A stretch of 64,000 bases of DNA from Demequina sp. NBRC 110054. Its GTDB lineage: Bacteria > Actinomycetota > Actinomycetes > Actinomycetales > Demequinaceae. The notes below the pieces were generated by a model. The model did no database searches and was not told the DNA's origin. It saw only the letters and a program-made list of their open reading frames with translations. The translations under genes were made by a program, and so were the position numbers. How positions within the stretch are numbered: position 1 is the first letter of the stretch; each line of letters begins with the position of its first letter. Shown in pieces: positions 1 to 64,000 of the stretch. Location: assembly GCF_002090115.1 (NCBI RefSeq), contig NZ_BBRK01000005.1, positions 186,001 through 250,000 of the forward strand, read 5' to 3'.

Positions 1-7
1 CCCAGCA

Positions 8-1033
8 ATGACTGACGACCCGCGCACGACCCACCCCGAGAGGACCACCATGGAAGAGACCCCCGCCGCCCAGCTGGAGCAGGTGCTCTACGAGGTCAAG
101 AAGACGATCGTCGGGCAGGACCACCTGCTCGAGCGACTGCTCGTCGCGCTGCTCGCGCGCGGCCACGTCCTCGTCGAGGGCGTGCCCGGCCTCGCGAAGA
201 CCCTGACGGTCAACTCACTCGCGACCGCGACGGGCGGCACGTTCCAGCGCATCCAGTTCACGCCGGACCTCGTGCCCGCGGACCTGGTCGGCACGCGGAT
301 CTTCCACCAGGGCACCGGCGAGTTCGTCACGAGCCTCGGCCCGGTCTTCGCCAACCTGCTCCTCGCCGACGAGATTAACCGCGCGCCCGCCAAGGTGCAG
401 AGCGCGCTGCTCGAGGTGATGCAGGAGCGCCAGGTGACGATCGGGCGAGAGACCCACAAGGTGCCGAACCCGTTCCTCGTGATGGCGACGCAGAACCCGA
501 TCGAGTCCGAGGGCACCTATCCGCTGCCCGAGGCGCAGATGGACCGCTTCATGATGAAGGTCGTCGTCGGCTACCCCACGCCGACCGAGGAGTTCGCGGT
601 TGTCGACCGCGCGGTCGCGAAGGGCCCCGGTCCCGACCAGGTGCTCGACCCCGAGCGCCTGCTCGCGCTGCAGGCGGCGACCGAGCGGGTCTACGTCGAC
701 CCCTCGCTCATGGAGTACGCGGTGCGCCTGTCGCACGCGACCCGCCAGCCCGGCTCCGCGGGCCTGCCCGACCTCGACAAGTACGTCACGTACGGCGCGA
801 GTCCCCGCGCATCGATCAACCTCGCGCTCGCCGGCCGCGCGCTCGCGCTGCTCCACGGCCGCGACTACGTGCTCCCGCAGGACATCCGCGACCTCGCGCC
901 CGACGTGCTGCGTCACCGCATCGTCCTGAGCTACGAGGCCATGGCGGACGACATCTCCGCCGACACGATCGTCTCCCGCGTCGTCGCAGCGGTGCCCGCC
1001 CCGCAGCCCACCCCCGCGGTGGCCGGACGCTGA
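8..1033 (+). CDS. MoxR-family AAA+ ATPase
   Basis: This is a MoxR-type AAA+ ATPase of 341 residues, a family thought to act as a chaperone that remodels or activates partner proteins carrying VWA domains. Visible motifs are a Walker A loop (GVPGLAKT, near residue 58), a Walker B segment (LLLADEINRA, near residue 117), sensor 1 (MATQNPIE) and the sensor 2 lid helix near GASPRAS. The family usually sits upstream of DUF58 and VWA genes, as it does here, with 2 bp to the next gene. The ATG at 50 has a good AGAGGA ribosome site 5 nt upstream, while the ATG at 8 lies too close to the window edge to judge, so the protein may be 14 residues shorter. Its physiological client is unknown. Confidence 0.93.
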   Translation: MTDDPRTTHPERTTMEETPAAQLEQVLYEVKKTIVGQDHLLERLLVALLARGHVLVEGVPGLAKTLTVNSLATATGGTFQRIQFTPDLVPADLVGTRIFHQGTGEFVTSLGPVFANLLLADEINRAPAKVQSALLEVMQERQVTIGRETHKVPNPFLVMATQNPIESEGTYPLPEAQMDRFMMKVVVGYPTPTEEFAVVDRAVAKGPGPDQVLDPERLLALQAATERVYVDPSLMEYAVRLSHATRQPGSAGLPDLDKYVTYGASPRASINLALAGRALALLHGRDYVLPQDIRDLAPDVLRHRIVLSYEAMADDISADTIVSRVVAAVPAPQPTPAVAGR

Positions 1034-1035
1034 CC

Positions 1036-1926
1036 ATGCCGACCGACGTCCCCGAGCGGCTCCTCACGGGCCTCGAATGGAAGCTGCTGCAGCGCGTCGA
1101 CGGCCGCCTCCAGGGCTCCCACCGCACGCACGCGCGTGGCAGCGGCATGGACGTCGCCGACGTGCGCCCCTACGCCGACGGCGATGAGGCGCGCCGCATC
1201 GACTGGTCCGTCACCGCGCGGATGAACGAGACCCATGTGCGTCGCTACGACGAGGACCGCGAGGTCACGGCGTGGCTCGTCCTGGATCGCTCGGCCTCGA
1301 TGCGCTTCGGCGCGCCCGGCAAGGGCAAGGACGATGCCCTGGCCGGGATCGCGGTCGCGCTCACCCGGCTGCTGGGATCGACGGGAGATCGCGTCGGCGC
1401 CCTGCTCTACGACGACCACTCGCTGCGAGTGGTCAAGCCCGGGACGGGACGCGGACAGTCGCTGCTGCTCACGCGCGAGCTGCGGGACTCTGCGCCCGCC
1501 GGCACCCCCGGCACGCCCACCGACCTGCGGGGGATGCTGCGCGTGGCCGCGGCGACCGCGCGGCGACGCGGGCTCGTGATCGTCATCTCCGACCTCGTGG
1601 GCCAGGAGGGGTGGGAACGCGACCTGTCCCTGCTCGCTCGCAAGCACGAGGTCGCGCTGATCCGCGTGGTCGATCCCCTCGAGCGTGAGCTTCCCGAGCT
1701 CGGGCCCGTCGTGATGGAGGACTCCGAGACGGGGGAGCAGGTGCTCGTCGACGTGGCCGATCCCGGCTTCCGCGCGCGGTTCGCCGCGGAGGTCGAGCGC
1801 GAGGACTCTCTCCTGACCGAGGCCGCGCGCGCCGCGCGCGTGGACCTGCACACCGTATCGACCGCGGACGCGCTCGCCGACGTCCTGGTCCGCATCGTCC
1901 GTTCCACGTCGTGGAGGCGCGCGTGA
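1036..1926 (+). CDS. DUF58 domain protein
   Basis: This 296-residue protein has the DUF58 signature (GSGMDVADVRPYADGD, then RIDWSVTARM and the VRRYDEDRE block) followed by a VWA-like fold with a MIDAS-type start, LDRSASM. The family is a regular partner of MoxR ATPases and is probably the adaptor between the ATPase and the membrane VWA proteins. It starts 2 bp after the MoxR stop, and its own TGA overlaps the GTG start of the next gene. No membrane segment is evident, so I place it in the cytoplasm. The family is clear but the molecular role is inferred. Confidence 0.9.
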   Translation: MPTDVPERLLTGLEWKLLQRVDGRLQGSHRTHARGSGMDVADVRPYADGDEARRIDWSVTARMNETHVRRYDEDREVTAWLVLDRSASMRFGAPGKGKDDALAGIAVALTRLLGSTGDRVGALLYDDHSLRVVKPGTGRGQSLLLTRELRDSAPAGTPGTPTDLRGMLRVAAATARRRGLVIVISDLVGQEGWERDLSLLARKHEVALIRVVDPLERELPELGPVVMEDSETGEQVLVDVADPGFRARFAAEVEREDSLLTEAARAARVDLHTVSTADALADVLVRIVRSTSWRRA

Positions 1927-2984
1927 CGTTCCTGTCCCCCTGGATGCTCCTCGTCGCTGCGGTCGCCGTCGCCGCACTCGTTGCGGGCGCCGTGCTCGTG
2001 GCGCGCCGACGCAAGGCCGCCCTCGCGAGCGCGGGCATGCCGACGCGGAAGGCCTGGGTCTCGCAGGTGCCGACCGCGCTGCTGATCGCCGGTGTCGGGC
2101 TGCTCCTCGTGTCCACCGCACGCCCGCAGGCCGTGCTCATGATCCCCCGCGCCGCGGGCACGGTCGTGATCGCGATCGACACCTCCGCGAGCATGACGGC
2201 GGACGACGTCGCCCCGAGCCGGCTCGAAGCGGCGCAGGAGGCCGCGGCCAGCCTCGTCGAGGCGCAGGCCACCTCGGTGGACGTGGGCGTCGTGGCCTTC
2301 TCGGGCGGCGCCCTCAGCACGCAACTGCCGAGCGAGGATCACACCGAGGCGATCGCGGCCATCGCGAGCGCCTCCTCGTCAGGCTCGACGTCGCTCGGCC
2401 AGGCGATACTGACGGCCCTCAGCGCGATCACGGGGGAGACCGTGACGCTCGACGGGGAGACCGCGGACGGGAGCATCGGGGAGGACTCCGGCTCGCTCGA
2501 GGGATCCGAGGCGCAGACGGCCTCGACGGGGACCGCCTCCTTCGAGACCGACGCGGTCGATACCGACGATGCTGCGTCCGATCTCGGCTACTGGGGATCG
2601 GCCACCATCGTCCTGATCTCCGACGGCGAGCAGACCAGCGACCCCGACGCGATCGCGGCCGCCGAGCTCGCCGCCGAGGCCGGCGTCCACATCGAGACCG
2701 TGGGCGTGGGCACCACCGAGGGCACCACGATCGAGGTCGACGGCTACACCACCTCCACGGCGCTGGACGAGGAGCTGCTCACCGAGATCGCGACGACCAC
2801 CGGCGGTTCGTATCACGCGCTGTCCGACGTGTCCGAGCTCGACGGCATCGCCTCAAGCCTCGACCTGCGCGTCACCGCGCAGGAGGAGGAGATCGAGCTC
2901 ACGCCCTTCCTCGCGGGGATTGCGCTCGCCCTGCTCGTCGCCGGCGGAGGCCTCATGATCGTCCGCACCGGGAGGCTGCTCTGA
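1923..2984 (+). CDS. BatA-like VWA membrane protein
   Basis: This VWA-domain protein has an N-terminal transmembrane segment (MLLVAAVAVAALVAGAVLV), a second helix near residue 50, a VWA domain with the MIDAS motif DTSASMTADD, and a C-terminal helix (FLAGIALALLVAGGGLMIV). This is the BatA/BatB topology, anchored at both ends with the VWA domain exposed. I chose the GTG at 1923 because GGAGG lies 5 nt upstream and the GTG overlaps the preceding TGA; the reading frame is open from 1911. An acidic, Ser/Gly/Thr-rich insert (about residues 175-220) interrupts the VWA domain and may be a flexible surface loop. It overlaps the next VWA gene by one base. Confidence 0.88.
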   Translation: MTFLSPWMLLVAAVAVAALVAGAVLVARRRKAALASAGMPTRKAWVSQVPTALLIAGVGLLLVSTARPQAVLMIPRAAGTVVIAIDTSASMTADDVAPSRLEAAQEAAASLVEAQATSVDVGVVAFSGGALSTQLPSEDHTEAIAAIASASSSGSTSLGQAILTALSAITGETVTLDGETADGSIGEDSGSLEGSEAQTASTGTASFETDAVDTDDAASDLGYWGSATIVLISDGEQTSDPDAIAAAELAAEAGVHIETVGVGTTEGTTIEVDGYTTSTALDEELLTEIATTTGGSYHALSDVSELDGIASSLDLRVTAQEEEIELTPFLAGIALALLVAGGGLMIVRTGRLL

Positions 2985-4045
2985 TGTCCTTCGCCTGGCC
3001 CCTCGCCCTGGCAGCCGCGCTGCTGCTGCCGGCGCTCGGCGCCGTCTGGTGGCTCACGCGCCGGCGACGCCGCCGCAACGCGGTCGTGATCCCGTCGGTG
3101 CGCGCCGTCCGCGCCGCGGTCTCGACCCAGTCGCACGCGCGGCGCTGGATTCCGGCGACCCTGCTCGCGCTCGGGATCGTCGCTGCCTCGCTCGCGGTGG
3201 CGCGCCCCCAGACGACGGTCGACGTCGCCACGAGCGAGGCGACCATCATGCTCGCGATCGACGTGTCGAGCTCGATGTGCTCGACCGACGTCGAGCCCAA
3301 CAGGATCGAGGCGGCTCAGGAGGCCGCCGTCGAGTTCGTCGAGTCCCAGGACGAGTCGGTCGCGGTCGGCATCGTCGCCTTCTCGTCGAGCGCGTCGCTC
3401 GTGTCCGAGCCGACCACCGATCGCGACGAGCTGGTCGCCGCGATCGAGGCGCTCACCACCTCGCGAGGCACCGCGATCGGGCAGTCGATCCTCACCTCGA
3501 TCGACGCGATCGCGCAGATCGACCCGGACGTCGCCTCGACCGGCGTCGAGGTCGAAGCGGACGATGCGGACGCGGACGACGAGTCCTACGCCGCCGAGAC
3601 GATCGTCGTGCTCACCGACGGCTCCAACTCGTCCGGCGTCGATCCCGTCACCGCCGCAGAGGTAGCGGCCGAGCGGGGCCTCCGCGTCTACACGATCGGC
3701 TTCGGCACCGACGAGGCGTCGGCTGCCGTGTGCGACTCGACCCAGGTGGAGTCGGGCGGCATGGCCATGGGCGGTGGCGGAGGCGGTCCTAGTCTCACGC
3801 TCGACGAGGACACCCTCCAGGAGGTGGCCGATCTCACCGGAGGCGAGTACTTCGCGGCTGAGGACGCCTCCGAGCTGACGGACGTGCTCACCGGGCTCGA
3901 CGAGGTCGTCGCCGTCCAGCAGGAGCAGCAGGACGTCGGCGCATGGTTCGCGGGCGCCGCCGGCGCCCTGGTCACCGCCGCGGTCGGGCTCTCGCTGTGG
4001 TGGAGCCGCCCGCGGTCACGCACCGCGACCGCACGCCGCGCCTAG
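2984..4045 (+). CDS. BatB-like VWA membrane protein
   Basis: This second VWA membrane protein (353 residues) is a paralogue of its upstream neighbour: N-terminal helix, an Arg-rich stop (RRRRRR), second helix, VWA domain with MIDAS motif DVSSSMCSTD, and a C-terminal helix. Two Cys residues stand out, one inside the MIDAS region and one in the loop AAVCDST. A Gly-rich run (MAMGGGGGG, near residue 260) precedes the last part of the VWA domain. The ATG overlaps the previous stop and is preceded by GGAGG at 2971. It closes the MoxR-DUF58-VWA-VWA operon. The family suggests envelope stress or maturation of a membrane complex, but the target cannot be read from the sequence. Confidence 0.88.
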   Translation: MSFAWPLALAAALLLPALGAVWWLTRRRRRRNAVVIPSVRAVRAAVSTQSHARRWIPATLLALGIVAASLAVARPQTTVDVATSEATIMLAIDVSSSMCSTDVEPNRIEAAQEAAVEFVESQDESVAVGIVAFSSSASLVSEPTTDRDELVAAIEALTTSRGTAIGQSILTSIDAIAQIDPDVASTGVEVEADDADADDESYAAETIVVLTDGSNSSGVDPVTAAEVAAERGLRVYTIGFGTDEASAAVCDSTQVESGGMAMGGGGGGPSLTLDEDTLQEVADLTGGEYFAAEDASELTDVLTGLDEVVAVQQEQQDVGAWFAGAAGALVTAAVGLSLWWSRPRSRTATARRA

Positions 4046-4102
4046 CGGTCGCGGTCGCGGTCGCGGTCGCGGTCGCGGTCGCGGTCGCGGTCGCGGTCGC
4101 GG
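4046..4102 (+). repeat. CGGTCG hexanucleotide tandem repeat
   Basis: Nine perfect head-to-tail copies of CGGTCG plus a partial copy begin at the base after the VWA gene's TAG. They occupy most of the 90 bp between that stop and the convergent helicase stop at 4136. The array lies outside both coding regions, so copy-number change would not alter either protein. I see no long terminator hairpin in this gap. Confidence 0.9.
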
Positions 4103-4135
4103 CGGGTCAGCGGCCGAGGCCGCGTCGGCGGTGAG

Positions 4136-5938
4136 TCAGTAGTCGCCGCGGCGGGGCTTGCGCGGCTTGCCGTCGTGACGTGCCTGCGAGGGTCGGTGGT
4201 CCTTCGAGCCACGCGAGTTCCGGTCGTGGAACTTCTTCTTCTGCGCCTGGTACGCACGCGTGCCCTTGTCGGGCTTGAGCTCGATGAGCTGGCCCGAGAT
4301 GCGGGTGTGGGACAGCTTGTCGAGGATGTGCCGGGGCAGGTTCTCGGGGAGCTCGACGAGCGAGAAGGTGGAGTTGACTTTGATCGCCCCGAAGTCGCCG
4401 CGGTCCAGGCCGCCCTCGTTCGCGATCGCGCCGACGATCTGGCGGGGCTCGACCTTGTGGCGGCGGCCCACCTCGATCCGGTACGTGATCCTGCCGGAGT
4501 TGTCTCGACGCCCGGGAGCGCCAGGACCGCCCTCGCGGTCGCGCGACTGCTTGCCGCGCTCGGAGAACGACTGCGTGGGAAGCTCGTCCTCGTCCCCGAG
4601 GAGCAGCGGCTTGTCTCCCTGAGCGACCACGGCGAGCGCGGCGGCGACGTCGGTCTCCGGCACGTCGTGGTGCTCGACGTAGTGCGCGATGATGTCCCGG
4701 AAACGGTCGATGCGCTCCGTCTCGGACAGCGCGGCGGTGATCGAGTCGTCGAAGCGGGTCAGACGCGTCGCGTTGACGTCGCCCACGCTGGGCAGCTGCA
4801 TCGGGGTGAGCGGCTGACGCGTGGCCTTCTCGATCGCGCCGAGGAGACGACGTTCGCGCGGCGTGACGAAGCTGATCGCGTCGCCGGTGCGACCCGCGCG
4901 GCCGGTGCGCCCGACACGGTGGACGTAGGACTCGGTGTCCACCGGGATGTCGTAGTTGATGACGTGCGTGATGCGCTCGACGTCGAGGCCGCGCGCGGCG
5001 ACGTCGGTGGCCACCAGGACATCGAGGTTGCCGTCCTTGAGCTGCTGGACAAGCCGCTCGCGCTGCTGCTGCACCACGTCGCCGTTGATCGCTGCGGCGG
5101 CGAAGCCGCGCGCGCGCAGCTTCTCGGCGACCTGCTCGGTCTCGTTCTTGGTGCGGGTGAAGACGATGACCGCTTCGAAGTTCTCCACCTCGAGGATGCG
5201 GCTGAGCGCGTCGGTCTTCTGCGCGTAGGAGACGACGATGTAGCGCTGGGTGATGGTCGAGGACGTGCTCGTCTTGCCCTTGACCGTCACCTCCTCGGGA
5301 TCGCGCAGGTACTTCTGCGACAGGCGGCGGATCTGGTTGGGCATGGTCGCGGAGAACAGCGCGACCTGCTTGTCCTCGGGCGTCGCCGACAGGATCGTCT
5401 CGACGTCCTCGGCGAAGCCCATGCGGAGCATCTCGTCGGCCTCGTCGAGCACCACGTACTTGAGCTCGGACAGGTCGAGGGTGCCGCGGTCGAGGTGGTC
5501 CATGATGCGGCCCGGGGTGCCGACGACGATGTGGACGCCGCGCCGCAGCGCGGACAGCTGCACGCCGTAGGCCTGGCCGCCGTAGACGGGGAGCAGGCGC
5601 ACGCCCTCGGACTTCGACGCGTAGCTCTCGAAGGCCTCGCAGACCTGCAGCGCGAGCTCGCGGGTCGGCGCGAGCACGAGCGCCTGCGGGCGACGCTGGT
5701 CGCGGTCGAGGCGGGCCAGGATCGGCAGCGCGAAGGCGGCGGTCTTTCCCGTTCCCGTCTGCGCGAGGCCGACCACGTCGCGGCCCTCGAGGAGGGTCGG
5801 GATCGTGCGGGCCTGGATGGGGGAGGGCGTCTCGTAGCCGAGCTCTCGCACGGCCTCCAGGACGGGACCTTCGAGTCCGAGATCGGCGAAGGAGATGGTG
5901 TCGGGCGCGTCGGGGGCCGATCCGGAGTCAGTAGGCAT
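4136..5938 (-). CDS. DEAD-box ATP-dependent RNA helicase (DeaD/CsdA-like)
   Basis: This is a 600-residue DEAD-box RNA helicase that should unwind RNA duplexes in ribosome assembly, mRNA decay or cold adaptation. Motifs in order are the Q motif (near residues 17-42), AQTGTGKT (59-66), PTREL (91-95), TPGR, VLDEADEM, SAT, and the second RecA domain ending in HRVGRTGRAGR. The C-terminal segment ITYRIEVGRRHKVEPRQI and onward matches the DbpA-type RNA-binding domain, followed by a basic Lys/Arg-rich tail. This is the DeaD/CsdA architecture and usual length. The start has no good ribosome site; a TACCGT hexamer 6 nt upstream suggests a leaderless transcript. It converges on the VWA operon. Confidence 0.95.
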   Translation of the reverse strand: MPTDSGSAPDAPDTISFADLGLEGPVLEAVRELGYETPSPIQARTIPTLLEGRDVVGLAQTGTGKTAAFALPILARLDRDQRRPQALVLAPTRELALQVCEAFESYASKSEGVRLLPVYGGQAYGVQLSALRRGVHIVVGTPGRIMDHLDRGTLDLSELKYVVLDEADEMLRMGFAEDVETILSATPEDKQVALFSATMPNQIRRLSQKYLRDPEEVTVKGKTSTSSTITQRYIVVSYAQKTDALSRILEVENFEAVIVFTRTKNETEQVAEKLRARGFAAAAINGDVVQQQRERLVQQLKDGNLDVLVATDVAARGLDVERITHVINYDIPVDTESYVHRVGRTGRAGRTGDAISFVTPRERRLLGAIEKATRQPLTPMQLPSVGDVNATRLTRFDDSITAALSETERIDRFRDIIAHYVEHHDVPETDVAAALAVVAQGDKPLLLGDEDELPTQSFSERGKQSRDREGGPGAPGRRDNSGRITYRIEVGRRHKVEPRQIVGAIANEGGLDRGDFGAIKVNSTFSLVELPENLPRHILDKLSHTRISGQLIELKPDKGTRAYQAQKKKFHDRNSRGSKDHRPSQARHDGKPRKPRRGDY

Positions 5939-6029
5939 GCCTCAACGGTACGCGGTCCTGGGGGTATTGCGCGCTTCCGGCGCAGATGCGCTGTCCGGGG
6001 CGGGCCTTTTCGGCGGGCGGGGAGGGCCG

Positions 6030-7499
6030 TCAGGGGGCGTGGTGGTCGAGGAACTCGATCACCGAGACCTGGTCGATCCCGGTCGCGGATCCGTGGGGAG
6101 TCGCCGCAAGCAGGGACGAGTTCAGCCGCGCCGCGGGACGCGCCCTGCCCTCCCACCGCTCGGACTGCTCCGCGCGCGGCTCGTGGCAGCAGCCGGCGTC
6201 GGGGCATGTCGACGAGCGCCGCGTGGTCGTGTCGCGGCCCCTGAACCACTTGGAGTGCGCGTACTGCGTTCCCACCGACACCGAGAAGTCGCCCGCGGCA
6301 TCGGTCTGCACCGCGGAGGTGCACCAGTAGGTGCCGTTGGGCTTGTCGGTGTACTGGTGATAGATGCCGTAGCGATCGTCTCGCTCGAAGACCTGGCGCG
6401 CGCTCCAGCGGCGGCAGACCCTCTGCCCCTCGACGTGGCCGAGCGCGTCCTGGGGGAACCTCACCTCGTCGTTCTCGTAGGCCTTGGACAGCACTCCCGA
6501 GGCGCTCACCTTGAGGAAGTGCACGGGCAGATCGAGATGCTCGGTCGCGAGGTTGGTGAACCGGTGGGCCGCGGCCTCGTACCCGACGGCGAAGGCGTCG
6601 CGCAGGTCCTCGACCGCGAGGTCGCGCGCCTCCTTGGCCGACCTCAGCATCGGCGCCGCGGAGGCCTCGGGCATCATGAGCGCGCCCGCGAGGTAGTTCA
6701 CCTCGACGCGCTGGAGCAGCATGTCCTCGTAGTCGCGCGGCTCCTCGTGGCCGAGGACGTGGCCCGCGAGGGCCTGAAGCAGGGTGACCCTGCGGTGCCC
6801 GCCCTCGTGGCGCACCGGCAGGTACACGCGCCCGTGCGCGGTGTCGGTGATCGAGCGCGTGGTGATCGGCAGGTCGTGGACGTAGTGGACCGTGAAGCCC
6901 AGGTGCTGGGCGAGCGCGGAGACCGCGGAGTCGGACAGCGGCCCGCCGCGATGGTCGATCGCGCCGAGCAGCGTCGTGGCCTTGGCCTCGAGCTCGGGGT
7001 AGTAGTTGTGCTGCTCGCGCTGCCTCGCGCGCAGCTCGGTGTTGGCCCGTCGCGCCTCCTCCGGCGTCGAGGCGCGACGCTCATGCAGGCGGATCAGCTC
7101 GCGGTGGAGGGCGAGGATCGTCTCGATCGCCTCGTCGGGCAGGCTCTTGCGCGTCGCCACCCTGGGCAGCCCGAGGGACGCGAACAGCGGCCCCTCCATC
7201 GCGCGCTCGAGCTCCATCTCGAGGGCGTCGCGCGCGGTGGGCGGCGAGGGATCGAGGAGGTCCTCGATCGTCGTGCCGAGCACCGCCGCCAGCGCGCGCA
7301 GCTCGGACACCCTCAGCTCCCGATGGCCGTTCTCGATCACCGAGACCTGGGAGGCGGCCCTGCCGATGTGTTCGCCCAGCTCACGGACTGTGAGGCCCTG
7401 CGCGACGCGCAGGTGGCGGACGCGTCGTCCGATGGACAGGGGCGTGGCGCCGACCTCGTCGTCGAGGTCCGCCGTCGTCGGCGTGCTCATGTCAGACAT
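6030..7499 (-). CDS. ramB: RamB/ScfR-type regulator of acetate and glyoxylate genes
   Basis: This 489-residue protein has an N-terminal XRE helix-turn-helix (GRRVRHLRVAQGLTVREL and following, about residues 24-80), a central ImmA/IrrE-like segment with the metalloprotease-type motif GHVLGHE and RVEVNYLAGALMMPE, and a C-terminal DUF2083-type region with scattered Cys/His. This is the architecture of the short-chain fatty acyl regulator family that includes RamB of Corynebacterium, which controls aceA, aceB and other acetate genes. The gene is divergent from aceA, and the 129 bp between them contains a perfect 9-bp inverted repeat resembling known RamB sites. A second in-frame ATG at 7490 is possible. 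The family call is firm; the symbol rests on context. Confidence 0.82.
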   Translation of the reverse strand: MSDMSTPTTADLDDEVGATPLSIGRRVRHLRVAQGLTVRELGEHIGRAASQVSVIENGHRELRVSELRALAAVLGTTIEDLLDPSPPTARDALEMELERAMEGPLFASLGLPRVATRKSLPDEAIETILALHRELIRLHERRASTPEEARRANTELRARQREQHNYYPELEAKATTLLGAIDHRGGPLSDSAVSALAQHLGFTVHYVHDLPITTRSITDTAHGRVYLPVRHEGGHRRVTLLQALAGHVLGHEEPRDYEDMLLQRVEVNYLAGALMMPEASAAPMLRSAKEARDLAVEDLRDAFAVGYEAAAHRFTNLATEHLDLPVHFLKVSASGVLSKAYENDEVRFPQDALGHVEGQRVCRRWSARQVFERDDRYGIYHQYTDKPNGTYWCTSAVQTDAAGDFSVSVGTQYAHSKWFRGRDTTTRRSSTCPDAGCCHEPRAEQSERWEGRARPAARLNSSLLAATPHGSATGIDQVSVIEFLDHHAP

Positions 7500-7523
7500 G
7501 GTGACACGTCATGTTCAGCCTCG

Positions 7524-7545
7524 CAGAACTTCGCGGGAAGTTCTG
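7524..7545. promoter_or_regulatory. Candidate RamB operator between ramB and aceA
   Basis: A perfect inverted repeat with 9-bp arms CAGAACTTC and GAAGTTCTG and a 4-bp spacer lies between the divergent regulator and aceA. The AGAACTTC half resembles the AACTTTGC core reported for RamB sites. A TAGCGT hexamer at 7581-7586 may be the aceA -10 element. Confidence 0.6.
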
Positions 7546-7628
7546 TTGGCCGGAGCCCGAAATCGTGCCTGTCTGCTGCCTAGCGTGGCCTCAAGGCACC
7601 ACCGCCGAGAACTGCGAAGGAGCAGACC

Positions 7629-8939
7629 ATGATCGAAGCGATCCGCCCCGGGGATCAGACCCAGACCGCCGAGCAGCTCGAGGCCGAGTGGGCGTGGAAC
7701 CCCCGGTGGGAGGGCATCCAGCGCGACTTCGGCGCCGACGACGTGGTCGCCCTGCGCGGCCCGGTCAGGGAGGACCCGACGCTCGCCCGCCGAGGCGCCG
7801 AGGCGCTGTGGGACCTCATCCAGCAGCACCGGCGCCCGAACGGCGAGTGGATCGCGGCGCTCGGCGCGCTCACCGGCAACCAGGCCGTGCAGCAGGTGAG
7901 GGCCGGGCTGAAGGCGATCTACCTGTCCGGCTGGCAGGTCGCCGCCGACGCCAACCTCTCAGGCCAGACCTACCCCGACCAGAGCCTCTACCCGGCCAAC
8001 TCTGTGCCAGCCGTCGTGCGGCGCATCAACAACGCGCTGATGCGTGCGGCTCAGATCGAGCATGCTGAGGTCGGCATGGAGGAGCGCGACTGGATGGCCC
8101 CGATCGTCGCGGACGCCGAGGCGGGGTTCGGCGGGCCACTGAACGCGTTCGAGCTCATGCAGGGCATGATCGCGGCGGGCGCGGCAGGCGTGCACTGGGA
8201 GGACCAGCTCGCCTCGGAGAAGAAGTGCGGTCACATGGGCGGCAAGGTGCTCGTGCCCACGTCCCAGCACATCCGCACGCTCAACGCGGCCCGCCTCGCG
8301 GCGGATGTCGCGGGCGCGTCCACAATCGTGATCGCCCGTACCGATGCCCTCGCGGCGACCCTCCTCACCTCCGACGTGGACGAGCGCGACCGGCCGTTCC
8401 TCACCGGCGAGCGCACCGCCGAGGGCTTCTTCGAGGTCCGGAACGGCATCGACCCGGTCATCGCACGGGGGCTCGCGTACGCGCCCTATGCGGACCTGCT
8501 GTGGGTCGAGAGCGCCACCCCGGACCTCGAGCTCGCGCGCAGGTTCGCCGAGGCGATCCACGCCGAGCACCCGGGCAAGCAGCTGGCCTACAACTGCTCG
8601 CCCAGCTTCAACTGGCGCAGCCACCTCGACGACGACGAGATCGCGCGCTTCCAGCGCGAGCTGTCGGCGATGGGCTACGCCTTCCAGTTCATCACGCTGG
8701 CCGGCTTCCACTCCCTCAACCACGGGATGTTCGAGCTGGCGCAGGACTACGCGCAGCACCACATGAGCGCGTACGTGCGTCTCCAGGACGCCGAGTTCGC
8801 TGCCGAGGATCGCGGCTACACCGCGACCCGGCACCAGCGGGAGGTGGGCACCGGCTACTTCGACCGCGTGTCCACCGCGCTCAACCCGACGGCGTCGACG
8901 CTCGCGCTCGTGGGCTCGACCGAATCCGAGCAGTTCTAG
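7629..8939 (+). CDS. aceA: Isocitrate lyase
   Basis: Isocitrate lyase cleaves isocitrate to glyoxylate and succinate, the first step of the glyoxylate shunt, needed for growth on acetate or fatty acids. The 436-residue length is normal for the bacterial enzyme. The active-site signature KKCGHMGG is intact with catalytic Cys200, and VLVPT and the C-terminal CSPSFNW block are present. The ATG has AAGGAG 6 nt upstream. The malate synthase gene follows after 8 bp, so the pair forms an aceAB operon, likely controlled by the divergent RamB-like protein through the inverted repeat upstream. Nothing looks damaged. Confidence 0.98.
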
Positions 8940-8947
8940 GAGATGAC

Positions 8948-10567
<1,620 letters not shown>

Positions 10568-10571
10568 CCGG

Positions 10572-10601
10572 CCGGGGCGCGGACGGTGCGCCGCGCCCCG
10601 G
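10572..10601 (+). terminator. aceB terminator hairpin inside the convergent gene
   Basis: Perfect 11-bp arms CCGGGGCGCGG and CCGCGCCCCGG with an 8-nt loop begin 4 nt after the aceB stop. No U-tract follows, as is common in high-GC actinobacteria. The hairpin lies inside the 3' coding end of the convergent membrane-protein gene. Confidence 0.7.
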
Positions 10602-11314
10602 GCCGCACCGCGGCGAGCGCGCGCAGCATGGCGGCGACGGCGAGTCCCACGAGGACGATCGCGCCGACCGTGGTGGCCACGCTCGCAAGGCCGAGGGCGG
10701 GATCGAGGAAGGGGTAGGGGACCCAGCCATCCGTGGTGGCCCTCACCAGCAGGTAGCCCATCCAGGCCAGCGGCAGCAGCAGCACGGTCCAGATGTCGCC
10801 CCAGCGTGGTCGGCGACGCTCGCCGACCAGGATCCAGTCGGTCGCCACGATGAGGCCGGCGCCGCCATGGATCACGGCATTCGCCCACGGGAAGTACGGC
10901 GTGCCCGAATGCGGCGCGAGCAGCAGCCAATAGACGGCCCCGACGATGACGAGATAGGTGGCCGCGTTGACGCGCAGCGCCTGCACCCAGGCCGGATCTC
11001 GGCGGCCCGCGAACGCCGCGACGACGAGTGCGAGGATGCCCGCGAGGTTCGCCAGGGGAGTGAAGTACCCGGGCAGCTGCGCCCAGGTGAAGGTTCCGTA
11101 TGTCAGATCGGCCCACGCTTGTGCCCCGAGCGCGATCGCGATGACCGTCGCCCCTGCCAACCGCGCCGTTGCGGTAAGGATTGACCTCAGCATGGTTGGG
11201 ACTTTACCGGAACGTGATCGAAAAGTGATCAGAATGTCGCCGTGTTGTGACAAATGGCACTCAAGGTCGCGCGTCGGTCTTGGATCGGCAATGTCGGAGC
11301 CGCGGCGCACAGAG

Positions 11315-11361
11315 GAGGGCCCCGAGCCTCACGCTCCTGTCGGAGCGGGCCCGGGGCCCTC
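11315..11361 (-). terminator. ppdK terminator, nested hairpin
   Basis: An outer perfect 10-bp stem (11315-11324 with 11352-11361) encloses an inner perfect 6-bp stem CGCTCC/GGAGCG with a TGTC loop. It lies 50 nt beyond the ppdK stop. The rest of the 217 bp between ppdK and the membrane-protein gene holds no further feature I can support. Confidence 0.7.
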
Positions 11362-11410
11362 ATGGAGCCGTCCCCGGCGGATCTCGCGGAGGCGGCACGT
11401 CAGGGAGGCG

Positions 11411-14131
11411 TCAGCGCGTATCGCCTCCGCCCGTCACGACCGCCGCACGTCCGGCCTCAAGCCGGGCGACGGGGATGCGGAACGGTGAGCACGAGACGTA
11501 GTCGAGACCGACCTCGTTGAAGAAGTGGATCGACTGGGGGTCGCCGCCGTGCTCTCCGCACACGCCGAGGCGCAGGTCTGGACGAGACGCGCGTCCCTCC
11601 TCGGCCGCGATGCGCACGAGCCTGCCGACGCCCTGGGTGTCGATCGACTCGAACGGCGAGACCGAGAAGACCCCGTGCTCGGTGTACTCGTGGAAGAAGG
11701 CGCCCTCCACATCGTCCCTGGAGAAACCCCAGGTGGTCTGCGTCAGGTCGTTCGTGCCGAAGGAGAAGAACTCGGCGACGTCGGCCATCCTGTCGGCGGT
11801 CAGCGCTGCGCGAGGCAGCTCGACCATCGCGCCGACGGGGATGTCGAGCTCGACGCCCTCCTCATCCGCGACCTCCTGCAGGATGCGCACCGCCTCGTCC
11901 TTGACCAGGTGGAGCTCCATGATCGACGCGGCGAGGGGGATCATGATCTCGGCGTGCGGATCGCCTCCCGCCTTGAGCCGGGCGGCCTGCGCCTGGGCGA
12001 TCGCGCGCATCTGGAGCGCGAAGAGCCCCGGGATGACGATGCCGAGCCGGACGCCACGCAGGCCGAGCATCGGGTTGGCCTCCCGGTGCTTGTCGACCGC
12101 GGCGAGCAGCTCGACGTCCCTGTCGATCTCGGGCCCGCTGAGTCCGCGCTCCTTCGCGATCGCGACCTTGACCGACAGCTCGGTGAAGTCGGGCAGGAAC
12201 TCGTGCAGCGGCGGGTCGATCAGCCTGATCGTCACCGGGTTGCCGTCCATCTCGGTGAGCAGCCCGATGAAGTCCTCCCGCTGGAGCGGAAGGAGCGCGT
12301 CGAGCGCCTCCTGCTGCGTCGCATCGTCCTTGGCGAGGATGAGGCGCTCGATGAGCACCCTGCGATCGCCCAGGAACATGTGCTCGGTCCGGCACAGGCC
12401 GATGCCCTCCCCGCCGAGCGACCGCGCGCGGTACGCGTCTCCCGGCGTGTCCGCGTTCGCGTACACGCCGAGCGTGCGGGCGGTGTCCGCGTGGGTGAGG
12501 ATCGCGTCGACGGCCTCGACCAGCTCGATCGTGCCCTCGTCTCCCGCGAGGCCGGCTAAAGTGGCCTCGAGCCCGTCCTCGAGGTACCTGACGACGGGGG
12601 AGGAGACCACGGGAACCTCGCCGAGGAAGATCTCTCCCGACGTGCCGTCGATCGCGATGACCTCGCCCTCCGTGACCACCGTCTCGCCGACCGCGAACTG
12701 CCGCGCGTTGACGTCGACCGCAAGGGCCTCCGCTCCCACGACGCATGTGGTGCCCATGCCGCGCGCGACGACCGCCGCGTGCGAGGTCTTGCCTCCACGC
12801 GAGGTGAGCACGCCGACCGAGGCGATCATGCCGCCCAGGTCGTCGGGGTTGGTCTCGCGCCGCACGAGGATCACGTCCTTGCCCTCGGCCGCCCACTCCT
12901 GCGCCGTCTCCGAGGAGAACACCGCTGCGCCCACTGCGGCTCCGGGCGAGGCTGCCATGCCCGTGGCGAGCAGCGTCCGGTCCGCCTCGGAGTCGAACTG
13001 GGGGAACATGAGCTTGCTCAGCTGCTCTCCCGTGACCCGCTCGAGCGCCTCGTCGAGCGTGATGATGTGCTCGTCGACCAGCTGCTTCGCGATCTTGAAC
13101 GCCGCGGCGGCGGTGCGCTTGCCCACGCGCGTCTGCAGCATCCACAGCTTGCCGCGCTCGACGGTGAACTCGATGTCGCACAGGTCGCGGTAGTGCCCCT
13201 CGAGCCGACGCATCGCCGCGCGCAGGTCCGCGAAGGCCTTGGGGTCGAGCTTCTCGAAGTCCGCGAGCGAGAGGGTGTTGCGGATGCCGGCCACGACGTC
13301 CTCGCCCTGCGCGTTCTGCAGGTAGTCGCCGTAGTCGCCCGTCATGCCCGTGGCGGGGTCGCGCGTGAAGCACACGCCCGTGCCGGAGTCGTCCCCGAGG
13401 TTGCCGAAGACCATCGCCACGACGTTGACCGCGGTGCCGAGGTCGTCCGAGATCCGCTCGCGGCGACGGTAGAGGCGCGCGCGTTCGGTGTTCCACGAGT
13501 TGAAGACGGCCTCGATCGCCATGTCGAGCTGCTCGCGCGGGTGCTGCGGGAACTCGCGCCCGGACTGGGTGCGGACGATCTCCTTGTAGTCGTCCACGAG
13601 CTCCTTCAGGGCGTCGGCGTCGAGGCCCGTGTCCGCGGTGACGCCCCGCGCGGCCTTCTTCGCGTCGAGTGCGTCGCTGAACAGGTCGCCGTCGATGTCC
13701 AGCACGGTCTTGCCGAACATCTGGATCAGGCGTCGATACGAGTCCCACGCGAAGCGCTCGTTGTGCGCGAAGGCGGCGAGCCCGTTCACCGACGAGTCGT
13801 TGAGCCCCACGTTGAGCACCGTCTCCATCATGCCGGGCATCGAGAACTTGGCGCCCGAACGGACGGAGACCAGCAACGGATCGTGGGCGTCGCCGAGGAG
13901 GCGACCGAGGTCGTCCTCGAGCTTGCGGACCGCGAGCGTCACCTGGACCCGCAGCTCCGGTGGGAGCGCGCTCGTGGTCATGTAGGTGCGGCAGGCCTCG
14001 GTGGTGATCGTGAACCCCGGCGGCACCGGCAGCCCCAGGTTCGTCATCTCGGCAAGGTTCGCGCCCTTGCCTCCGAGCAGGTCCTTCTGATCCTTGTTGC
14101 CTTCGCTGAAGTCGAAGACGTACTTCACCAT
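11411..14131 (-). CDS. ppdK: Pyruvate, phosphate dikinase
   Basis: PPDK interconverts pyruvate, ATP and phosphate with phosphoenolpyruvate, AMP and pyrophosphate; here it probably supplies PEP for gluconeogenesis when acetate or fatty acids are used, or aids PPi-linked glycolysis. The 906-residue length is typical. The N-terminal ATP-grasp domain begins with GNKDQKDLLGGKGANLAEM, the phosphohistidine domain has GGKTSHAAVVARGMG, and the C-terminal PEP/pyruvate TIM barrel carries GLCRTEHMF and the catalytic Cys in GVCGEHGGD. The ATG at 14131 follows AAAGGGG; upstream in-frame codons are unlikely to be translated. A nested hairpin lies 50 nt past the stop. The neighbouring glyoxylate genes fit this role. 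Confidence 0.97.
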   Translation of the reverse strand: MVKYVFDFSEGNKDQKDLLGGKGANLAEMTNLGLPVPPGFTITTEACRTYMTTSALPPELRVQVTLAVRKLEDDLGRLLGDAHDPLLVSVRSGAKFSMPGMMETVLNVGLNDSSVNGLAAFAHNERFAWDSYRRLIQMFGKTVLDIDGDLFSDALDAKKAARGVTADTGLDADALKELVDDYKEIVRTQSGREFPQHPREQLDMAIEAVFNSWNTERARLYRRRERISDDLGTAVNVVAMVFGNLGDDSGTGVCFTRDPATGMTGDYGDYLQNAQGEDVVAGIRNTLSLADFEKLDPKAFADLRAAMRRLEGHYRDLCDIEFTVERGKLWMLQTRVGKRTAAAAFKIAKQLVDEHIITLDEALERVTGEQLSKLMFPQFDSEADRTLLATGMAASPGAAVGAAVFSSETAQEWAAEGKDVILVRRETNPDDLGGMIASVGVLTSRGGKTSHAAVVARGMGTTCVVGAEALAVDVNARQFAVGETVVTEGEVIAIDGTSGEIFLGEVPVVSSPVVRYLEDGLEATLAGLAGDEGTIELVEAVDAILTHADTARTLGVYANADTPGDAYRARSLGGEGIGLCRTEHMFLGDRRVLIERLILAKDDATQQEALDALLPLQREDFIGLLTEMDGNPVTIRLIDPPLHEFLPDFTELSVKVAIAKERGLSGPEIDRDVELLAAVDKHREANPMLGLRGVRLGIVIPGLFALQMRAIAQAQAARLKAGGDPHAEIMIPLAASIMELHLVKDEAVRILQEVADEEGVELDIPVGAMVELPRAALTADRMADVAEFFSFGTNDLTQTTWGFSRDDVEGAFFHEYTEHGVFSVSPFESIDTQGVGRLVRIAAEEGRASRPDLRLGVCGEHGGDPQSIHFFNEVGLDYVSCSPFRIPVARLEAGRAAVVTGGGDTR

Positions 14132-14282
14132 GGGGCACCCCTTTGTGCTGGTCATCGTGATGCCCGCGTCATTGCGGGCATTCCCAGTCTTACCCCACGT
14201 GGGAGCGCGAGGGGGGACCAAGGACCTAGCAGGGGCCAAAGGCATGGGTGGGCCGCTCTGAGGGCCGGTAGGGTCGGCGCCG

Positions 14283-15341
14283 ATGCACGCCTTCTACGAC
14301 CCCACGCGCACCTACGAGGAGAACCTCGCCGAGGGCCCCTTCGGGCTCCCGTCCGACACAGCGCCGTCCTTGCCCTCGACAGCCGAGCTGTGGGGACACC
14401 CCGTCGCCGCGCCGTTCGGCATCCCCGCGGGACCCCTCGTCGGCTCGGCCGCGTGCGAGGCCGCCTTCCGGCTCGGCTTCGACGTCAATGTGTACAAGAC
14501 CGTACGGACGCGCCGTCACGCGGCGCATCCCTTCCCGAACACGCTCGCGGTGCACCTCGAGGGCGACCTGACGTCCTCCACGCCCATGCCTCTGCTCGCG
14601 GACGATGCGTGGGATCGCGGGCGTTCGATCTCCAACTCCTTCGGGGTCCCCTCGAGCGATCCCGACGTGTGGCAGGCGGACATGGCGCGCGCGGTCGCCG
14701 CCGCAGGCGAGGGTCAGCTGCTCGTCGGCTCGTTCCAGGGGACGACGGGATCGGGCGACGGGTCGGTCGACGCCTATGTCGCCGACCACGTGCTCGCGGC
14801 GCGCCTCGTGGCCGAGACCGGCGCGCGGGCGATGGAGATGAACCTCAGCTGCCCCAACGAGGGCACGAGCAGTCTGCTGTGCTTCGACCCCGACCTGGTC
14901 ACGCGTGTCGCTGCCGCGGTCAAGGACGAGATCGGTGACACGCCGCTCGTGCTGAAGCTGGCGTACTTCGCGGACGACGAGGCGCTCGAGCGGCTCGTCG
15001 CGCAGACGGACCGGATCGTCGACGGCTACGCCGCCATCAACACCCTGCCCGCGCGGCTCGTGGATGCTGCGGGCGCGCAGGCGCTGCCCGGCGAGGGGCG
15101 CGAGGTGTCCGGCGTCTGTGGCGCCGCGATCCGATGGGCGGGGCTCGAGATGATCGAGCGACTCTCCGCGCTGCGCTCGCGCCGGGGCTCGGACGTGACA
15201 CTCGTCGGGGTCGGGGGAGTGCTCACCGTCGACGACTACTCCGCTCTCCGCGAGGCCGGCGCCGACGCCGTTATGACCGCCACGGGCGCGATGCTCGACC
15301 CGATGCTCGGCCACAAGGTGCGCGCGGCGGCCGCTCGCTGA
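14283..15341 (+). CDS. Dihydroorotate dehydrogenase-like flavoprotein
   Basis: This 352-residue protein belongs to the FMN-binding dihydroorotate dehydrogenase superfamily. It has FGIPAGPLVGS near residue 45, the hallmark NLSCPNEG near residue 198, LVLKLAYF, AINTLPAR and a C-terminal VGVGGV glycine-rich phosphate-binding stretch. It could be a true PyrD, but the N-terminus is unusual and no other pyrimidine gene is near, so it may be a paralogue acting on a related substrate. It is divergent from ppdK. No ribosome site is visible; a TAGGGT hexamer 8 nt before the ATG suggests a leaderless message. A 6-bp hairpin follows 36 nt after the stop. Confidence 0.8.
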   Translation: MHAFYDPTRTYEENLAEGPFGLPSDTAPSLPSTAELWGHPVAAPFGIPAGPLVGSAACEAAFRLGFDVNVYKTVRTRRHAAHPFPNTLAVHLEGDLTSSTPMPLLADDAWDRGRSISNSFGVPSSDPDVWQADMARAVAAAGEGQLLVGSFQGTTGSGDGSVDAYVADHVLAARLVAETGARAMEMNLSCPNEGTSSLLCFDPDLVTRVAAAVKDEIGDTPLVLKLAYFADDEALERLVAQTDRIVDGYAAINTLPARLVDAAGAQALPGEGREVSGVCGAAIRWAGLEMIERLSALRSRRGSDVTLVGVGGVLTVDDYSALREAGADAVMTATGAMLDPMLGHKVRAAAAR

Positions 15342-15377
15342 CCGCGGCAGGCGCGGTCGCGCGGCTCGTCTGACGCC

Positions 15378-15396
15378 TCCCGCACCCGTGGCGGGA
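15378..15396 (+). terminator. Short hairpin after the DHOD-like gene
   Basis: TCCCGC and GCGGGA arms with a 7-nt loop lie 36 nt after the stop of the dihydroorotate dehydrogenase-like gene. There is no T-tract. It occupies part of the 322 bp gap before nrdD; the rest of that gap holds the NrdR boxes and nothing else I recognise. Confidence 0.5.
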
Positions 15397-15549
15397 CCCG
15401 ACACGCCCGGGCCTCGATCCGACACGCCGAGCGGCGCGAAGATTTCTCGGCGAATTCTTGGCGAACGGCCCTGCTCCAGGCCTCGCCCACGGGGGCCTCT
15501 CACGGTGTCGGCCGCTGCCATGTGGGACCTACGTCCCAATGGTCCCTGA

Positions 15550-15596
15550 CTACGACATCTAGTTTGAATCCACGCCCAAGGCACTACATCTTGTGG
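15550..15596 (+). promoter_or_regulatory. Pair of NrdR boxes upstream of nrdD
   Basis: Two 16-bp elements, CTACGACATCTAGTTT at 15550 and GCACTACATCTTGTGG at 15581, both match the NrdR-box pattern acaCwAtATaTwGtgt, the second better than the first. Their centres are exactly 31 bp apart, three helical turns, which is the known spacing for cooperative NrdR binding. This predicts repression of nrdDG by NrdR when dATP/ATP is high. Confidence 0.8.
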
Positions 15597-15663
15597 TTGA
15601 GGCGGTGGGGGATCGGCAGGATGTCGGACCCCGGGCGTACCGTCGTCTGTGGAGGGAGACACC

Positions 15664-17925
15664 ATGAGCATCGTCGAGAGCGGGACCCACGCACCAGGAG
15701 CGGAGAAGACCGCTGCGCAGGCCGTCCTGAACATCATCAAGCGCGACGGACGCACCCTGAGGTTCGACGACTCGCGCATCCGCGCGGCCCTCATCAAGGC
15801 CTACAAGGAGGTCAACGGACCCCTGTCTCCGCTCGACGAGCGGACCGTCGGCGAGCTCGTCGCGCGCATCGACTCCGAGATCCGCGCGCGCTTCACGCGT
15901 ACCGTCAAGATCTACGAGATCCAGAGCGTCGTCGAGCACGTGCTGCTCGAGGCCCGCCTGTACGACGTCGCGCGCGCCTACATCGACTACCGCGTGCAGC
16001 GCGACTTCGAGCGCTCCCAGGCCACCGACCTCAACCACTCGATCAACAAGCTCCTCGACAAGGACGCCGCGGTCGTCAACGAGAACGCGAACAAGGACGC
16101 GGAGGTGTTCAACACCCAGCGCGACCTGACCGCGGGAATGGTCGGCAAATCCATCGGTCTGCGCATGCTGCCCGCGCACGTGGCCAACGCCCACCAGAAG
16201 GGCGACATCCACTACCACGACCTCGACTACCACCCGTATGCGCCTATGACCAACTGCTGCCTGATCGACTTCAAGTCGATGCTGTCGCAGGGCTTCCGCA
16301 TCGGCAACGCGCAGGTCGAGCCCCCGAGGTCGATCGGCACCGCGACGGCGCAGATCGCGCAGATCATCGCGAACGTGTCCTCGTCGCAGTACGGCGGCGC
16401 GACCGTGAACCGCATCGACGAGCTGCTTGCCCCCTACGCCAAGCTCAACTACGACAAGCACGCGTCGGAGGCGGAGCGGTGGATCGACGACGTCGCCAAG
16501 CGCGCAGAGTACGTCGAGGAGCGCACGCGCAAGGACATCTACGACGCGATGCAGTCGCTCGAGTACGAGATCAACACGCTGTTCACCTCCAACGGGCAGA
16601 CCCCGTTCACCTCCGTCGGCTTCGGCCTGGGCACCGGATGGTACGAGCGTGAGATCCAGATGGCGATCCTCGCGATCCGCCGGCGCGGTCTGGGCAAGGA
16701 GGGCCGCACGGCGATCTTCCCCAAGCTGCTGTTCACGCTCAAGCGAGGACTCAACCTCTCCGAGGGCGACCCCAACTACGACATCAAGCAGATCGCTGTG
16801 CAGTGCGCGACCGAGCGCATGTACCCGGACATGCTGAGCTACGACAAGGTCGTGGAGATCACCGGCTCGTTCAAGGCGCCCATGGGCTGCCGCTCGTTCC
16901 TCCAGGGCTGGGAGGACGAGCAGGGCAACGACGTGGTCGAGGGCCGCATGAACCTCGGCGTGGTCACCCTCAACCTGCCCCGCATCGCCATGGAGGCCAA
17001 CGGCGACCTGGGTGCGTTCTGGGCGCTGCTCGAGGAGCGTCTGCAGATCATGCACGACGCGATCCTGTTCCGCGTCGAGCGCTGCAAGGAGGCCGTGCCC
17101 GGCAACGCCCCGATCCTGTACGTGCACGGTGCGTTCGGTCAGCGGCTCACCCCGGTGGACGACGTCGACACGCTCTTCCGCAACGGGCGCGCCACCGTGT
17201 CGCTCGGCTACATCGGTCTGTACGAGGTCGCGACCGCGTTCTACGGCCCGGAGTGGGAGTCCAACCCCGAGGCGAAGGAGCTCACGCTCAGCGTGATGGC
17301 CTCGCTCAAGGACCACGCCAAGACGTGGGCCGCGGAGTCCGGCTACTGGGTGAGCGTCTACTCGACGCCCTCCGAGAGCCTGACCGATCGGTTCTGCCGG
17401 CTGGACAAGGAGCGCTTCGGCTCCGTGCCGGACATCACCGACAAGGACTACTACACGAACAGCTTCCACTACGACGTGCGCAAGAACCCCACGCCGTTCG
17501 AGAAGCTCGACTTCGAGAAGGACTACGCGCCCTACACCGGTGGAGGGTTCATCCACTACTGCGAGTACCCGGTGCTCCGCCAGAACCCGAAGGCGCTCGA
17601 GGCCGTGTGGGACTACGCGTACGACCGCGTGGGCTACCTCGGCACGAACACGCCGATCGACAAGTGCTACGCGTGCGGCTACGCGGGTGACTTCAACCCG
17701 ACGGCCGAGGGCTTCGCGTGCCCCGAGTGCGGCAACGAGGACCCCCGCACGTGCGACGTCGTCAAGCGCACCTGTGGCTACCTCGGCAACCCGCAGCAGC
17801 GGCCGATGGTCCACGGACGTCACGTGGAGATCTCCTCCCGCGCCAAGCACATGGATGGCGACGTGCGAGTCCCGCTGTCGGCCCGCGACGAGGACGGCTC
17901 CGCGCCCACCGCGAAGTCCTGCTAG
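15664..17925 (+). CDS. nrdD: Anaerobic ribonucleoside-triphosphate reductase
   Basis: This class III glycyl-radical enzyme reduces ribonucleoside triphosphates to deoxy forms without oxygen. The 753-residue protein begins with an ATP-cone domain (IIKRDGRTLRFD, about residues 24-110) that senses ATP/dATP. The core contains GDIHYHDLDY and SGYWVSVYSTPSESLTDRF; near the C-terminus come the zinc site CYACGY...CPECGN and the glycyl-radical loop RTCGYLG with Gly705. The chosen ATG at 15664 has GGAGGGAG upstream. The activase nrdG follows after 10 bp. Two NrdR boxes lie upstream. A strictly anaerobic enzyme implies that the host meets anoxic conditions, consistent with a facultative lifestyle. Confidence 0.98.
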   Translation: MSIVESGTHAPGAEKTAAQAVLNIIKRDGRTLRFDDSRIRAALIKAYKEVNGPLSPLDERTVGELVARIDSEIRARFTRTVKIYEIQSVVEHVLLEARLYDVARAYIDYRVQRDFERSQATDLNHSINKLLDKDAAVVNENANKDAEVFNTQRDLTAGMVGKSIGLRMLPAHVANAHQKGDIHYHDLDYHPYAPMTNCCLIDFKSMLSQGFRIGNAQVEPPRSIGTATAQIAQIIANVSSSQYGGATVNRIDELLAPYAKLNYDKHASEAERWIDDVAKRAEYVEERTRKDIYDAMQSLEYEINTLFTSNGQTPFTSVGFGLGTGWYEREIQMAILAIRRRGLGKEGRTAIFPKLLFTLKRGLNLSEGDPNYDIKQIAVQCATERMYPDMLSYDKVVEITGSFKAPMGCRSFLQGWEDEQGNDVVEGRMNLGVVTLNLPRIAMEANGDLGAFWALLEERLQIMHDAILFRVERCKEAVPGNAPILYVHGAFGQRLTPVDDVDTLFRNGRATVSLGYIGLYEVATAFYGPEWESNPEAKELTLSVMASLKDHAKTWAAESGYWVSVYSTPSESLTDRFCRLDKERFGSVPDITDKDYYTNSFHYDVRKNPTPFEKLDFEKDYAPYTGGGFIHYCEYPVLRQNPKALEAVWDYAYDRVGYLGTNTPIDKCYACGYAGDFNPTAEGFACPECGNEDPRTCDVVKRTCGYLGNPQQRPMVHGRHVEISSRAKHMDGDVRVPLSARDEDGSAPTAKSC

Positions 17926-17935
17926 GGAGCGCACG

Positions 17936-18550
17936 ATGGCTCTGGACCCGAACCCGCGGCTGTGGGTGGCTGAGAAGGTCAGCCACGGCTACGTGGCCGA
18001 CTACAAGCCGTTCTCCTTCGTCGACGGCGAGGGCGTGCGTTGCAGCCTGTACGTGAGCGGGTGCCTCTTCAAGTGCGACGGATGCTTCAACGAGGGCGCA
18101 TGGAGCTTCCGCTGCGGCAAGCCGTATGACGACGCGCTTCAGGAGGAGATCCTTTCGGATCTCGCGCACGAGTCGATCCAGGGCCTGTCGCTCCTCGGCG
18201 GGGAGCCGTTCCTCAACACGCAGGTGGCGCTGCGCATCGTCCAGGGCCTGCGAGAGCGCTTCGGGCGGAGCAAGGACGTGTGGTGCTGGACCGGCTACAC
18301 GTTCGAGGAGCTGTGCCGCGACTCCGACGACAAGCGCGCGCTGCTCGCGGAGGTCGATGTGCTCGTCGACGGCCGCTACGAGCACGCGATGCGCGATCTC
18401 ACGCTGCCCCATCGCGGCAGTCGGAACCAGCGCGTGCTCGACGCGCGCGCGTCCCTCGACGCGGATCGCGCGGTGCCGTACCTTGGCGTCGCGGACCCTC
18501 TGGGGAGGCTCGGCGACGCCGAGAGGACGGGCTTGGCGGGCGCCGCCTGA
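17936..18550 (+). CDS. nrdG: Anaerobic ribonucleotide reductase activating protein
   Basis: NrdG is the radical SAM activase that uses a [4Fe-4S] cluster and S-adenosylmethionine to place the glycyl radical on NrdD. The 204-residue product has the CxxxCxxC cluster motif at Cys43, Cys47 and Cys50 (GCLFKCDGC), followed by GLSLLGGEPFL, the usual GGE SAM-binding element. The start ATG at 17936 lies 10 bp after the nrdD stop with AGGGAG upstream. The C-terminal tail after about residue 165 is longer and more variable than usual. It ends 13 bp from the convergent acyl-CoA ligase stop. Confidence 0.96.
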   Translation: MALDPNPRLWVAEKVSHGYVADYKPFSFVDGEGVRCSLYVSGCLFKCDGCFNEGAWSFRCGKPYDDALQEEILSDLAHESIQGLSLLGGEPFLNTQVALRIVQGLRERFGRSKDVWCWTGYTFEELCRDSDDKRALLAEVDVLVDGRYEHAMRDLTLPHRGSRNQRVLDARASLDADRAVPYLGVADPLGRLGDAERTGLAGAA

Positions 18551-18563
18551 CACCCACGCCTGT

Positions 18564-20294
18564 CTACTGGGCCGCGGCCTCGCGCTCCCGCAGCACTCGA
18601 CGCAGTACCTTGCCCACGTTGTTCTTGGGCATCTCGTCGATGAACTCGACCACACGGGGACGCTTGTAGCCGGTGAGGCGCTGCTTGAGGAACGACTTGA
18701 GCGCCTCCTCGGTGAGCGACTCGTCGCGACGCACCACGAAGAGTTTCGGAACCTCGCCCGCACGCTCGTCGGGGATCGGGATGGCACCGGCCTCCGCGAC
18801 GAGCGGGTGCATCATCGCGGCGTCCTCGATCTCGCCCGGGTACACGTTGAACCCGGACGCGACGATGATCTCCTTCTTGCGGTCGACGATCTGGAAGAAG
18901 CCGTCCTCGTCGATGACCGCGATGTCGCCCGTGAGCAGCCAGCCGTCCGAGGTGAGGACGCGCCGCGTCTCCTCCTCGTTGTTCCAGTAGCCGCGCATGA
19001 CCTGGGGTCCGCGCACGGCGAGCTCGCCGGCGGTTCCGACCGGTACCTGGTTCTGGTCGTCGTCCATGATGCAGACGTCGGTCGAGGGCAGGGGGACCCC
19101 GATCGTGCCCACCCGCGGCGGGATGTGCGTGGGGTTCACGGAGACCACGGGGGAGGCCTCGGTGAGCCCGTAGCCCTCGATGATGTCCGTGCCGACGGTG
19201 TCCTTCCATCGCTCGGCGACGGAGGTGCGGACGGCCATGCCGCCCGCAACCGTGAGCCGCATCGACGACGTGTCGATCTGCGAGAAGGAGGGCTCGTCCA
19301 GCAGCGCGCCCGCGAGGGTGCTCACGAGCATGATGCCGTCGGGGCGCGACTTGTCGAGCTCCTTGACGAAGCCCTTGATGTCACGCGGGTTCGTGATCAG
19401 CACCGTGTGGCAGCCGAAGCGGTAGAAGCCCAGGCAGTTCACGGTGAGGGCGAACACGTGATAGAGCGGCAGCGCCGCGATGATCGTGGACTGCTTCTCC
19501 TCACCTAGCGTGGCGCGGATCTGCGCCATGAACTGCTCCTGGTTGGACAGCAGGTTGCCGTGCGTGAGGACCGCGGCCTTGGCGCCGCCGGTCGTCCCGC
19601 CCGTGTACTGCAGCAGCGCCACGTCCTCGGGGCCGATGTCGGGGTCGGTGAAGCGCTCGGCCTTGCCCTTGGCGAGCGCTGTGCGGAAGCCGATCGCGTC
19701 CGGGAGGCTGTAGGCAGGCACCATCTTCTTCACCTTGGCGGCGACGAGGTTCACGAGCGTGCGCTTGGGCTGGGGAAGCAGGTCGCCCACCTGGGTCACG
19801 ATCACGTGCTCGATCGAGGTCGAGGGGAGGACCTCCTCGACCTTGTGGGCGAAGTTCGCGAGGACGACGATCGCGCGTGGCTCGGCATCCTTGAACACCC
19901 CGGCCATCTCGCGGGTCGTGTACAGCGGATTCGCGTTGACGACGATGAGGCCCGCACGAAGCGCGCCGAAGAACGCCACCGGGTACTGGAGCACGTTCGG
20001 CATCTGGATGACGATGCGGTCGCCTCGGTGCAACCCGAGGTCGTGCTGCAGATAGGCGGCGAAGCGGGTGGCAAGCTCATCGACCTCGCGGAACGAGAGC
20101 GTGCCGCCGAGGTTGGAGAACGCGATGGCGTCGCCATGATGGCTCGCGCTATCGGAGACGAGCTGGCCGAGGGAGCGCTCCGCGAGCGGACCGATGGTGC
20201 GAGGGACCGAGGGGCCGTAGAAGTCGAACCAAGGACGGTCCTCTCCGCCGACCGGGTCCGGTCCTGCGTCGGCGCTGTGAGCCGTACCGGTCAT
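18564..20294 (-). CDS. fadD: Long-chain fatty-acyl-CoA ligase
   Basis: This AMP-forming acyl-CoA ligase (576 residues) activates fatty acids to acyl-CoA and so feeds the beta-oxidation genes upstream. The P-loop YTGGTTGGAKAAVLTHGN, the motif YGLTEASPV, and DGWLLTGDIAVID...FFQIVDRKKEIIVASGFNVYP are all intact, with the catalytic C-terminal Lys region (GKVLRRVLR). I chose the ATG at 20294 because AGGAGG lies 7 nt upstream; longer in-frame starts run into non-coding sequence. It is separated by 160 bp, including a hairpin, from the MaoC gene, so it is probably its own transcription unit. Chain-length preference cannot be read here. Confidence 0.94.
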   Translation of the reverse strand: MTGTAHSADAGPDPVGGEDRPWFDFYGPSVPRTIGPLAERSLGQLVSDSASHHGDAIAFSNLGGTLSFREVDELATRFAAYLQHDLGLHRGDRIVIQMPNVLQYPVAFFGALRAGLIVVNANPLYTTREMAGVFKDAEPRAIVVLANFAHKVEEVLPSTSIEHVIVTQVGDLLPQPKRTLVNLVAAKVKKMVPAYSLPDAIGFRTALAKGKAERFTDPDIGPEDVALLQYTGGTTGGAKAAVLTHGNLLSNQEQFMAQIRATLGEEKQSTIIAALPLYHVFALTVNCLGFYRFGCHTVLITNPRDIKGFVKELDKSRPDGIMLVSTLAGALLDEPSFSQIDTSSMRLTVAGGMAVRTSVAERWKDTVGTDIIEGYGLTEASPVVSVNPTHIPPRVGTIGVPLPSTDVCIMDDDQNQVPVGTAGELAVRGPQVMRGYWNNEEETRRVLTSDGWLLTGDIAVIDEDGFFQIVDRKKEIIVASGFNVYPGEIEDAAMMHPLVAEAGAIPIPDERAGEVPKLFVVRRDESLTEEALKSFLKQRLTGYKRPRVVEFIDEMPKNNVGKVLRRVLREREAAAQ

Positions 20295-20401
20295 CGTCCA
20301 TCCTCCTCGATAGCTGCGGGTGCCGGGTGAGAGTCGCGGGCTTCGTTGGCCACGCTCCTCCGAGCCGCCTGGGACATGAATGGTACCGGCAGGGGAGCGA
20401 T

Positions 20402-20420
20402 CGCCCCGTCTCGTGGGGCG
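20402..20420 (-). terminator. Hairpin after the MaoC-FabG4-FadA2 operon
   Basis: CGCCCC and GGGGCG arms with a 7-nt loop lie 35 nt beyond the MaoC gene stop and before the fadD start. It is short and without a T-tract, so it is only a moderate terminator candidate. Confidence 0.45.
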
Positions 20421-20454
20421 CGGCGTGGCGACGACGTCCGACCGGCGGCCCATG

Positions 20455-21306
20455 TCACTCATGCACCGACATCGTCAGGTGTGGCTTGCTGCCGTCGGCG
20501 TTGGTCACCGCGGCCTCCCAGCCGAGCTCCGTCCGTCGTGAGGTGAAACCGACCTTTGCCGGAAGCAGTACCGGTCGCGCGAAGGACACGTCCGTCGTGA
20601 AGGCCTCCGGGAGCCGGCCCTCGAGCGAGGCCAGGGCGTGGGCGTGGGTCCACATGCCGTGGATGAGCGGCCGAGTGAAGCCGAAGGCGCGCGCCATAAC
20701 GCGGCTCGTGTGGATGGGGTTGGGGTCGTGGGACACGGCGCGGTACCTGCGCCCCAGATCGGGACCGAGTCTCCAGGTCGCGTGCGGGGTGGCCGGGACG
20801 AACGGTGCGCGCGGGATCTCGACCGGTTCGCCGGCGACACGAGCGCCGGACGACAGGTAGGTGCTGACCCCCTCCCATACAGTCTCGCCCGCGGTCTCGA
20901 TCGTCCCGACAAGGTCGAGCAGCGCGCCCCTCGCGTGCGGGCGGAGGTTCTCGGCACGCACAGTGATGTCGAGGCGCTCGCTCGCCGCGACGGGCCGGCG
21001 AAGGGTCATCGAGTTGCTGACGTGGACGGCTCCGACCAGGCGGACCGTGCTGTCCGGCGATCCGAGCAGGTGGACGTGCAGGGGGAACGTGAGCACGTGC
21101 AGCCAGGTGGGAGGGACCGTATCCCTGAGCGTGAAGCCGCAGACCCGGTCGTACGCCGCGAGACGGCTCGCGTCCTGCCCCTGATCGACGAGCGAGACGC
21201 CGCCGGCGGGGAGCCGCGCCTCTCCCTTGCCGGTGGGCACCATTGCGCGAGCAAACGCGGCGCCCATCGCAGGAGAACGATCCAGCGTGACGGACTGAGT
21301 CGCCAT
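20455..21306 (-). CDS. MaoC-like (R)-hydroxyacyl dehydratase, HtdX type
   Basis: This 283-residue protein has a C-terminal hotdog/MaoC hydratase motif: YRAVSHDPNPIHTSRVMARAFGF then LIHGMWTHAHALA, containing the catalytic Asp/His hydratase signature. The N-terminal half resembles a second, degenerate hotdog. It should interconvert 3-hydroxyacyl and 2-enoyl thioesters. The order MaoC, FabG4-type reductase, FadA2-type thiolase matches the mycobacterial htdX-fabG4-fadA2 locus. The ATG at 21306 overlaps the stop of the FabG-like gene by one base (TGATG), which indicates translational coupling and fixes the start. Whether the module runs in beta-oxidation or in reductive acyl synthesis is open. Confidence 0.88.
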   Translation of the reverse strand: MATQSVTLDRSPAMGAAFARAMVPTGKGEARLPAGGVSLVDQGQDASRLAAYDRVCGFTLRDTVPPTWLHVLTFPLHVHLLGSPDSTVRLVGAVHVSNSMTLRRPVAASERLDITVRAENLRPHARGALLDLVGTIETAGETVWEGVSTYLSSGARVAGEPVEIPRAPFVPATPHATWRLGPDLGRRYRAVSHDPNPIHTSRVMARAFGFTRPLIHGMWTHAHALASLEGRLPEAFTTDVSFARPVLLPAKVGFTSRRTELGWEAAVTNADGSKPHLTMSVHE

Positions 21307-22649
21307 CACGCACCGACCACGTTCTGCCCGCACACGCGGACGATCTGACCGCTCACGCCCTGGGACGCGGGGTCGAGGAAGTACCCGATCGTCTCGGCGA
21401 CGTCGACGGGCCGCCCGCCCTGACCGAGGCTGTTGAGCCGTCGGAAGATCTCCCGCTGCACGAACGGGATGCGCGCAGTCATGTCCGTCTCGATGAAGCC
21501 CGGCGCGACGGCATTCACCGTGATCCCGCGCGAGGCGAGGTCCGGAGCCATGGCCTGGACCAGGCCCGCGACTCCGGCCTTGGACGCGGCGTAGTTCGCC
21601 TGGCCCTTGTTGCCCGCCAGTCCGGAGGTCGAGGCGACGCCGACGATCCGGCCGCCGTCTGCCAGGCCGCCGGGCTGGTCCGGCGCGAGCAGGACCTCAT
21701 TGATGCGCATCTGGGCGGCAAGGTTGACCTCGACCACCGAGGCCCAACGGGCGGCATCGGTGTTCGCGAGCAGCTTGTCCCGCGTGATCCCGGCATTGTG
21801 GACGATCCCGTGCAGCGCCGCGTGGCGCGTCGCGACGTGCGCCGCGATACGCGTGCCGGCGTCCGCAGCGGTGATGTCCAGCTGGAGCGCGGTTCCCGCG
21901 ATCTCATTCGCGACGGCGGCAAGTGACTCGCCGGCGGCGGGGATGTCGACCGCCACGATCGTCGCGCCGTCCCTCGCAAGGGTGCGCGCGATGGCCGCGC
22001 CGATGCCCCGCGCGGCGCCGGTCACGACGACGGTGCGGCCGGCGAGCGGAGCCTCGCTCGGCGCGGCAGTGTCGGCGGCGCCCACCGTCCAGGTCTGCCC
22101 GTCAACGAACGCGGACCGCCCCTGCAGGAGGAACTCGAGCGTCGACGCGAGCGAGGACGGGCCGGCGGCCGGATCCACGAGGATCAGGTTCGAGGTCGCC
22201 CCACGGCGAAGCTCCTTGCCGACCGTGCGGTCGATGCCGTCGAGCGCACGCGCGACCGCGCGCTGCTCCCAGCCGCCCGCCGCCGGGCGCGCAAGGATGA
22301 TGATCCGTCCGGCCCGCTCGAGCCCGCGCAGGGCCGGCCGCAGCACCGCGCGGAGACCCTCGAGCTCTCCGAGGGTCTCCAGGTCGGTGGCGTCGACCAC
22401 GAGCGCGCCGATGCGGTCCCCGTAGCCCGGGGCGTCTCCGTCGCCCGAGTCGATCACCGGTGCCTCGTACGGCCTACCGAGCACGGCGAGGGTCTCCCTG
22501 CCCAGACGCGACGGCCCGAGCTCGGCGAGCACGATCGCCCCCGAGGGATAGGCGCGCCCACGCCGCAGCACCGGCGGCTCCGCGAGTCCGGCCTTGGCCG
22601 CGACCTTGCGTCCGACGGGGGAGTAGTAGGCGGCTTCGAGCGCGGACAT
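21306..22649 (-). CDS. FabG4-type 3-oxoacyl reductase (high-molecular-weight SDR)
   Basis: This 447-residue protein joins an N-terminal flavodoxin-like region of about 200 residues to a C-terminal short-chain dehydrogenase. The latter shows TGAARGIG, HNAGITRDKLLAN, STSGLAGNKGQANYAASKAG (the catalytic Ser, Tyr, Lys) and VAPGFIETDMT. This two-part layout is that of mycobacterial FabG4, an NADH-dependent 3-ketoacyl-CoA reductase, and differs from ordinary 250-residue FabG. The ATG at 22649 overlaps the thiolase stop, and its own stop overlaps the MaoC start, so all three are translationally coupled. It would catalyse the 3-oxoacyl/3-hydroxyacyl step between thiolase and hydratase. Confidence 0.9.
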   Translation of the reverse strand: MSALEAAYYSPVGRKVAAKAGLAEPPVLRRGRAYPSGAIVLAELGPSRLGRETLAVLGRPYEAPVIDSGDGDAPGYGDRIGALVVDATDLETLGELEGLRAVLRPALRGLERAGRIIILARPAAGGWEQRAVARALDGIDRTVGKELRRGATSNLILVDPAAGPSSLASTLEFLLQGRSAFVDGQTWTVGAADTAAPSEAPLAGRTVVVTGAARGIGAAIARTLARDGATIVAVDIPAAGESLAAVANEIAGTALQLDITAADAGTRIAAHVATRHAALHGIVHNAGITRDKLLANTDAARWASVVEVNLAAQMRINEVLLAPDQPGGLADGGRIVGVASTSGLAGNKGQANYAASKAGVAGLVQAMAPDLASRGITVNAVAPGFIETDMTARIPFVQREIFRRLNSLGQGGRPVDVAETIGYFLDPASQGVSGQIVRVCGQNVVGA

Positions 22650-23917
22650 CACACGGCCTCCAGGATCGCGACGAGCCCCTGTCCGCCCGCGGCGCACATC
22701 GATATCAGCCCCTTGCTGCCCGGTCCTCGGGAATGGAGCAGCTTCGCGAGCGTCGGGACGATGCGCGCACCGGTCGCGGCGAAGGGGTGGCCGACGGCGA
22801 GCGACGACCCCGTGACGTTGAGGCGGGAGCGGTCGATGGTGCCGATGGGACGCTCGAGTCCCACGGACGCGCAGTACTCCTCGTCCGCCCAGGCTTTGAG
22901 AGTCGCGGCGACGGTGGAGGCGAAGGCCTCGTGGATCTCGATGAGGTCCATGTCCTCGATGCTCAGCCCCTGGCGAGCCAGCAGGCGTCCCGTGGCGGCG
23001 ACGGGGGCGAGCAGGAGATCGGCTCCTCCCGGATGGTCGACGGCGGCGACCTCGGCGTCGACGACCCGGGCGAGGATCGGTAGGCCTTGCTCGGCCGCCC
23101 AGTCGGCGTCCGCGAGGAGCACGGCGGCGGCGCCGTCCGACAGCGCGGTGGAGTTGCCCGCGGTCATCGTCCCCGCCGCGCCGCCGAACACGGGGCGGAG
23201 CTTCGCGAGGGCCTCGGGTGTCGTCTCGGGACGCAGGATCGCGTCCTTGGACAGGCCCAGGAAGGGGGTGACGAGGTCGTCGAAGAAGCCGTCGTCCCAT
23301 GCCTTCGCGAGGTTGCGGTGGGAGCTCGCGGCGATCTCGTCCTGCTCCTCACGCGTGACCTCCCAGCGCACGGTCGTCAGCGCCTGGTGCTCTCCCATGG
23401 AAAGCCCCGTGCGGGGCTCCTCGACGCGCGGGGCGAGCGGCGCGAGGTGCGAGGGCCGGATCCCGGCCAGCGCCTTGATCCTCGCCTGCGCCGTGCGCGC
23501 GCGGTTCGCGGCGTGCAGGGTGCGCTGCAGGTCCCCGCTCACGGTGATCGGCGCGTCCGACGTCGAGTCGCAGCCGGCCGCGATGCCATGCGTGAGCTGC
23601 CCGAGCGCGATCTTGTTGGCGAGGTACACCGTCGCCTCGAGCCCGGTCGCGCATGCCTGCTGGAGGTCGCAGGCCGGGGTGTCGGGCGCGAGCGCGGAGC
23701 TGAGGACGGCCTCTCGCGTGAGGTTGAAGTCGTGCGGGTGCTTGAGGACCGCACCGCCCGCGACCTCGCCGACGCGGGTGCCTGCGAGCCCGTAGCGCGC
23801 GACGAGCCCGTCGATCGCGGCTGTCATGAGGTCATGGTTCGATGCCTCGCGAAGCGCGCCTCCTGCCTTGGCGAAGGGTGTGCGGTTTCCTCCAACGACC
23901 ACGACGGTGTGGTTCAT
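22649..23917 (-). CDS. fadA2: Acetyl-CoA acyltransferase (thiolase), FadA2-like
   Basis: This 422-residue thiolase carries the nucleophilic Cys89 in DLQQACATGLEA, the catalytic His in IEIHEAFAST, and the C-terminal GHPFAATGAR and CAAGGQG motifs with the second Cys. It cleaves 3-oxoacyl-CoA in beta-oxidation or runs in reverse as a condensing step. The ATG at 23917 follows GGAGG at good spacing. It leads a three-gene operon (thiolase, FabG4-like reductase, MaoC hydratase) and is divergent from a TetR gene that, with the inverted repeats in the 77 bp between them, probably controls both directions. It lacks any sign of truncation. Confidence 0.94.
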   Translation of the reverse strand: MNHTVVVVGGNRTPFAKAGGALREASNHDLMTAAIDGLVARYGLAGTRVGEVAGGAVLKHPHDFNLTREAVLSSALAPDTPACDLQQACATGLEATVYLANKIALGQLTHGIAAGCDSTSDAPITVSGDLQRTLHAANRARTAQARIKALAGIRPSHLAPLAPRVEEPRTGLSMGEHQALTTVRWEVTREEQDEIAASSHRNLAKAWDDGFFDDLVTPFLGLSKDAILRPETTPEALAKLRPVFGGAAGTMTAGNSTALSDGAAAVLLADADWAAEQGLPILARVVDAEVAAVDHPGGADLLLAPVAATGRLLARQGLSIEDMDLIEIHEAFASTVAATLKAWADEEYCASVGLERPIGTIDRSRLNVTGSSLAVGHPFAATGARIVPTLAKLLHSRGPGSKGLISMCAAGGQGLVAILEAV

Positions 23918-23950
23918 GATGCCTCCGAGACCTCGAGGGAATTTCTCCGA

Positions 23951-23970
23951 TACCGACGGTAGCAGATACC
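23951..23970. promoter_or_regulatory. Candidate TetR operator in the fadA2-tetR gap
   Basis: TACCGACGGTA at 23951-23961 is a perfect inverted repeat of 5-bp arms around one base, and its right arm GGTA forms a second inverted repeat with TACC at 23967-23970. The TetR start is served by a TATAGT hexamer at 23983-23988, just downstream, so binding here could block both divergent promoters. Confidence 0.5.
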
Positions 23971-23994
23971 TGGCGTACTCGATATAGTGGGGAC

Positions 23995-24627
23995 ATGACG
24001 GAGGTCAAGCAGGACGGCCGGGACACCCGCTGGGAGTCGCACCGCGCGAAGCGGCGCGAGGAGCTGGTGTCCCATGCGCTGCGCGCGATTCGATCGCAGG
24101 GCGCCGGCATCGGCATGGAGGAGATCGCGGCCCGCGCTGGCACCTCCAAGACCGTGATCTACAGGCATTTCGGCGACCGCGCGGGACTCTACGCCGCAGT
24201 TGTCGCGTCGGTGCACGCCTACATCCATGAGGGGCTCACCGCGACGCTAGAGGACTCGGAGGCCGCCGACCTCACCGCACTCGTCGCGGAGCTCGCCGAC
24301 ACCTACCTGCGGCTCGTCGAGCAGGACCCGGAGATCTACCGGTTCACCCTGCATCGTCCCGCGCGTGCCGACGACGACTCGCTCGACCCGGCGGGCTCGC
24401 TCACCGCGATGATCAGCGAGCACATCGGCGTGGCGTTGGGGGAGCGGCTCGTGCTCGCGGGCCGCGACGCCGCCCCCGCGGAGACGTGGGCGCACGGCCT
24501 CGTCGGCTTCATCAGGGCCGCGGCCGATCACTGGATGGCCACCGATCCCCGACCCCCGCGCGACACCGTCGTCGCGCAGATCACCGATCTCTTCGCCCCG
24601 GCGTTCACCGAGGCGATGCGGCACTGA
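23995..24627 (+). CDS. TetR-family regulator of the fatty-acid cluster
   Basis: This 210-residue protein has an N-terminal TetR helix-turn-helix (MEEIAARAGTSKTVIYRHFGDRAGLYAAV, about residues 39-68) and a variable ligand-binding C-terminal domain. Genes in this position, between a thiolase operon and an acyl-CoA oxidase, generally respond to acyl-CoA or fatty acids, which I infer here. No ribosome site is visible; TATAGT ends 6 nt before the ATG, so the message is probably leaderless. The acyl-CoA oxidase begins 29 bp after the stop and may be co-transcribed. Confidence 0.9.
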   Translation: MTEVKQDGRDTRWESHRAKRREELVSHALRAIRSQGAGIGMEEIAARAGTSKTVIYRHFGDRAGLYAAVVASVHAYIHEGLTATLEDSEAADLTALVAELADTYLRLVEQDPEIYRFTLHRPARADDDSLDPAGSLTAMISEHIGVALGERLVLAGRDAAPAETWAHGLVGFIRAAADHWMATDPRPPRDTVVAQITDLFAPAFTEAMRH

Positions 24628-24656
24628 CACCCACCCCACCACCACAGGGAGCGACA

Positions 24657-26606
24657 ATGACGTCGACCGACACCCGACCCTCCTCCGTCCCCGCGGAGAG
24701 CCTCACCGCGCTCGGCTCGCGGCTGCGCGCCGCGCTCGATGGGCCCTTCGCCGCGGAGCGCGGTGCCGCGCGGGCGGCTTTCCCCGCCCAGAACCTGCTG
24801 CGGGATCCCGAGATGGACATCGCGGAGTCGCGAGAGTGGGTCCTCGCTCGCCTGCGCGAGCTGGACGGCGCCGGCTTCGGCTCCGCGGGGGTGCCGAACG
24901 GGGCGGACGCGGTCAACGATCCGCTCACGGCCGTCGTCACCTTCGAGACGCTCGCGCACGGTGACCTGTCGGTGACGATCAAGTCTGGGGTGCAATGGGG
25001 GCTTTTCGGGGGAGCGGTGATGAACCTCGGGAACGCCTGGCATCGGGACACGTATCTGCCCGACATCACCTCCCTCAAGCTTCTCGGCGCCTTCGCGATG
25101 ACGGAGCTGGGCCACGGCTCCGACGTTCAGGGCCTCGAGACGACGATCACCTACATCCGCGAGACCGACGAGTTCGACGTCCACTCGCCCACGCCGGGCG
25201 CCACCAAGGCGTATCTCGGCAACGCGGCGACGCACGGCACGATGGCGGCCGTGTTCGGCCAGCTCGTGGTGGACGGGGTCCAGCACGGAGTCCATACGAT
25301 CCTCGTGCCGATCAGGGACGATGCGGGAGCGGACGTCCCTGGCGTCACCACGGGGGACCAGGGCCACAAGGGCGGCCTGCTCGGCGTCGACAACGGCACG
25401 CTGCGCTTCGATCACCTCCGCGTGCCTCGCCGGATGCTGCTGGACCGGTACGGCGGCGTGACGGCGGAGGGCGTCTACGAGTCGTCGATCGAGAACCCGA
25501 ACCGGCGCTTCTTCACGATGCTGGGCACGCTGGTGCGCGGGCGCGTGTGCATCGCCGCGGCCTCCGGCATCGCCGCGCGGCGTGCGCTGTCGATCTCGGT
25601 GCGCCATGCGCTGCGCCGTCGCCAGTTCGCTGCGCCGGGCCGCCCCGACGGGGTGCTGCTGCTCGACTATCAGACCCATCAGCGCCGGCTGCTCCCGCTC
25701 GTCGCGCGCTCCTACGCGCTCGGCTTCGCGCAGAACGAGCTGACGGGACGGCTCGTCCACATCCAGAGCGGGGGAGCGCACACCGAGGCGGACCAGCGCG
25801 AGCTCGAGCTGCGGGCCGCCGGCATCAAGGCGATGACCTCCCGCTTCGCGAACGACGCCGTCCAGGAGGCGCGCGAGGCGTGCGGCGGCGCGGGCTACCT
25901 GAGCGAGAACCGCATCGTCGGCATCCGCGAGGACGTCGACGTGTTCGCGACGTTCGAGGGCGACAACACGGTGCTGCTCCAGCTCGTGGCCAAGGGGATG
26001 CTCGGGTCGTACGCGGAAGAGTGGAAGGCTCTCGACCGCGCGGGCATGATGCAGGCGCTCACGCGTGCCGCGGGCGGAGCCTTCGCCGAGCGCACCTCGG
26101 CGCGCCTGCTCGCCGAGCGCCTCGCGGACACGGCTCGTCGAGGTCCCGAGCAGACGACCTTGGTGGATCGGGGCTGGCACGCGCTCATGTTCGAGGAGCG
26201 CGAGAAGCACGTCCTCGAGTCGCTCGCGCGCCGCATCCGGGCGGCGAGCAAGAGCTCGGGCGACAGGTTCGAGGCGATCAACCGCCTCGGCGGCCACATG
26301 CAGTTCGCGGCACGGGCCCACGTCGAGCGGCAGGTGCTCGACGCCTTCGTGGAGGCGATCGAGGGGTGCGACGACCGTGAGGCGCGCGCGGTCCTCGAGC
26401 GAGTGTGCTCGCTGTATGCGCTCAGCTCGATCCACGACGATCGGGCATGGTTCATGGAGCACCAGCGGATCTCGACCGGTCGTGCGAAGGCGATCGGCGA
26501 CCAGATCGACGCGCTGTGCCGCGAGCTGCGGCCTCACGCGCTGCCGCTGGTCGAGGGGCTGGGCATCCCCGCCGAGTGGCTGCGCGCGGCGGTGCTGGAG
26601 GACTGA
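24657..26606 (+). CDS. Acyl-CoA oxidase/dehydrogenase (ACOX family)
   Basis: This 649-residue flavoenzyme belongs to the acyl-CoA oxidase branch of the acyl-CoA dehydrogenase superfamily: FAMTELGHGSDVQGLETT is the oxidase form of the FAD signature, EACGGAGYLSENRI carries the catalytic Glu region, and FEGDNTVLLQLVAKG is typical. The extended C-terminal ACOX domain accounts for the length, against about 380 for ordinary acyl-CoA dehydrogenases. It would introduce the 2,3 double bond, passing electrons to oxygen if a true oxidase. The ATG at 24657 follows AGGGAG; the frame is open upstream only as a shadow of tetR. It supplies the first oxidation step missing from the thiolase operon. Confidence 0.88.
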   Translation: MTSTDTRPSSVPAESLTALGSRLRAALDGPFAAERGAARAAFPAQNLLRDPEMDIAESREWVLARLRELDGAGFGSAGVPNGADAVNDPLTAVVTFETLAHGDLSVTIKSGVQWGLFGGAVMNLGNAWHRDTYLPDITSLKLLGAFAMTELGHGSDVQGLETTITYIRETDEFDVHSPTPGATKAYLGNAATHGTMAAVFGQLVVDGVQHGVHTILVPIRDDAGADVPGVTTGDQGHKGGLLGVDNGTLRFDHLRVPRRMLLDRYGGVTAEGVYESSIENPNRRFFTMLGTLVRGRVCIAAASGIAARRALSISVRHALRRRQFAAPGRPDGVLLLDYQTHQRRLLPLVARSYALGFAQNELTGRLVHIQSGGAHTEADQRELELRAAGIKAMTSRFANDAVQEAREACGGAGYLSENRIVGIREDVDVFATFEGDNTVLLQLVAKGMLGSYAEEWKALDRAGMMQALTRAAGGAFAERTSARLLAERLADTARRGPEQTTLVDRGWHALMFEEREKHVLESLARRIRAASKSSGDRFEAINRLGGHMQFAARAHVERQVLDAFVEAIEGCDDREARAVLERVCSLYALSSIHDDRAWFMEHQRISTGRAKAIGDQIDALCRELRPHALPLVEGLGIPAEWLRAAVLED

Positions 26607-26619
26607 GCGAGCCGGCGTC

Positions 26620-26642
26620 GCTCACGGCGTTGCTCACGGCGT
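26620..26642 (+). repeat. Two-copy 12-bp tandem repeat
   Basis: GCTCACGGCGT occurs at 26620 and again at 26632, a 12-bp period, in the gap between the convergent acyl-CoA oxidase and peroxidase genes. It has only two copies and no evident function. Confidence 0.6.
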
Positions 26643-26674
26643 CGAGCCGGGGCGGTGATGCGCCGGGAGCGTGG

Positions 26675-26697
26675 CGGCCACAGGAACGCGGTGGCCG
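26675..26697. terminator. Hairpin between convergent oxidase and peroxidase genes
   Basis: CGGCCAC and GTGGCCG arms (7 bp) with a 9-nt loop sit in the 97 bp between the two convergent stops, 6 bp beyond the peroxidase stop, so it could serve both directions. Confidence 0.5.
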
Positions 26698-26703
26698 TCG
26701 AGG

Positions 26704-27204
26704 TCAGGCGCGCTTGGCGAGCTCCGCGCGGATGTCGGCCTCGAGCGACGCGGGCTCCGCCGTGGGCGCGTACCGCTTGACGACCGTGCCGTCGCGCGCG
26801 ATGAGGAACTTGGTGAAGTTCCACTTGATCGCGCCGCCCCGCAGCCAGCTCGACGTCTCCTGCTTCATCCACTGGTACAGCGGGTGCGTGCCCTTGCCGT
26901 TGACGTCGATCTTGTCGAACATCGGGAAGGTCACGCCGTAGTTCCGCTGGCAGAACTCGCCGATCTGGGTGGCGTCGCCAGGCTCCTGCTTGGCGAACTG
27001 GTTGCACGGGAAGCCGAGGATCTCGAAGCCTTCGTCGTGGAGCGCCGTGTAGAGGCTCTCGAGACCCTCGAACTGAGGCGTGAGCCCGCACTTCGATGCG
27101 GTGTTGACGACGAGCACGACGTTGCCGGCGTAGTCGGAGAGCGGCCGCTCGAACCCCGTGAGGGTGACGGCGGAGAAATCGGAGAGCGATGCAACAGTTG
27201 CCAT
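26704..27204 (-). CDS. Glutathione peroxidase family protein
   Basis: This 166-residue thioredoxin-fold peroxidase removes peroxides. It has the family order [21 protein letters not shown] with the peroxidatic Cys, [13 protein letters not shown] with the resolving Cys and Gln, and the WNFTKFLI tail with the active-site Trp and Asn. In bacteria without glutathione such proteins usually use thioredoxin or mycothiol, so I do not assign the donor. The ATG at 27204 is chosen because the in-frame upstream extension is rich in stops of the convergent kind and lacks homology. Next to an acyl-CoA oxidase, which makes hydrogen peroxide if it is a true oxidase, a role in detoxification is plausible. Confidence 0.93.
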
Positions 27205-27355
27205 GTCACCAAGTGTGGCACCGGCGCACGTCCGCCGAAAGGTGAGGCGCGCGGGAACAGATCCGCCGGTCGGTAGTGTTGACACCGTGCGCCACCGGCG
27301 CGGCCGACTCAAGGGCGAGCGGTCCATCTCACTGTCCGCGTAGATCGGTACCGCC

Positions 27356-28603
27356 TTGCCCACACTCAGCCCCACCCGCGTGCGCCTCGCGCTCCTCGCC
27401 CTCGCCATCGGCGGCTTCGGCATCGGCTCCACGGAGTTCGTGGCGATGGGGCTGCTGCCGGATATCGCTCGGGACCTGCTTCCCGACCTCTACGCCCAGG
27501 ACCCGGACGCCGCGCTCGCGAGGGCCGGCCTCGTGATCTCCGCGTACGCCGCAGGTGTCGTGGTCGGCGCGCCGACCATCGCTGCGATCGCCGCGCGGTT
27601 CCCGAGGAAGAGGCTTCTCACCGTGCTCGCCGTGGTGTTCACCGTAGGCACGGTGGCGTCCGCGATGGCCCCGACGTTCGAGCTCGTGGTCGCGGCGCGC
27701 TTCCTCGCGGCACTGCCGCACGGCGCCTACTTCGGCGTCGCCGCGCTCGTGGCCGCCGAGCTGATGGGCCCGGGCAAGCGGGGGCAGGCGGTCTCGCTCG
27801 TCCTCACCGGCCTCACGATCGCTAACGTCGTCGGCGTGCCGACGATCACCTTCCTCGGCCAACAGGCCGGCTGGCGCGTGGCGTACCTCGCAGTGGCGGC
27901 GATCTTCGCCCTCACGGCGGTCGCCATCGTCGCCGTGGTGCCCTGGCAGGCCGGCGATCCCTCCGCGACGGTGCGCCGCGAGCTGGGGGCCTTCACGCGC
28001 CCAGCGGTCTGGTTCGCGCTGCTGACGGGCGCCCTCGGATTCGGAGGCTTCTTCGCCGTCTACAGCTACGTCTCGCCGCTCGCGACGGGGGTCACGGGGA
28101 CGCCGGAATCGTTCGTGCCGTGGGCCCTCGTGGGCCTGGGACTGGGCATGACGGTCGGCAACTTCGTCGGAGGACGGCTCGCCGATCGCGGCGCGATGAA
28201 GGCGGTGTTCCAGCTGTTCGGCGCCTTCGCCGCGTCGCTGATCGTGCTCGCGCTCTCCGCGTCGACAGTGGTGGGACTGCTCATAGGCCTCTTCCTTGTC
28301 GGTGCGACGTCCTCGGCCATCTCGCCCGCGATCCAGACCCGGCTGATGGACGTCGCGAGCGACAGCCAGACGATGGCCGCGGCGGTGAACCATTCGGCGC
28401 TCAACATCGGCAACAGCCTCGGGGCCTTCCTCGGCGGAGCGGTGATCGCCGCGGGCTGGGGATACCTCGCGCCGACCTGGCTGGGGCTCGCCCTGTGCGT
28501 CCCCGGCGTGGTGTTCGCACTCGCGGGATGGGCCGTGACGCGCCGGAGCGCAGGCGCCGCCGAGGAGGCGCCTGCCAGGGAGTACGTCTCCGCCGCGCAG
28601 TGA
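27356..28603 (+). CDS. MFS transporter, DHA1 (Cmx/AraJ-like)
   Basis: This 415-residue transporter has about twelve hydrophobic helices. It begins [26 protein letters not shown], the classic start of the DHA1 arabinose/chloramphenicol-type efflux subgroup, and has motif-A-like sequence [13 protein letters not shown] after helix 2. The substrate cannot be deduced; drug or sugar export are the family options. The start is a TTG at 27356 without a strong ribosome site; an internal start is possible but would cut helix 1. A perfect 10-bp hairpin lies immediately after the stop, isolating it from the downstream operon. Confidence 0.88.
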
Positions 28604-28606
28604 GGC

Positions 28607-28634
28607 CCGCCCGCGATCTCCCCGTCGCGGGCGG
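28607..28634 (+). terminator. MFS gene terminator hairpin
   Basis: Perfect 10-bp arms CCGCCCGCGA and TCGCGGGCGG with an 8-nt loop begin 3 nt after the MFS stop. It separates the transporter from the livK promoter 50 bp downstream. Confidence 0.75.
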
Positions 28635-28686
28635 CTCCCGTGGCGCGTCCAGCGCCGCGACACGGTTGACGTGACACCCAGTTCCC

Positions 28687-28744
28687 TTGACAGGACCTAG
28701 GTCCCGGTCTAGCGTCAATCGCAACCTGAATCACCTTTCAGGTT
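28687..28744 (+). promoter_or_regulatory. livK promoter with palindromic operator and leader hairpin
   Basis: TTGACA at 28687-28692 and TAGCGT at 28710-28715 are spaced by exactly 17 bp, a near-ideal sigma-70-type promoter. The spacer begins with the perfect 12-bp palindrome GGACCTAGGTCC (28693-28704), where a repressor would block polymerase. The TetR encoded in the operon is the obvious candidate. In the leader, AACCTGA and TCAGGTT (28723-28744) form a 7-bp stem with an 8-nt loop. Confidence 0.7.
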
Positions 28745-28776
28745 AGGAACTTTCAAAGGCGAAAGGTGTCCCCAAC

Positions 28777-29988
28777 ATGCGTGGAACAACGACGTTGCTC
28801 GCAGGCGCTACGGCGCTGACGGCTCTAGCGATCGCAGGATGCGCCCCATCGGAGACGGAGGCCACCGATGAGGTGTCCTCGTCCGAGCTGCCCGCCATGG
28901 AGACGGCGGTCACGGTAGGCATCATCACGTCGGAGACCGGTGTCCTCGCCGGCTACGGCGAGCAGTACCTGGCAGGGTTCGAGGCAGGCCTCGACTACGC
29001 GACCGATGGCACCGGCAAGGTGGGTGACACCGTCATCGAGGTCGACTACCGCGACGACGCCGGAGACGTCGACAAGGCCGTGACGATCACGAAGGAGCTG
29101 ATCGGCGACGGCGTGAACATCATCGCCGGCACGGTGTCCTCCGGCGTCGCGCTGTCGGTCGCCGAGCAGGCCGAGCAGAACCAGGTGCTCTACATCTCGG
29201 GCCCCGCCGCGGCGGACGCCCTCACCGGTCTCAACGACTACACGTTCCGGTCGGGACGGCAGTCCTCGCAGGACGTCGCGACCGCGGGCATGTTCCTCGA
29301 CGACATCTCGGGCAAGGACGTGCTGGTCTTCGCGCAGGACTCGGCCTTCGGGCAGGGCAATGTGGCCGCGGTCGAGGCGATCCTCGGCGCGGACGGCGCG
29401 AACGTCGACTCGCTGCTCGTCGCCGAGGACGTCACCGAGTTCACCACCTTCGCTCAGCAGGTGGTCGACGCGGATCCCGACCTCGTGTTCGTCGCGTGGG
29501 CCGGGGCCACCTCCGGCGCGATGTGGGAGGCGATGAGCCAGCAGGACGTCTTCGCGAGCATCCCCGTCGTCACCGGGCTCGGCGACTCCGCCACGTTCGG
29601 CGCCTACGGCGCGGCGAGCGAGGAGATCTCGTTCCTCAACCACTACTTCGCGGGGGGTCCGTCCAACGACGTCAACACCGCGATGGTCGAATCGATCGAG
29701 GCCGCGGGCGGCACCGCGGACCTGTTCAGCCCCGACGGGTTCAACGCCGCGCTGATGATCGTGCACGCGATCGAGGCCGGATACGACGACGTCGATGCGA
29801 TGATCGCCGCGCTCGAGGGCTGGAGCTTCGACGGCCCCAAGGGCACGACGACCATCCGTGAGTCGGACCACGCGCTCCTCCAGGAGATGTACCAGGTCAC
29901 CCTGGTGGCCGACGGCGACTCGTACGCACCCGAGCTGCTCGACGTCGTGGCAGCCGCTGACGTCGCTCCCGCCGAGCTCGCAGAGTAG
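28777..29988 (+). CDS. Liv-type ABC transporter substrate-binding lipoprotein
   Basis: This 403-residue protein is the extracellular receptor of a branched-chain-amino-acid-type ABC importer. A signal peptide ends in a lipobox with Cys22 (LAIAGC), so it should be lipid-anchored on the outer face of the membrane. The mature part has the type I periplasmic-binding fold, with VGIITSETGVLAGYGEQYLAGFEAGLDY and FAQDSAFGQGNVAAVEAILG. Family members bind leucine, urea, short amides, aromatic acids or other small acids; the neighbouring acyl-CoA ligase and hydroxy-acid dehydrogenase argue against an amino acid. It heads a nine-gene operon behind a strong promoter with a palindromic operator. Confidence 0.92.
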   Translation: MRGTTTLLAGATALTALAIAGCAPSETEATDEVSSSELPAMETAVTVGIITSETGVLAGYGEQYLAGFEAGLDYATDGTGKVGDTVIEVDYRDDAGDVDKAVTITKELIGDGVNIIAGTVSSGVALSVAEQAEQNQVLYISGPAAADALTGLNDYTFRSGRQSSQDVATAGMFLDDISGKDVLVFAQDSAFGQGNVAAVEAILGADGANVDSLLVAEDVTEFTTFAQQVVDADPDLVFVAWAGATSGAMWEAMSQQDVFASIPVVTGLGDSATFGAYGAASEEISFLNHYFAGGPSNDVNTAMVESIEAAGGTADLFSPDGFNAALMIVHAIEAGYDDVDAMIAALEGWSFDGPKGTTTIRESDHALLQEMYQVTLVADGDSYAPELLDVVAAADVAPAELAE

Positions 29989-29995
29989 GGCCGCG

Positions 29996-30763
29996 ATGGG
30001 CATGCATGACCAGCCTCCCTCCCTCCACATCGAGGGGGTCGGCCTCCGCATCGGCGGCGCGACGATCCTCGAGGACGTGCATCTCGACGTGGCCGCGGGC
30101 GCCATGGTCGGGGTGATCGGTCCGAATGGAGCGGGGAAGACCACGCTGTTCAACGTGATCTCGGGCATCATGCGGCCCACGTCAGGCACCGTCGCCCTGG
30201 GCGGCACCGACATCACCTCGATGTCGGTGCCCGCCCGGGCACGCGCCGGCCTCGGCCGGACGTTCCAGACCTCGAGCTACTTCCCGCGCCTGAGCGTGCT
30301 GGAGAACGTGCGCATCGCCGCGCAGGTGCAGCTCGGAGGCAACTACTCGCTGCTGCGGTTCCCGCGCCGCACGGACGAGGCCACCGAGAAGGCACGGGGT
30401 GCGATCGAGGCGGTCGGCCTCGCGCACCGCATGGACGCCATGGCGGGCGACATCTCGCACGGCGACAAGCGCAAGCTCGAGATCGCGACCCTCATGGCGA
30501 TCGACACCGGCATCGCGCTGCTCGACGAGCCGATGGCCGGTGTCGGGTCCGGCGACGTCGACGGCCTCGTGGCCCGCATCAGGGACCTCCACGGCGGGGG
30601 TCGCCGCACCGTCCTCATGGTCGAGCACCACATCGACGTCCTGCTCGGGCTCGTGGACATGGTGGCGGTCATGCACGCCGGCTCGATCCTCGCCTATGAC
30701 ACCCCGGAGCAGATCATGACCAACCCGATCGTGCAGAGCGCCTACCTGGGGAACGCCGCATGA
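29996..30763 (+). CDS. livG: Liv-type ABC transporter ATPase, LivG
   Basis: This 255-residue ATPase energises the importer. It has Walker A GPNGAGKTT, a signature motif in the variant form ISHGDKRKLEIA, Walker B IALLDEPMAG followed by VGSGDVD, and the switch His in MVEHHIDV. The LivG-specific long insert and C-terminal TPEQIMTNPIVQSAYLG tail are present. The ATG at 29996 lies 7 bp after the lipoprotein stop; another ATG at 30002 is possible. Its stop overlaps the ATG of the second ATPase gene (ATGA). Symbol by family; the substrate is unknown. Confidence 0.92.
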   Translation: MGMHDQPPSLHIEGVGLRIGGATILEDVHLDVAAGAMVGVIGPNGAGKTTLFNVISGIMRPTSGTVALGGTDITSMSVPARARAGLGRTFQTSSYFPRLSVLENVRIAAQVQLGGNYSLLRFPRRTDEATEKARGAIEAVGLAHRMDAMAGDISHGDKRKLEIATLMAIDTGIALLDEPMAGVGSGDVDGLVARIRDLHGGGRRTVLMVEHHIDVLLGLVDMVAVMHAGSILAYDTPEQIMTNPIVQSAYLGNAA

Positions 30764-31485
30764 CCGCGCCGATCCTCGAGGTCGAGGCCCTGCAGGCGTC
30801 GATCGGCGGCCAGCAGGTCGTCGAGTCGGTCACCTTCGACGTGCCGAGCACCGGCATCACCGCGGTCCTCGGCCGCAACGGCGTCGGCAAGACGTCGACG
30901 CTGCGCGGCATCCTCGGCCTCATCTCGCGCTCCGGCAAGGTGACCCTCGCGGGCGACCGCATCGACGGAGAGCCGACGCACCGGATCGTCCGTCGTGGCG
31001 TCGGGTACGTGCCGGAGGACCGCGAGGTCTTCGCGTCGCTCACGGTCGCGGAGAACCTCGCGCTCGCCGAGCGGCAGGCGAAGCCGCGGCGCGAGTTCGT
31101 CGCCGCGCTGTTCCCCGACCTCGTCGCGCGCAGCAAGCAGATGGCCGGCACCCTGTCGGGTGGCCAGCAGCAGATGGTGTCCGTCGCTCGCGCGCTCCTC
31201 AACGACAATCGCCTGCTCCTGGTCGACGAGCCCACCAAGGGCCTCGCTCCCCGCATCGTCGGGGAGGTGGCCGACGCGCTCGAGGAGGCCTCGCTCACCG
31301 TGCCGATGCTCCTCGTGGAGCAGAACCTCGAGGTGGTGCGACGCCTCGCGACCGACGTGATCGTGATCGACAGCGGGCGGGTGGTCCACCGCGGCAACGC
31401 GCGCGAGCTGCTGGACGATGCGGCGCTCACCAAGCGCCTGCTGGGCGTCCACGGCGAGGCGACGGCGGGGGAGGCGCACGCATGA
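30760..31485 (+). CDS. livF: Liv-type ABC transporter ATPase, LivF
   Basis: This 241-residue partner ATPase has Walker A GRNGVGKTS, the canonical signature LSGGQQQMVSVARAL, Walker B LLLVDEPTKGLAPRI and the switch region VEQNLEVV, with the LivF-type VGYVPEDREVFASLTV segment. It forms the heterodimer with LivG on the cytoplasmic side. Both ends overlap neighbours by 4 bp (ATGA), so translation is coupled throughout the transport genes. Nothing unusual is seen in the motifs. Confidence 0.93.
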   Translation: MTAPILEVEALQASIGGQQVVESVTFDVPSTGITAVLGRNGVGKTSTLRGILGLISRSGKVTLAGDRIDGEPTHRIVRRGVGYVPEDREVFASLTVAENLALAERQAKPRREFVAALFPDLVARSKQMAGTLSGGQQQMVSVARALLNDNRLLLVDEPTKGLAPRIVGEVADALEEASLTVPMLLVEQNLEVVRRLATDVIVIDSGRVVHRGNARELLDDAALTKRLLGVHGEATAGEAHA

Positions 31486-32360
31486 GCACGTTCGTCCTGG
31501 TCCTCGCGACCGGAATCGGCCTCGGCGCGCTCTACTTCCTGGTCGCCTCGGGTCTGAGCCTCATCTACGGCCTCATGCATGTGCTGAACTTCGCGCACGG
31601 TGTCTTCCTCACGCTCGGCGCGTTCATCGGCTGGGAGGCGGCGCAGCGGATGGGCGCATCGGGGTGGGTGGCGTTCGCCGCCTCCATCCTCATCGGAGGC
31701 ATCGTGGGCACCGTGTTCGCGACGCTCACCGAGCTCGCCCTCATCAGACCGCTGTACGAGCGGCACATCGAGCAGGTGCTCGTGACGGTGGGCCTCGCGT
31801 TCGCCTCGGTCGCGCTCTTCGAGGGCATCTGGGGCTCCGACCCCCTGTACATCTCCGGGCCTGCCTGGCTCGACGAGACGACGTCCCTGCTCGGCGCGCG
31901 CATCCCGAACGTCTACTTCGTCCTCATGATCGCCGCGACGCTGCTCCTCGCGAGCCTGATCGTGTTCCTGCGCTACACGCGCTTCGGGATGATCATCCGG
32001 GCCGGAGTCGAGAACCGCGCGATGGTCACCGCGCTCGGCATCGATGTGAAGAAGTCCTTCACCCTGGTCTTCGCGATCGGCGGCTCCGCCGCGGGCGTCG
32101 GCGGCGTGCTCGCCGCGCACTACACCGGCTACGTCTCGGCGCACCTGGGCCAGGGGCTCCTCATCTTCGCGTTCATCGTGACCGTGATCGGCGGGCTCGG
32201 CTCGCTCGCGGGCGCCGCGATCGCCTCGGTGCTCGTGGCCGTGCTCCAGCAGTTCGCCAACTACTACCTGAGCGGCACCGGCGACCTGATCGTCGTGGTG
32301 GCGCTCGCCGTCGTCCTGCTCGCGCGACCGCGCGGGCTCCTGGGAAGGAGGCCGGCATGA
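31482..32360 (+). CDS. livH: Liv-type ABC transporter permease, LivH
   Basis: This 292-residue membrane permease has about eight hydrophobic segments and the family opening GLSLIYGLMHVLNFAHGVFLTLGAF. The conserved GLGSLAGAAIASVLVAVLQQF stretch near the end is typical of LivH. It forms the transmembrane channel with LivM. The start overlaps the LivF stop and its own stop overlaps the LivM ATG. Confidence 0.93.
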   Translation: MSTFVLVLATGIGLGALYFLVASGLSLIYGLMHVLNFAHGVFLTLGAFIGWEAAQRMGASGWVAFAASILIGGIVGTVFATLTELALIRPLYERHIEQVLVTVGLAFASVALFEGIWGSDPLYISGPAWLDETTSLLGARIPNVYFVLMIAATLLLASLIVFLRYTRFGMIIRAGVENRAMVTALGIDVKKSFTLVFAIGGSAAGVGGVLAAHYTGYVSAHLGQGLLIFAFIVTVIGGLGSLAGAAIASVLVAVLQQFANYYLSGTGDLIVVVALAVVLLARPRGLLGRRPA

Positions 32361-33472
32361 CCGAGCTCACCCGCCGCTATGGCGTCGCCGTGGGAGGCAT
32401 CGCCCTGGTGACCCTGATGGCGCTCCTGCCGCTGCTCAACATCTCGTTGCCTGGCATCCTCCCGACACCCACCTATCAGCCGGGCGCCCTCGCGATGCTG
32501 TCGCTCGCGATGGTGTTCGCCGCCCTCGCGCTGTCGTACAACATGCTCCTGGGCACCGGCGGGATGCTGTCCTTCGGGCATGCGCTGTACTTCGGCGCCG
32601 GCGCGTACGGCCTCGGCATCATCCTCGAGAACCTCGGAGTCCCGCTGTGGCCCGGCATCGTCCTCGCACTCGTCGGTGGACTCGCCATCTCGCTCGTGAC
32701 GGGCGCCATCAGCATGAGGGTCACCGGCATCCCCTTCGCGATGGTGACGCTCGCCTTTGCCCAGGCCGGATCGGTGCTCGTGCGCAGGAACTCGTCGGTG
32801 ACCGGCGGCGAGGAGGGACTCGCGCTCGAGACGGATCACGTGCCGGACTGGCTGGTCGGCGTGGCGAACACCCGCAACCTGTACTGGGCCACGCTTGCCG
32901 TGCTGGTCGTCGTGTACCTGGTCGCGGTCTGGGTCGACCGGTCTCGGCTGGGTCACCTCGCGCGGGCCTCGCGCGAGAACGAGCTCCGCATGCGCGTGCT
33001 CGGGCTCGAGCCGACGCGCGCCAAGCTCGTGCTCTTCGTGCTCGCCGCGCTCGCCGCCTCGTTGTCAGGCATCGCGTACATGCTCCTCCAGTCGGGAACG
33101 GTGCCGCGCGCGGTCTCCGCCGATCTCACGATCACCGTCCTGGTAATGGTGGTGCTGGGCGGGGTCGGCTACCGCTGGGGAGCGATCCTCGGTGGCGTGC
33201 TCTACACGGTGCTCGACCAGCGGCTCACGGTTCTCGCGGGATCGGACGCGATCGCGGGCCTGCCGTCGATCCTCCGGGTGCCGCTGAGCGAGCCCCTCTT
33301 CCTGCTCGGGACAATGTTCATCCTCGTCGTCCTGTTCCTCCCGGGGGGCATCGCCGGCACCGCGCACACCTGGCTCGACGGGCGCCGGCGCGGGCGCTCC
33401 CACGATCAGCTGAGCGACCTCGAGGCCGACTCCGAGGAGAACCGCACACCGGTCGAGACGAGGCAGTCATGA
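32357..33472 (+). CDS. livM: Liv-type ABC transporter permease, LivM
   Basis: This 371-residue second permease has about nine hydrophobic helices, with the LivM hallmarks YNMLLGTGGMLSFGHALYFGAGAY and ASRENELRMRVLGLEPTRAKLVLFVLAALAASLSG, and GGVGYRWGAILGG. The ATG at 32357 overlaps the LivH stop; the frame is open farther upstream only as a shadow. An acidic hydrophilic tail of about 40 residues follows the last helix. Its stop overlaps the start of the acyl-CoA ligase gene, tying transport to metabolism. Confidence 0.93.
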   Translation: MTELTRRYGVAVGGIALVTLMALLPLLNISLPGILPTPTYQPGALAMLSLAMVFAALALSYNMLLGTGGMLSFGHALYFGAGAYGLGIILENLGVPLWPGIVLALVGGLAISLVTGAISMRVTGIPFAMVTLAFAQAGSVLVRRNSSVTGGEEGLALETDHVPDWLVGVANTRNLYWATLAVLVVVYLVAVWVDRSRLGHLARASRENELRMRVLGLEPTRAKLVLFVLAALAASLSGIAYMLLQSGTVPRAVSADLTITVLVMVVLGGVGYRWGAILGGVLYTVLDQRLTVLAGSDAIAGLPSILRVPLSEPLFLLGTMFILVVLFLPGGIAGTAHTWLDGRRRGRSHDQLSDLEADSEENRTPVETRQS

Positions 33473-34995
33473 GCACGCGCCACACGATCGGACGCTGGCT
33501 CCTGGACGCGGCGGAGCAGAGGCCCGACCACACGGCGATCGACGAGGGCGGGGTCTCCCTCACCTACGAGGCGCTTGCGGCCCGGGCACGGGGACTCGCG
33601 GACTCCCTGCGCGAGGCAGGCTACGGCGCGGGTGACCGCATCGCGACCGTGTCCGCGAACTCGACCGACCACGTCGTCGCGTTCTTCGCGTGCGCGCTCG
33701 ACGGGCTCACCTTCGCGCCGCTGTCGCACAGGCTGACCGTGTCGGAGCTCGGGCGCCTTCTCGCACGGACCGCCCCGGCGCTCATCCTGACGGACGACGA
33801 GCACGAGGCGGCGGTGCGACATGCTCGCGTGGCGGCGCCCCACCGGGTGCCGACCGCGCCGCTCGGCTCGTCCGGAGTCGAGTCCCACGCGCCCCGCGCC
33901 GCCCACGCCCGCCAGGCACGGGACGCGCGGGACGATGACCCGCTGCTGCTGATCTTCACGTCGGGAGCGGAGGCGGACCCGAAGGGCGTCGTGCTCACGC
34001 ATGAGGCGTGCTTCTGGACCAATCAGTCGCTCAGCCAGGCTATGCCGATGCGCGAGGACGACGTCGTGCTCGCGGTGCTTCCGCAGTGTCACGTCGCCGC
34101 GTGGAACGTGCAGCCCCTCCTTGCCTGGCGCTCGGGCGCCACCGTCGTCCTTGAGCGGGGGTTCTCGCCGTCGCGCGTCCTCAGCCTCATCGAGAGCAGG
34201 CAGGTCACGGTGATGATGGGCGTCCCGACTCAGTACCGTCTGCTCGTCGAGGATCCGGCATGGGCCGCATCCGACCTCGGCTCCTTGCGTCTCGCCGTCG
34301 CTGGTGGGGCCGCGCTCGCCGGGGAGGTGGCGCGCCAGTGGGAGCGCCGAGCGATCCCCCTCACGCCCGGATACGGGCTCACGGAGGCCGGGCCCAACAC
34401 GCTTCACCTGCCCCCGGCGCTGCGGGGCGAGGCAAGCGGCTCCGTGGGCGTGCCCTATCCCATGGTCGAGGTGCAGCTCCGGGATCCCGCCACGGACCTC
34501 GTGCTCGACAGCGAGGCCACGGGAGAGCTGTGGGTCCGGTCCGGAGGCCTGTTCACCGAGTATCTCGGCGACCCCGAATCCACCGCGGCGGCCCTCCAGG
34601 ACGGCTGGCTTCGCACCGGCGACCTGGCTCGCAGGGATGCCCGCGGCCACTTCAGCATCGTCGATCGCATCAAGGACATCTACATCTCCGGCGGCGAGAA
34701 CGTCGCCCCCGCCGAGGTGGAGCGCGTGCTCGAGGACCACCCGGCGGTGTCCAGGGCCGCGGTCGTCGGGGTGCCCGATGAGGTCTGGGGGGAGCGCGGA
34801 GTGGCCTACGTCCGCCTGCATCCCGGCGGGGCCGCCTCCGTCGACGAGCTGATCGCTCATGCCCGGGGCCGACTCGCGGGGTTCAAGGTGCCCGTGAGCG
34901 TGATGTTCGTCGACGATCTGCCGACCGGAACGCTTGACAAGGTGTCGCGCAGGCGGCTGCACGCCGCGCATGCCTCGGAGAGGAGCCCGCGATGA
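33469..34995 (+). CDS. AMP-dependent acyl-CoA synthetase with altered P-loop
   Basis: This 508-residue adenylate-forming enzyme resembles medium/long-chain acyl-CoA or aryl-CoA synthetases and probably activates the imported acid. GYGLTEAGPNT, GELWVRSGGLFTEYLG and the LRTGDLARRDARGHFSIVDRIKDIYISGGENVAPAEVE block are normal. The phosphate-binding loop is not: it reads TSGAEADPKG (residues 164-173), where almost all relatives have TSGTTGxPKG, so the two Thr and the second Gly are lost while the terminal Lys remains. Activity may be reduced or altered. The ATG overlaps the livM stop (ATGA), and the TetR gene starts in its last 4 bp. Confidence 0.87.
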   Translation: MSTRHTIGRWLLDAAEQRPDHTAIDEGGVSLTYEALAARARGLADSLREAGYGAGDRIATVSANSTDHVVAFFACALDGLTFAPLSHRLTVSELGRLLARTAPALILTDDEHEAAVRHARVAAPHRVPTAPLGSSGVESHAPRAAHARQARDARDDDPLLLIFTSGAEADPKGVVLTHEACFWTNQSLSQAMPMREDDVVLAVLPQCHVAAWNVQPLLAWRSGATVVLERGFSPSRVLSLIESRQVTVMMGVPTQYRLLVEDPAWAASDLGSLRLAVAGGAALAGEVARQWERRAIPLTPGYGLTEAGPNTLHLPPALRGEASGSVGVPYPMVEVQLRDPATDLVLDSEATGELWVRSGGLFTEYLGDPESTAAALQDGWLRTGDLARRDARGHFSIVDRIKDIYISGGENVAPAEVERVLEDHPAVSRAAVVGVPDEVWGERGVAYVRLHPGGAASVDELIAHARGRLAGFKVPVSVMFVDDLPTGTLDKVSRRRLHAAHASERSPR

Positions 34996-35675
34996 CCCAG
35001 CTCGACGCAGAGGAGGACGCGCTGCTGTCGCAGGCGACGGGCAAGCCGCTTACCGAGCGGGGGAAGGCCACGAGGGCACGGCTCGTCGAGGCCGCCGAGT
35101 TCGTCTTCGCCGACGCCGGCTACCACGAGGCCTCGATCGTGAGGATCACCGAGCGCGCCGGGATCGGGCTGGGGACGTTCTATCTGTACTTCGACTCCAA
35201 GCAGGCGATCTTCGAGGCCCTCGTGCTCGATCTCAACCGCCGGGTACGGCAGGCGATGTCCTCGGCGATGGCCGGAGCCTCGACCCGCATGGAGGCCGAG
35301 CGCCGGGGCTTCGAGGGCTTCTTCCGCTTCACCGCGGAGCACCCCGCGCTGTACCGGGTGGTGAGGGAGGCCGAGCTCGTGTCCCCCGAGACGATGCGCG
35401 AACACTACGCCCGCATCGTCTCCGGCTATCGGGAGGGGCTCACGGCGGCTCAGCACGAGGGCGACATCGATGGAGGGCTCGATCCCGAGGTGACCGCATG
35501 GGCGCTCATGGGGATCGGTGAGCTGATCGGCATGCGCTACGTCCTGTGGGAGCGCGACGAGGCCGGAACCGCTCCGACAGCGATCGATCCCGACGTGCTC
35601 GCCTCTGCCATGCGTTTCATCGACGGCGGCCTCCGTCGCCATCGCGCCGCGACGACCGACGAGCAGGAGCAGTGA
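34992..35675 (+). CDS. TetR-family regulator within the Liv operon
   Basis: This 227-residue TetR protein has a clear helix-turn-helix (ASIVRITERAGIGLGTFYLYFDSKQAIFEALV, about residues 45-76) and a helical ligand domain. Being embedded in the operon, with ATGA overlap upstream and TGATG overlap downstream, it is likely an autoregulated repressor that binds GGACCTAGGTCC in the operon's promoter and is relieved by the transported compound or its CoA ester. That link is inference from position. Confidence 0.9.
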   Translation: MTQLDAEEDALLSQATGKPLTERGKATRARLVEAAEFVFADAGYHEASIVRITERAGIGLGTFYLYFDSKQAIFEALVLDLNRRVRQAMSSAMAGASTRMEAERRGFEGFFRFTAEHPALYRVVREAELVSPETMREHYARIVSGYREGLTAAQHEGDIDGGLDPEVTAWALMGIGELIGMRYVLWERDEAGTAPTAIDPDVLASAMRFIDGGLRRHRAATTDEQEQ

Positions 35676-36427
35676 TGAGCGAGAGACGACTCGACGACCG
35701 CCGCGCGATCGTCACCGGAGGTGCGAGCGGCATCGGGCTCGCGTGTGCGAGGGAGTTGGCCGCGCAGGGCGCCCATGTGGTCGTCGCCGACCGCGACGAG
35801 GAGGCCGCCCGCCGCGCCGCGGAGGAGGTCGGTGGCGAGGCCTGGGTCGTGGACCTCTCAGCCACCGAGGCCCTCGACGACCTCTCGCTCGAGGCCGACA
35901 TCGTGGTGAACAACGCCGGGATCCAGCGGGTGAGCCCGATCGAGGAGTTCGATCCCGCGGACTTCCGACTCATCCAGGACCTCATGCTCGTGGCACCGTT
36001 CCTGCTGATCCGCGCCGCCCTTCCCGGCATGTATGCGCGCGGCTGGGGCAGGATCATCAACCTCTCGTCGGTCCACGGCCTGCGCGCGTCGCCGTTCAAG
36101 TCGGCGTACGTCGCCGCGAAGCACGGACTCGAGGGGCTGTCGAAGGTCACGGCACTCGAGGGCGGTCCGCACGGCGTGACGTCGAACTGCGTGAATCCGG
36201 GCTACGTGCGCACCCCGCTGGTCGAGAAGCAGATCGGCGACCAGGCACGCGCTCACGGGATCCCGGAGTCCGAGGTGGTGGAGAAGGTGATGCTCACCGA
36301 GGCCGCGGTGAAGCGCCTGGTGGAGCCCTCCGAGGTCGCGTCACTCGTCAGCTGGCTCGCGTCGGACGACGCGGGCATGGTGACCGGCGCCTCGTACACG
36401 ATGGACGGAGGGTGGTCCGCGCGATGA
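35675..36427 (+). CDS. 3-hydroxybutyrate dehydrogenase-like SDR
   Basis: This 250-residue short-chain dehydrogenase has the NAD site TGGASGIG, the NNAG motif and the catalytic set SSVHGLRASPFKSAYVAAKHG, where the VHG...SPFKSAYVAAKHG form is characteristic of (R)-3-hydroxybutyrate dehydrogenases. The C-terminal YTMDGGWSAR is also typical. The enzyme would oxidise 3-hydroxybutyrate, or a similar short hydroxy acid, to the keto acid. Its ATG overlaps the TetR stop and its stop overlaps the hydrolase ATG. The substrate class is a family-level inference. Confidence 0.85.
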   Translation: MSERRLDDRRAIVTGGASGIGLACARELAAQGAHVVVADRDEEAARRAAEEVGGEAWVVDLSATEALDDLSLEADIVVNNAGIQRVSPIEEFDPADFRLIQDLMLVAPFLLIRAALPGMYARGWGRIINLSSVHGLRASPFKSAYVAAKHGLEGLSKVTALEGGPHGVTSNCVNPGYVRTPLVEKQIGDQARAHGIPESEVVEKVMLTEAAVKRLVEPSEVASLVSWLASDDAGMVTGASYTMDGGWSAR

Positions 36428-37326
36428 CGAAGCGAGAGATCGACGTCCCCGTGTCGGGCGGCGAGCTGCACGTCGCTGTGTGGGAGCCGAGCGTTCCCGC
36501 CCGCGCCGACGTGATCGCCGTGCACGGCATCACCGCGTCGCACCACGCGTGGGAGTGGCTCGCCAAGGCCGCGCCCGACCTGCGCCTCGTGGCCCCGGAT
36601 CTGCGGGGACGCGGCCGGTCGCAGGGCCTGCAGACGGACGGCGGACTCGCCTCGCACGCGGACGACCTCGCCGAGATCGCGGCCGCGCTCGGTCTGCGGT
36701 CGCCAGTGATCCTCGGTCACTCGATGGGGGCGTTCGTCGCGGTCACGGCGGCTTCGCGCCATCCCGATCTGACCTCATCGCTCGTCATGGTCGACGGAGG
36801 CGTGCCCCTCGGACTTCCTCCGGGCATCTCCGCAGCACAGGCGATGGAGATGGTCCTGGGGCCGACGGCGGCCCGGCTGCGGATGCGCTTCCCCGACACC
36901 CAGGCGTACCTCGACTTCTGGCGCGCGCATCCCGCGTTCGTGGGGGAGTGGAGCCCCTCGCTCGAGGCGTACTTCGCCTACGACCTGGTCCCCGACGGGG
37001 ATGGCCTCCGCCCCGCCACGGCGTACGAGACGGCCGCCACCGACACCGCCGATCTGCTCACCGGCTCGGCGCTGCACGAGGCCTGGGACGCGCTCGCCGT
37101 GCCGACGCGGCTGCTGACCGTGCCGCTCGGGCTGACCGCACAACCGCCCGGCCTGTACCCGGCGGACGTGCTCGAGCCGCTGCTCGTCGACACTCCCGTC
37201 ATGCACGAGCGCGTCGACGGCTTCAACCACTACACGATCACGATGTCGCCTTCGGGCGCGGAGATCGTCGCGGGAGTGCTGGACGACGTGCTGCTCGTCG
37301 ACGCGTCCCGCGACGGAGGTGTGTAG
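36424..37326 (+). CDS. Alpha/beta hydrolase
   Basis: This 300-residue alpha/beta hydrolase has the nucleophile elbow GHSMGAF with Ser near residue 101, the oxyanion HGITASHHAW, DLRGRGRS, and a late His in the segment DGFNHYTI. It ends the nine-gene operon; its ATG overlaps the dehydrogenase stop. In this setting it may hydrolyse an ester, lactone or hydroxyalkanoate oligomer to release an acid for the ligase and dehydrogenase. The insert between the nucleophile and the C-terminal half (about residues 130-230) forms the lid and is not diagnostic. No export signal, so it is cytoplasmic. Confidence 0.88.
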   Translation: MTKREIDVPVSGGELHVAVWEPSVPARADVIAVHGITASHHAWEWLAKAAPDLRLVAPDLRGRGRSQGLQTDGGLASHADDLAEIAAALGLRSPVILGHSMGAFVAVTAASRHPDLTSSLVMVDGGVPLGLPPGISAAQAMEMVLGPTAARLRMRFPDTQAYLDFWRAHPAFVGEWSPSLEAYFAYDLVPDGDGLRPATAYETAATDTADLLTGSALHEAWDALAVPTRLLTVPLGLTAQPPGLYPADVLEPLLVDTPVMHERVDGFNHYTITMSPSGAEIVAGVLDDVLLVDASRDGGV

Positions 37327-37479
37327 CTGCGACAGGCTGATCGGCCCGGCAGGCCCGAGCGCCAGCGGAGCTGCGCGTGACGGCATGGGACCTCAGGGAA
37401 ACCTGAGCGACATCTCCATGCACCACAATGGTGCGGTTCGCGCGGCGGCTGAGGCTGCGCCTGATCCGGAGGAACCAAC

Positions 37480-39433
<1,954 letters not shown>

Positions 39434-39450
39434 CGGCGGGCGCGGCGCAC

Positions 39451-40371
39451 GTGTGCGAGCCTGACGACGTGACCCACGAGTCCCCTCCCGGACAGCCGTC
39501 CCCGCGCATGCCTCACAGGCAGCGGGACAGGGCGGACGACTGGGTCGTCGCCGCGTCGGGGGAGCGGTACTGGGGGCTCAACGGGGCGGCGGGTCTGCTC
39601 GCGCACGATCCCGGCAGGGGAGTGCTCCTCCAGCATCGGGCCGAGTGGAGTCATCACGGCGGCACCTGGGGCCTGCCCGGCGGGGCACGGCACATGGGGG
39701 AATCCGCTCTCGACGGTGCGCTGCGGGAGTCGGCGGAGGAGGCCGCGGTGCCGCGCGACGCGATCGTGCCGCGTGCCGCCTTCGTGCTGGACCTCGAGGT
39801 CTGGACGTACACGACGGTCATCGGCGAGGTGATCCGCCCCTTCGAGCCGGCGATCGTCGACGCCGAGTCTCTCGCGCTCGCCTGGGTCCCGCTCGAGTCG
39901 GTCGAGGGCCTGCCGCTGCATCCTGGCTTCGCGTCGACGTGGACGCGGCTGCGGTCCGTGCTCGCGGACCGGCCGGTCCTGCTGGTCGATGTCGCGAACG
40001 TGGTGGGCGCCAGGCCCGACGGGTGGTGGAAGGACCGGCGGAGCGCCGCGGACCGACTTCTCGACGACCTCGACCGACGTGCGCGAGCGGGGCTGCCCGC
40101 GCAGGACCTCGGGATCGACGCCGCGATCGTGATGCCCCGGGTCGTCGCGGTCGTGGAGGGCGCAGCGAGGGGAGTCGGTTCGCGTGGGACCGTCGAGGTG
40201 GTGAAGGCGACCGCGGACGGCGACAGTGAGATCGTGGCTCAGGCGGAGTCCCTCGTCGCGGGCGGTGCGTCCGTCACCGTGGTGAGCTCGGATCGAGGGC
40301 TGTTGGCGAGGCTTCCGGCGACCGCACGATCGCAGGGCGCGGGGTGGCTCAGGAGCCTGCTGGATTCCTAG
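39451..40371 (+). CDS. NUDIX hydrolase fused to a NYN/PIN-like domain
   Basis: This 306-residue protein has two parts. Residues about 40-165 are a NUDIX domain with the complete box (G78, E84, R92, E93, E96, E97) for hydrolysing a nucleoside-diphosphate-linked substrate. Residues about 174-300 look like a NYN/PIN-type nuclease domain: LLVDVANVVG with Asp180, an internal DGDSEIV with Asp258, and TVVSSDRG with Asp281, three acids that could hold a metal. A fused NUDIX-nuclease suggests RNA-end processing or clearing of damaged nucleotides. The start is uncertain (GTG 39451, GTG 39469 or ATG 39508). It begins 17 bp after dgdA. Confidence 0.8.
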   Translation: MCEPDDVTHESPPGQPSPRMPHRQRDRADDWVVAASGERYWGLNGAAGLLAHDPGRGVLLQHRAEWSHHGGTWGLPGGARHMGESALDGALRESAEEAAVPRDAIVPRAAFVLDLEVWTYTTVIGEVIRPFEPAIVDAESLALAWVPLESVEGLPLHPGFASTWTRLRSVLADRPVLLVDVANVVGARPDGWWKDRRSAADRLLDDLDRRARAGLPAQDLGIDAAIVMPRVVAVVEGAARGVGSRGTVEVVKATADGDSEIVAQAESLVAGGASVTVVSSDRGLLARLPATARSQGAGWLRSLLDS

Positions 40372-40414
40372 GCCGCGCCGGGTGCCAGGTCGGCCCGTTC
40401 GCTGCCGGAGGTCG

Positions 40415-41020
40415 TCAGGAGGGGGAGAGCCCCGGCTCGACCAGGTTCCAGAGCGTCTCGCCGAAGTTGCGGCCGAGCGGCATCCGGGTGAGCAGGAGCC
40501 GGTGATAGATCGGTGAGAAGAGCGCATCGATCACGGCCTGCACATCGAGGTCCTGGCGGAACTCGCCGGTGATCATGCCGTCCTCGAGGATGGTCGCGGC
40601 GACCGCGCGTCGGGGCTCGAGCCAGTGCTCGATGAAGGAGGCGCGGACCTTCTCGTTCGTGAGCGCTCCCGCGGCGAGCGCGCGCAGCGGGCGCCCGGTG
40701 TCCGGGGCCGACAGGATCTCCACTGCGTCGATGACCTGAGCGCGCAGTCGCGCGGCTGCCGTGCCCTCGGAGTCGTGGTCGAGCGACCACCGGGTGCGCT
40801 CGAGCATCGCGTCCAGCAGCAGCTCCTGCGGACTGTCCCACCAGCGGTAGAGCGTGGTGCGGCTCGCACCGGCCTCCTGCGCGATGCGCTCGAAGCCGAG
40901 CTCGATGCCGGCCGTCATCGCGAGCGTCGCGGCGGCATCGAGGATGCGCTCGCGCAGCGCAGGGTCGCGGGGCCGGCCGCGCGTGCGTGCCCCGGGATCT
41001 GAAGCGGCTGAGGTGGACAT
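40415..41020 (-). CDS. TetR-family regulator divergent from pyruvate oxidase
   Basis: This 201-residue TetR protein has RGRPRDPALRERILDAAATLAMTAG followed by the helix-turn-helix GFERIAQEAGASRTTLYRWWDSPQELLLDAM (about residues 42-73) and a TetR-C-type ligand domain. I chose the ATG at 41020: a TATGCT hexamer lies 7 nt upstream and no ribosome site exists, so a leaderless transcript fits; an ATG at 41032 is the alternative. The 141 bp to poxB contains an AT-rich stretch and a gapped inverted repeat that may be its operator. Confidence 0.88.
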   Translation of the reverse strand: MSTSAASDPGARTRGRPRDPALRERILDAAATLAMTAGIELGFERIAQEAGASRTTLYRWWDSPQELLLDAMLERTRWSLDHDSEGTAAARLRAQVIDAVEILSAPDTGRPLRALAAGALTNEKVRASFIEHWLEPRRAVAATILEDGMITGEFRQDLDVQAVIDALFSPIYHRLLLTRMPLGRNFGETLWNLVEPGLSPS

Positions 41021-41088
41021 CGTGTTCAGCATATCGGTCCGGCGTCGAAGCCATTCGACGCCCTTCGCGGAATTTCGGAATATATTTA

Positions 41089-41105
41089 GTGGACACGACG
41101 TACAC
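41089..41105. promoter_or_regulatory. Candidate operator before poxB
   Basis: GTGNAC-N5-GTNCAC, a gapped inverted repeat with all ten specified bases matching, lies 57 bp before the poxB start inside the most AT-rich stretch of the window (41071-41110). It is a likely site for the divergent TetR protein. Confidence 0.5.
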
Positions 41106-41161
41106 ATAATGAGCCCGAGAGACGTCGGGCCCGAAGGCAGCCACCACACAGGGAGAGAGCC

Positions 41162-42907
41162 ATGGCGCAGACAGTCGCCCACACCTTCATCGACACGCTC
41201 GTGCGCGCCGGCGTGACCCGCATCTGGGGCATCGCGGGAGACTCGCTCAACGCGCTCACCGACGCGCTGCGCGTCGACGGCCGCATCGAGTGGATGCACA
41301 CCCGCCACGAGGAGGCCGCGGCCTTCGCGGCCGGCGCCGACGCGGACGTGACGGGCCGGATCGCGGTGCTCGCCGGGAGCTCCGGACCGGGCAACCTGCA
41401 CTTCATCAACGGGCTGTTCGACGCGCAGCGCAACCACACGCCGGTGCTCGCGATCGCCTCGCACATCCCGCTCGAGCAGATCGGCTCCAACTACTTCCAG
41501 GAGACCCACCCGCAGGAGCTGTACCGCGAGTGCTCGGTCTACTCCGAGCTGGTGTCCGACGCCTCGCAGCTGCCGTGGGTGCTCGAGACCGCGATGCGCG
41601 CCGCGGTGGAGCAGCGCGGCGTGGCCGTCGTCGCGGTGCCCTCCGACATCTTCTTCCAGACCGCGCCCACGCGTCGACCGACGGCCCCGATCGTCGCGAC
41701 CGCGTCCCGCATCGTCCCTTCCGAGGACGAGCTCAAGGCCGTGGCCAAGGCGCTCGATCACGCCGAGCGCGTGACGATCCTCGCGGGCTCGGGCGTCGCG
41801 GGTGCCCACGATGAGGTCATGGCGCTCGCGGAGCGGCTCCAGGCGCCGATCGTGCACGCGATGCGCGGCAAGGAGCACATCGAGTACGACAATCCCTACG
41901 ACGTCGGCATGACCGGCCTCATCGGCTTCGCGTCGGGATATCGCGCGATGGAGAAGGCGGATGCGCTGCTCATGCTCGGTACCGACTTCCCGTATCGGCA
42001 GTTCTATCCCGAGCACGCGACGATCGTGCAGGTGGACATCAAGGGGGAGAACCTCGGCCGCCGCACGCCGATCGACTTCGGCCTCGTCGGAGGGGTCAAG
42101 GAGACCGCCGAGGCGCTGCTGCCCCTGCTCCGCGTGGGCCGCGAGGGCCGCCACCTGCGGGACTCGGTCAAGCACTATCAGCGCACGCGCAAGGACCTCG
42201 ACGCGCTCGCCTACGACGACGGCAAGAAGCCGATCCACCCGCAGTTCCTCACGCGCACGGTCTCACGCGTCGCCGCGGACGATGCGATCTTCACTGCCGA
42301 CGTCGGCAGCCCGACCGTATGGTCGGCCCGCTACCTCGAGATGACCAAGGAACGCCGCCTGCTCGGGTCGTTCAACCACGGCTCGATGGCGAACGCCCTG
42401 TCACAGGCCCTCGGCGCTCAGGCGCAGGACCGCGAACGCCAGGTGGTCGCGCTGTCCGGCGACGGCGGACTGACGATGCTCATGGGCGAGCTTCTCACCG
42501 CCGTCCAGAACGACCTGCCCGTGAAGATCGTCGTGTCGAACAACTCGTCGCTGAACTTCGTCGAGCTCGAGATGAAGGCCGCCGGCATCCCGACCTACGC
42601 GACCGGCCTGCAGAACCCCGATTTCGCCGCGGTCGCGCGTGCGATGGGCATCACGGGCATCCGCGTCGAGGACGGCAAGGACCTCGAGGGTGCCCTGCGC
42701 ACCGCCTTCTCGACCCGCGGCCCCGTGCTCGTCGACGTCGTCACCGCGCGCGAGGAGCTCACCATGCCCCCGACCGTGACCGCGGAGCAGGCGAAGGGCT
42801 TCGCCCTCTGGGCCCTCAAGACCGTGATGTCGGGCCGCGGCGACGAGATCCTCGACCTTGCCGACACGAACGTGTGGCGCCGAGTCTCGGGCGGACGCCT
42901 GCGCTGA
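41162..42907 (+). CDS. poxB: Pyruvate oxidase/quinone pyruvate dehydrogenase
   Basis: This 581-residue thiamine-diphosphate enzyme matches the pyruvate:quinone oxidoreductase PoxB, which oxidatively decarboxylates pyruvate to acetate at the membrane. The N-terminal domain has RIWGIAGDSLNALTDAL and the catalytic Glu in HTRHEEAAAFAAG; the central FAD-binding domain has AGSGVAGAHDEV; the C-terminal domain has the ThDP motif GDGGLTMLMGELLTAVQNDLP...NNSSLNFVE. GGGAGAGAG precedes the ATG. It is divergent from a TetR gene. Acetate made here could feed the glyoxylate genes elsewhere in the window. A strong bidirectional terminator follows. Confidence 0.93.
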   Translation: MAQTVAHTFIDTLVRAGVTRIWGIAGDSLNALTDALRVDGRIEWMHTRHEEAAAFAAGADADVTGRIAVLAGSSGPGNLHFINGLFDAQRNHTPVLAIASHIPLEQIGSNYFQETHPQELYRECSVYSELVSDASQLPWVLETAMRAAVEQRGVAVVAVPSDIFFQTAPTRRPTAPIVATASRIVPSEDELKAVAKALDHAERVTILAGSGVAGAHDEVMALAERLQAPIVHAMRGKEHIEYDNPYDVGMTGLIGFASGYRAMEKADALLMLGTDFPYRQFYPEHATIVQVDIKGENLGRRTPIDFGLVGGVKETAEALLPLLRVGREGRHLRDSVKHYQRTRKDLDALAYDDGKKPIHPQFLTRTVSRVAADDAIFTADVGSPTVWSARYLEMTKERRLLGSFNHGSMANALSQALGAQAQDRERQVVALSGDGGLTMLMGELLTAVQNDLPVKIVVSNNSSLNFVELEMKAAGIPTYATGLQNPDFAAVARAMGITGIRVEDGKDLEGALRTAFSTRGPVLVDVVTAREELTMPPTVTAEQAKGFALWALKTVMSGRGDEILDLADTNVWRRVSGGRLR

Positions 42908-42982
42908 CCTGACGCGGTTCACAGCCCAGGGACGATGCGGGGCCTGGCTGTCGCGAGCAGGTTCCACCCCGAGGTACGACAG

Positions 42983-43014
42983 AGGGCCCGGGCCACACGA
43001 GTGGTCCGGGCCCT
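42983..43014. terminator. Bidirectional terminator between poxB and the VOC gene
   Basis: A 14-bp stem (42983-42996 with 43001-43014, one G-T pair, otherwise perfect) and a 4-nt ACGA loop lie between the convergent stops at 42907 and 43031. It is the longest hairpin in the window. Confidence 0.85.
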
Positions 43015-43030
43015 TCGTCGTCCGGGGGAG

Positions 43031-43987
43031 TCAGGCGGTCACGACGATGCGGGTGCCCCACGGATCCTCGGTGCGCACCGCCTGGTCCTCGCGCACGTAG
43101 GCGACGCCCGAATCGGTCAGCCGCTGCTCGAGTGCGTCGAGCTCATCCGCTCCCGCGACCGTGACCGTGACGACGGACAGCCCCTGGCTCTCGGGTCGCG
43201 CTCCGGCGCCCTCCGACGACCACACGTTCACCGCGAGGTGGTGGTGGTAGCCATCCGCCGAGAAGAAGAGGGCGCCCGTGGCTCGCGCGGTGACCGCCAT
43301 GCCGAGAGCATCCTCGTAGAAGGCCTCGGCCTCCTCGAGGCTGCCGCCCCGGAGGTGCACGTGTCCCATGACGACGCCGTCCGGCACGGTGATGCCGGCC
43401 TCGGCGTCCAGGTGCTCGGAGATGAAGGCGTTCGGGTCGAGCGCATAGCTGCCCATCGTGACCTCTCCCTCCGTCCACAGCCAGGACTCCGCCGGGCGAT
43501 CGACGTACAGCTCGACGCCGTTGCCGTCGGGATCGGCGAAGTAGAAGGCCTGACTCACGGTGTGGTCGGCGGAGCCGTCGAACGACGACGGGTAGGCCTG
43601 CGCCGTGCGCAGGATCGCCTCCGCGAGCGAGCTCTCATCTGGGAACAGGAATGCCGAGTGGTAGAGGCCGGCCTCGGCGGGATCGTCGGCGGGTGCGTCG
43701 CTGGTCACGATCCGCAGCAGCTCGGCGCCGCCGACGCCGAGCGAGACCGCGGCTTCCTCCTCGGCGAGCACCTCCAGCCCGACGCCTGCGGTGTAGAACT
43801 CGGCAAGCGCTTCAGGGTCGGACGAAGCGAGCTCGACGGCGCCCATGGCGGTCCCCTCGCCGAGCGCGGACACGGGAGCGGCGTCGGCGCTGCCGCCCCG
43901 CGTGAGAAGAATGGCGGCCGCCGCGACGATGGCGGTAGCGAGGCCAGCGGAGACGATCAGTACGGTGCGGGTGGATCTGGCGCGCAT
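43031..43987 (-). CDS. Membrane-anchored double VOC/glyoxalase-fold protein
   Basis: This 318-residue protein contains two vicinal-oxygen-chelate modules (about residues 48-160 and 185-315), as in extradiol dioxygenases and glyoxalases. The first includes YFADPDGNGVELYVDRP; the second has GHVHLRGGSLEEAEAFYEDALGM, GYHHHLAVNVW and a final strand. These supply His and Glu residues suited to a metal site. Unusually, it begins with a basic stretch and one strong hydrophobic helix (about residues 8-28), so the catalytic part is probably outside the membrane; most relatives are cytoplasmic. The ATG at 43987 follows GGAG. The substrate is unknown; resistance or ring-cleavage roles are family options. 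Confidence 0.82.
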   Translation of the reverse strand: MRARSTRTVLIVSAGLATAIVAAAAILLTRGGSADAAPVSALGEGTAMGAVELASSDPEALAEFYTAGVGLEVLAEEEAAVSLGVGGAELLRIVTSDAPADDPAEAGLYHSAFLFPDESSLAEAILRTAQAYPSSFDGSADHTVSQAFYFADPDGNGVELYVDRPAESWLWTEGEVTMGSYALDPNAFISEHLDAEAGITVPDGVVMGHVHLRGGSLEEAEAFYEDALGMAVTARATGALFFSADGYHHHLAVNVWSSEGAGARPESQGLSVVTVTVAGADELDALEQRLTDSGVAYVREDQAVRTEDPWGTRIVVTA

Positions 43988-44024
43988 GGGGGACTCCAAT
44001 GTCGTGGGTGCGGGGGGACGCGTG

Positions 44025-44055
44025 AGGCCCGGCCGAGCGATGCTCGACCGGGCCT
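44025..44055 (-). terminator. Hairpin after the F420/NADP-reductase-like gene
   Basis: AGGCCCGG pairs with CCGGGCCT and, past an imperfect step, GAGC pairs with GCTC around a GAT loop. It lies 14 nt beyond the gene's stop and 37 nt before the VOC gene start. Confidence 0.7.
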
Positions 44056-44069
44056 GGTCACGAGGTGGT

Positions 44070-44648
44070 TCAGCGGACGACGCCGAAGCCGCCCGTCCAC
44101 GAGACCTTCTCCGCGGCCGCGAGGGTCAGCTGAAGGAAGCCGTAGGCCTCGAGCTCGTGCGCACGCTTGAGGGCGCCCGCGTCGATCGCGGCCACGCCAC
44201 CGGCCTCGACGGCGGCGGCGAGAGCAGCCTTGGCGTCGGCGTCGTCACCGGCGATCTGCACGGTCGTCTGCAGGTCGCCGATCTTCTTCGCGACAAGCGT
44301 GCCGGCGAACGTGGTGTTGAAGGCCTTGAGCACCTTGGACCCGGGCAGCTTGGCCTGGATCTCCGCGGCGGCGGAGCTGCCGACCGGGACGACGAGGGAG
44401 TCGAAGGTCGAGAAGTCCAGGGGGTTCGTGATGTCGACGACGATCTTGCCCGCGAGCTGGTCCGCGTAGGCGGCGATGATGGCGTCGACGGCGGGGTAGG
44501 GGACCGCGAGGACGACGATGTCGCCCTCGATCGGAGCGGTGCCCGACTGCTCCTCGGAGATGTAGGTGACGGAGCTGCCGCCGTCGGCGAGGACGCCGCC
44601 GATCGCGTTCGCCATGTTGCCGGTGCCGAAGATGGTGGTGGTGGCCAT
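44070..44648 (-). CDS. F420/NADP oxidoreductase-like Rossmann protein
   Basis: This 192-residue protein starts with the dinucleotide-binding motif IFGTGNMANAIGGVLADGG and continues with IVVLAVPYPAVDAIIAAY, VVDITNPLDF and VLKAFNTTFA, the arrangement of the NADPH-dependent F420 reductase family. Many relatives without F420 are general NAD(P)-binding enzymes, and I cannot see which this is. It is divergent from a MarR gene, and the 113 bp between contains two copies of a MarR-type inverted repeat, so its expression is probably repressed by that regulator. A hairpin follows the stop. Confidence 0.87.
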   Translation of the reverse strand: MATTTIFGTGNMANAIGGVLADGGSSVTYISEEQSGTAPIEGDIVVLAVPYPAVDAIIAAYADQLAGKIVVDITNPLDFSTFDSLVVPVGSSAAAEIQAKLPGSKVLKAFNTTFAGTLVAKKIGDLQTTVQIAGDDADAKAALAAAVEAGGVAAIDAGALKRAHELEAYGFLQLTLAAAEKVSWTGGFGVVR

Positions 44649-44694
44649 GAGGGGGCCCGCCTTTCTGATCTGCGCCCCGGTTCCGAGGCGGTTG

Positions 44695-44742
44695 GTTGTA
44701 CCTACAACTACGACGGTAGCGCACTCTAGTTGTATCTGCAAG
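44695..44742. promoter_or_regulatory. Tandem MarR-type operators
   Basis: A perfect repeat GTTGTA-CC-TACAAC (44695-44708) and an imperfect copy GTTGTA-TC-TGCAAG (44729-44742) lie 34 bp apart between the divergent reductase and MarR genes. The second sits just upstream of a TAGGAT hexamer (44750-44755) that probably serves the MarR gene, so both directions could be repressed. Confidence 0.75.
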
Positions 44743-44761
44743 TAGTTGATAGGATGGCGTC

Positions 44762-45361
44762 ATGACGACACGTACCGAGGAGCTGCTGAGGCAGCAGGAG
44801 CGCGTGGCGGTCGCTCGATTGCACGCGCTGCTCGAGCTGCTGCCGTCCGCTCTCGACAAGCACATGGCCGCGGCTTCGCTGACGGCCTTCGAGTTCACCC
44901 TGCTCGAGGCGCTGCAGGAGGCGCCGGCGGGCAGGGTCCGGCTGAGCGCACTCGCGTCCCGCACCAACGCGACGCTTCCGAGGCTGTCCCGCGTGGTGAC
45001 CGCGCTCGAGAAGAAGGGGCTGGTGGCACGCGAGGCCTGCCCCGAGGACGGGCGCGCGTTCAACGCGGTGCTCACCGCCGCGGGGCGGGAGCGCTACCGG
45101 GAGAGCCTCCCGCTGCACGCCGATGCGGTGCGCTCGATGGTGCTCCAGGACCTCACGGACGGCGAGGTGGACGAGCTCGCGTCGCTGTGCCTCAAGATCC
45201 TCGGCCGGCTGGATCCCGATCGGCGCATGGAGATCACCGCGTGTCTCGCGGACCCTGCCGCGTCGAGCGAGTGCGCGGCCGATCCGCAGCCTGCCGACGC
45301 CGAGTGCGCCGCAGATCCCGCGGACGCGTCGTGCGCCGCGGATCCCGCGCCGCTCTCCTGA
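44762..45361 (+). CDS. MarR-family regulator with Cys-rich CxADP tail
   Basis: This 199-residue protein has a normal MarR winged helix domain (about residues 25-150) with LSALASRTNATLPRLSRVVTALEKKGLVAREACPEDGRAFN. It then carries a 40-residue tail unlike ordinary MarR proteins: CLADP at 161, CAADP at 171, CAADP at 182 and CAADP at 191, four evenly spaced Cys-x-Ala-Asp-Pro motifs. A further Cys93 lies in the wing. The tail could sense thiol oxidants or bind metal; that is inference. No ribosome site is seen; TAGGAT ends 6 nt before the ATG, implying a leaderless message. It is divergent from the F420-type reductase, with two shared operators. Confidence 0.9.
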   Translation: MTTRTEELLRQQERVAVARLHALLELLPSALDKHMAAASLTAFEFTLLEALQEAPAGRVRLSALASRTNATLPRLSRVVTALEKKGLVAREACPEDGRAFNAVLTAAGRERYRESLPLHADAVRSMVLQDLTDGEVDELASLCLKILGRLDPDRRMEITACLADPAASSECAADPQPADAECAADPADASCAADPAPLS

Positions 45362-45377
45362 GCGCGAGGGGCAGCCG

Positions 45378-45962
45378 CTAGTCCAGGGAAGCCTCGCGCG
45401 AGCCGAGCCTCGTCAGGGCGAGCACCTCGCCCGCGACCTGCTCGGACGTCATCTCAGGGTGCAGCACGAGCCACGACAGCGCGGCCCCCACGAGCGCTCC
45501 CATGAAGGCGCCCGCAGTCATCTCCGAGACCTCCGCGCGGGCGCGCGCGTCGGGATGCGAGTCGCGGATCGCCCGCAGATAGACCTCGACGAGGCTCTGT
45601 CGCGCCGACGCCACGGCCTCGTTCCACGGCCTGTCGGTCCGGAACAGCTCCGCGGCCATGACCTTCGCGCGGTCGGTGTTCTCGCGCAGCGCCTCGAGCG
45701 AGGCGACGGAGACCGCGAGGAGCGCGTCGCCGGGAGCGGCATCCGCGCGCGCTCCTTCGGCACGAGCCCGCAGCCCCTCGAAGCCCTCGCGCATGACGGC
45801 CTCGAAGATCGCGTCCTTGTTCGGGTAGTTGTAGTAGAGGCTGCCCTTGGCCACGCCGGCCTCGTCGGCCACCGCGTCCATCGTCGCCGAGGAGATTCCC
45901 TGTCGAGCGGCGACCGTCACCGCGGCGGCAAGGATCGCGAGCCTGGTCGACGGCCGTGCCAT
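45378..45962 (-). CDS. TetR-family regulator of the YhgE/ABC operon
   Basis: This 194-residue TetR protein has the helix-turn-helix SSATMDAVADEAGVAKGSLYYNYPNKDAIFEAVM (about residues 24-57) and a TetR-C ligand domain. It is the last gene of a three-gene unit (degenerate ABC ATPase, YhgE protein, TetR) with 24 bp between it and yhgE and GAGGAG before the ATG. It probably binds the palindrome ACTGACTAGTCAGT ahead of the ATPase gene, a classic arrangement for a repressor of an efflux-type membrane system. Confidence 0.9.
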   Translation of the reverse strand: MARPSTRLAILAAAVTVAARQGISSATMDAVADEAGVAKGSLYYNYPNKDAIFEAVMREGFEGLRARAEGARADAAPGDALLAVSVASLEALRENTDRAKVMAAELFRTDRPWNEAVASARQSLVEVYLRAIRDSHPDARARAEVSEMTAGAFMGALVGAALSWLVLHPEMTSEQVAGEVLALTRLGSREASLD

Positions 45963-45986
45963 GGGTTCTCCTCGTGAGTTCGCGCG

Positions 45987-48287
45987 TCAGATGGTGAGCT
46001 CGGGGTGCAGGCGGGCGATCGTCCACACCTTCTGACGGCTGGCGGCGAAAGCGCTGACAGCGATCGAGACCACCAGCAGGCCCACCATATAGGCGAGAGC
46101 CGCCCAGAAGCGCGCGTCGATGCCACCGCCGATAAGCGCGCGCAAGCCGTCGACGACGTAGGACGCAGGCATGTACGGGTGCAGCACCTGGAAGAACTGA
46201 GGCGAGGTCTCGACCGGGTACGTGCCGCTCGACGAGGACAGCTGCAGCATGAGCAGCACGAGGCTCACGACGCGGCCGGCGGCGGAACCGAGCAGGACCA
46301 CCAGCATCTGCTGCAGGGCCATGAACGCGAGAGTGGTGAGGAGCACGAAGAGCGTCATCCCGACCAGGTGGACGGGGGTGATCCCGATGCCGATGACCAG
46401 GACGAGCATCATGATGATCGTCTGTCCCAGGCCGAGGAGCGCGGCAGGGACGAAGCCCGTGAGCACCGCCCGCAGCCCCGAGGCGCGCGTCGCGAGGAGG
46501 CGAACCGGGAGCGGCCGCAGGATGAGCCACGTGATGAGCGCTCCCACGAACGTCGCGAGGGCGATGAAGAACGGCGCGAAGCCCTCCCCGAATCCCTGCG
46601 TCTCGTTGTCTGTCGCCTCGTCGAGCACCACGGGGTCGGCGACGACGTCCGCGAGCGCGACGCCCTGCGCCGTCGTGAGGGACGGAGCCTCGTCCGCGCC
46701 CTCGCTGAGCGCGACCGCGAGGGTCGATGCGCCGTCGGCGACCTCCTCGGCGCCGTCGGCGAGGTCCGACGATCCCGCCGCGGCCTGAGTGCTCGCCTCG
46801 GCGAGTGCGGACGCGCCGTCGTCGACCTGCGTGGCGCCGTCGCTGAGATCGGTCGCCCCGGCGGCGAGCTCGTCGGCCCCGAGGTCGACCTGCGTGGCCC
46901 CGTCCGACAGATCGGCGGCGCCATCGGCCAGGCTCACGGCTCCGGACGTGAGCGTCGCGGCTCCCTCGTCCACCTGGGCCGCACCCTCGGCCAGGTCTGA
47001 CGTGCCTGAGGCCAGCGCGGTCGCGCCGTCGCTCGCATCGTCGAGCCCCGCCGAGAGCGCATCCGCGCCTGCGGCGAGCTGCGCGATCGCGTCCACGAGC
47101 GAGGGGCTGTCCGCATCGACGGTCTCGGTGACCGTCGCGTTCAGCTGCTCGGTGCCGTCGGCGAGCGCGGATGCGCCCGCCGCGATCGCGGACAGGCTCG
47201 TGCCTGAGGAGGCGAGCGTCGCGTCGAGCTGAGCGAGGGTCATCGTCGGATACGCGGCGGCGAGCTGGGCGACCGCCGAGGCCCCCGTCGAGAGCTGCGC
47301 GGCACCGTCGGAGAGGTCACCGGTCGCGGCTGCGAGCGTCGGTGCCTCGGCGTCGAGCGTGGCAAGGCCCGCGGCGAGCGTGGCCGCTCCGTCGTCCAAC
47401 TCGGCGAGGCCGTCGGACAGGTCGTCCGCGCCGCCCTCGAGCGTGGTAGCTCCCGCGGCGAGGTCCTCGGTGCCGTTCTCGAGGGCGTCGGCACCGTCCG
47501 CGAGGTCGCTCGCACCCGACGCAAGGGAGCTCGCACCCTCCGACAGGGCGGCGGTGCCGTCTGCGAGGGTGTCCGCCCCGTCCGCGAGGACGACGGTCCC
47601 ACTGAAGAGGGAGGTGGTCCCAGCGGCGAGCGTCGAGCTGCCGTCTGCGAGCTCGCCGAGCCCAACGGAGAGCTCCGTGGCGCCATTCGCCAGGGCCTGC
47701 GTCCCGTCGTCCAGACCGGTCGCGCCCGCGGCGGCGTCGGACACCCCTTCCGACAGCTCCTCGACTCCTTCGATGAGCGTCAGCGCGGTCTGCGAGGAGA
47801 TGGTGTCGGAGACGGCCTCCTGGACCTGGAGCATCGCGGAGCTGCCGAGCGTCGTCGCGAGGAAGCTGTTGGTCTCGTTGTAGTGGACCTCGAGGTCGGC
47901 CGCCTCCGGGTCGTCCCCCTCGGCGGAGGCGATCTCGGCTGAGAAGTCGGCGGGGATCGTGACGGAGAAGTAGTAGGTGCCGTCAGAGACGCCCGCTGCA
48001 GCGTCGGCGGCGTCGGTCAGCACCCAGCCGAGGTCCGCCGAGTCGAGGAGGGCATCGACGACCTCATCGCCCGCGTCCAGCGTCGTGCCGTCGGTCAGGG
48101 TCGCCGCCTCATCCTCGTTCACGAGCGCGACGGCGACCTCATCGAGATTGTCCGTCGGAGCCCAGAAGGCCCAGAGGTAGAGCGCGCCATAGATGAGAGG
48201 AATGAAGAGCAGCACCGCGATCGCGATGCGGGGGAGCAGTCCGGAGCGGAAGCGGGACAGCTCGGTGCCGGGGGAGAGGATGGACAT
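45987..48287 (-). CDS. YhgE/Pip-type membrane protein with long repeat region
   Basis: This 766-residue protein fits the YhgE/Pip family (phage-infection-protein and ESX-associated relatives). An N-terminal helix (IAIAVLLFIPLIYGALYLW) and five to six C-terminal helices (after about residue 585) flank a large external domain. Residues roughly 190-550 are built of degenerate seven-to-eleven-residue units of the LADGAxxL / LAxGAxxLxDGA type, predicted to form an extended helical rod. The C-terminal half resembles ABC-2 permeases, and the ATPase gene lies just upstream, so the pair may export or extrude a compound. The TetR gene downstream controls it. Confidence 0.88.
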   Translation of the reverse strand: MSILSPGTELSRFRSGLLPRIAIAVLLFIPLIYGALYLWAFWAPTDNLDEVAVALVNEDEAATLTDGTTLDAGDEVVDALLDSADLGWVLTDAADAAAGVSDGTYYFSVTIPADFSAEIASAEGDDPEAADLEVHYNETNSFLATTLGSSAMLQVQEAVSDTISSQTALTLIEGVEELSEGVSDAAAGATGLDDGTQALANGATELSVGLGELADGSSTLAAGTTSLFSGTVVLADGADTLADGTAALSEGASSLASGASDLADGADALENGTEDLAAGATTLEGGADDLSDGLAELDDGAATLAAGLATLDAEAPTLAAATGDLSDGAAQLSTGASAVAQLAAAYPTMTLAQLDATLASSGTSLSAIAAGASALADGTEQLNATVTETVDADSPSLVDAIAQLAAGADALSAGLDDASDGATALASGTSDLAEGAAQVDEGAATLTSGAVSLADGAADLSDGATQVDLGADELAAGATDLSDGATQVDDGASALAEASTQAAAGSSDLADGAEEVADGASTLAVALSEGADEAPSLTTAQGVALADVVADPVVLDEATDNETQGFGEGFAPFFIALATFVGALITWLILRPLPVRLLATRASGLRAVLTGFVPAALLGLGQTIIMMLVLVIGIGITPVHLVGMTLFVLLTTLAFMALQQMLVVLLGSAAGRVVSLVLLMLQLSSSSGTYPVETSPQFFQVLHPYMPASYVVDGLRALIGGGIDARFWAALAYMVGLLVVSIAVSAFAASRQKVWTIARLHPELTI

Positions 48288-48309
48288 GGGGTGAGACTCG
48301 ATTCGTAGA

Positions 48310-49023
48310 TCAGCGCGACAGCGTCAGCGTCGCGAGCAGGCGGTCGTCGAAGAGGTCCGCGTCTCGCGGGTCGGCCGAGCCGACAACGACCGACACGCCG
48401 GCCTCGGTGAGCGCCTGCAGTCGCGCGGCCACCTGGGCACGCTCGCTGGGGTTCTTGACGTCGTCGAGGTCGTCGACGAGCAGCACGCGGGGCTTCTCGA
48501 TCGATGCGAGTGCGACCCGGAGCAGCAGGTCCTGTCCCTCTGTCAGGTCGCGTACGAAGCTCCCGGACGTCGGCACCGGAACCTCGCCGAACACGGAGGC
48601 GAGGGCATCGTGCACCTCGCGGGGGGTCGGGGTCGGAACGCGCCGGTACCAGGGCGCGAGCCACGTGAGCCGCTCCCTCACGACCTCGGAGATGCGGGCG
48701 GAGTCGTCGAGTCGATCGATGGCGGCGAAGCCCGCAAGCGCCGTGAGTTCGCGCACCCGGCGACCATCGACGGTGACGTCGTGGCCCAGGGTGCGGATGG
48801 TTCCGGAGGACACGCGCATGCGACCGCCGAGGGACAGCAGCAGCGAGGTGCGTCCTGAGCCGCGATCGCCGAGCACGAGCGTGACGGGCGCCGCGATGCG
48901 GGCGTCGAGCGGGCCGTAGACGGTCGCCCTTCGCGTCGCGACGCTCGCGCCGCGGATGTCGAGGACCGGGGGAGTCGCCACCGGCGCACCGTGCGTCGGA
49001 GCGAGCGTGGATGAGGTGGACAT
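48310..49023 (-). CDS. Degenerate ABC-type ATPase partner of YhgE
   Basis: This 237-residue protein has the fold of an ABC ATPase, but the key residues are changed. Walker A reads GDRGSGRTS (residues 52-60), with Arg58 replacing the catalytic Lys; the signature is LTEGQ at 160 in place of LSGGQ; Walker B ends in Asp-Asp (184-185), not Asp-Glu; and the switch His is missing from VVVGSADP. It may bind nucleotide weakly or serve a regulatory role. The start at 49023 has AAGGAG at ideal spacing and the 14-bp operator palindrome just upstream. It precedes yhgE by 22 bp. A pseudo-ATPase is likely, but slow hydrolysis cannot be excluded. Confidence 0.82.
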   Translation of the reverse strand: MSTSSTLAPTHGAPVATPPVLDIRGASVATRRATVYGPLDARIAAPVTLVLGDRGSGRTSLLLSLGGRMRVSSGTIRTLGHDVTVDGRRVRELTALAGFAAIDRLDDSARISEVVRERLTWLAPWYRRVPTPTPREVHDALASVFGEVPVPTSGSFVRDLTEGQDLLLRVALASIEKPRVLLVDDLDDVKNPSERAQVAARLQALTEAGVSVVVGSADPRDADLFDDRLLATLTLSR

Positions 49024-49037
49024 GTCACTCCTTATGT

Positions 49038-49051
49038 ACTGACTAGTCAGT
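49038..49051. promoter_or_regulatory. TetR operator palindrome for the YhgE operon
   Basis: ACTGACTAGTCAGT is a perfect 14-bp palindrome located 15 bp upstream of the ATPase gene start, immediately before its ribosome site. Its size and symmetry fit a TetR dimer, most likely the regulator encoded by the last gene of the operon. Confidence 0.7.
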
Positions 49052-49171
49052 CTAGTACAGTCGAGCTGCATCCGGTGCCACCGTCGGTGGGAGCGCCCAG
49101 GGAGCATCGCGCAGGGGCTCTCGTGGGGCCCGCGTGCGCGAAGGGATCCGTGCGCCCTGTGGTGCGACCGT

Positions 49172-49807
49172 CTAGGAGTTCAACCCGGCGATGAAGTCCC
49201 GGACGTTGTCCAGGACCCGATCGTCGATGCCGTGCCCGAGCCGGTCATGGAGGCGGATGGTCGCGGCCGTGTGTGTGGGCAGCCAGCGCTCCATTCGCGC
49301 GATCTCGGCCGGCGGGATGACCGTGTCCGAGTCGCCATGCGCCCAGAGCACAGGAGGCCGCAGGGCAGCGAGCCGCTCATCGGCGGCCCCCGGCACGTCG
49401 GCGACGAAGCCCGACAGCACGATCGCGCCGGCGAGCCGCTCGGGGCGCGTGCGCAGGAGCTGGAGTGCCATCAGGCCGCCCTGAGAGAAGCCGAGGGGGA
49501 GCAGCGGCATCCCGTCGGGTACGTGCGAGTCGATCCAGCCCCAGAGGTCGTGGGTCGCGGACTCGACCGATTCAGGGCTGTAGGCCAGCGTCGGAGGCTG
49601 GAGCGGGAACCATGCCGCCCCTCCGAACCCCATCTCGAGCGGGGCGCGCACCGAGGCCCAGGCAAGTCCGCGCGGGAGCAGCGGCGCGAGTCCGGCCAGG
49701 TCCTGCTCATTCGAGCCGAAGCCGTGCAGCAGCAGGAGCGTGGGCCCCGCAGAGTCGTCCGAGCCGGACGGCCACTCGGGTGAGGTCACGGACACGAGGC
49801 TTGTCAT
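49172..49807 (-). CDS. Carboxylesterase/phospholipase-type alpha/beta hydrolase
   Basis: This 211-residue serine hydrolase matches the small carboxylesterase/acyl-protein-thioesterase-like family: LLLLHGFGSNEQDL oxyanion region, nucleophile Ser in GFSQGGLMAL, Asp in HGDSDTVIPP and His in RLGHGIDD. It is cytoplasmic with no signal. The ATG at 49807 is preceded by GATACT 6 nt upstream and no clear ribosome site. It is divergent from a HAD phosphatase (54 bp gap). Substrate is not predictable beyond short acyl esters. The 148 bp between its stop and the ABC ATPase start hold the TetR palindrome and nothing else clear. Confidence 0.88.
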   Translation of the reverse strand: MTSLVSVTSPEWPSGSDDSAGPTLLLLHGFGSNEQDLAGLAPLLPRGLAWASVRAPLEMGFGGAAWFPLQPPTLAYSPESVESATHDLWGWIDSHVPDGMPLLPLGFSQGGLMALQLLRTRPERLAGAIVLSGFVADVPGAADERLAALRPPVLWAHGDSDTVIPPAEIARMERWLPTHTAATIRLHDRLGHGIDDRVLDNVRDFIAGLNS

Positions 49808-49861
49808 GCGCCTAGTATCCCGTGGGCGGGCGCGGAGGCGGCACCCGGTAGCATTCCAGGC

Positions 49862-50704
49862 GTGGATTCTCGCTTCATCGACCAGCTTCCGGACGCCCCC
49901 CTCGACCTGAGACTGGTGGTGTGCGACATGGACGGCACACTGCTGGACGAGCACAAGCGCATCCCAGACGACCTGTGGCCGACGCTTGAGGCGCTTCACG
50001 CCCGCGGCATCGCCTTCGCCCCGGCGTCGGGGCGTCAGTACGCGACGCTCGCCGAGCAGTTCGGGCGCGTGGGCGAGGGGCTGGACTACATCGCGGAGAA
50101 CGGCGCCTACGTGGTCAAGGAGGGCCAGGAGGTCAGCTCGGATCCCCTGCCCGATGGCGTGGTACCCGCTCTGATCGAGGCGCTGCGCGCCCGTTCCGCC
50201 GCCGGCGCCGATCTGGGCGTGGTCCTGTGCGGCAAGCGTTCCGCGTACGTCGAGCGCACCGACCACGCGTTCATGGACAAGGTCGTGCACTACTACAAGG
50301 CGCTCACCGTGCTCGACTCTCTGCTCGATGCGGACGACGAGTTCCTCAAGGTGGCGATCTACGACTTCGGCGGTGCCGGGGGCACAGCGGCGGATCTCGA
50401 GCCCTTCGGCGATCGCGTGCGCATCGTCGTGTCGGACCACCACTGGGCCGACGTGATGGCTCCGGGGGTCAACAAGGGGCGGGCCCTGGCGGCGTTGCAG
50501 GAATCGCTCGGCGTGAAGGAGGCGCAGACCGCGGTCTTCGGCGACTTCCTCAACGACCTCGAGATGATGTCGCACGCGGATCTGTCGTTCGCGATGTCCA
50601 ACGCCCACCCGGACGTGGCGGCCGCGGCGCGCTATCGCGCCCCGTCGAACGCCGAGCAGGGCGTGATCAGCATGCTTCAGGAGCTCCTCAACCGCACGCG
50701 CTGA
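49862..50704 (+). CDS. HAD-superfamily (Cof-type) phosphatase
   Basis: This 280-residue HAD hydrolase of the Cof/YidA-like subgroup has the nucleophile motif DMDGTLLDEH (Asp22 and Asp24), the C2-type cap, the Lys in GVNKGRALAAL and the metal-binding FGDFLNDLEMMSHADLSFAMSNAHPDV. Such enzymes dephosphorylate sugar phosphates, FMN precursors or PLP. It begins with GTG at 49862; TAGCAT ends 7 nt upstream, so the transcript is probably leaderless. It is divergent from the esterase and ends 60 bp before the CPVC membrane protein gene. Confidence 0.9.
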   Translation: MDSRFIDQLPDAPLDLRLVVCDMDGTLLDEHKRIPDDLWPTLEALHARGIAFAPASGRQYATLAEQFGRVGEGLDYIAENGAYVVKEGQEVSSDPLPDGVVPALIEALRARSAAGADLGVVLCGKRSAYVERTDHAFMDKVVHYYKALTVLDSLLDADDEFLKVAIYDFGGAGGTAADLEPFGDRVRIVVSDHHWADVMAPGVNKGRALAALQESLGVKEAQTAVFGDFLNDLEMMSHADLSFAMSNAHPDVAAAARYRAPSNAEQGVISMLQELLNRTR

Positions 50705-50739
50705 CGGCGGTCGACGTTGCCGCACCGGCGGTAGTCGAC

Positions 50740-50755
50740 ATACCCCTTGGGGTAT
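50740..50755. promoter_or_regulatory. CsoR/CstR-type operator
   Basis: ATACCCC-TT-GGGGTAT, a perfect 7-bp inverted repeat, matches the operator type of the CsoR/CstR family of copper- or persulfide-sensing repressors. It overlaps a TATCGT hexamer (50753-50758) that ends 6 nt before the downstream ATG, so repressor binding would cover the -10 element. The repressor gene itself is not in this window. Confidence 0.7.
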
Positions 50756-50764
50756 CGTTGCCCC

Positions 50765-51241
50765 ATGACCGCGTTTCTCGAGTCCTTCCGCGAGTGGCCC
50801 GCGCGCCGCTGGTGGTTCGCCCTTGGCACCGCCGTCGCGACGTTCCTGTTCATCGCGATCCCGACCGACCTGATCCCGAACCCGATCTTCGGCCGCGAGA
50901 TCCCGCCGACGCCGTGGTCGTGGTGGGCGCTGGGCATCAGCTCGATCCTCGCCGGGCTTGTCGCGGCGACCTACGTGGCCACCCCTGAGGAGGCGCACAC
51001 CGAGCGAGAGGGCAGGCTGGGGATGGCCGGTGGGATCGCGACGTTCTTCGCCGTCGGTTGCCCCGTGTGCAACAAGCTTGTCCTGCTGGCGCTCGGGTAC
51101 ACGGGGGCGATCCAGTGGTTCGAGCCGATCCAGCCGTACCTCGCGGTCGGGGCGATCGCGCTGCTCGCCTGGGCCTTCGTCGCGCGCGTGAGGCGCGAGC
51201 GCGCGTGCGTCATGCGTCCCCTCGCTCAGCCCGTAACCTAG
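50765..51241 (+). CDS. Four-helix membrane protein with CPVC motif
   Basis: This 158-residue protein has four predicted membrane helices (about residues 17-33, 50-70, 86-110 and 124-142) and a Cys-Pro-Val-Cys motif at residues 99-102, in the third helix, followed by Asn and Lys. A second conserved-looking stretch is IAIPTDLIPNP. I do not recognise a named family. The CPxC pair and a CsoR/CstR-type operator directly upstream suggest handling of copper, other soft metals or reactive sulfur. The gene appears leaderless: no ribosome site, and TATCGT ends 6 nt before the ATG. The in-frame TTG at 50747 would fall inside the operator, so I reject it. Confidence 0.8.
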   Translation: MTAFLESFREWPARRWWFALGTAVATFLFIAIPTDLIPNPIFGREIPPTPWSWWALGISSILAGLVAATYVATPEEAHTEREGRLGMAGGIATFFAVGCPVCNKLVLLALGYTGAIQWFEPIQPYLAVGAIALLAWAFVARVRRERACVMRPLAQPVT

Positions 51242-51346
51242 GCGACTCCATCGGCGGGCGAGCCCGCGCTCGGGTCGCTCGTCGCCCCGACTGAGGCCAC
51301 AGGCAGGCGCGGTCTCTCCCCGGAATCGAATGGGCCCCAGGCGCAG

Positions 51347-51383
51347 CCGAGCCGGGCACTCCCCGCACGGCGGCCCGGCTCGG
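51347..51383. terminator. Hairpin between convergent genes
   Basis: Perfect 11-bp arms CCGAGCCGGGC and GCCCGGCTCGG with a 15-nt loop lie in the 163 bp between the CPVC gene stop (51241) and the convergent TetR stop (51405). Confidence 0.7.
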
Positions 51384-51404
51384 TCAGCGAACGACGGTGG
51401 TTGG

Positions 51405-52058
51405 TCAGGACACGGCCTGCGTCAGGTTCTCCTGCTGGTACTCGTAGGTCTCGGTGAGCGCACGATAGACACCCGTCGCCGCCTCCTCGAAAAGCGCCAC
51501 GGGGTTCTGCGAGGTGTCCTTGAGGTACTCCTGCTCAGCCGAGTAGAGGCACGAGAAGGTCGCGCCCGAGATCGCGCCCACGACGAGTCGCGAGCAGTCG
51601 CGGCCGGCGCGCTCCTCGCGGCGCATCAGCGCGAGCGTCGCGAGCTCGACCGTGCGACGGCGGCGGTAGTTGCGCGCCGCGTCGAGTCGAGGCGACTCGG
51701 AGATCATCCGGACCAGACTCGACTGCGAGGCCTGCTCGATCGGGTCGGCGAGGAAGCGCTCCACGATGCGGAACGACTCGCTGAGCGCGAGCTGCATCGG
51801 CAGGTCCGCGGGTGCGTTCTCGATCGACTCGACGATCTGGTCGCCCAGCTCGTCGTAGAAGTGCAGAAGGACGGCGTCCTTCGTCTCGAAGTGGCGGAAG
51901 AAGGTGCGCCGGGAGACCCCCGCACGCTCCGCGATCATCTCGATGGTGGTGTCGTCGTAGCCATTCTCGGCGACGAGCGACCTTGCTGCTGCGGCGAGTG
52001 CCCCGCTCACACGACGACGTGCGGCTTCTCTGGCACCCAAAGGACGTTCTTCAGTCAT
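51405..52058 (-). CDS. TetR-family regulator at the end of the SCP2/aminotransferase locus
   Basis: This 217-residue TetR protein has RRRVSGALAAAARSLVAENGYDDTTIEMIAERAGVSRRTFFRHFETKDAVLLHF, with the helix-turn-helix near residues 36-65. The ATG at 52058 lacks a ribosome site; TACACT ends 7 nt upstream, so a leaderless start is likely, and an AGTGT-N5-ACACT repeat overlaps it, suggesting autoregulation. It follows the MFS gene by 55 bp on the same strand, so it may regulate the exporter. The C-terminal ligand domain gives no clue to the effector. Confidence 0.88.
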   Translation of the reverse strand: MTEERPLGAREAARRRVSGALAAAARSLVAENGYDDTTIEMIAERAGVSRRTFFRHFETKDAVLLHFYDELGDQIVESIENAPADLPMQLALSESFRIVERFLADPIEQASQSSLVRMISESPRLDAARNYRRRRTVELATLALMRREERAGRDCSRLVVGAISGATFSCLYSAEQEYLKDTSQNPVALFEEAATGVYRALTETYEYQQENLTQAVS

Positions 52059-52065
52059 GGCGAAT

Positions 52066-52080
52066 AGTGTACGTGACACT
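52066..52080. promoter_or_regulatory. Autoregulatory operator candidate of the TetR gene
   Basis: AGTGTACGTGACACT, a perfect inverted repeat of AGTGT/ACACT around five bases, overlaps the TACACT hexamer (52066-52071 on the minus strand) 7 nt before the TetR start. It also lies between the upstream MFS stop and the regulator, so it may mark a separate promoter. Confidence 0.6.
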
Positions 52081-52113
52081 CGCTCACATTTGAGAACATC
52101 CCGGCATGGGGTG

Positions 52114-53370
52114 TCAGTCGAGAGTCGCCTCGAGTGCCGCCGCATCAGCGTCGTCTACTCCTACGATGACCGGTGCGGAGGATGCCCTGAAGCGGGGGAC
52201 CACCGCGAGCACCGGGATCAGCAGGACGGCCGCTACCAGGAGAGACGGTCCGTAGCCGACGGACGCGGCGACGAGCCCAGGGACCACCGCGCCGATGACC
52301 GAGCCCGGATAGGTGAACAGGTTCACGCGAGCGACGATCTCGTCCGATCGACTCGGTTCGATATCCCCGGCTGCGGAATAGGCGAGCGGGACGAGCGCGC
52401 CGACGCCGAACCCTGCGAGCGCGATGCCGAGGAAGACCATGCCCGTCGTCGGCAGCAGCGCCATGACCGCGAGTCCCGAGGCGCCCACGACAGCCGTCAC
52501 CGCCGCGAGCGGCGCGCGTCCCCAGCGACGCACCACGAAGTCGGACCCGAGCCGGCTCGCGAGCGTCGTGACCTGGTACGTGCCGTAGCCCAGCGGAGCG
52601 ATCGTGAACGCGAGGCCCAGCACCGCGACCGAGCCGGTCACCCCGAGCTCGTCCTGGAGGTACAGCGTGGTCCACGTGCTCAGGGTCGAGTCGGCGGTGA
52701 ACGCCGCGAAGACGACGAAGCCCACGAGCATGAGCCCGAGCGTCGGAATCGGCGCCCGGCCCGCCTTCGCCTCGGGCGTGGTGGCTCGCTCCTCCTTGGT
52801 CCTGTCGAAGATCCTCAGGCCGAGGAACGCCACCGCGGCGGCGATCGCCGCCGCCACGCCTAGCGCGAGCCCGGCCCCGAGCGACGATCCCGAGGCCCCC
52901 GACATCAGCACCGCCCCCACGGCGGAGGCCGCGGTCGCGGTCGCGAAGAACGAGCCCATGACGGAGCGACCGATGCGCCTCTGCACGAGCACCGCCTGCA
53001 TCGCGGCCGACGCGTCCACGCCTCCCAGCCCGAGGCCGTACACCCCGAAGAAGGCCCAGAACAGGGGGAAGGGCACCGGGAGCAGCACCACCACGAGCGC
53101 GACGGCCTGCGTCGCGAGCGCCACGATCAGCGAGGCGCGCGATCCCCAGCGCACCGAGATGCGATCCGCGAGCACCGAGCCGGCCGCGGCGCCGACGACC
53201 ACCGTGAGCGTGATGAGGGACACGATGTCCTCCGAAATGCCGTACCTGGCTCGGAAGAACGGCAGCGCGGTCACGACAGTCGCGTAGCTGAGGCCCTGCG
53301 CGATGTAGGCCGCGGTGACGCCGAGGCGCTCCGTGCCCTGAGAGACGGGGGAGGGGGCGAGGCTGGTCAA
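52114..53370 (-). CDS. MFS transporter
   Basis: This 418-residue transporter has about twelve hydrophobic helices starting GVTAAYIAQGLSYATVVTALPFF, with RISVRWGSRASLIV after helix 2 as the motif-A position. The start is a TTG at 53370 preceded by AAGGAG; an upstream in-frame extension would overlap the aminotransferase and is rejected. It lies 28 bp after the aminotransferase stop in the SDR-TetR-SCP2-aminotransferase operon, so it could export that pathway's product or import its substrate. The C-terminus ends in an acidic tail. The substrate is unknown. Confidence 0.85.
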   Translation of the reverse strand: MTSLAPSPVSQGTERLGVTAAYIAQGLSYATVVTALPFFRARYGISEDIVSLITLTVVVGAAAGSVLADRISVRWGSRASLIVALATQAVALVVVLLPVPFPLFWAFFGVYGLGLGGVDASAAMQAVLVQRRIGRSVMGSFFATATAASAVGAVLMSGASGSSLGAGLALGVAAAIAAAVAFLGLRIFDRTKEERATTPEAKAGRAPIPTLGLMLVGFVVFAAFTADSTLSTWTTLYLQDELGVTGSVAVLGLAFTIAPLGYGTYQVTTLASRLGSDFVVRRWGRAPLAAVTAVVGASGLAVMALLPTTGMVFLGIALAGFGVGALVPLAYSAAGDIEPSRSDEIVARVNLFTYPGSVIGAVVPGLVAASVGYGPSLLVAAVLLIPVLAVVPRFRASSAPVIVGVDDADAAALEATLD

Positions 53371-53398
53371 GGGGACTCCTTCGCAGACGGTGCGGCGG

Positions 53399-54664
53399 TC
53401 AGCTGTGGCGAGCGGAGACGATGCGGAAGGCTTCGTCGGCGATCTCGATCGTGCGGTCGACGTCGGCGTCGGTGAGCGACGCGTTGAGGAAGTGGTTGTG
53501 GTGCGAGGTGATCCACAGTCCCCGCTGCACGCACTCGGCGACCCACTCCTGATGCATGAGCAGCGAGTCGTCGTCGGCAAGGCGGAGGTAGAACAGCGCA
53601 GGCTCGCCCGATGCGACCAGGTTCAGCCCGTGGTCGGCAGCGGCAGCGACGAGCCCGCGCGTGACCTTCTCGCCTTGGCGGCGGAACAGCGCGGGGGCGT
53701 CGAGCTCCTTGAGCTTCGTGATCGTCGCGATCGACGCCGCGAACGGGACCGCGCTCATCCAGTACGACCCGGTGTAGGTGAGCGACGCCACGGACTCCTT
53801 GAACTCATCCTTGCCGCACAGCGCCGACAGGTTGTAGCCGTTGCCGATCGCCTTGCAGAAGCAGATGAGATCCGCCTCGATGCCGTAGTGGTGGTCGGAC
53901 CCGGCGAGGTCCAAGCGCCAGCCCGCGCGCACATCGTCCATGATGAGGACGATGCCGTGCTTGTCGCACAGATCGCGCACACCCTGCCAGTAGCCCGGGG
54001 CGGGGAGCTGGTTGTCGATGAAGTTGCCGTGCATGTAAGGGGTCGAGATGAACGCGGCGATTTCGCCCTCGTGCTTCACGAACATCTCCTCGAGCGCGAC
54101 CAGGTCGTTCCAGGGCACGTAGAGGTTGTGCGCGACGTCTTCCTCGATAACACCGGGATAGTCGAGTTTCTGGGTCCACGGAGCGACGCCGTGGTAGTAG
54201 CCCTTGACGAAGACGATCTTCTTGCGGCGGGTGTGCGCACGCGCGGTCATCATCGCGAGCGTCGTGGTGTCGCCGCCGTTCTTCGCGAAGAACGCCCAGT
54301 CGGCAGAGGCGACCGTGTCGACGAGGAGCTCGGCCAGGTCCACCATCACGGTGGAGGGCAGGGTCACCACATCCTCGATCTTTGCCTGCGCCGCGGCGGC
54401 CGCGTCGACGTCCGGATCCGCGTAGCCCAGCACGTTCGGGCCGTACGCACACATGTAGTCGAGGTACTCGTTGCCGTCGACGTCCCAGAAGCGCGAGCCC
54501 TCGGCCCGCGACGAGAAGCGCGGGAAGGCGCCGTTCGGGATAAAGCAGCCCTCGGACGGTCCGAGGTGGCCGGGAACCCCGGCGGGGATCACCTTGGCGG
54601 CGCGGTCGAAGGCCTCGAACGACTTGGTGTAGGTGTAAGGCGTGGTGGCGGGAGTGGTCGTCAT
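53399..54664 (-). CDS. Class III (GSA-aminomutase-like) aminotransferase
   Basis: This 421-residue PLP enzyme resembles glutamate-1-semialdehyde aminomutase-type aminotransferases. It has PGVPGHLGPS-like N-terminal substrate loop, RFWDVDGNEYLDYMCAYGPNVLGY, FFAKNGGDTTTLAMMTAR, KGYYHGVAPWT, and the PLP Lys in LICFCKAIGNGYN. The usual DEVQTG acid motif is DDVRAG. It is not the chromosomal HemL, judged by the missing SGTEA block and by context. Its stop lies 28 bp before the MFS gene and its start 2 bp after the SCP2-like gene stop, so it is in one operon. It likely transaminates an aldehyde or ketone made by the SDR; that is inference. Confidence 0.86.
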   Translation of the reverse strand: MTTTPATTPYTYTKSFEAFDRAAKVIPAGVPGHLGPSEGCFIPNGAFPRFSSRAEGSRFWDVDGNEYLDYMCAYGPNVLGYADPDVDAAAAAQAKIEDVVTLPSTVMVDLAELLVDTVASADWAFFAKNGGDTTTLAMMTARAHTRRKKIVFVKGYYHGVAPWTQKLDYPGVIEEDVAHNLYVPWNDLVALEEMFVKHEGEIAAFISTPYMHGNFIDNQLPAPGYWQGVRDLCDKHGIVLIMDDVRAGWRLDLAGSDHHYGIEADLICFCKAIGNGYNLSALCGKDEFKESVASLTYTGSYWMSAVPFAASIATITKLKELDAPALFRRQGEKVTRGLVAAAADHGLNLVASGEPALFYLRLADDDSLLMHQEWVAECVQRGLWITSHHNHFLNASLTDADVDRTIEIADEAFRIVSARHS

Positions 54665-54666
54665 GT

Positions 54667-55443
54667 TCAGTCTCCGAGGTAGTGGCCGACGCGGTCGAGG
54701 ATGCGGCTGACGTTGTCGAGCATCGGGATGAACCCACGCATGCCGAGCGTCCCGTCGCAGATGGAGCCGAGCGCGGAGGCTCGGCCGGACAGCACGTCTC
54801 CCGCCACGTCGAGGTCGGCGAAGCGCAGCGCGGCGCGCGCGGGAGCCGACGCTTCTCCGGGCACGAAGGTGAACACGCTGTCCGCGACATGGAGCCGCAG
54901 GTCGATGTCGTCTCCCACCTCGAGCGCGACCTGGCCGTCCGGAACCATCGACGCGGAGAACTGCCCCGAGCGATCTTCATTGGCGACCTGGGCGATCGCT
55001 GCGGCTGCGACGTTCAGCGTCATGAGCGTCGACGTCTTCTTGAAGGCCGGATCGGCGAGATCCTCCTCCGACGGCCGCAGGTACGTGCCGAGCAGGTCGG
55101 CGAGCGTCGAGAACGGCCCGGTGAGGAACTTGAGGCCCGCGGGCGAGGCGACCGGCAGGGGCTGCGCCTCGCCGTCCACCATCCGGTTGAGATGCCGGGG
55201 CGAAGTGAACACGAGCGTGACCTTCCGTGCACCCTCCTGTGCGCCGGGCACGACCGTGTCGGTCGTGAACGTGTAGGACGCATCCGCGACACCCGGAGCC
55301 TTGAGGACCACGGTCGTCGGCCGGTCGAGTCCCGCGAGGGCCTCCTTCGCCTCGGGCACCCGTGCGACCAGCACGGGAAGCGCGCCTAGCACCGCGTGCG
55401 CGTTGATGTGCGCGGTCACCCGCGGATTGAGATCGGTGAGCAA
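54667..55443 (-). CDS. Unknown protein, tandem SCP2-like
   Basis: This 258-residue protein has no firm family that I can name. Two stretches resemble SCP2 sterol-carrier-type lipid-binding folds: VTLVFTSPRHLNRMVDGEAQPLPV in the first half, and ALRFADLDVAGDVLSGRASALGSI plus FIPMLDNVSRILDRVGHYLG in the second. No membrane segment or signal is seen, so it is probably cytoplasmic. It sits 10 bp from the TetR gene and 2 bp from the aminotransferase, in an operon with an SDR. A carrier or presenter of a hydrophobic substrate would fit, but this rests on faint resemblance. Confidence 0.75.
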   Translation of the reverse strand: MLTDLNPRVTAHINAHAVLGALPVLVARVPEAKEALAGLDRPTTVVLKAPGVADASYTFTTDTVVPGAQEGARKVTLVFTSPRHLNRMVDGEAQPLPVASPAGLKFLTGPFSTLADLLGTYLRPSEEDLADPAFKKTSTLMTLNVAAAAIAQVANEDRSGQFSASMVPDGQVALEVGDDIDLRLHVADSVFTFVPGEASAPARAALRFADLDVAGDVLSGRASALGSICDGTLGMRGFIPMLDNVSRILDRVGHYLGD

Positions 55444-55453
55444 CGTCTACTCC

Positions 55454-56068
55454 TTAGTCCTGAGTCACGGGGACGGATTGCGCGGCGAGGGCATGGGCGT
55501 GGAAGCGTGCGGTCGCGAGGGCCGCCGCGTCGTCGTGGTCGGCGAGCCATGTCGTCGTGATGCCGTCGAGCATCGAGACGGTGTGCCGGGCGAGCTGGTC
55601 CACGGGGACCAGCCAGCTCGCGCCCGCAGACTCCGCGGCCTGGGAGAGCAGCGCGCCGACCAGCTCGTAGGACGGCGCATAGCGCCCCGGCGCCGGTGGC
55701 GCGTGCAGCCGGGCGCGCGACGCGTGGAGCATGAGCTCGACGAAGGCGAGCTCGTGTCCCGGGTGGGCCGTGAGAAGAGCGACGTAGCGCTCCATCCCGG
55801 CGACGAGCAGCTCGGTGAGGTCCGGTGCGGGGCCGCCCTCAGCGAGCCCCTGCTCCGCGGCGAGCCGCTCGTTCGCCGTCACCTCGTCGGCCGCCGCCGC
55901 GAGGAGGTCCTCGACGTTCTCGAACGCGTAGTGCAGGGCACCGAGAGGCATGTCCGCCTCCTTGACGATGCGCCGCGCGGTGGCGCCGGCGATGCCGTCG
56001 CGCTCGATGACGGTAAGTGTCGCGGCGATCAGCAGCCGGCGCCGCTCCTCCAGTGGGATGCGTGCCAT
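55454..56068 (-). CDS. TetR-family regulator of the SDR operon
   Basis: This 204-residue TetR protein begins RIPLEERRRLLIAATLTVIERDGIAGATARRIVKEADMPLGALHYAFENVEDLLAAA, with the helix-turn-helix near residues 28-52, of the type found in BetI/AcrR-like regulators. It follows the SDR gene by 3 bp and precedes the SCP2-like gene by 10 bp. It most likely binds TTGGACGAACGTCCAA ahead of the SDR gene. The large Ala-rich C-terminal domain is uninformative. Confidence 0.9.
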   Translation of the reverse strand: MARIPLEERRRLLIAATLTVIERDGIAGATARRIVKEADMPLGALHYAFENVEDLLAAAADEVTANERLAAEQGLAEGGPAPDLTELLVAGMERYVALLTAHPGHELAFVELMLHASRARLHAPPAPGRYAPSYELVGALLSQAAESAGASWLVPVDQLARHTVSMLDGITTTWLADHDDAAALATARFHAHALAAQSVPVTQD

Positions 56069-56071
56069 GGA

Positions 56072-56854
56072 TCAGCCCTTCGTGAGTCCAGCGGTGATGG
56101 CAAGAGTGGCGCGCGTCGGAACGAGGCGGGGCAGATGGGCCTGGACCGCGTTGCGCCAGCCGACCACCCGCGTGGGGCCCGCGCCCTGCTTCGTGACCGC
56201 GTCGAAAGCGGCGTCGACGACCTCCTCGATCGAGACCATCTGCCCCACGTTGAACCGCTCGGAGCCGGCGGCGGAGAAGAACTCGGTGCGGGAGGGTCCG
56301 GGGCAGAGCGCGAGGATCCGCGCGCCCGAGCCCTTCGCCTCCTGCCAGAGCGCCTCCGTGAGGGTGCGCACGTAGGCCTTCGAGGCCGCGTAGAGCGCGA
56401 TCTGAGGGATGGGCTGGTAGGACGCCGTGCTCGCGACGTTGATGAGCAGGCCGTGACCGGAGTTGAGGATCGCGGGAAGCATGCGCAGCGTCAGGTCGGT
56501 GAGCGCGGCCACGTTGACCTGGACCAGGTCGGTGACGCGCTGGGGGTCGGACTCGGCGAACGGTCCATCGATCCCGAACCCCGCGCAGTTCACGAGTCCA
56601 TCGGGCGACAGCCCGCGCCTGTCGAGCTGGGTCATGAGCGCGTCGGCTGCGCCCGGAGCCGCCAGGTCGATGGGGACGACGTGTGCGGCGACCCCGCTCG
56701 ACTCCGTCAGCTCCTTGGCGAGCTCCTCGAGCCGCGAGGCACGGCGGGCCACGAGGACGACATCCGCTCCCTTGCGGGCGAAGCGCCGCGCGAACTCGGC
56801 GCCGAATCCCGAGCTGGCACCCGTGATGACGACGCAGGACGGAGCAGGGTTCAT
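56072..56854 (-). CDS. Short-chain dehydrogenase/reductase
   Basis: This 260-residue SDR has the NADP site ITGASSGFGAEFARRFA with a basic Arg pair after strand 2 (VLVARRASRLEEL), NCAGFGIDGPF, the catalytic set ASTASYQPIPQIALYAASKAYV, and a C-terminal PRLVPTRATLAITAGLTKG tail seen in the DltE/YqjQ subgroup that acts on hydrophobic substrates. The ATG at 56854 is preceded by GAGAGG; in-frame extension to 57220 is intergenic. It heads the operon, 24 bp downstream of a 16-bp inverted repeat. I infer that it interconverts an alcohol and a carbonyl for the aminotransferase. Confidence 0.87.
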   Translation of the reverse strand: MNPAPSCVVITGASSGFGAEFARRFARKGADVVLVARRASRLEELAKELTESSGVAAHVVPIDLAAPGAADALMTQLDRRGLSPDGLVNCAGFGIDGPFAESDPQRVTDLVQVNVAALTDLTLRMLPAILNSGHGLLINVASTASYQPIPQIALYAASKAYVRTLTEALWQEAKGSGARILALCPGPSRTEFFSAAGSERFNVGQMVSIEEVVDAAFDAVTKQGAGPTRVVGWRNAVQAHLPRLVPTRATLAITAGLTKG

Positions 56855-56878
56855 GACCAAGACCTCTCGTGAATTCAG

Positions 56879-56894
56879 TTGGACGAACGTCCAA
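56879..56894. promoter_or_regulatory. Operator palindrome before the SDR operon
   Basis: TTGGACGAACGTCCAA has perfect 7-bp arms around two bases, 24 bp upstream of the SDR start. The sequence and symmetry suit a TetR dimer, presumably the second gene of the operon. Confidence 0.7.
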
Positions 56895-57052
56895 TGACCA
56901 GTACTGAACACCGGGCGCGGCTGGCCTGGCAAGAGAAGCGGCCGAAAGTTTACGAGCCGGAAACAGAGCATCCTGGCCCGCAGGCGCGGGCTTGACCCAG
57001 GTGAAAGACTGGAATCGCATCCGACCCCGCGGGTGCAGGAAGAGGAGGCACC

Positions 57053-57481
57053 ATGATCACCAGCAAGGCGACCACTCAGTGGCAGGGTGGACTGAGCGAC
57101 GGCAAGGGACGCACCGGAGCGGAGTCCGGCGTCTTCTCCGACCTGCCCGTCGACTGGCGTCAGCGCTCGACCGGAGAGGGGGCCTCGACGACGCCGGAGG
57201 AGCTGCTCGCCGCGGCGCACTCCTCATGCTTCGCGATGGCGCTCTCGCACGCCCTCGAGCAGAACGGCACGCCTCCGGTCGAGATGCGTACGGACGCACG
57301 CGTGCAGTTCGTGCCGGGCGAGGGCATCACGTGGAGCATGCTCACGGTGCACGCACACGTTCCCGGGCTGGATCCGCTCGCCTTCAGCGAGATCGCGGAG
57401 AAGGCCAAGGACGAATGCCCGATGTCGCAGGCGCTCGCAGGCACCGAGGTCAGTCTCGAGAGCGCGACTCTTCAGGAGTGA
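57053..57481 (+). CDS. OsmC-family peroxiredoxin
   Basis: This 142-residue protein matches OsmC/Ohr-type organic-hydroperoxide reductases. The two reactive Cys are present: in AAHSSCFAMAL (near residue 62) and in KDECPMSQAL (near residue 122), with the STTPEELLAAAHS approach typical of OsmC over Ohr. It removes organic peroxides using dihydrolipoyl or similar thiols. AGGAGG precedes the ATG. Its last 32 bp overlap the convergent LysR gene. The gene stands alone between an upstream divergent SDR operon and LysR. Confidence 0.93.
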   Translation: MITSKATTQWQGGLSDGKGRTGAESGVFSDLPVDWRQRSTGEGASTTPEELLAAAHSSCFAMALSHALEQNGTPPVEMRTDARVQFVPGEGITWSMLTVHAHVPGLDPLAFSEIAEKAKDECPMSQALAGTEVSLESATLQE

Positions 57482-58391
57482 GGTCGTGCGCCCCCGCGCG
57501 GAGGTCGACGCTGTGCGACGCCGACGTGAGGGCCCCCCGCAGCGCGAGCACCGCCGGATCAGCCGCGGAGACGGCGCGCGCCGCGGTGAAGATGGTGCGG
57601 TGCGCGGCCGGGGAGAGGGCGCGGGCAGCCGCATCGAAACCGGGCCGCGTCCACATCAGGCCGGGGAGCAGCCCGACGGCGAGGCCATCCGCGATGTAAG
57701 CCGCGTGTGCCTGGAGATCCGCCGTCTCGAACAGCACGTCGGGCTCGAAGCCTGCGACCCGGCACGCCTGCTCGGCGAAGTGGCGAGTCGCCGTCCCGCT
57801 CGGCTCCATCACCCACGGTGCGCCGGCGACCTCGGGCAGACGAGTCGCCGCAGTCCACCGCCCGCCGACGCACAGGCGGATCTCGTCCGCGAGCAGCGGC
57901 TGACGCACCATGTCGGGATAGTGAGGCGCCGAGTGGTGCGGGTACTCCTCGGCGATGACGAGGTCGAAGTCCCGCGCCCAGGTGTCGGCAAGGGCCGCCC
58001 CGGGCTCGGACTGCGTGACGTGGACGCGGACCCTGGGGTGGCTCTCCCGCAGCGCGAGCAGCGCGCGGGGGACGAGCGTCAGCGCCGCGGACTGGAACAC
58101 GGCGAGGCGGACGGTGCCGGACGGCTCAGTGTCGGCGTCCTTGAGCTCCGACTCGGCGAGGTCCATCGCGCCGAGGATCTCCTCGGCCCGGGCGACCAGG
58201 CGCACTCCCGCGGGCGTCAGCCGGAGCCGGCGTCCGGTCCTCGTGGTGAGCGGGGTCCCCGCCTCCCGCTCGAGCGCGGCGAGCTGCTGGGACACCGCGG
58301 AGGAGGTGTATCCCATGGCCTCGGCGGCCGCCGCCACCGTGCCGCGTCGGGCGAACTCGCGGAGCATGGAGAGGCGCATCGGATCGAGCAT
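57450..58391 (-). CDS. LysR-family regulator divergent from putA
   Basis: This 313-residue LysR protein has the N-terminal helix-turn-helix MLREFARRGTVAAAAEAMGYTSSAVSQQLAALEREAG (about residues 9-45) and a periplasmic-binding-protein-like effector domain. It is divergent from putA with 107 bp between, the usual arrangement for a LysR activator of a neighbour. The 3' end overlaps the OsmC gene by 32 bp. Proline as effector is inference. Two inverted repeats lie in the intergenic region, one near each start. Confidence 0.9.
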   Translation of the reverse strand: MLDPMRLSMLREFARRGTVAAAAEAMGYTSSAVSQQLAALEREAGTPLTTRTGRRLRLTPAGVRLVARAEEILGAMDLAESELKDADTEPSGTVRLAVFQSAALTLVPRALLALRESHPRVRVHVTQSEPGAALADTWARDFDLVIAEEYPHHSAPHYPDMVRQPLLADEIRLCVGGRWTAATRLPEVAGAPWVMEPSGTATRHFAEQACRVAGFEPDVLFETADLQAHAAYIADGLAVGLLPGLMWTRPGFDAAARALSPAAHRTIFTAARAVSAADPAVLALRGALTSASHSVDLRAGAHDLTPEESRSRD

Positions 58392-58400
58392 GAGGACAGT

Positions 58401-58413
58401 TAAGCATTACTTA
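58401..58413. promoter_or_regulatory. LysR-type site near the regulator start
   Basis: TAAG-CATTA-CTTA, a gapped inverted repeat inside a locally AT-rich stretch, lies 10 bp upstream of the LysR gene. This is a plausible autoregulatory site for the LysR protein. Confidence 0.45.
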
Positions 58414-58455
58414 TCGTTGTAAGACAGGAACATGAACTGGTGCTGAACTGAAGTC

Positions 58456-58474
58456 GACTCCACACTGTGGAGTC
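58456..58474. promoter_or_regulatory. 19-bp perfect palindrome before putA
   Basis: GACTCCACACTGTGGAGTC consists of 9-bp perfect arms around one base, 25 bp before the putA ATG and just ahead of its ribosome site. Its position, within the leader or over the promoter, fits repression as well as it fits LysR activation. Confidence 0.7.
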
Positions 58475-58498
58475 ATGGAAGCATCTGGAGGAGTCACC

Positions 58499-61400
58499 AT
58501 GACCCGGACCGCCACCTCGTCGCACAGCGGCGACGTCGCGTCCCACACGCCCGACGCCGTCTCCGCCCAGGTCAGGTCCTGGCTCGAGAACTCGCGTCAG
58601 TACAAGGTCACCGGAGCGGCGGCCATGCTCGCCGACCTGCTTGGTCGGCCGGGAGGACTCGCGTTCCTCACGCAGTTCGTCGACGAGGTCATCCGGCCCG
58701 AGGACAAGCGCGTCGCCGCTCGCAGCCTGAGGACGCTCGCCGGTCAGACCGAGGGTCGCCTCGCACCCTGGCAGCGGGGGGCGCTGTCGCTCGGGTCGAT
58801 CGCCTCTCACGTGCTTCCCGACGTCGTCGTCGGTGTCGCCCGCTTCACGGTCCGCACCCTCGTCAGCCACCTCATCGTCGACGCGACCCCGAAGCGGTTG
58901 GGCGGAGCGCTCGCTCGCCTCCGCCGTGACGGCCACAGGCTCAACGTCAACCTTCTCGGCGAGGCGGTGCTCGGCGAGCAGGAGGCCGCGCGCCGCCTCG
59001 TCCGCACCGAGGAGCTGCTCGGGCGGGATGACGTCGACTACGTGTCGCTCAAGGTCTCCGCCGCGATTGCGCCTCACAACCCCTGGGCGCTCGACGAGTC
59101 GGTCGACCACATCGTCGAGACGCTTCGCCCGCTCCTGCGCCGCTCCGCCCAGGCCGGCGGCTTCGTGAACCTCGACATGGAGGAGTACCGCGACCTCGAC
59201 CTCACCATGGCGGTCTTCACGCGCCTGCTCGACGAGGAGGAGTTCCGCTCGCTCACCGCAGGCATCGTTCTCCAGGCCTATCTGCCGGACTCGATGGCCG
59301 CGATGCGCAGCCTGCAGGACTGGGCCGCGCGTCGCGTCGACGCGGGCGGCGCCCCCATCAAGATCCGCCTGGTCAAGGGCGCCAACCTGTCCATGGAGAA
59401 GGTCGACGCCGAGATCCACGGCTGGCCGCTCGCCACCTGGGGTTCCAAGGTCGAGTCCGACGCGCAGTACAAGCGCCTGCTCGACTACGCCCTCACGCCC
59501 GAGCGCGCGCGCGCCGTCAAGATCGGCGTCGCCGGCCACAACCTGTTCGACATCGCCCACGCGCACCTGCTCGCGGGCGAGCGCGGGGTCACGGACGCCG
59601 TGGACTTCGAGATGCTCCTGGGGATGGGTGAGCATGTCGCGAAGGCAGTCGCCACGGACGTCGGCTCCCTCAGGCTCTACACGCCGGTCGTGCACCCCAA
59701 GGAGTTCGACGTCGCGCTGGCCTACCTTGTCCGCCGCCTCGAGGAGGTGGCGAGCAAGGAGAACTTCATGTCCTCGCTCTATCAGATCGACGAGGACCCC
59801 CAGGTGTTCGCGCGCGAGGAGCGACGCTTCAGGGACGCGTGGGACCTGGCCGACACCGACGCCGCGGCGACCCACCGCGGACTCGGCCGCTCGGGCGCTC
59901 CCGACGGCGCCGACGGCTTCGCCAACGCGGCCGATACGGACCCCTCAGTTGCGACCAACCGCGAATGGGCGGCGGGCATCCGCGAGCGCGCCGCATCGTC
60001 GTCCCTCGGCCTCGACACGCTCGCCCTGGCGCGCGTTGAGGATGCCGACGCCCTTGGAGCGCTCGTGGGAGCCGCGGATGAGGCGGCACCCGGATGGGCC
60101 GCGCTCGGAGCCGCGGCGCGCGCCGACATCCTGCGTGCGGTGGCTCGAGGCCTCGAGGAGCGTCGTGACGACCTCGTCGAGGTGATGATGGCCGAGGCGG
60201 GCAAGACCGTCGACCAGTCGGACCCCGAGGTCTCCGAGGCGATCGACTTCGCCAACTACTACGCCGAGCGTGCGGTCGAGCTGGACAGGTGGGAGGGTTC
60301 CCGGCCCGTGCCCCGAGGCGTCACGCTCGTGACGCCGCCGTGGAACTTCCCGGTGGCCATCCCCACCGGCTCGACCCTCGCGGCCCTCGCGACGGGGAGC
60401 GCCGTCATCCTCAAGCCCGCCGAGCAGGCGCCGCGCTGCGGCGCCGTCATCGCCGAGATCATGTGGGAGGCGGGCGTCCCGCGCGACGTCCTGCACCTCC
60501 TGGACATCGACCCCGAGCGCCTCGGGGAGCCGTTGATCAAGGACGCGCGCGTCGACCAGGTGATCCTCACCGGCGGATACGAGACCGCGGAGCGGTTCCT
60601 CAGGATCCGTCCCGACCTCAAGCTGTTCGCCGAGACGAGCGGGAAGAACGCGGTCGTCGTCACGCCGTCGGCGGACCTCGATCTCGCGGTGCGCGACATC
60701 GTCGCGTCCGCATACGGCCACGCAGGTCAGAAGTGCTCCGCCGCGTCCCTCGTGATCGCTGTCGGATCCGTCGCGACGTCGCACCGCTTCCTCACGCAGC
60801 TCGAGGACGCGGTGAGGTCGCTCACGGCAGGGCCGGCGACCGACCCTCGCACGCAGATGGGGCCGGTCATCGAGCCCGTGCATGGCAAGCTCGAGCGCGC
60901 CCTCACGACGCTCGAGCCGGGGGAGCGGTGGGTCGTCGAGCCCACGCCCCTGGACGACACGGGCACGGCCTGGACGCCGGCGCTCAAGGCCGGCACCCGC
61001 CCGGGTTCGTTCTTCCACAAGACGGAGTGCTTCGGGCCGGTGCTGTCGATCATGGCGGTCGCGACGCTCGACGACGCGATCCAGGTGCAGAACGCGGTCG
61101 ACTACGGGCTGACCGCCGGGATCCATTCGCTCGACCCCCACGAGGTCGAGCACTGGCTCGAGCGCGTCGAGGCGGGCAACGCGTACGTGAACCGCGGGAT
61201 CACCGGTGCGATCGTGCAGCGCCAGCCCTTCGGCGGCTGGAAGCGCTCGGTGGTCGGGCCGACGTTCAAGGCGGGCGGCCCGCACTATCTGTCGGCGCTC
61301 GTCGACTGGGAGCGCACGGAGATCGCGGATGCCGAGCCCACGTCGCCCCGGCTGCGGGCGTTCCTTGATCGCGCGCAGGCGCCCGCGTGGGTGCGTGCCG

Positions 61401-61891
61401 CCGTCGCCGCCGACGAGAAGGCGTGGGAGTCGCAGTATGGCGTCGCGCTCGACCGCAGCGGACTCCAGTGCGAGGTCGACGCCCTTCGCTACGTCCCCGC
61501 CGAGGTCGACATCCGGTGGGATGGCGAAGCGCCGACCGAGGATCTCATCCGCGCGTGCGCCGCGCACTTCGTCACCAGGGGAGAGGGAGTCGTCTCCGCG
61601 CCGATCCCGCTTCCCGGTCCGCTCGCGCTCGCCCTGGACGAGCTCGACATCGACCTGCGGCTCGAGGACGATGCGATGTGCGTCCAGCGCGCCTCCGCTC
61701 ATGACGGCACCCGGGTGCGCGCCGTGGGCCGCCTGGTCGGCAACACCAACGTGTCCGTGTTCGATCACGCGGTGACGGCGAACCCGCACCTCGAGCTGAC
61801 GCCGTTCCTGCGCGAGCAGGCCGTGTCGATCACGGCGCACCGATACGGCACGCCTTTCGAGGCCGCGCGCCGCGTCGCCGACTCGCTCTAG
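58499..61891 (+). CDS. putA: Bifunctional proline dehydrogenase/glutamate-semialdehyde dehydrogenase
   Basis: This 1130-residue enzyme converts proline to glutamate. Residues about 1-470 form the FAD proline-dehydrogenase barrel, with DDVDYVSLKVSAAIAP, RLVKGANLSMEKVDAE and GVAGHNLFDIAHAH. Residues about 500-1000 form the NAD aldehyde dehydrogenase, with TPPWNFPVAIPTGSTLAAL, FAETSGKN and catalytic Cys746 in HAGQKCSAA. A C-terminal tail of about 130 residues follows. No N-terminal ribbon-helix-helix DNA-binding domain is present, so unlike enterobacterial PutA it is not its own repressor. The ATG at 58499 follows GGAGGAG. The divergent LysR gene is the likely regulator. A 12-bp hairpin follows the stop. 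Confidence 0.96.
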   Translation: MTRTATSSHSGDVASHTPDAVSAQVRSWLENSRQYKVTGAAAMLADLLGRPGGLAFLTQFVDEVIRPEDKRVAARSLRTLAGQTEGRLAPWQRGALSLGSIASHVLPDVVVGVARFTVRTLVSHLIVDATPKRLGGALARLRRDGHRLNVNLLGEAVLGEQEAARRLVRTEELLGRDDVDYVSLKVSAAIAPHNPWALDESVDHIVETLRPLLRRSAQAGGFVNLDMEEYRDLDLTMAVFTRLLDEEEFRSLTAGIVLQAYLPDSMAAMRSLQDWAARRVDAGGAPIKIRLVKGANLSMEKVDAEIHGWPLATWGSKVESDAQYKRLLDYALTPERARAVKIGVAGHNLFDIAHAHLLAGERGVTDAVDFEMLLGMGEHVAKAVATDVGSLRLYTPVVHPKEFDVALAYLVRRLEEVASKENFMSSLYQIDEDPQVFAREERRFRDAWDLADTDAAATHRGLGRSGAPDGADGFANAADTDPSVATNREWAAGIRERAASSSLGLDTLALARVEDADALGALVGAADEAAPGWAALGAAARADILRAVARGLEERRDDLVEVMMAEAGKTVDQSDPEVSEAIDFANYYAERAVELDRWEGSRPVPRGVTLVTPPWNFPVAIPTGSTLAALATGSAVILKPAEQAPRCGAVIAEIMWEAGVPRDVLHLLDIDPERLGEPLIKDARVDQVILTGGYETAERFLRIRPDLKLFAETSGKNAVVVTPSADLDLAVRDIVASAYGHAGQKCSAASLVIAVGSVATSHRFLTQLEDAVRSLTAGPATDPRTQMGPVIEPVHGKLERALTTLEPGERWVVEPTPLDDTGTAWTPALKAGTRPGSFFHKTECFGPVLSIMAVATLDDAIQVQNAVDYGLTAGIHSLDPHEVEHWLERVEAGNAYVNRGITGAIVQRQPFGGWKRSVVGPTFKAGGPHYLSALVDWERTEIADAEPTSPRLRAFLDRAQAPAWVRAAVAADEKAWESQYGVALDRSGLQCEVDALRYVPAEVDIRWDGEAPTEDLIRACAAHFVTRGEGVVSAPIPLPGPLALALDELDIDLRLEDDAMCVQRASAHDGTRVRAVGRLVGNTNVSVFDHAVTANPHLELTPFLREQAVSITAHRYGTPFEAARRVADSL

Positions 61892-61900
61892 CAGCGGGTT

Positions 61901-61937
61901 CGTCCTCCCGGCTCTCCCTCAGCGGGCCGGGAGGACG
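61901..61937 (+). terminator. putA terminator
   Basis: Perfect 12-bp arms CGTCCTCCCGGC and GCCGGGAGGACG with a 13-nt loop begin 9 nt after the putA stop, with no T-tract. Confidence 0.8.
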
Positions 61938-62069
61938 CCCCGGACGCCGAGGACGGGGCACCGGCCGGAGGCGGTCGGTGGCGTCGAGGGCCTTCACGAG
62001 ACGAGCGCTCGCCCCGTCGTCTGAGGGGGGATCACGCCCCAACGCGTGAGGAACTTGCGCCCCGGCGCG

Positions 62070-63152
62070 TCACGCGGGCCAGTCGCCCTCGCCCGCGAGG
62101 AACACACGGAGATGGCGCGCGGAGGTGCGCGCGCCGCGCGAGGCCGAGATCGTCGAGGCCTGGCCCGCGTAGCCGGCGAGGATCACCCCTGGGTGGCCGA
62201 CGACGCGGCCCTCGTCGACCTGGACTCCTCCGTCGTCGTGCCGGAGGCCGAGGGGCTCGAGGTGACCCAGGGCGTGGTCGAATCCGGTCGCCCAGATCAC
62301 CGCGTCGGCGGACCACTCCGATCCGTCGCTCTCCACGAGTCCGGTGGCGCTCATCCTCACAGGCATGGGATGCGCGTCGAGCAGGCCCCGTGCACGAAGC
62401 CTGCGCACCGGGGGCGTCATCGGGATGCCCGTGACGGAGACGATCGAGGGGAGCGGCTCACCGGCGAGAGCGGCCGCGTCCTGAGCCTCGACGGCTTCAC
62501 GCCCGCGTGCGAAGCCGAGCTCCGGGGAGGCGTCCTCGTGGATGACAGGGGGCCGCCGCGTGTACCAGCGAAGGTCCGCGACGCGGGGCGCGAGCTCATC
62601 CATGAAGCCGAGGGCTGACAGCCCGCCTCCCACGACCGCGACGCGCATGCCTGCGAGGGCGTCCGCACCCGGATACTCGGGCGTCGTGAGCTGCCGGCCC
62701 TGGAAGAGCTCCCGGCCCGGCAGATGCGGGACACGCGGCGCGGTCCAGGTGCCCGTCGCGCTCACGATCGCGCGTGCCTCGAGTCGGGGCAGCGGGCTGC
62801 CAGGGCCGGCCTCGAGCAGGAAGCCCTGACCCTCACGCGTCACACGCTCGATTCGCACCGGACGGGTCACGCGCAGGCCATAGGCCTCCTCGTAGCGGCC
62901 CATGAGGTCGGGGACCGTGTCCCGCGCGGGGGTCCTGGTGTCCGCGTCGGCGAAGGACAGACCCGCCGCGCGCATTCCGGGAAGGTCGGCGACGGAGTGG
63001 GTGCGCCCGAGGGTGAGGGAGGGCCACCGGTGCTGCCATGCGCCACCAGGGCGCGGACCAGCATCGACGATCGCGAGGCGCGCTCCGAGGTCGCGGAGGT
63101 GATAGGCGACGGCCAGGCCGGCCTGCCCTGCGCCGATGACGGCGACGTCCAC
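62070..63152 (-). CDS. Flavin-containing monooxygenase-like oxidoreductase
   Basis: This 360-residue protein has an N-terminal FAD site VIGAGQAGLAVAYHLRDLG, a middle NADP-type site VAVVGGGLSALGFMDEL, and the late ATGFD motif. It resembles single-component flavin monooxygenases and related FAD/NAD oxidoreductases. The WQHRWPSLTLGRTHSVADLPG stretch matches the monooxygenase subgroup. The substrate is unknown. It is translated just after a MarR gene (3 bp gap), the usual pairing for a compound-responsive detoxification enzyme. A terminator hairpin for putA separates it from that gene; the rest of the 178-bp gap shows nothing clear. Confidence 0.86.
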   Translation of the reverse strand: MDVAVIGAGQAGLAVAYHLRDLGARLAIVDAGPRPGGAWQHRWPSLTLGRTHSVADLPGMRAAGLSFADADTRTPARDTVPDLMGRYEEAYGLRVTRPVRIERVTREGQGFLLEAGPGSPLPRLEARAIVSATGTWTAPRVPHLPGRELFQGRQLTTPEYPGADALAGMRVAVVGGGLSALGFMDELAPRVADLRWYTRRPPVIHEDASPELGFARGREAVEAQDAAALAGEPLPSIVSVTGIPMTPPVRRLRARGLLDAHPMPVRMSATGLVESDGSEWSADAVIWATGFDHALGHLEPLGLRHDDGGVQVDEGRVVGHPGVILAGYAGQASTISASRGARTSARHLRVFLAGEGDWPA

Positions 63153-63155
63153 GCG

Positions 63156-63617
63156 TCAGGCGGTGGGGTCCGTCGCCATCACGACGCGCATCATGGTCGC
63201 GGTGAACTGCTGCGAGGTCTCGGGCGTGATGCGCGAGATGTACGCCTCCCGGATGGCGGTCGCGAAGACCTGCAGCGCCGGCTCGAGGACCTGCTGACCC
63301 TCCTCGGTCAGACCCACCCAGGTGCCGCGGAGGTCCTCCTCGCACACGACGCGGGCGACAAGTCCACGACGCTCCATTCGGGAGACCTGGTGCGAGATGC
63401 GGGACTTCTCCCACATCAGCATCTCGCCGAGCTCCCCGACGCGGACACGGTGGTCCTCCGCCGTGGACAACGCGTGGAGGATCTCGAAGTCGGCCGCCGA
63501 GACCCCGGCATCCGCCGCGAGGCGCTGCTCGACCCTGTTCCACAGTTGACGGGACATCAGGGCGAATGAGCGCCAGAGGGCCCATTCGCGCTCGTCCAGG
63601 GGCGTCTCGTCGATCAT
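63156..63617 (-). CDS. MarR-family regulator
   Basis: This 153-residue MarR protein has the winged helix with RVGELGEMLMWEKSRISHQVSRMERRGLVARVVCEEDLRGTWVGLTEEG, where the MLMWEKSRISHQVSRMERRGLV form is common among actinobacterial regulators of flavin enzymes. It lies 3 bp upstream of the monooxygenase gene, in an operon. TACTCT ends 6 nt before the ATG and no ribosome site is seen, so the message is probably leaderless. The divergent methyltransferase shares the 64-bp promoter region, which contains GGACCT-G-AGGTCC. Confidence 0.9.
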   Translation of the reverse strand: MIDETPLDEREWALWRSFALMSRQLWNRVEQRLAADAGVSAADFEILHALSTAEDHRVRVGELGEMLMWEKSRISHQVSRMERRGLVARVVCEEDLRGTWVGLTEEGQQVLEPALQVFATAIREAYISRITPETSQQFTATMMRVVMATDPTA

Positions 63618-63652
63618 GGGTCCAGAGTAGCGATCACGACAACGAAACGCCG

Positions 63653-63665
63653 GGACCTGAGGTCC
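63653..63665. promoter_or_regulatory. Candidate MarR operator
   Basis: GGACCT-G-AGGTCC, perfect 6-bp arms around one base, lies between the divergent MarR and methyltransferase starts, 5 bp ahead of a TATGCT hexamer. It differs from the livK-promoter palindrome GGACCTAGGTCC by a single inserted G, though the two loci have regulators of different families. Confidence 0.6.
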
Positions 63666-63681
63666 TGCCTATGCTCAACAT

Positions 63682-64000
63682 GTGACTCAAGACGATTCAG
63701 GCGCCTCGACCAGGCATCCCGTCCCGCACGATCCGGAGCGACGTGCGTTCTGGCACGACCGGTACGCGAAGGGCGCCGCATGGTCCGGCCACGTCAATCC
63801 CGTGGTCGAGGAGACCGCGGCGGAGCTTGCGCCGGGCACGGCCCTCGATCTGGGCTGCGGCGAGGGCGGCGATGTGCTCTGGCTCGCTGAGCGGGGCTGG
63901 CGGGCGACCGGCATCGACGCCGCGGAGCCCGCGCTCGAGCGGGCGCGCGCGGAAGCCGAGAGACGCGGGCTGGCCGAGCGCGCACTGTTCGTGGAGACGG
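63682..64000 (+). CDS. SAM-dependent methyltransferase (3' end beyond window)
   Basis: A reading frame from GTG at 63682 runs open to the end of the window, 106 codons. It encodes DPERRAFWHDRYAKG, a common approach to the SAM site, then ALDLGCGEGGDVLWLAERGW and ATGIDAAEPALERARAEAERRG, the motif I and post-I regions of class I methyltransferases, close to the TehB/thiopurine-type group. TATGCT ends 6 nt before the GTG and there is no ribosome site, so it is likely leaderless. It is divergent from MarR and may belong to the same detoxification response. The C-terminal part is not seen. Confidence 0.85.
   Translation, partial: MTQDDSGASTRHPVPHDPERRAFWHDRYAKGAAWSGHVNPVVEETAAELAPGTALDLGCGEGGDVLWLAERGWRATGIDAAEPALERARAEAERRGLAERALFVET

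Follow-up and report, generated by a model that had tools for sequence, protein, structure and literature searches.

The SPT-type alpha-oxoamine synthases are, to our knowledge, the sole kind of C-C bond-forming enzyme that makes sphingoid bases. In the fumonisin-degrading fum cluster the carboxylesterase FumD and partner genes lie beside an aminotransferase, FumI, and we know of no SCP2 gene there. FumI takes the amino group off C2 of hydrolysed fumonisin B1, a long-chain 2-amino polyol, with pyruvate as acceptor, and so acts in the deaminating direction (PMC2933618, in excerpt), and the fumonisin toxin class resembles sphinganine (PMC9858248). Passages of a further study describe how transketolase followed by transaminase yields an amino-triol in vitro (PMC5813273).

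The window analysed here, 64,000 nucleotides from Demequina sp. NBRC 110054, holds a five-gene minus-strand row encoding an SDR, a TetR-family regulator, a tandem SCP2-fold protein (SCPa), a class III aminotransferase and an MFS transporter, separated by 3, 10, 2 and 28 bp and headed by the palindrome TTGGACGAACGTCCAA 24 bp ahead of the SDR ATG. This arrangement, as given in a preliminary description, was confirmed by reading the open reading frames together with Pfam matches. Base composition is uniform over the whole operon; no Rfam match was found for the DNA examined, nor a promoter consensus at the operon, nor terminator-like sites beyond chance. The features are as follows.

56879 to 56894, no strand assigned: 7-2-7 palindrome, probable TetR operator; single copy in the 3.35 Mb genome; kept at 15/15 Demequina loci
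56072 to 56857, minus strand: SDR family oxidoreductase, 261 aa, ATG at 56854; PF00106, 2.2e-43; in 10/15 Demequina operons
55454 to 56068, minus strand: TetR-family regulator, 204 aa; PF00440, 27.9 bits, cut-off 24; 15/15 Demequina loci
54667 to 55443, minus strand: SCPa, lipid-carrier-like protein with predicted tandem SCP2 fold, 258 aa, TTG start
53399 to 54664, minus strand: FumI-like class III aminotransferase, 421 aa, DDVRAG at D242-G247, PLP lysine K270; PF00202, 2.5e-39
52114 to 53370, minus strand: MFS transporter, TTG start; PF07690, 9.2e-25; 15/15 Demequina loci

SCPa is present in 15 of 44 Demequina-genus genomes, the source genome among them, and all 15 loci hold the TetR, SCPa, aminotransferase and MFS genes, with the SDR gene in 10. 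The co-occurrence check that the preliminary description had set as a possible refutation thus spoke for conservation, of four of the five genes in this genus and of the carrier-aminotransferase pair across phyla. A perfect 7-2-7 inverted repeat by itself is not beyond chance, as the window contains 17 of them and 30 mononucleotide shuffles gave a mean of 11.1 and a maximum of 18. The sequence TTGGACG-NN-CGTCCAA is kept at the operon head at all 15 loci (14/14 positions matching in 12, 13/14 in three), lying 28-60 bp ahead of whichever gene comes first, that for the SDR (10 loci) or for TetR (5 loci), and the 2-bp spacer is free to vary; no second site matching at 11 of 14 positions or more was found in these loci. 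As a conserved head palindrome is what an autoregulated TetR operon should carry, and all 15 loci carry one, TTGGACG-NN-CGTCCAA is probably the operator of the operon's TetR, which would bind there and be released by a ligand.

To the aminotransferase, PF00202 assigns class III membership (135.5 bits against a cut-off of 30.5), and K270 and D242 are invariant across seven aligned rows, within FCK270A around the PLP lysine and DDVRAG, respectively. Its best solved relative is the aminopentol aminotransferase 6HBS (329 bits, 4.4e-97), followed by a GSA aminomutase (162 bits, 2.1e-46). DDVRAG, called unusual in the preliminary description, is common to the window enzyme and FumI, and the statement there that the gene contents match no pathway familiar to its author does not hold for the aminotransferase. 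A midpoint-rooted tree with several long branches grouped the SCP-linked aminotransferases in a clade of 42 rows (99/97), one of them lacking SCPa, which stands beside, not around, FumI and five plasmid relatives (91/87); because of this position we call the window enzyme FumI-like rather than FumI. Among the seven window proteins scanned with Pfam (the five operon genes, OsmC and a second TetR) no esterase was found, the farther flanks being read as open reading frames only. A suspected recoding of the aminotransferase of genome G811 ('2 TGA') was dropped, as the frames read open through its core, with the stops close to the ends.

The plasmid FumI-like genes neighbour ABC transporters, dimethylformamidase-like genes and aldolases (5 of 14 records opened), suggesting that substrates of the family are broader than sphingoids. 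Such small-molecule catabolic settings would suit an ordinary TetR-MFS detoxification directed at some hydrophobic amine or aldehyde, in which the aminotransferase acts on small amino alcohols and there is no tie to sphingoids, and TetR, MFS and SDR genes are a common detoxification arrangement. We nevertheless consider this explanation unlikely, as it accounts neither for a tandem SCP2 partner that is near-invariant across two phyla nor for the SPT and 3-ketosphinganine-reductase-like neighbours described below.

The SCP2-like protein, for which the preliminary description proposed a search, matched no Pfam or NCBIfam family; the SCP2 family itself (PF02036) gave no match to SCPa at E 0.1, while the SCPb paralogue of locus L023 passes that family's cut-off (22.4 against 21.3). 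Comparison of the SCPa profile with PDB sequences returned chance matches only (E 0.61), and a search of plasmids returned none. An AF2 model of SCPa (pLDDT 89.6) aligned to SCP2 structures over 112 residues of its predicted C-terminal half (best Z 11.5, rmsd 2.7) and in Foldseek (best E 1.5e-4). Profile comparison aligns the two halves with each other (hhalign prob 83, E 9e-6), and in the AF2 model the helices and strands of one half recur in the other in matching order. SCPa thus models with an SCP2 lipid-carrier fold. Two weak matches, in G014 (E 2.9e-4, which reads as unrelated sequence) and in a fragment from G355 (E 8e-4), were not counted as SCPa.

Genes for SCPa and the aminotransferase adjoin in 41 of 42 testable loci of Actinomycetota and Bacillota. 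At 13 loci, 12 from Oscillospirales and one actinobacterial, the pair is followed by a split transketolase (TkN-TkC) and a second tandem SCP2 protein, SCPb, and at four loci, in four Oscillospirales genomes, it is adjoined by SPT and an SDR; locus gene counts were taken from tblastn, including the SPT of L085 and the SCPb of L023. The identity of SPT was checked by PDB for L083 and by NCBIfam for L083 and L086, and the L083 SDR has 3-ketodihydrosphingosine reductase as its best NCBIfam model, the SPT and KdsR model scores lying under the curated cut-offs. With the L023 SCPb as query, SCPb was found in one of ten genomes, G067; no other genome of this set has the transketolase operon, which G067 does carry. 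G1210 has the aminotransferase without SCPa, and a divergent split transketolase on the other strand.

A lipid-carrier-like protein acting with transamination of a hydrophobic carbonyl or amine, as first proposed, is well supported because of the FumI kinship, the SCP2 fold and the SPT and transketolase neighbours. The preliminary description had placed an alcohol oxidation before the amination of the resulting carbonyl; that order has no specific support, since the SDR is absent from 5 of 15 Demequina operons and FumI deaminates with pyruvate. Nor do the Oscillospirales loci read support the oxidation step, as an SDR belongs to their gene row only in company with SPT; the SDR of L092 and that of L115 are unrelated and diverge upstream. 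The Demequina SDR has 4BMV, an SDR, as its best solved chain (127 bits) and is 27-38% identical to the SPT-linked SDRs, against 28% to an unrelated SDR; by sequence it is not a clear relative of the former, and KdsR is absent from its 25 best NCBIfam models. An MFS-like gene adjoining SCPa and the aminotransferase in G935, named by eye, showed no detectable kinship to the Demequina MFS (E 0.16).

These results establish the order of the genes, their conservation and kinship, the modelled fold and the conservation of the operator, and the reading we favour from them, at about an even chance, is a carrier-assisted transamination of sphingoid-type 2-amino alcohols by the SCPa-aminotransferase module; that the aminotransferase has a sphingoid-type substrate is slightly better than an even call. 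SCPa would hold a long-chain lipid and pass it to the aminotransferase, which would turn a sphingoid-type 2-amino alcohol into its 2-keto counterpart, or the reverse, using pyruvate/alanine or a comparable partner. The Demequina operon may serve inducible clearance: TetR on its palindrome would be released by a lipid amine or a product, SCPa would sequester the lipid, the optional SDR may reduce or oxidise a neighbouring carbonyl or alcohol, and the MFS may carry substrate or product through the membrane. The aminotransferase would there more likely take off the amine than install it, although our confidence in this deaminating, clearing direction stops somewhat short of even.

Across 27 genomes, SPT was found in 0 of 16 with the operon-type transketolase and in 9 of 11 without it (Fisher p 1.2e-5), an exclusion that is partly clade structure rather than 27 independent events and that includes several very fragmented genomes. 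G1210 was left out of this table and G882 kept though its contig ends before any SCPa; a genome was counted as lacking the transketolase where none of its TkC relatives, searched genome-wide, exceeds 44% identity, the operon type standing at 60% or more. G1193 falls in the 11-row transketolase clade (100/100) with transketolase absent at the locus and SPT present, and G486 and G811 have neither enzyme. In all 13 operon TkC proteins the Arg of human position R318 is replaced by Ala or Ser, and GEDG by GQAG; of 13 other TkC-like proteins in such genomes, four retain both features, nine retain one and none lacks both. By alignment, the operon transketolase has lost two sugar-recognition residues; the Ala of GQAG presumably corresponds to the Asp altered in the evolved E. 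coli D469T transketolase.

These loci can be read as biosynthetic, the aminotransferase forming a sphingoid base by amination of a 1,3-dihydroxy-2-ketone lipid, with the Oscillospirales transketolase linking a fatty aldehyde and a ketol unit, SCPa and SCPb carrying the lipid and Demequina making an amino lipid by a variant. The mutual exclusion of two enzymes both able to form the C2-C3 bond, the presence of SPT in G1193, which lacks the transketolase at its locus, the altered residues in 13/13 TkC proteins and the in vitro order of transketolase then transaminase (PMC5813273, in excerpt) are consistent with such a route. We hold it only tentatively, as synthesis would have no need of the aminotransferase where SPT and reductase are present, the Demequina operon has no transketolase, G486 and G811 have neither bond-forming enzyme, and clade structure and fragmented assemblies weigh on the exclusion.

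The same genes could run catabolically, the aminotransferase deaminating sphingoid bases to 1,3-dihydroxy-2-ketones, from which the transketolase would release a fatty aldehyde, handing the remaining two-carbon unit to an acceptor aldehyde, with Demequina retaining the first step only. A 1,3-dihydroxy-2-ketone bears the donor group of established transketolase chemistry, and the Demequina TetR and MFS fit an inducible response; FumI, moreover, runs in the deaminating direction (PMC2933618, in excerpt). This too is possible rather than probable, as the altered phosphate/hydroxyl site speaks against sugar-phosphate acceptors, one would be less inclined to expect that transketolase excludes SPT, and SPT and the aminotransferase in one gene row would be futile.

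For SCPa, the FumI-like aminotransferase, the altered-site split transketolase and SCPb together, we tentatively propose a route that makes or breaks sphingoid bases independently of SPT, and of which the Demequina operon may be a regulated offshoot. The transketolase would couple ketol unit and fatty aldehyde to the 1,3-dihydroxy-2-ketone, the carriers would hold the lipid and the aminotransferase would set the 2-amino group. The 15 Demequina genomes with the operon gave no SPT at E 1e-40 and no operon-type transketolase (best match 41%), so the sphingoid link there is one of homology. Alkaline ceramidase (PF04734) was uninformative, being found in 0/44 Demequina-genus genomes but also in 0/14 control genomes.

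If true, a natural transketolase-transaminase pair replacing SPT in Oscillospirales changes which bacteria count as makers or breakers of sphingolipids, and offers a testable candidate behind reported activities like the phytosphingosine production of Flavonifractor plautii, whose excerpted text names no gene (PMC11914097). The matches listed from open-licence PMC, as excerpted, describe neither a transketolase route to sphingoid bases nor this operon, and those for Demequina with sphingo- terms hold nothing on point. The analysis also yields a testable function for a tandem SCP2 family missed by the Pfam and NCBIfam copies used, and new candidate sphingoid or fumonisin transaminases with a carrier partner.

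Compared with known systems, the genes of the SPT/KdsR sphingolipid entry pathway adjoin SCPa and the aminotransferase in four Oscillospirales genomes, while neither the 15 Demequina genomes nor the 16 genomes of the transketolase form yielded an SPT match. Engineered transketolase-transaminase cascades (PMC5813273) follow the same reaction logic and E. coli D469T (PMC5073344) carries an evolved Asp change, but both, as excerpted, are man-made and act on short polar or aromatic substrates. The PKS-derived sphingolipids of PfSgaAB are likewise products of a non-canonical bacterial sphingoid route, which still employs an SPT-like alpha-oxoamine synthase; transketolase is a word absent from the excerpted text (PMC12134224). 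The SCP2 domains of human MFE-2, UbiJ and the C-terminal domain of alkylsulfatase resemble the SCPa C-terminal half in fold (Z up to 11.5), which the N-terminal half repeats by secondary structure and profile; unlike them, SCPa is two copies in one free-standing protein with no Pfam or NCBIfam sequence match. The glutamate-1-semialdehyde aminomutases (HemL) share the aminotransferase superfamily, and a GSAM subfamily is the best-scoring NCBIfam family, far under its cut-off (215.5 against 398), but the best GSAM structure scores 162 bits against 329 for FumI, and motif and gene context differ. FumI of Sphingopyxis sp. MTA144 (PDB 6HBS/6HBV) shares the class III fold type, DDVRAG and full-length similarity with the window enzyme; FumI belongs to a fumonisin-degrading cluster, whereas the window enzyme falls in an SCP-linked clade of its own, neighbouring FumI in the tree.

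The Demequina sp. NBRC 110054 genome holding the window is 3.35 Mb (G000:C5:186001-250000), and its nearest named relatives at the operon locus are D. salsinemoris, with a 95% identical aminotransferase, and other Demequina. Reading the open reading frames of the window bore out the five genes and spacings of the preliminary description (minus strand, 52114-56894), and Pfam confirmed the SDR, TetR, class III aminotransferase, and MFS members. The lipid-carrier-like protein SCPa (54667-55443) was present in 15 of 44 genus genomes, the window's own counted, and, of 99 genomes searched, in a single order mate from outside the genus (G067); the only strong match in a 396-genome phylum sample was in the window's own genome. 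A sixteenth genus match, in G014, was weak and was left out of the count. Of the five families, TetR, SCPa, the aminotransferase, and MFS were found in 15 of 15 Demequina loci, and the SDR in 10.

An AlphaFold2 model of SCPa, generated from 14 input rows (mean pLDDT 89.6), matched SCP2 proteins and the SCP2 domains of alkylsulfatases when analyzed by Foldseek and VIA-align (lowest E 1.5e-4; highest Z 11.5 over 112 residues, rmsd 2.7), chiefly across residues 130-258. The modelled N-terminal half repeats the helix and strand order of the C-terminal half, and aligning the halves as profiles gave a probability of 83 (E 9e-6). Because the modelled structure matches SCP2 and its halves repeat, SCPa is predicted to be a tandem SCP2-fold protein that is not a Pfam member by sequence. 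No Pfam or NCBIfam model matched the 258-residue sequence.

Among all solved chains, the top match of the aminotransferase was 6HBS, an aminopentol aminotransferase (329 bits; runner-up GSA aminomutase, 162), and 6HBS was the sole chain below 1e-60 in a family-profile search. We take 6HBS to be FumI, with which its molecule name agrees. The DDVRAG motif, previously described as an unusual acid motif, is instead a family signature common to both enzymes, aligning as VVDDVRAGFR in 6HBS and IMDDVRAGWR in the window. In a 50-row tree with a midpoint root and several long branches, the SCP-linked enzymes plus one exception formed a 42-row clade (99/97), with FumI and five plasmid-borne relatives as the neighbouring group (91/87). 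In the cited passages, FumI takes the amino group from C2 of hydrolysed fumonisin B1 and passes it to pyruvate (PMC2933618), and fumonisins are described as similar to sphingosine and sphinganine (PMC9858248). The wider FumI-like family is not restricted to sphingoids, since 5 inspected plasmid records, from 14 that are 36-45% identical, have gene neighbours that differ from those of the operon. On a Novosphingobium plasmid (L046), the genes next to the FumI-like enzyme include a carbohydrate kinase and one for a class II aldolase. Two clusters of similar make-up (L047, L048) occur in Variovorax paradoxus VAI-C, each with a FumI-like aminotransferase, a TetR, an ABC transporter, and genes annotated as N,N-dimethylformamidase and FabG; both are putative catabolic clusters.

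The SCPa-aminotransferase pair is also found in Oscillibacter valericigenes (36% and 66% identity), where a PfkB-family kinase (L005 6840-7913, minus strand) is divergent from it; L046 has a kinase neighbour as well. The aminotransferase was detected in 3 of 391 genomes of the class of O. valericigenes at E 1e-120 and, at E 1e-100, in 24 of 394 genomes of its order and 3 of 18 of the family of G067. SCPa adjoins the aminotransferase in 41 of 42 testable loci (23/24 order genomes, G811, 15/15 Demequina, and 2/2 testable in the family of G067), G882 not being scored as its contig ends inside the aminotransferase. The sole exception is G1210 (L099), whose FumI-like aminotransferase lacks an SCPa partner; a divergent split transketolase lies on the opposite strand, and by eye an alanine dehydrogenase and an old-yellow-enzyme-type protein are in the vicinity.

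Two architectures surround the pair. In 13 full sets, from 12 Oscillospirales loci and the actinobacterium G067, it is followed by the two parts of a split transketolase (TkN, TkC) and a second tandem SCP2 protein (SCPb); G886 and G882 carry a partial row of this type running to the end of the contig or fetched stretch, and G935 has the pair beside an MFS-like gene (by eye) with TkN-TkC-SCPb on a separate contig. The best match of both TkN and TkC was the Carboxydothermus split transketolase. SCPb and SCPa are distantly related paralogues (probability 96, E 4e-9), and the L023 copy of SCPb scores above the Pfam SCP2 cut-off (22.4 versus 21.3). Four further genomes have a serine palmitoyltransferase (SPT) and an SDR directly beside the pair.

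Gene order at the SPT-linked loci
L083, L084: SPT-SDR-SCPa-aminotransferase
L085, L086: SCPa-aminotransferase-SPT-SDR

Against solved chains, the L083 SPT scored highest with the SPT 3A2B, at 402 bits versus 278 with the top chain not named SPT. The best NCBIfam model was SPT for both L083 (516 bits) and L086 (536), short of the curated cut-off of 640, and 3-ketodihydrosphingosine reductase for the L083 SDR (218 bits, below the curated cut-off of 400). A YegS/BmrU-type lipid kinase gene lies on the same strand just ahead of SPT-SDR in G1180 and G1240 (L111, L112); the L111 copy was the one scanned, and the gene is a candidate long-chain-base or diacylglycerol kinase.

Genome-wide, SPT was found in 9 of 43 genomes searched (E <1e-180), namely the four with L083-L086 and G802, G926, G1180, G1193, and G1240. 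SPT was absent from all 16 genomes carrying the operon-type transketolase and present in 9 of 11 SCPa-aminotransferase genomes without it, G486 and G811 having neither (G1210 excluded; Fisher p 1.2e-5, a value that overstates independence, as the genomes are related, some are very fragmented, and contamination is possible). Mapping the transketolase label onto the aminotransferase tree requires three or more changes. Because G1193 sits within an 11-row, otherwise transketolase-bearing clade (100/100), has SPT, and yielded neither an operon-type TkC genome-wide nor any transketolase within the 3.9 kb that follow its aminotransferase, it represents an independent swap between the two enzymes. 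A module that builds a sphingoid-type amino lipid may account for the two enzymes replacing each other, although the aminotransferase would be redundant where SPT adjoins.

All 13 operon TkC proteins have Ala or Ser at the position of human R318 and GQAG in place of GEDG, and keep the equivalents of S345, H416, and R474. Human and Carboxydothermus transketolase keep both the Arg and GEDG. Among 13 other TkC-like proteins, drawn from SCPa-aminotransferase genomes and two Demequina, four keep both (L118-L121, the 41-44% copies of G802, G811, G926, and G1144), nine keep one, and none lacks both. The detached operon-type TkC of G935 has Thr and GTAG; the divergent TkC of G1210 lacks GEDG, its Arg position falling outside the matched region. 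Operon TkC thus appears to have lost sugar-recognition residues. The Asp of GEDG is presumably E. coli D469. The altered site would fit a hydrophobic, non-hydroxylated acceptor. In the cited passages on transketolase evolution towards non-polar aldehydes, D469 was changed first, and one stage concerned a non-polar aliphatic aldehyde (PMC5073344). As an alternative to synthesis, the module may deaminate or degrade a sphingoid-type lipid, which is the direction of FumI, but with which the altered acceptor site agrees less well.

The palindrome at the operon head is single-copy in the whole genome. A lone perfect 7-2-7 repeat is unremarkable in this GC-rich window, which has 17 (shuffled mean 11.1, maximum 18), and it is conservation rather than the repeat itself that leads us to take the palindrome as real. 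At each of the 15 Demequina loci, TTGGACG-NN-CGTCCAA precedes the first gene of the operon by 28-60 bp, matching at 14/14 positions in 12 and 13/14 in 3, with both spacer bases variable and no second site of at least 11/14 in these loci; at the five loci lacking the SDR it directly precedes the TetR gene. This conservation is the phylogenetic footprint of a candidate TetR operator. Across the palindrome-bearing intergenic region, an OsmC-family peroxiredoxin gene (57053-57481, plus strand) is divergent from the operon. As an OsmC relative lies next to the operon at 13 of 15 Demequina loci (absent at L025 and L026 although upstream sequence is present), this gene might share the candidate TetR control.

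On the other side, a second TetR gene (51405-52058, minus strand) follows MFS; it is weakly MftR-like (TIGR03968, 73.9 bits; cut-off 224.9) and recurs at only L002, L003, L004, and L076 of 14 other loci. By eye, the C-terminal part (49172 to about 49820) of a long minus-strand ORF that ends at 49172 resembles an esterase-like alpha/beta-hydrolase, about 2.3 kb past the operon, and 45987-48287 (minus strand) encodes a membrane-type protein of 766 residues in which putative membrane segments flank a long tract of degenerate repeats enriched in A, D, G, and L.

Together, the carrier, the FumI-like enzyme, and the neighbouring sphingoid-pathway genes suggest that substrate and product are a sphingoid-type pair of 2-amino alcohol and 2-keto alcohol. 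The TetR and MFS of Demequina suggest that the operon responds inducibly to a lipid amine and, as neither SPT nor operon-type transketolase was found in the 15 Demequina genomes, we lean towards deamination and clearance there. The Demequina SDR shows no clear kinship with the SPT-linked SDRs.

Among the matches listed from the open-licence literature (title and start of abstract), none linked transketolase to sphingoid bases or described such an operon. Phytosphingosine production is reported for Flavonifractor plautii, with no gene named in the passage cited (PMC11914097), and transketolase followed by transaminase is described in the cited excerpt as an in-vitro way to an amino-triol (PMC5813273). 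If its chemistry is as proposed, the transketolase form of the module would constitute a new route.
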